Shown here: positions 1 through 10,807 of the stretch, piece by piece
Position numbering within the stretch: the first letter of the stretch is position 1
Layout: each line of letters starts with the position of its first letter
Origin: Candidatus Fermentibacterota bacterium
Lineage (GTDB): Bacteria > JAFGKV01
NCBI GenBank assembly: GCA_030620115.1
Contig: JAUXFG010000130.1
Coordinates: forward strand, 1 to 10,807
Direction: 5' to 3'
Length of the DNA stretch: 10,807 bases
Made by a program: the position numbers and the translations under genes
The notes under the pieces: generated by a model
What the model saw: only the letters and a program-made list of their open reading frames with translations
Database searches by the model: none
What the model was told of the DNA's origin: nothing

Positions 1-1070
1 CTCTGGAGCAGATCGAGCATGTTCGACTCCTCGATCAAGTCATGCCTGAGGAGGATGCCCTGGCGGCAGTCCTCAATGGCGACATAGACGTTGTGCTTGT
101 CTTCGTACCACCAGAGGAGGAGGCGACGGCACTCGTAGATAACTTCGGCGTCAGGCTTACCTACAATGCTTCACGTGAGCGTAGCGACGTTGCGCACAAT
201 CGAATGGTGGCGGCGCTTGATCGGTACCGAGCCGCCTGGCTCAAGCTCGAAGCCCACCAGCTCGGCATCACCTCGTCGGAATGGCAATTGTTCGAGATCG
301 AAACAAGGAATACGGCCAGCAGCAAGCAGATGGGTGCATTTATCCTTGGCATGATGCTGCCGATGTTCTTCATGATCATGGTGGCCATAGGGTGTTTTAA
401 TCCTGCGGTGGACGCGACCGCGGGAGAACGTGAACGCTCGACCTGGGAGACCCTGATGTCTGTTGCGGCATCGCGAATGAGTATTGTGGTTTCCAAATAC
501 CTCTATGTCACCACTTTCGGGTGCATGGCCGGATTGTTGAATCTCGCTGCCATGAGTATCTCCATGCGTGCGATCTTGGCGCCGCTTTTGGGAAGGAGTG
601 GGGAAGCCCTCGTGATTTCGATGCCACTGGCTGGGTTGCCCATCATGGCGTTGGGGGCAGTGCTTCTCGCCGGCTTCATCTCTGCAGGCATGATGCTCTT
701 TGCCTCATTTGCCAGGACATTCAAGGAAGGGCAATCCATGATCACTCCTTTCTATATGCTGACTATTCTGCCGGTGACCATCCTTGGACAACCGGATCTG
801 GAATTCTCTGCGCTTCTTGCAGTGATACCAGTAGTCAATGTGGCCATGATGGTCCGCCAAGCGATCATGGGCTCGTGCCCGTGGGACAAGATTCTTATCA
901 CCGTTGGAATGAGTGGTGTTTGCATTACCGCTTGCATGGTTGCAGCGAGTTTCATACTGCGTTTCGAAGATGTAGTGATGGGCTCTTTCCACGGCAGTTT
1001 CGTGGCCTTTCTGAAAGAACGTGTATTCAAATCCAGGAGCGCGAGACATAGGCTGGAGGGTACGAGATGA
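1..1070 (+). CDS. ABC-2 type (NatB-like) exporter permease, 5' end cut by window edge
   Basis: The frame is open from base 3 to the stop at 1068-1070, so this is the C-terminal part of a longer protein; the ATG at 42 is internal, with 13 in-frame codons before it. Residues are numbered from that ATG. A soluble, charged stretch (1-95) is followed by about six hydrophobic segments (near 98-118, 153-176, 196-222, 233-250, 256-277, 284-306). The motif AGERERSTWETLM (127-139) just after the first segment is the hallmark of NatB-type ABC-2 permeases, and ARTFKEGQ (224-231) is a second motif shared with the downstream permease. The preceding soluble part fits the extracytoplasmic domain between the first two membrane helices of that family. 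It should form the membrane channel with the ATPase that overlaps its stop. The substrate cannot be read from sequence; NatAB exports Na+ in Bacillus, but related systems carry other cargo. Confidence 0.88.
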   Translation, partial: LEQIEHVRLLDQVMPEEDALAAVLNGDIDVVLVFVPPEEEATALVDNFGVRLTYNASRERSDVAHNRMVAALDRYRAAWLKLEAHQLGITSSEWQLFEIETRNTASSKQMGAFILGMMLPMFFMIMVAIGCFNPAVDATAGERERSTWETLMSVAASRMSIVVSKYLYVTTFGCMAGLLNLAAMSISMRAILAPLLGRSGEALVISMPLAGLPIMALGAVLLAGFISAGMMLFASFARTFKEGQSMITPFYMLTILPVTILGQPDLEFSALLAVIPVVNVAMMVRQAIMGSCPWDKILITVGMSGVCITACMVAASFILRFEDVVMGSFHGSFVAFLKERVFKSRSARHRLEGTR

Positions 1071-1819
1071 GTTCGATAACCGTGGAGGTCCAGGGGCTCA
1101 CCAAACTTTTCTACGATGAGAGCCGTGGAGAGATCCGAGCAGTCGACGGGATCGACTTCTCTTGTGCTGCTGGAGAAATTTTCGGGCTTCTTGGAGCAAA
1201 TGGAGCCGGCAAGACGACCACACTTCGTATGCTGGCCACAATACTCACACCCACGGACGGTATGGCTAGGGTGATGGGCCACGAGGTAACGGGAGAACCG
1301 GAAGCCGTACGGCGCTCTTTGGGCTTCTACTCGTCCACCACCGCACTCTACCCGAAGCTGACTGCCCGTGAGACTATCGAATTCTTTGCCCGGATAAACG
1401 GCTATCCTCCAGGGGAAGCGCGACAACGAGTCGAAACCCTGGTGACTCGTTTTGGCCTTGATGAGTATGCAGACGCCAGGGTTGACAAGCTCTCGCAGGG
1501 GATGAAGCAGAAGGTCTCCATCGCGCGCACTGTTGCTCACGAGCCACCGGTGCTCATCTTTGATGAACCCACCGTAGGGTTGGACGTGCTCAATGCATTG
1601 GAGATGCAGAAGGTCATCGGTGAGTTCAGAGATGCGGGGCAAACCATCATCTTCTCGACCCATATCATGAGCGAAGCGGAGCGGCTCTGCGACCGCATCG
1701 CAATCATCCATCGGGGGCAGATCCTCGCGTGTGACACCCTGGAGGGGCTTCGCAGCAGCACGGGATTCCGGTACCTGGAGGACATCTTTGTGCACTACGC
1801 GGGTCAGGATGATGTCTAG
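1067..1819 (+). CDS. ABC exporter ATP-binding protein, NatA/CcmA type
   Basis: A complete 250-residue nucleotide-binding subunit that powers the neighbouring membrane proteins by ATP hydrolysis on the cytoplasmic face. Visible motifs in order: Walker A GANGAGKTT (43-51), signature LSQGMKQK (142-149), Walker B VLIFDE (162-167) with catalytic Glu167, D-loop (GLD, 171-173) and switch His199 in STHIMSE. The Q-loop region reads GFYSSTTALYPKLT (86-99), without a clear glutamine, as in NatA-like members. The length is normal for a single-domain exporter ATPase. The ATG at 1067 overlaps the TGA of the upstream permease (ATGA), and GGAGGG at 1055-1060 lies six bases before it, so translational coupling is likely. 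It is followed after 57 bases by a second permease, so one ATPase probably serves two different permeases. Membership of the family is clear; the substrate is not. Confidence 0.95.
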   Translation: MSSITVEVQGLTKLFYDESRGEIRAVDGIDFSCAAGEIFGLLGANGAGKTTTLRMLATILTPTDGMARVMGHEVTGEPEAVRRSLGFYSSTTALYPKLTARETIEFFARINGYPPGEARQRVETLVTRFGLDEYADARVDKLSQGMKQKVSIARTVAHEPPVLIFDEPTVGLDVLNALEMQKVIGEFRDAGQTIIFSTHIMSEAERLCDRIAIIHRGQILACDTLEGLRSSTGFRYLEDIFVHYAGQDDV

Positions 1820-1876
1820 AATCAGGCTTCTTATGCTCGACCTATGTCATGACCCATCGAAAAGGCGCCGGGTCCG

Positions 1877-3967
1877 GTGAGATTACCCATGTGGTTTTCC
1901 AACGATGTCGTCCGAACCCTCTATCGTACTGAGTTTCGGATGCTGCTGCGTGATCGGCGGACCATCATTATTTCTCTCATACTTCCATTGGCGGTGATGC
2001 CGATTCTGATGTTCGGTTCCCATTGGGTTACCCAGCGTCGGGAGAAGAAGCTGGAGGTTACGGAGTTCACCTATGCAGTGACAGGCCCGCGGCAAGAGCT
2101 TGCCCGTGAGCTCATCGAAACGAGCCTGACCCTTTCCAGGGAGGATCAAGAAAGAACCCCCCTCTTTCTCAAGGAGGTGACGGTAGACTCCGCCTCAGAC
2201 AGCCTGGCATGTGGACAGCTCGATTTCTATGTGGAAGCTACCAGTGTGGAAACATCTATGCCGGATTCGATTGCCACGGACACGCTGAGAAGCGTGAATA
2301 CTGAAAAGCTGGCGGAGCTTCCACCGGAGACGCCTGGGATGCCGCTGATGCGGCTCTATTTTCGGGGAGACCGCCACAGGTCAGAGCGGGCAATACTGAA
2401 GCTTCGCAATGCGTTGAACGAGACCCGGCGACAACAGCAATTTGCCATGCTTGAGGACCGTGGTTTTGTCATTTCCCCCCAGAATATTGCTTCCCTGGAT
2501 GAACATGATGTGGCCAGCGTTCGTCAAGTAGCCGGGCTTCGAATCGGGCGATTCGCCGTGCTTTTCTTCCTTCTCTTCATCATGTCGGGGGGATCTGTGG
2601 TGGCAACGGATTCTTTTGCGGGAGAGAAAGAACGGGGGACTCTGGAAACCCTCCTTACCACTGCGGCCACTCGTGCCGAAATCGTCACAGCGAAGCATCT
2701 GGTCATCTTGACGGTTGCGGTAACCATCGCGGTGATTCAATCAGTCAACCTCTTGGCCTACGTGGCATTCAAGCTTATCCCACTTCCAGAGGGTATGGTG
2801 CTCGAGCTTGCGCCGGGCGCTGTATTTCTGGTCCTGCTTTTTCTTCTCCCCGTTGCCGCTCTCGTTGCCGGCGTCTTGCTGTTAACGTCGGGTTATGCGA
2901 AGAGCTATAAGGAGGCACAGCTCTATTTCTTCCCGGTATTCTTGTTGGGAATGATTCCCGCGCTGGCTTCCTTTCTCCCGGGCATTGCCCTTCGTTCTGC
3001 CATAGTAGTCGTTCCGGTGTCCAATGTCGCGGTAGCAGTCAAAGAGATGCTCGTAGGGATCTTTGATTGGCCCATGCTCATCGTTGCATTCGTCAGCACG
3101 GCGCTTGCCGCCGGTTACGTCAGCCGTTTGGCGGAACGCACGCTTTCCACTGAGCGGCTCATTGTGCCCGGGGGCGGAAAGATCGCCGAGAGCCGAATGG
3201 GACCCGAGTTATTCCCACGTCATGTGCTCCCCGCATTTGCCATCATGTGGGCCCTGCTCATCATCCTGTCAACGAACATCCAGGGGCATGTTGACCTTCG
3301 AATACAGCTCCTCATTAATCTGGTAGTGCTTTTCCTTGGCGGATCGCTGCTGATCATGCGACGTTACCGCCTTGATGCCCATCAAGTACTGGCGCTGCGC
3401 CCAGTCCGACCGATAGTTTGGCTCCTGGTGCTGGTGGGGGTTCCTTCAGGACTGCTGGCTGCAACAGGGGTATTCCGCCTGGTGAACCTGGTACTTCCGG
3501 TGCCTCCCGAAATGCTTGAAGCCTTGAGCCGGGCCCTGTTCCCTTCAGAAATCCCCAAATGGCAGCTGCTCTTTTTCGTCGCGATCTTACCTGGGGTCTG
3601 TGAAGAGATTGCGTTTCGCGGAGTGTTGCTTCATGGGTTACGGCGACAGTTGCATCCTGCGGCCCTGGTCATTGTGGTGGGTATCATCTTCGGTGTCTTC
3701 CATGTGAGCCTGTTTCGTATCGCGCCCACTGCCTTTCTAGGTTTCATCTTAGCTTCGATCACCATGCTCACTGGCTCCATCTTTCCCGCCATGATGTGGC
3801 ATGCGTTGAACAATGCCGCGGGTATCCTATTCAGCGATATGGCGGCGAAGATTCCTGAGCTGGATGCCGGCAGTCATCTCGCAGGCGGAGTAGCGCTTAT
3901 CCTGGTCTTCTATTTGCTCTGGCGCAACCGATCACCGTATCCGGATCTGTTGCCCTGGCGCCGCTAA
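1877..3967 (+). CDS. NatB-like ABC-2 permease fused to CPBP (Abi) intramembrane metalloprotease
   Basis: A 696-residue two-part membrane protein. Part one (about 1-420) is an ABC-2/NatB permease: an N-terminal helix (about 29-47), a large soluble loop (50-220), a helix (about 225-245), then AGEKERGTLETLL (248-260) and further helices with SGYAKSYKEAQ (338-348). It is clearly related to the permease at the left edge. Part two (about 450-690) is a CPBP-family domain with all expected active-site motifs: EExxxR at E576-E577-R581, FxxxH at F605-H609 and HxxxN at H642-N646. CPBP proteins include CAAX-type prenyl proteases and bacteriocin-immunity proteins. The same fusion is annotated in other bacteria, so it is unusual but known. 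The first possible start is GTG 1877. The ATG at 1889, seven bases after GGTGAG (1876-1881), is an equally good start and would shorten the protein by four residues. No stop or frameshift interrupts it. Confidence 0.93.
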   Translation: MRLPMWFSNDVVRTLYRTEFRMLLRDRRTIIISLILPLAVMPILMFGSHWVTQRREKKLEVTEFTYAVTGPRQELARELIETSLTLSREDQERTPLFLKEVTVDSASDSLACGQLDFYVEATSVETSMPDSIATDTLRSVNTEKLAELPPETPGMPLMRLYFRGDRHRSERAILKLRNALNETRRQQQFAMLEDRGFVISPQNIASLDEHDVASVRQVAGLRIGRFAVLFFLLFIMSGGSVVATDSFAGEKERGTLETLLTTAATRAEIVTAKHLVILTVAVTIAVIQSVNLLAYVAFKLIPLPEGMVLELAPGAVFLVLLFLLPVAALVAGVLLLTSGYAKSYKEAQLYFFPVFLLGMIPALASFLPGIALRSAIVVVPVSNVAVAVKEMLVGIFDWPMLIVAFVSTALAAGYVSRLAERTLSTERLIVPGGGKIAESRMGPELFPRHVLPAFAIMWALLIILSTNIQGHVDLRIQLLINLVVLFLGGSLLIMRRYRLDAHQVLALRPVRPIVWLLVLVGVPSGLLAATGVFRLVNLVLPVPPEMLEALSRALFPSEIPKWQLLFFVAILPGVCEEIAFRGVLLHGLRRQLHPAALVIVVGIIFGVFHVSLFRIAPTAFLGFILASITMLTGSIFPAMMWHALNNAAGILFSDMAAKIPELDAGSHLAGGVALILVFYLLWRNRSPYPDLLPWRR

Positions 3968-4021
3968 CTCCGCCCACCAACCGACGCATATCATTCTGAG
4001 GGAGGGGGTTGGGGAGAGGAT

Positions 4022-4083
4022 AGCGTTCAGCGTTCAGATGGGGGAAGAGGAAGAGAGCGTTCAGCGTGCAGCGTCCAGATGAC
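4022..4083 (+). repeat. GTTCAG-type heptad tracts, copy 1
   Basis: Tandem heptads of the form GTTCAGC occur at 4022-4040 (gcgttcagcgttcagatg) and again, more decayed, at about 4053-4083 (gcgttcagcgtgcagcgtc). A purine-rich spacer separates them. The same heptads recur at 5258-5275, 5420-5440 and 10377-10471, always next to other palindromic repeats, so this looks like one component of a dispersed composite element. Confidence 0.7.
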
Positions 4084-4101
4084 AGAATGGGGAGCAAGGC
4101 G

Positions 4102-4201
4102 AGATTCTTCGCTCCTTGCAGTCGCTCAGAATGACAGGGTTCCAGGCAGACGCATGTGACGCTCCGTGTCATTCTGAGGGAGCCACGCGACCGAAGAATC
4201 T
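4102..4201. repeat. 100-base dispersed inverted repeat, copy A
   Basis: The left arm (4102-4136) and right arm (4167-4201), 35 bases each, are imperfect inverted copies. The outer ten bases (AGATTCTTCG against its complement) and inner twelve (CTCAGAATGACA against TGTCATTCTGAG) match, while the middles have diverged. The 30-base centre contains TTCCAGGCAGA. Copy B at 5293-5393 has the same arms, the same centre core and nearly the same length. From memory, sequences resembling TGTCATTCTGAG...GAAGAATCT recur in many environmental bacterial genomes. No coding capacity is evident and the function is unknown. Confidence 0.85.
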
Positions 4202-4245
4202 GGGCGGAGGATGGGGGGATGTACGCCGAACATCCAACATTCATT

Positions 4246-4348
4246 ATTCAACGTCGAAGTGAGGATGATGGAGGGCCATGCTCCGTCATGGCAGTTGATG
4301 GCACCGATCCATGCGGACGCGATCCGCCGGCTGTCGGACGTCCCTCCA
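4246..4348. repeat. Foldback repeat unit A with 47-base identical lead
   Basis: Bases 4246-4292 are identical to 5502-5548 (47 of 47 by eye). Within this, TGGAGGG at 4269-4275 pairs with CCCTCCA at 4342-4348 to close an 80-base foldback. Two inner hairpins are visible: GCCATG (4275-4280) with CATGGC (4287-4292), and GCGGA (4313-4317) with TCCGC (4323-4327). The result is a three-way-junction or cruciform-like structure. Confidence 0.8.
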
Positions 4349-4374
4349 CCGGATAAGACGTTCACATCCCTCGC

Positions 4375-4437
4375 TGGAGGGCCATGCTTTGTCATGGCCG
4401 TTGATGGCGTAAATATATCCGGACGCGATCCGCCAGC
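4375..4437. repeat. Foldback repeat unit C, truncated at the deoD stop
   Basis: This is a third unit: TGGAGGG at 4375-4381, hairpin GGCCATG (4380-4386) with CATGGCC (4393-4399) around a six-base loop, and CGGACGCGATCCG at 4420-4432, as in unit A. The closing CCCTCCA arm is missing; the sequence runs straight into the deoD stop codon at 4438-4440. The repeat therefore either inserted right against the gene end or lost its right arm there. Confidence 0.7.
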
Positions 4438-5139
4438 TCAACTCACCGCCGCCAGTGCGATCTCTACCATCTGGGTAAAGGTGGTCTGTCGATCTTCCGG
4501 CGGTACTGCTTCACCCCTGACGATATCGTCGCTGACGGTGAGGATCGAGAGTGCCTGGGCGCCGGATTTGGCGGCTAGCGTATAGAGTGCCGCAGTTTCC
4601 ATTTCGATGGCCAATACCCCGTATCCGGCCCAGAGCTTCCAGAAGTCAGGGTTCTCGTAGTAGAAGCAATCGCTGGTGAGGATGGAGCCTACCTTGATCT
4701 CTATGCCACGCTGTCTTGCTGCATCATGGGCCTTTTTCAAGAGGTCGTGGTCTGCAGTGGGTGCGTATGCCATGCCGTTGAAGTGTATCTTATTCAGGCT
4801 GGAATCCGAAGACGCGGACATGGCAAGAATGATGTCTTTTAGCCGTATTCCCTCTTGGATTGAGCCGCAACTACCGATTCTTATGAGACGTTTGACGCCG
4901 TAGCTCGAGATGAGCTCATGCACATAGATCGATATCGACGGAATACCCATGCCGGTTCCCTGTATGGAGATTCGCTCTCCATTGTAAGTTCCGGTGAAGC
5001 CATACATGCCCCGGATTTCATTGTAACACACCGCATCTTCTAGCATGTTTTCTGCGATGAAACGGGCACGGAGCGGGTCGCCCGGCAGCAGAACCGTACC
5101 GGCAATAGCTCCACTTTCCGCGGCGATATGTAGGCTCAT
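4438..5139 (-). CDS. deoD: Purine nucleoside phosphorylase, DeoD type
   Basis: A 233-residue cytosolic enzyme that splits purine (deoxy)ribonucleosides with phosphate to give the free base and (deoxy)ribose-1-phosphate, in purine salvage and nucleoside catabolism. It aligns almost without gaps to the hexameric E. coli enzyme and keeps its numbering: His4 (contributed to the neighbouring subunit's site), phosphate-binding Gly20, Arg24, Arg43 and Arg87, Ser90, ribose-binding EME at 179-181, and the catalytic pair Asp204 (TVSDD) and Arg217 (RQTTF). The C-terminus is a few residues shorter than in E. coli, ending at IALAAVS, exactly where a truncated repeat begins. The ATG at 5137-5139 has a strong ribosome site (AGGAAGGA). 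No other nucleoside gene is adjacent, so it is probably transcribed alone. Substrate range (adenosine as well as inosine/guanosine) is inferred from the family. Confidence 0.97.
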
Positions 5140-5146
5140 CGAACAT

Positions 5147-5154
5147 TCCTTCCT
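5147..5154 (-). promoter_or_regulatory. Ribosome binding site of deoD
   Basis: On the minus strand AGGAAGGA lies seven bases before the ATG at 5139. It fixes the start codon and predicts efficient translation. Confidence 0.85.
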
Positions 5155-5178
5155 ATCGAGAAGTCACCAACTGAACAA

Positions 5179-5213
5179 TGACGCGAAGCTACGCCTTCGA
5201 TCTCGCTTCGTCA
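5179..5213 (-). promoter_or_regulatory. Imperfect inverted repeat in the deoD leader
   Basis: Bases 5179-5189 (TGACGCGAAGC) are the complement of 5205-5213 apart from a two-base bulge, giving nine pairs around a 15-base loop, about 40 bases before the deoD start. It could be an operator for a regulator or a leader hairpin; nothing in the sequence decides between these. I could not identify a convincing -35/-10 pair for deoD nearby. Confidence 0.3.
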
Positions 5214-5255
5214 CCATGAAAATTGTGGGAGAAGCGAAATGCCTGGAGGCAGAAG

Positions 5256-5278
5256 AGAGCGTTCAGCGTTCAGATGAG
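5256..5278 (+). repeat. GTTCAG-type heptad tract, copy 2
   Basis: It reads GAGAGCGTTCAGCGTTCAG then ATGA, closely matching 4051-4083 in sequence and in position relative to the inverted repeat that follows. Confidence 0.7.
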
Positions 5279-5292
5279 GAAGGATGCAGGAG

Positions 5293-5393
5293 AGATTTGA
5301 CGCTTCTTTCAGTCGCTCAGAATGACAGGGATTCCAGGCAGAGATATGGATCGCAGTGTGTCATTCTGAGGGAGCGGAGCGACTGAAGAATCT
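5293..5393. repeat. 101-base dispersed inverted repeat, copy B
   Basis: The arms 5293-5327 and 5359-5393 (35 bases each) flank a 31-base centre containing TTCCAGGCAGA. The arm and centre layout is the same as copy A at 4102-4201. The right arms of A and B agree better than the left arms, and the left arm here has drifted near its outer end (AGATTTGACG). Both copies are in the same orientation, on opposite sides of deoD. Confidence 0.85.
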
Positions 5394-5419
5394 GGGAAGG
5401 GGGAGAGGGGGCAAAGACT

Positions 5420-5440
5420 GTTCAGCGTTCAGCGTTCAGA
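5420..5440 (+). repeat. GTTCAG-type heptad tract, copy 3
   Basis: Three perfect tandem heptads (GTTCAGC, GTTCAGC, GTTCAGA), followed by TGACGG. This is the cleanest tract in the left part of the window. Tandem heptads can change copy number by slippage. Confidence 0.75.
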
Positions 5441-5501
5441 TGACGGAGGAAGGAAGAGGGAGGGATTTCGAAATGCTTGATTGCTGGAATGGGAAATGAA
5501 C

Positions 5502-5592
5502 ATTCAACGTCGAAGTGAGGATGATGGAGGGCCATGCTCCGTCATGGCCGTTGATGATCGATACGACGGACGCGACGGAGCGCGTCCCTCCA
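5502..5592. repeat. Foldback repeat unit B with 47-base identical lead
   Basis: The lead (5502-5548) is identical to 4246-4292. TGGAGGG at 5525-5531 pairs with CCCTCCA at 5586-5592, closing a 68-base foldback. Inside are two perfect seven-pair hairpins: GGCCATG (5530-5536) with CATGGCC (5543-5549), and GGACGCG (5568-5574) with CGCGTCC (5581-5587), each around a six-base loop. This is the best-preserved of the three units. Confidence 0.82.
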
Positions 5593-5653
5593 GAGATGCT
5601 GATGAGACGTGGAATGAGGAGAAGGGGAGAAGGGGAGAAGCGATTTGATATTC

Positions 5654-5683
5654 TTGTAAAAATGACTACGTTGTCTCGTATAT
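5654..5683 (+). promoter_or_regulatory. Weak candidate promoter for the sensor kinase
   Basis: TTGTAA at 5654-5659 and GTATAT at 5678-5683, with an 18-base spacer, loosely resemble sigma70 -35 and -10 boxes in the only AT-rich stretch before the kinase. The leader would be about 70 bases. The match is modest and may be chance. Confidence 0.22.
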
Positions 5684-5749
5684 GAGTGCGAACGCGACCT
5701 AGTCCTCGCCGATGCCGCAGTCTTGGGCTCGTGGTGCATTTATCGTGTG

Positions 5750-5755
5750 AAGGAG
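5750..5755 (+). promoter_or_regulatory. Ribosome binding site of the sensor kinase
   Basis: AAGGAG lies seven bases before the ATG at 5763 and supports that start. Confidence 0.85.
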
Positions 5756-5762
5756 AGCAAGA

Positions 5763-8700
5763 ATGTCCAGCCCGCATATCTCACGGCTCAACGATTGTTT
5801 TCTGAGATTCGGGTATAATCCGGACGAGAACATCAACAGACTTACCGAGTTCATTGGTGAGGAGCTTGGCGCGTTCTGCGCTCTGTATGGTCGACTCGAT
5901 GGGGAAGTAATGTGCTCTTCGGGGCTATGGTACGTACGGCCGGATCTCGATCCCATGGACCACTCTGATGGGCGCATCTGTTTTGATGTAATCACGGAAA
6001 ATATCGATGGGGTGCAACTCGTCCGTGATCTACCCCACTCCTCCTATGCACAGACCGATCCCAATGTCAAACGTCTCGATCTGCAGACATACGTAGGCAT
6101 TGGCGTCAAACTGAGAGGTCATTGCATTGGTTCCCTCTGCGTATTGTACCAGGCTGACCATGTGCCCACGCCTGAGGACGAGAAGCTGCTCAGCATCGTG
6201 GCCTCGGCGGTTGCCATTGAGGAGGAACGCAAACGTGCAGGGGAAGCGCTCTTGGAGAGCGAGACCAGATACAGGGCCCTTGCCGAGAACCTCAATGTGG
6301 GCGTATACAGGAACACCGTCGGCCCGAAAGGCAGGTTTATCGAGGCCAATCCGGCGATTATCCGGATGTTCGGGTTTGACACCAAGGAAGAATTCTTCGC
6401 CATGAATGTGGCAGATCTGTATGAGAATCCGGATGATCGGAAGGAGTTCAATCACAAGATGCTTCGCCATGGCTTTGTCAGTGATGAGGAGTTGCGGTTG
6501 AGCAAGCGGACCGGCGAAATCTTCATCGGCTCTGTGTCAGCGGTGGCGGTGAGGGGTGATGATGGGGAGGTGAAATACTTCGATGGCATTATCGACGATA
6601 TCACCGTACGGAAGCGGATGGAGGCGGCACTGGAGATTTCTGAACGACAGTATCGTTCGACATTGGACTCCATGGGTGATGCCATTCACGTGGTGGATGC
6701 GGACCTACGGTTTGTCCTATTCAACAGGCGCTTCAAGAAATGGAACGAGGAGCTCGGTCTCGAAACCAATGTCATCGGTCGCTCGTTATCCGAGATATTT
6801 CCATTTCTGTCACGCGGCGTCTTTGATGAGTATGACCATGTGTTCAACACGGGGAAGACATTGGTTACTGAGGAACGAACCGTTGTCGCCGGAAAACATT
6901 TGATAACCGAAACTCGAAAGATCCCGGTTTTCGAGGGAGACCGGGTTGCTCGAATCGTGACCGCGGTACGTGATGTGACGGAACAGCAAAGAGCACATGA
7001 TGCGCTCATAGAGTCAGAAGAGAGGTACCGTGGGCTGTTCGAGAACGCCACGGATCTCGTATGCGCATTTGATCGAGAGGGTAGGTTCACCAATGTGAGT
7101 AGATCAGCTGAGCGCCTTATTGGGTTTGCGAATACCGAGCTCATTGGTGTCATCTTCTTGAACCACATTGTCAGGCGTGATCGGCGCAGGGTTGTCCGTG
7201 CTGTCCAAAGGGTCTTCGAAACAGGAGAGCCTTTGCGGGACTTCCCGGTGGAAGTAATCGTCAAGGATGGCTCTAGAAAGCAATTCGAGATGAGCATAGG
7301 TCCTCAACGGAAAGGGAAGACTATCATCGGGGTCGTGGGCAGTGCCAGGGACGTCACTGCTCGGAAAGAAGCGGAAGAGGCGCTCAGGCAGAGCGAGGAG
7401 CGGTTCAGGGAGATGGCTGAGTTGCTCCCGGAGATCGTGTGTGAGATCGATGCGCAGGGGATGCTCACCTATGTGAATCAACAGGGTTTCGCTATGACCG
7501 GGTACACCCAGGAGGATTTCGAGAAAGGCTTCTTCGTTGTCGATCTTTTCGTTCCGGAAGCTCGCGAGATAGTCAAGCACAACATGGACAGGGTCCTTTC
7601 CGGTGAGTGGGTTGAGATGCACGAGTATCTTGCCCAACGTAAGGACGGAAGCGTTTTCCCAATCATCGTTCATGTCGCGCCTATCATCCAAGACGGCCAA
7701 CGTGTAGGTCTCCGGGGTATCGTCATCGATATCAGTGGCAGAATACGGCTTGAAGAGCAGCTTCGCCACGCCGTGAAGATGGAGGCGGTCGGGCAGCTTG
7801 CCGGAGGGATCGCGCACGACTTCAATAACCTCCTCACTGGAATACTCGGGCACGCCAACATGCTCAAGCTCAGGGTCGAGCCAGGGAGTTTTGCCTATGA
7901 CGCCGCCAAGACCATGGAGGGAGCGGCGGAACGTGCCGTTGAACTGACTAAGCAGATGCTCGGATTTGCGCGGCGCGGCAAGCATCAGATTCTTCCGGTT
8001 GACCTTCACCGAACGATCTATGACGTGGTCACTCTCCTCTCTCGAACCATTGACAAGAGCATCCGCATCTCCGTCCAGCTCGATGCGAGGAATGCCACCA
8101 TCATGGGCGATCCGGGCCAGCTCGAGCAGATCCTGGTGAATCTTGCCATCAATGCCCGGGATGCCATGCCGAGAGGGGGAGATCTTGTTTTTCGAACCGA
8201 ATCCATGAGTCTTGATAGTGACTTCTGTGGGATGCATATGATGGAGACTCCGGGCGAGTATCTCGTGATCACCGTTAAGGACACCGGCAGCGGGATCCCG
8301 GCAGAGATACGAGATCGAATCTTCGAGCCTTTTTTCACCACAAAGACCAAGGGAGAAGGAACGGGGATGGGGCTGGCCATGGTCTATGGCATCGTGAAAA
8401 ACCACGGAGGCACTATTCAAGTCCAGAGCGAGGGGAGTAATGGTGCCACGTTTCAGGTTTATCTTCCGCTCACCGAGGAACTGCCAATTGAGCAGGGCGA
8501 CCGAGGGAACGACACCGTAGTCCATGGGACTGGTCGGATTCTCGTGGTTGATGACGAAGAAATTGTTCGCACAACCATCTTGGAGATGCTTCAAGTGCTT
8601 GGGTACCAGGCAGTAGGTGTTTCCGGGGGAGAGGAGGCCGTGGAATACTACCGTGTGCACGGCTCCCGCATCGATCTGATTCTCATCGATCTTGTGATGC

Positions 8701-8918
8701 CTGGAATGGGCGGCCGAGAGTGCTTCAGACACCTGAGAGAGATCGATCCCAAGGTGTGTGCGGTTCTCACCACAGGCTACGGCATGGATGGCAAGGTTCA
8801 GGAGATCATCGATGAGGGCATGCAGGGTTTCCTCCAGAAACCATACCGCCTGAAGGATCTCGGCACGAAGTTACATGAGGCCATGCTCGGGCCCACAGAA
8901 AGACAACCCGCCGGATAA
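5763..8918 (+). CDS. Soluble hybrid sensor histidine kinase (GAF, 4 x PAS, HisKA, HATPase, receiver)
   Basis: This 1051-residue kinase has no signal peptide or membrane segment, so it should sense cytoplasmic signals. Domains in order: GAF (about 10-155); four PAS units, each starting with a SExxYR-like linker (about 163-285, 293-410, 417-535, 544-662); HisKA with [15 protein letters not shown] and phospho-accepting His685; HATPase with N-box Asn797, G1 DTGSGIP (840-846), F-box FEPFFTTK (854-861) and G2 GEGTGMG (864-870); and a C-terminal receiver with acid pair Asp930-Asp931, phospho-accepting Asp976 (LIDLVMP), Thr1003/Thr1004 and Lys1026. All catalytic residues are present. The receiver has no DNA-binding output, so phosphate must pass to a phosphotransfer protein or the receiver must act back on the kinase. 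No partner regulator lies in the window. The ligand or cofactor of the GAF and PAS units is not readable from sequence. The start is supported by AAGGAG at 5750-5755. Confidence 0.95.
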
Positions 8919-8934
8919 GACTCTGAGCGAACCC

Positions 8935-9972
8935 TTACTCGGCAGACACCTCCCCGAGGTAATTCTTCATCAGGGGTTCGATAATTTCTTGCGTTGCCTT
9001 CTTGGCGCCTCCGAGATCGGCCAGAGTCAGAAGATCATCGATGGCTCCGAATGCTTTATTTTCTCTGTTGAGACGTTCTTGAGCGCTGCGGAATCCATAG
9101 GCCACAAAGATCCTTTGAGCCTTTTCGGTCCATAGGAAATCGATGAACGCGCGTACGAGATCCCTCTGCGCGGACCCAATATTCCTGTCGATGCTCATGA
9201 TGATATGTTCGCTTCGGATTGTGCGTGGGGGGTAGATGATCTCTCCCTCAATAGGTTTCCGGGTGGGACTGCCGATTGCATCCTGCTCATACGTAATCAG
9301 CACGTCTCCCGTTCCCTGTTCGAAGATACCGTGAGCGCCTCTGGCATGTGTTGCGCACACGTGCACATTCTGCCAGAGCTTATTGAGCTGCCGCGCCGCG
9401 TGTTCCCTCTCATTGCTCGCACGAAGGTATGAAGCGTACGCAGCGAGGATTGCCCATTGGGCGCCGCCCGAGGTCCGTGGATCCGCAAGGATGATCTGGA
9501 TGTCCTTCTTCAAGAGATTCTCATAATCGTGTATTTTGAGAGGATTCCCGTGTCTGACCACAAAGACCAGTGGCGAGGTGGTAACCACTCCGCGGAACGG
9601 GAGATCGTGCCATGAAGGTATCATGCGTATGCCGTGCTCACGCAGCCGAAGTGCATCGAGTTCCGATGACAGAATCGCGATTTCCGGCTGCAGTTTCCTT
9701 ATGATTTGGTTCGTGATGGTTCCTGAACCCGCGAAAGAAGTAATGAATTCTATTCGTTCTCCTGTTTTCTGTTCCCATTCGACCTGAAAAGCAGGGATGA
9801 TCCCATCATTGATCGCTTCTTGCATGGTGCTGAAGCAATAGAGCACCAATGTCTTCATGTCCTGGACTTGGCTGACTTTGCCGGTGCTCCAGATGAGACC
9901 GAAGATGAGCACGAGGCTCACCAGCAGCACGTACAGTACGCGTCGCCGAGCAATGCGGTGATTATGCGGCAT
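8935..9972 (-). CDS. Sulfate/thiosulfate-type ABC solute-binding protein (Sbp/CysP family)
   Basis: The chosen start at 9972 has GGAGG six bases upstream (345 residues); an in-frame ATG at 9990 would give 351 but has no spaced ribosome site. A basic N-terminus and one hydrophobic segment (about 13-28) act as a signal or anchor; there is no lipobox cysteine and no clear AxA cleavage site. The body aligns with E. coli Sbp: VVRHGNPLKIHDYENLL, DPRTSGGAQW and GTGDVLITYEQDAI match well-known blocks. Anion-binding positions of Sbp appear kept: Ser83 in AGSG, Ser168-Gly169-Gly170 in TSGG and Ala210 in HARG. The position of the binding tryptophan (Trp192 in Salmonella Sbp) is Tyr228; as I recall, CysP has Phe there. 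Sulfate, thiosulfate or another oxyanion is possible. No cysTWA-like genes flank it. The stop lies only 16 bases from the convergent kinase stop, with no terminator seen. Confidence 0.87.
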   Translation of the reverse strand: MPHNHRIARRRVLYVLLVSLVLIFGLIWSTGKVSQVQDMKTLVLYCFSTMQEAINDGIIPAFQVEWEQKTGERIEFITSFAGSGTITNQIIRKLQPEIAILSSELDALRLREHGIRMIPSWHDLPFRGVVTTSPLVFVVRHGNPLKIHDYENLLKKDIQIILADPRTSGGAQWAILAAYASYLRASNEREHAARQLNKLWQNVHVCATHARGAHGIFEQGTGDVLITYEQDAIGSPTRKPIEGEIIYPPRTIRSEHIIMSIDRNIGSAQRDLVRAFIDFLWTEKAQRIFVAYGFRSAQERLNRENKAFGAIDDLLTLADLGGAKKATQEIIEPLMKNYLGEVSAE

Positions 9973-9976
9973 GGTA

Positions 9977-9983
9977 TTCCTCC
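9977..9983 (-). promoter_or_regulatory. Ribosome binding site deciding the binding-protein start
   Basis: On the minus strand GGAGGAA precedes the ATG at 9972, with GGAGG six bases from it. Because it lies just inside the longer reading that begins at 9990, it argues for the shorter protein. Confidence 0.8.
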
Positions 9984-10033
9984 ATATCATCCCCTTCGCA
10001 CCAAGGATTTCTCGGGTTCATGAGGTACTTGGG

Positions 10034-10062
10034 ATTATAGTGTGCGACAGGAGAATGCTCAA
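10034..10062 (-). promoter_or_regulatory. Near-consensus sigma70 promoter for the binding-protein gene
   Basis: On the minus strand, TTGAGC (10057-10062) and a perfect TATAAT (10034-10039) are separated by exactly 17 bases. Transcription would begin near 10027, giving a leader of about 55 bases before the ATG at 9972. It sits in the gap between this gene and the 82-residue gene upstream, so the binding protein probably has its own transcript. Confidence 0.7.
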
Positions 10063-10078
10063 TACAGAAATGCGAACC

Positions 10079-10327
10079 CTAACCCCCCAAAGACTCATTG
10101 ACGGATCCCAGAACAGCATGGAGCTCCCATAGGTCCTTGTCCACGTCGTGACGGATCAGGTAGATCCGGTGGTCATTGCCGACGATCTTGAAGTAGCGAT
10201 GATTCGGCGCAAGCCAACGATCAAGGATGTCGACCACCTCGATCCACTTCTCTTCCATCAAAAAGCGACGGGGTCTCTCGTCAGCTCTGTAGCCGGAGTA
10301 GCATTCAACACGAAGAGGACAATTCAT
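10079..10327 (-). CDS. Small conserved-looking cytosolic protein, function unknown
   Basis: An 82-residue protein with no signal peptide or membrane segment. It is rich in charged and aromatic residues, with the patterns CYSGYRADERPRRF (9-22), ILDRWLAP (34-41), YFKIV (45-49) and IYLIRHD (55-61), then DLWEL (65-69). I recall similar small proteins with a YSGY-ADERP start and an RW...P / LRHD core in several bacterial groups, without known function; this is from memory and not checked. GGGGAG (10335-10340) lies seven bases before the ATG at 10327, which supports translation. The neighbour downstream on the same strand has its own promoter, so the two need not be co-transcribed. Its short length and lack of a recognised domain leave the role open. 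Confidence 0.75.
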   Translation of the reverse strand: MNCPLRVECYSGYRADERPRRFLMEEKWIEVVDILDRWLAPNHRYFKIVGNDHRIYLIRHDVDKDLWELHAVLGSVNESLGG

Positions 10328-10376
10328 GGATATTCTCCCCGGATGATAACCATTGCAGGGTATGGACGCTGCGGGA

Positions 10377-10471
10377 ATTCAGTGTTCAGTGTTCAGATTT
10401 CAGGAGGGATCAGCGGCCATGGACCAGGCTCTTTCCTGAACCCCCGAACCCTGAACACTGAACCCCTGAAC
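10377..10471. repeat. GTTCAG heptad tract with an inverted partner tract
   Basis: Four tandem heptads (ATTCAGT, GTTCAGT, GTTCAGA, TTTCAGG; 10377-10404) are followed by complementary heptads at 10435-10471. GTTCAGTGTTCAG at 10384-10396 is a perfect 13-base inverted match to 10451-10463. Transcribed from either strand it would form a long hairpin. The heptad is of the same kind as the tracts near 4022, 5258 and 5420. Confidence 0.8.
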
Positions 10472-10542
10472 GGTTACCCCATCTGGAATCAGCGAAGCGT
10501 CAAGTAGCCTCTCAATGAGTCCGTGCATCCGACCTCCTCCCC

Positions 10543-10717
10543 CTTTGGAGTGCGGTAGCCATGCTACCGCTTTTCCCGAGCAAGCCATGCTTGCGTAGGC
10601 CGTTGCTCATCGAACAGTCTGCAATGAGCGCGGGAGCATGGCTCCCGCAGAATAAGGCGCAAGCATGGATTGCGCACTCCAAAGCTTCCATAATCAATCC
10701 CGCGCAGTACGCGGGAT
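10543..10717. repeat. Composite palindromic array of short hairpins, several tipped by CATG
   Basis: An outer perfect 12-base inverted repeat (CTTTGGAGTGCG at 10543-10554; complement at 10673-10684) encloses a series of hairpins. These are GCGGTAGC/GCTACCGC (10552-10570, loop CAT), CAAGC/GCTTG (10581-10593, loop CAT), GCTCAT/ATGAGC (10605-10629), GCGGGAGC/GCTCCCGC (10630-10648, loop ATG) and GCGCAA/TTGCGC (10657-10675). A further perfect eight-pair hairpin follows outside (10697-10717, loop CAGTA). There is no transposase and no CRISPR-like regular spacing. Confidence 0.82.
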
Positions 10718-10807
10718 GAAGATGGGATGTTAAAATATGGGGATGCTTCATTTTCTCGTTTTGCAGTCTCGGCCTAGCTCTACGGCTCAAGATAGGAATA
10801 CGAAATC

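Follow-up and report, generated by a model that had tools for sequence, protein, structure and literature searches.

Scattered hairpin-repeat copies, probably REP-like composites, flank deoD in a Candidatus Fermentibacterota genome

Cyanobacterial STRRs are intergenic tandem repeats built on a heptameric unit. Heptameric intergenic repeats have also been described with the unit GGGNATC in Xanthomonas and Nostoc (PMC4692102), and with the unit TAACTGA in Beggiatoaceae (PMC4679880). Among the short hairpin repeats of bacteria, the CGTC-tagged REPs (Di Nocera et al. 2013, PMC3733652) have a stem of 8-9 bp with A-T as its first two pairs, a loop of 4-5 nt and a short tail that is mostly CCA, and the unpaired tag at one end, which is CGTC, TGTC or CCTC, often reads TGTC. 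They occur mostly as head-to-head dimers, often heterodimers, and the superfamily takes in the dRS3 repeats of Neisseria (PMC3733652). No dedicated transposase is associated with them, and their manner of spread is therefore an acknowledged open question (PMC3733652).

We have analyzed a stretch of 10,807 nucleotides (the window) from a Candidatus Fermentibacterota bacterium, which is one contig (C247) of a 296-contig, 4.10-Mb genome that is 98% complete. In the window there are an ABC-2 transporter operon and genes for a deoD-type purine nucleoside phosphorylase (PF01048), for a PAS/GAF hybrid histidine kinase and for an extracellular solute-binding protein, and clusters of repeats lie on both sides of deoD. 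These clusters are two of several hundred scattered copies of a hairpin repeat and form no special cassette. We regard it as likely that they are dispersed REP-like composite repeats.

Repeat clusters on both sides of deoD

The deoD gene (positions 4438-5139, minus strand; PF01048, E 3.6e-45) is intact, encodes 233 amino acids and is single copy, being its own sole match within the genome. The family comparison comprised two genomes (G001 and G002), neither of them from the same genus. In both, deoD has different neighbors and the repeats are absent from the DNA examined.

A preliminary description of this stretch reported a heptad tract, an inverted repeat of ~100 bp and an identical 47-base segment on each side of deoD, with the parts ordered and oriented alike, and this was confirmed by TRF and by repeat comparison. 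All parts are on the plus strand. A truncated right half of the inverted repeat, here called P, lies outermost at 3989-4006 (a third P half, found as a match to TCATTCTGAGGGAG in the direct-repeat table and the pattern scan). It is followed by the outer GTTCAGC heptad tract of copy 1 at 4022-4037 and by a degenerate heptad tract at 4056-4078 (both period 7 in TRF) that runs straight into P copy 1 at 4086-4204 (nhmmer match to 3-122 of 123). This P copy consists of a purine-rich linker and two TGTC-tagged halves set head to head, with arms at about 4102-4136 and 4167-4201. Heptads of AACATC/AACATT type (GAACATCCAACATTCA), read directly from the sequence at about 4228-4251, enter the 47-base segment at 4246-4292, which makes up the leader and the left part of a foldback, F, of the form TGGAGGG...CCCTCCA (4268-4350, F core pattern). 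Copy 1 carries a second F, truncated and ending at the deoD stop codon (4374-4437; direct repeat D2, pattern match at 4376).

On the other side of the gene, a GTTCAGC tract at 5258-5273 (TRF period 7) is followed by P copy 2 at 5277-5396 (nhmmer 3-122 of 123), with arms at 5293-5327 and 5359-5393 and a decayed outer left arm. A further GTTCAGC tract, present in copy 2 only, lies between P and the 47-base segment at 5420-5439 (TRF period 7); copy 1 has a different heptad unit in this place. The segment itself is at 5502-5548 (direct-repeat comparison) and the foldback F at 5524-5592. The two 47-base segments match exactly, extending to 55 nt at 98%, and the right halves of the foldbacks are unlike between the copies. 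When folded as DNA, the two inverted repeats were more stable than their shuffled versions (0/200 shuffles equally stable for both), with z scores of -3.9 for copy 1 and -4.2 for copy 2; as RNA the values were -4.4 and -2.2. F copy 2 folded with z -3.8 as DNA and -5.9 as RNA, and F copy 1 did not exceed shuffled sequence in stability (z -0.7).

Two other structures were observed in the window. A heptad-flanked inverted repeat at 10378-10476 (TTCAGTGTTCAG ... CTGAACACTGAAC) has a GATCAGCGGCCATGGACCAGG core and similar copies elsewhere in the genome, for example at L018 and L026. A foldback at 10547-10690, closed by GGAGTGCG/CGCACTCC and containing several short hairpins with CATG centers, appears to represent another repeat family with the build of F.

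Copies, occurrence and strand of P

The consensus from the alignment of the P family runs from heptads through a purine-rich linker, a left half, a variable spacer of ~30 nt and a right half to a G-rich tail. Each consensus half is ~35 nt long, with a 5-bp closing stem and an interior of ~19 nt, and reads TGTC-ATTCT...AGAAT-CT, the right half being followed by CTGGG. With its tags pointing inwards, P is a head-to-head heterodimer of TGTC-tagged hairpin halves, that is, it has the architecture of a REP dimer (BIME-like).

The right half of P was used to scan the 4.1-Mb genome, allowing up to 3 mismatches and with the reversed pattern as control. There were 238 matches in the genome and none in the reversed-pattern controls, and under the same mismatch limit none in either same-family genome. 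A pattern scan gave 116 copies of the F core, and with up to 3 mismatches allowed the 47-mer had 29 copies, of which 6 are exact. With 238 P halves and 29 copies of the 47-mer, neither the palindrome nor the 47-mer is peculiar to deoD. Neighborhoods were studied in a sample of 1.0 Mb, chosen in part from contigs with hits, and then in 0.9 Mb more, to give 1.9 Mb. Full pairs in one arrangement were formed by 76 of the 129 P matches, and 33/129 had their midpoint inside crude ORF calls, which are probably over-called. Some copies are in tandem at a spacing of 120-170 bp (contigs C208, C9 and C53, for example). In the first, 1-Mb sample, 17 of the 76 pairs of neighboring P enclosed 0.6-3 kb, 15 of the 17 in direct orientation, and the suggestion that the arrangement is something particular to deoD has accordingly been dropped. 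Where copies number in the hundreds, genes bracketed by repeats are to be expected, and such brackets call for caution. Recombination between the two copies could, in principle, delete deoD.

The exact 38-nt right half of P was found in two Chloroflexota MAGs, and one copy there has a left half of the same type, placed head to head across a 6-nt spacer and lacking heptads. A shorter form of the half, TGTCATTCTGAGCGAAGCGAAGAATCT, was present in 43 of 290 sampled genomes from many families, with up to 133 copies; it contains GCGAAGC, which we take to be an unusually stable DNA mini-hairpin. The arms of P are nearly invariant within the genome, and covariation there is therefore uninformative. 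Among 64 distinct strings of TGTCATTCTGAGCGAAGCGAAGAATCT type, pairing-preserving two-sided changes were counted at six of seven pairs, a covariation that is supportive only, the strings having been chosen by a mismatch limit and left uncorrected for kinship. Searches of Rfam (even at E 1) and of plasmids gave no match, and the pattern of heptads plus P had 0 matches in named genomes. Half repeats of P type were also seen in four putative viral IMG/VR contigs (L229-L232), and these could be host contamination or phage-carried repeats.

In the first sample, the orientation of P was coherent within contigs and followed the GC skew of gene bases (rho 0.59), and the plus strand of P was on the G-rich strand of the contig's genes in 79 of 105 cases. 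The polarity prediction was recorded before further sequence was tested. The second sample alone gave rho 0.26-0.32, which is not significant; the second and third samples pooled as held-out data gave rho 0.40 (p=0.012), with 39/59 on the G-rich strand (p=0.018). The held-out data exhibited no polarity signal at third codon positions (rho 0.16, p=0.33), and their polarity is confounded by gene-strand bias (rho 0.36). The bias of P to the G-rich strand is thus suggestive and partly replicated.

Such a bias, along with the strong conservation of the arms, is what speaks for reading the P copies as polar sites under selection, either replication-oriented or acting as hairpins at 3' ends of mRNA, with their copy number maintained by selection. 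We nevertheless consider this improbable, given the result of the second sample taken alone, the silent third codon positions, the confounding by gene strand, and the fact that P does not clearly favor the ends of convergent genes. Most likely P has no function (a selfish repeat), or forms incidental structure at mRNA 3' ends.

Order of the parts and spread of the repeats

Heptads were found upstream of P and on the same strand in 54/69 full copies of the first sample, never in the opposite orientation, and in 76/95 of the full copies that could be tested when the sample had grown to 1.9 Mb. The last heptad stood 23 nt from the palindrome in 46 copies, 16 nt from it in 11 copies and 22 nt in 3, and the two common spacing classes (23 and 16 nt) differ by one heptad. 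The fixed upstream side, strand and spacing identify heptads plus P as a true composite. The argument that the parts are more than independent palindromes therefore holds, as the succession from heptad tract to inverted repeat is a fixed and oriented one throughout the genome. Heptad tracts without P also occur (53/99, some of them cut by contig ends).

The foldback F behaves otherwise. It was within 250 bp of P in 18/39 cases, against 2.5 expected under uniform placement, a difference whose significance is overstated because F and P are both largely extragenic, and over 1.9 Mb 59 of 83 F had no P within 250 bp. Where an F with the 47-mer leader adjoins P, it is on the strand of P in 13/13 cases, with P upstream in 8 and downstream in 5. 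F is thus loosely attached to P and most often alone. Of the module proposed in the preliminary description, the heptads and P remain, and F, which stands on either side or by itself, drops out; occurrence singly and in random order is not what was found for heptads and P, and largely is what was found for F. The idea of one three-part unit is not supported.

These observations bear on the possibility that heptads, P and F make up one non-autonomous, MITE-like element moved in trans by a transposase. The fixed order and spacing of heptads and P would fit such an element, as would the constant strand of adjacent F with the leader, but the solitary F and its occurrence on both sides of P do not, nor does the P core without heptads in the Chloroflexota MAG or the presence of heptads without P in G001. 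Furthermore, no associated transposase was found at the Y1_Tnp loci, and we judge this element to be very unlikely. The genome has four Y1_Tnp genes, and no P half was present in their flanks of ~1.5 kb. Mobilization of P by a RAYT was rejected, there being no P at these four loci. A hairpin of GTAG type, starting GTAGGTCGGGTTAGC, flanks one Y1_Tnp gene, and over 48 genomes the presence of Y1_Tnp did not separate those with many halves from those without. At L075 (G000:C200, about 12.8-13.1 kb), a GTAGGTCGGGTTAGCGCAGCGTAACCCGAC hairpin was seen on both sides of a Y1_Tnp gene, as would be expected for a REP/RAYT unit.

A segmental duplication of one intergenic block to either side of deoD, which had also been proposed, is largely refuted and most improbable. 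It would explain the common order and orientation and the near identity over 47-55 nt, but the 47-mer is close to the genome-wide family consensus, and the direct-repeat comparison of the window detected no shared repeat in the spacers between the parts. Identity between the two P copies is 76.7%, against a mean of 76.2% over all pairs in the genome, and they rank only 26 and 11 in each other's similarity lists among 69 copies. As the window pair is thus no more alike than random pairs from the genome, duplication does not account for it. An artefact of assembly or binning that joined unrelated repeats is hardly credible, for although many P copies are at contig ends, where repeats break assemblies, the composite of heptads and P recurs with unchanged spacing inside dozens of contigs.

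Seven-nucleotide repetition was also observed more widely. The intergenic DNA of the genome sample has a strong 7-nt and a weaker 8-nt periodicity, which is missing from coding DNA, and recurrence of a 6-mer at distance 7 amounts to 53.5 per 10,000 positions in intergenic DNA versus 4.7 in coding DNA. The heptad units vary (GTTCAGC, GTTCAGG, AACATCG, AATCTGG and GGGGATT types), with AACATC-type units among the commonest. Another hairpin family, CTGATGGCGCCGCGCCATCAGGTTTTT ... AGTACA/TGTACT, was seen at L011 (15680-15908) and L012 (about 1098-1163); GTTCAGG heptads precede it, and P comes next in L011.

For the dispersed REP-like composites, a tentative candidate mechanism is the spread of P as a non-autonomous element of hairpin type, through either an enzyme acting in trans or the copying of single-stranded hairpins in association with replication. 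The heptad tracts may have changed length by slippage, and together with the purine-rich linker they may have served as recombination joints by which P, F and other hairpins were strung into polar chains and tandem copies; both steps are suggested by the tandem copies and the variable numbers of heptads. That a heptad tract held in a fixed 7-nt register with a cross-phylum TGTC dimer, and oriented by replication strand, would imply spread through single strands at the fork with no known transposase involved is a further proposition, which we think unlikely. A slippage-prone leader of heptads, a fixed register, a possible polarity and a core found in two phyla offer handles on how repeats of CGTC type spread.

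Comparison with known repeat systems

P resembles the GTAG-REP/RAYT systems (REPINs, BIMEs) in being a short palindrome in inverted pairs with hundreds of copies, and differs from them in its tag, which is TGTC and not GTAG, and in having no adjoining RAYT gene. With MITEs it shares a non-coding, repeated nature and terminal complementarity; unlike them, it is a candidate element with neither an identified transposase nor a demonstrated target-site duplication.

The likeness to the CGTC-tagged REPs takes in an unpaired TGTC tag on both halves, the tags facing each other, A-T as the first two stem pairs (ATTCT...AGAAT in both halves), a predominance of head-to-head heterodimers with a spacer, a high copy number, and the lack of a flanking transposase at the Y1_Tnp loci examined. 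In contrast, P has a 5-bp closing stem with an interior of ~19 nt instead of an 8-9-bp stem with a 4-5-nt loop, its tail is CTGGG and not CCA, and it is welded to a heptad tract upstream. Because its stem, loop and tail depart from theirs, P is, judged by sequence, a putative variant outside families CGTC-1 to CGTC-4.

The heptads, like the GGGNATC, TAACTGA and STRR repeats, are tandem units of 7 nt that cluster in intergenic DNA. Unlike those repeats, they comprise several units in one genome, and one of the units stands at a fixed register before a hairpin.
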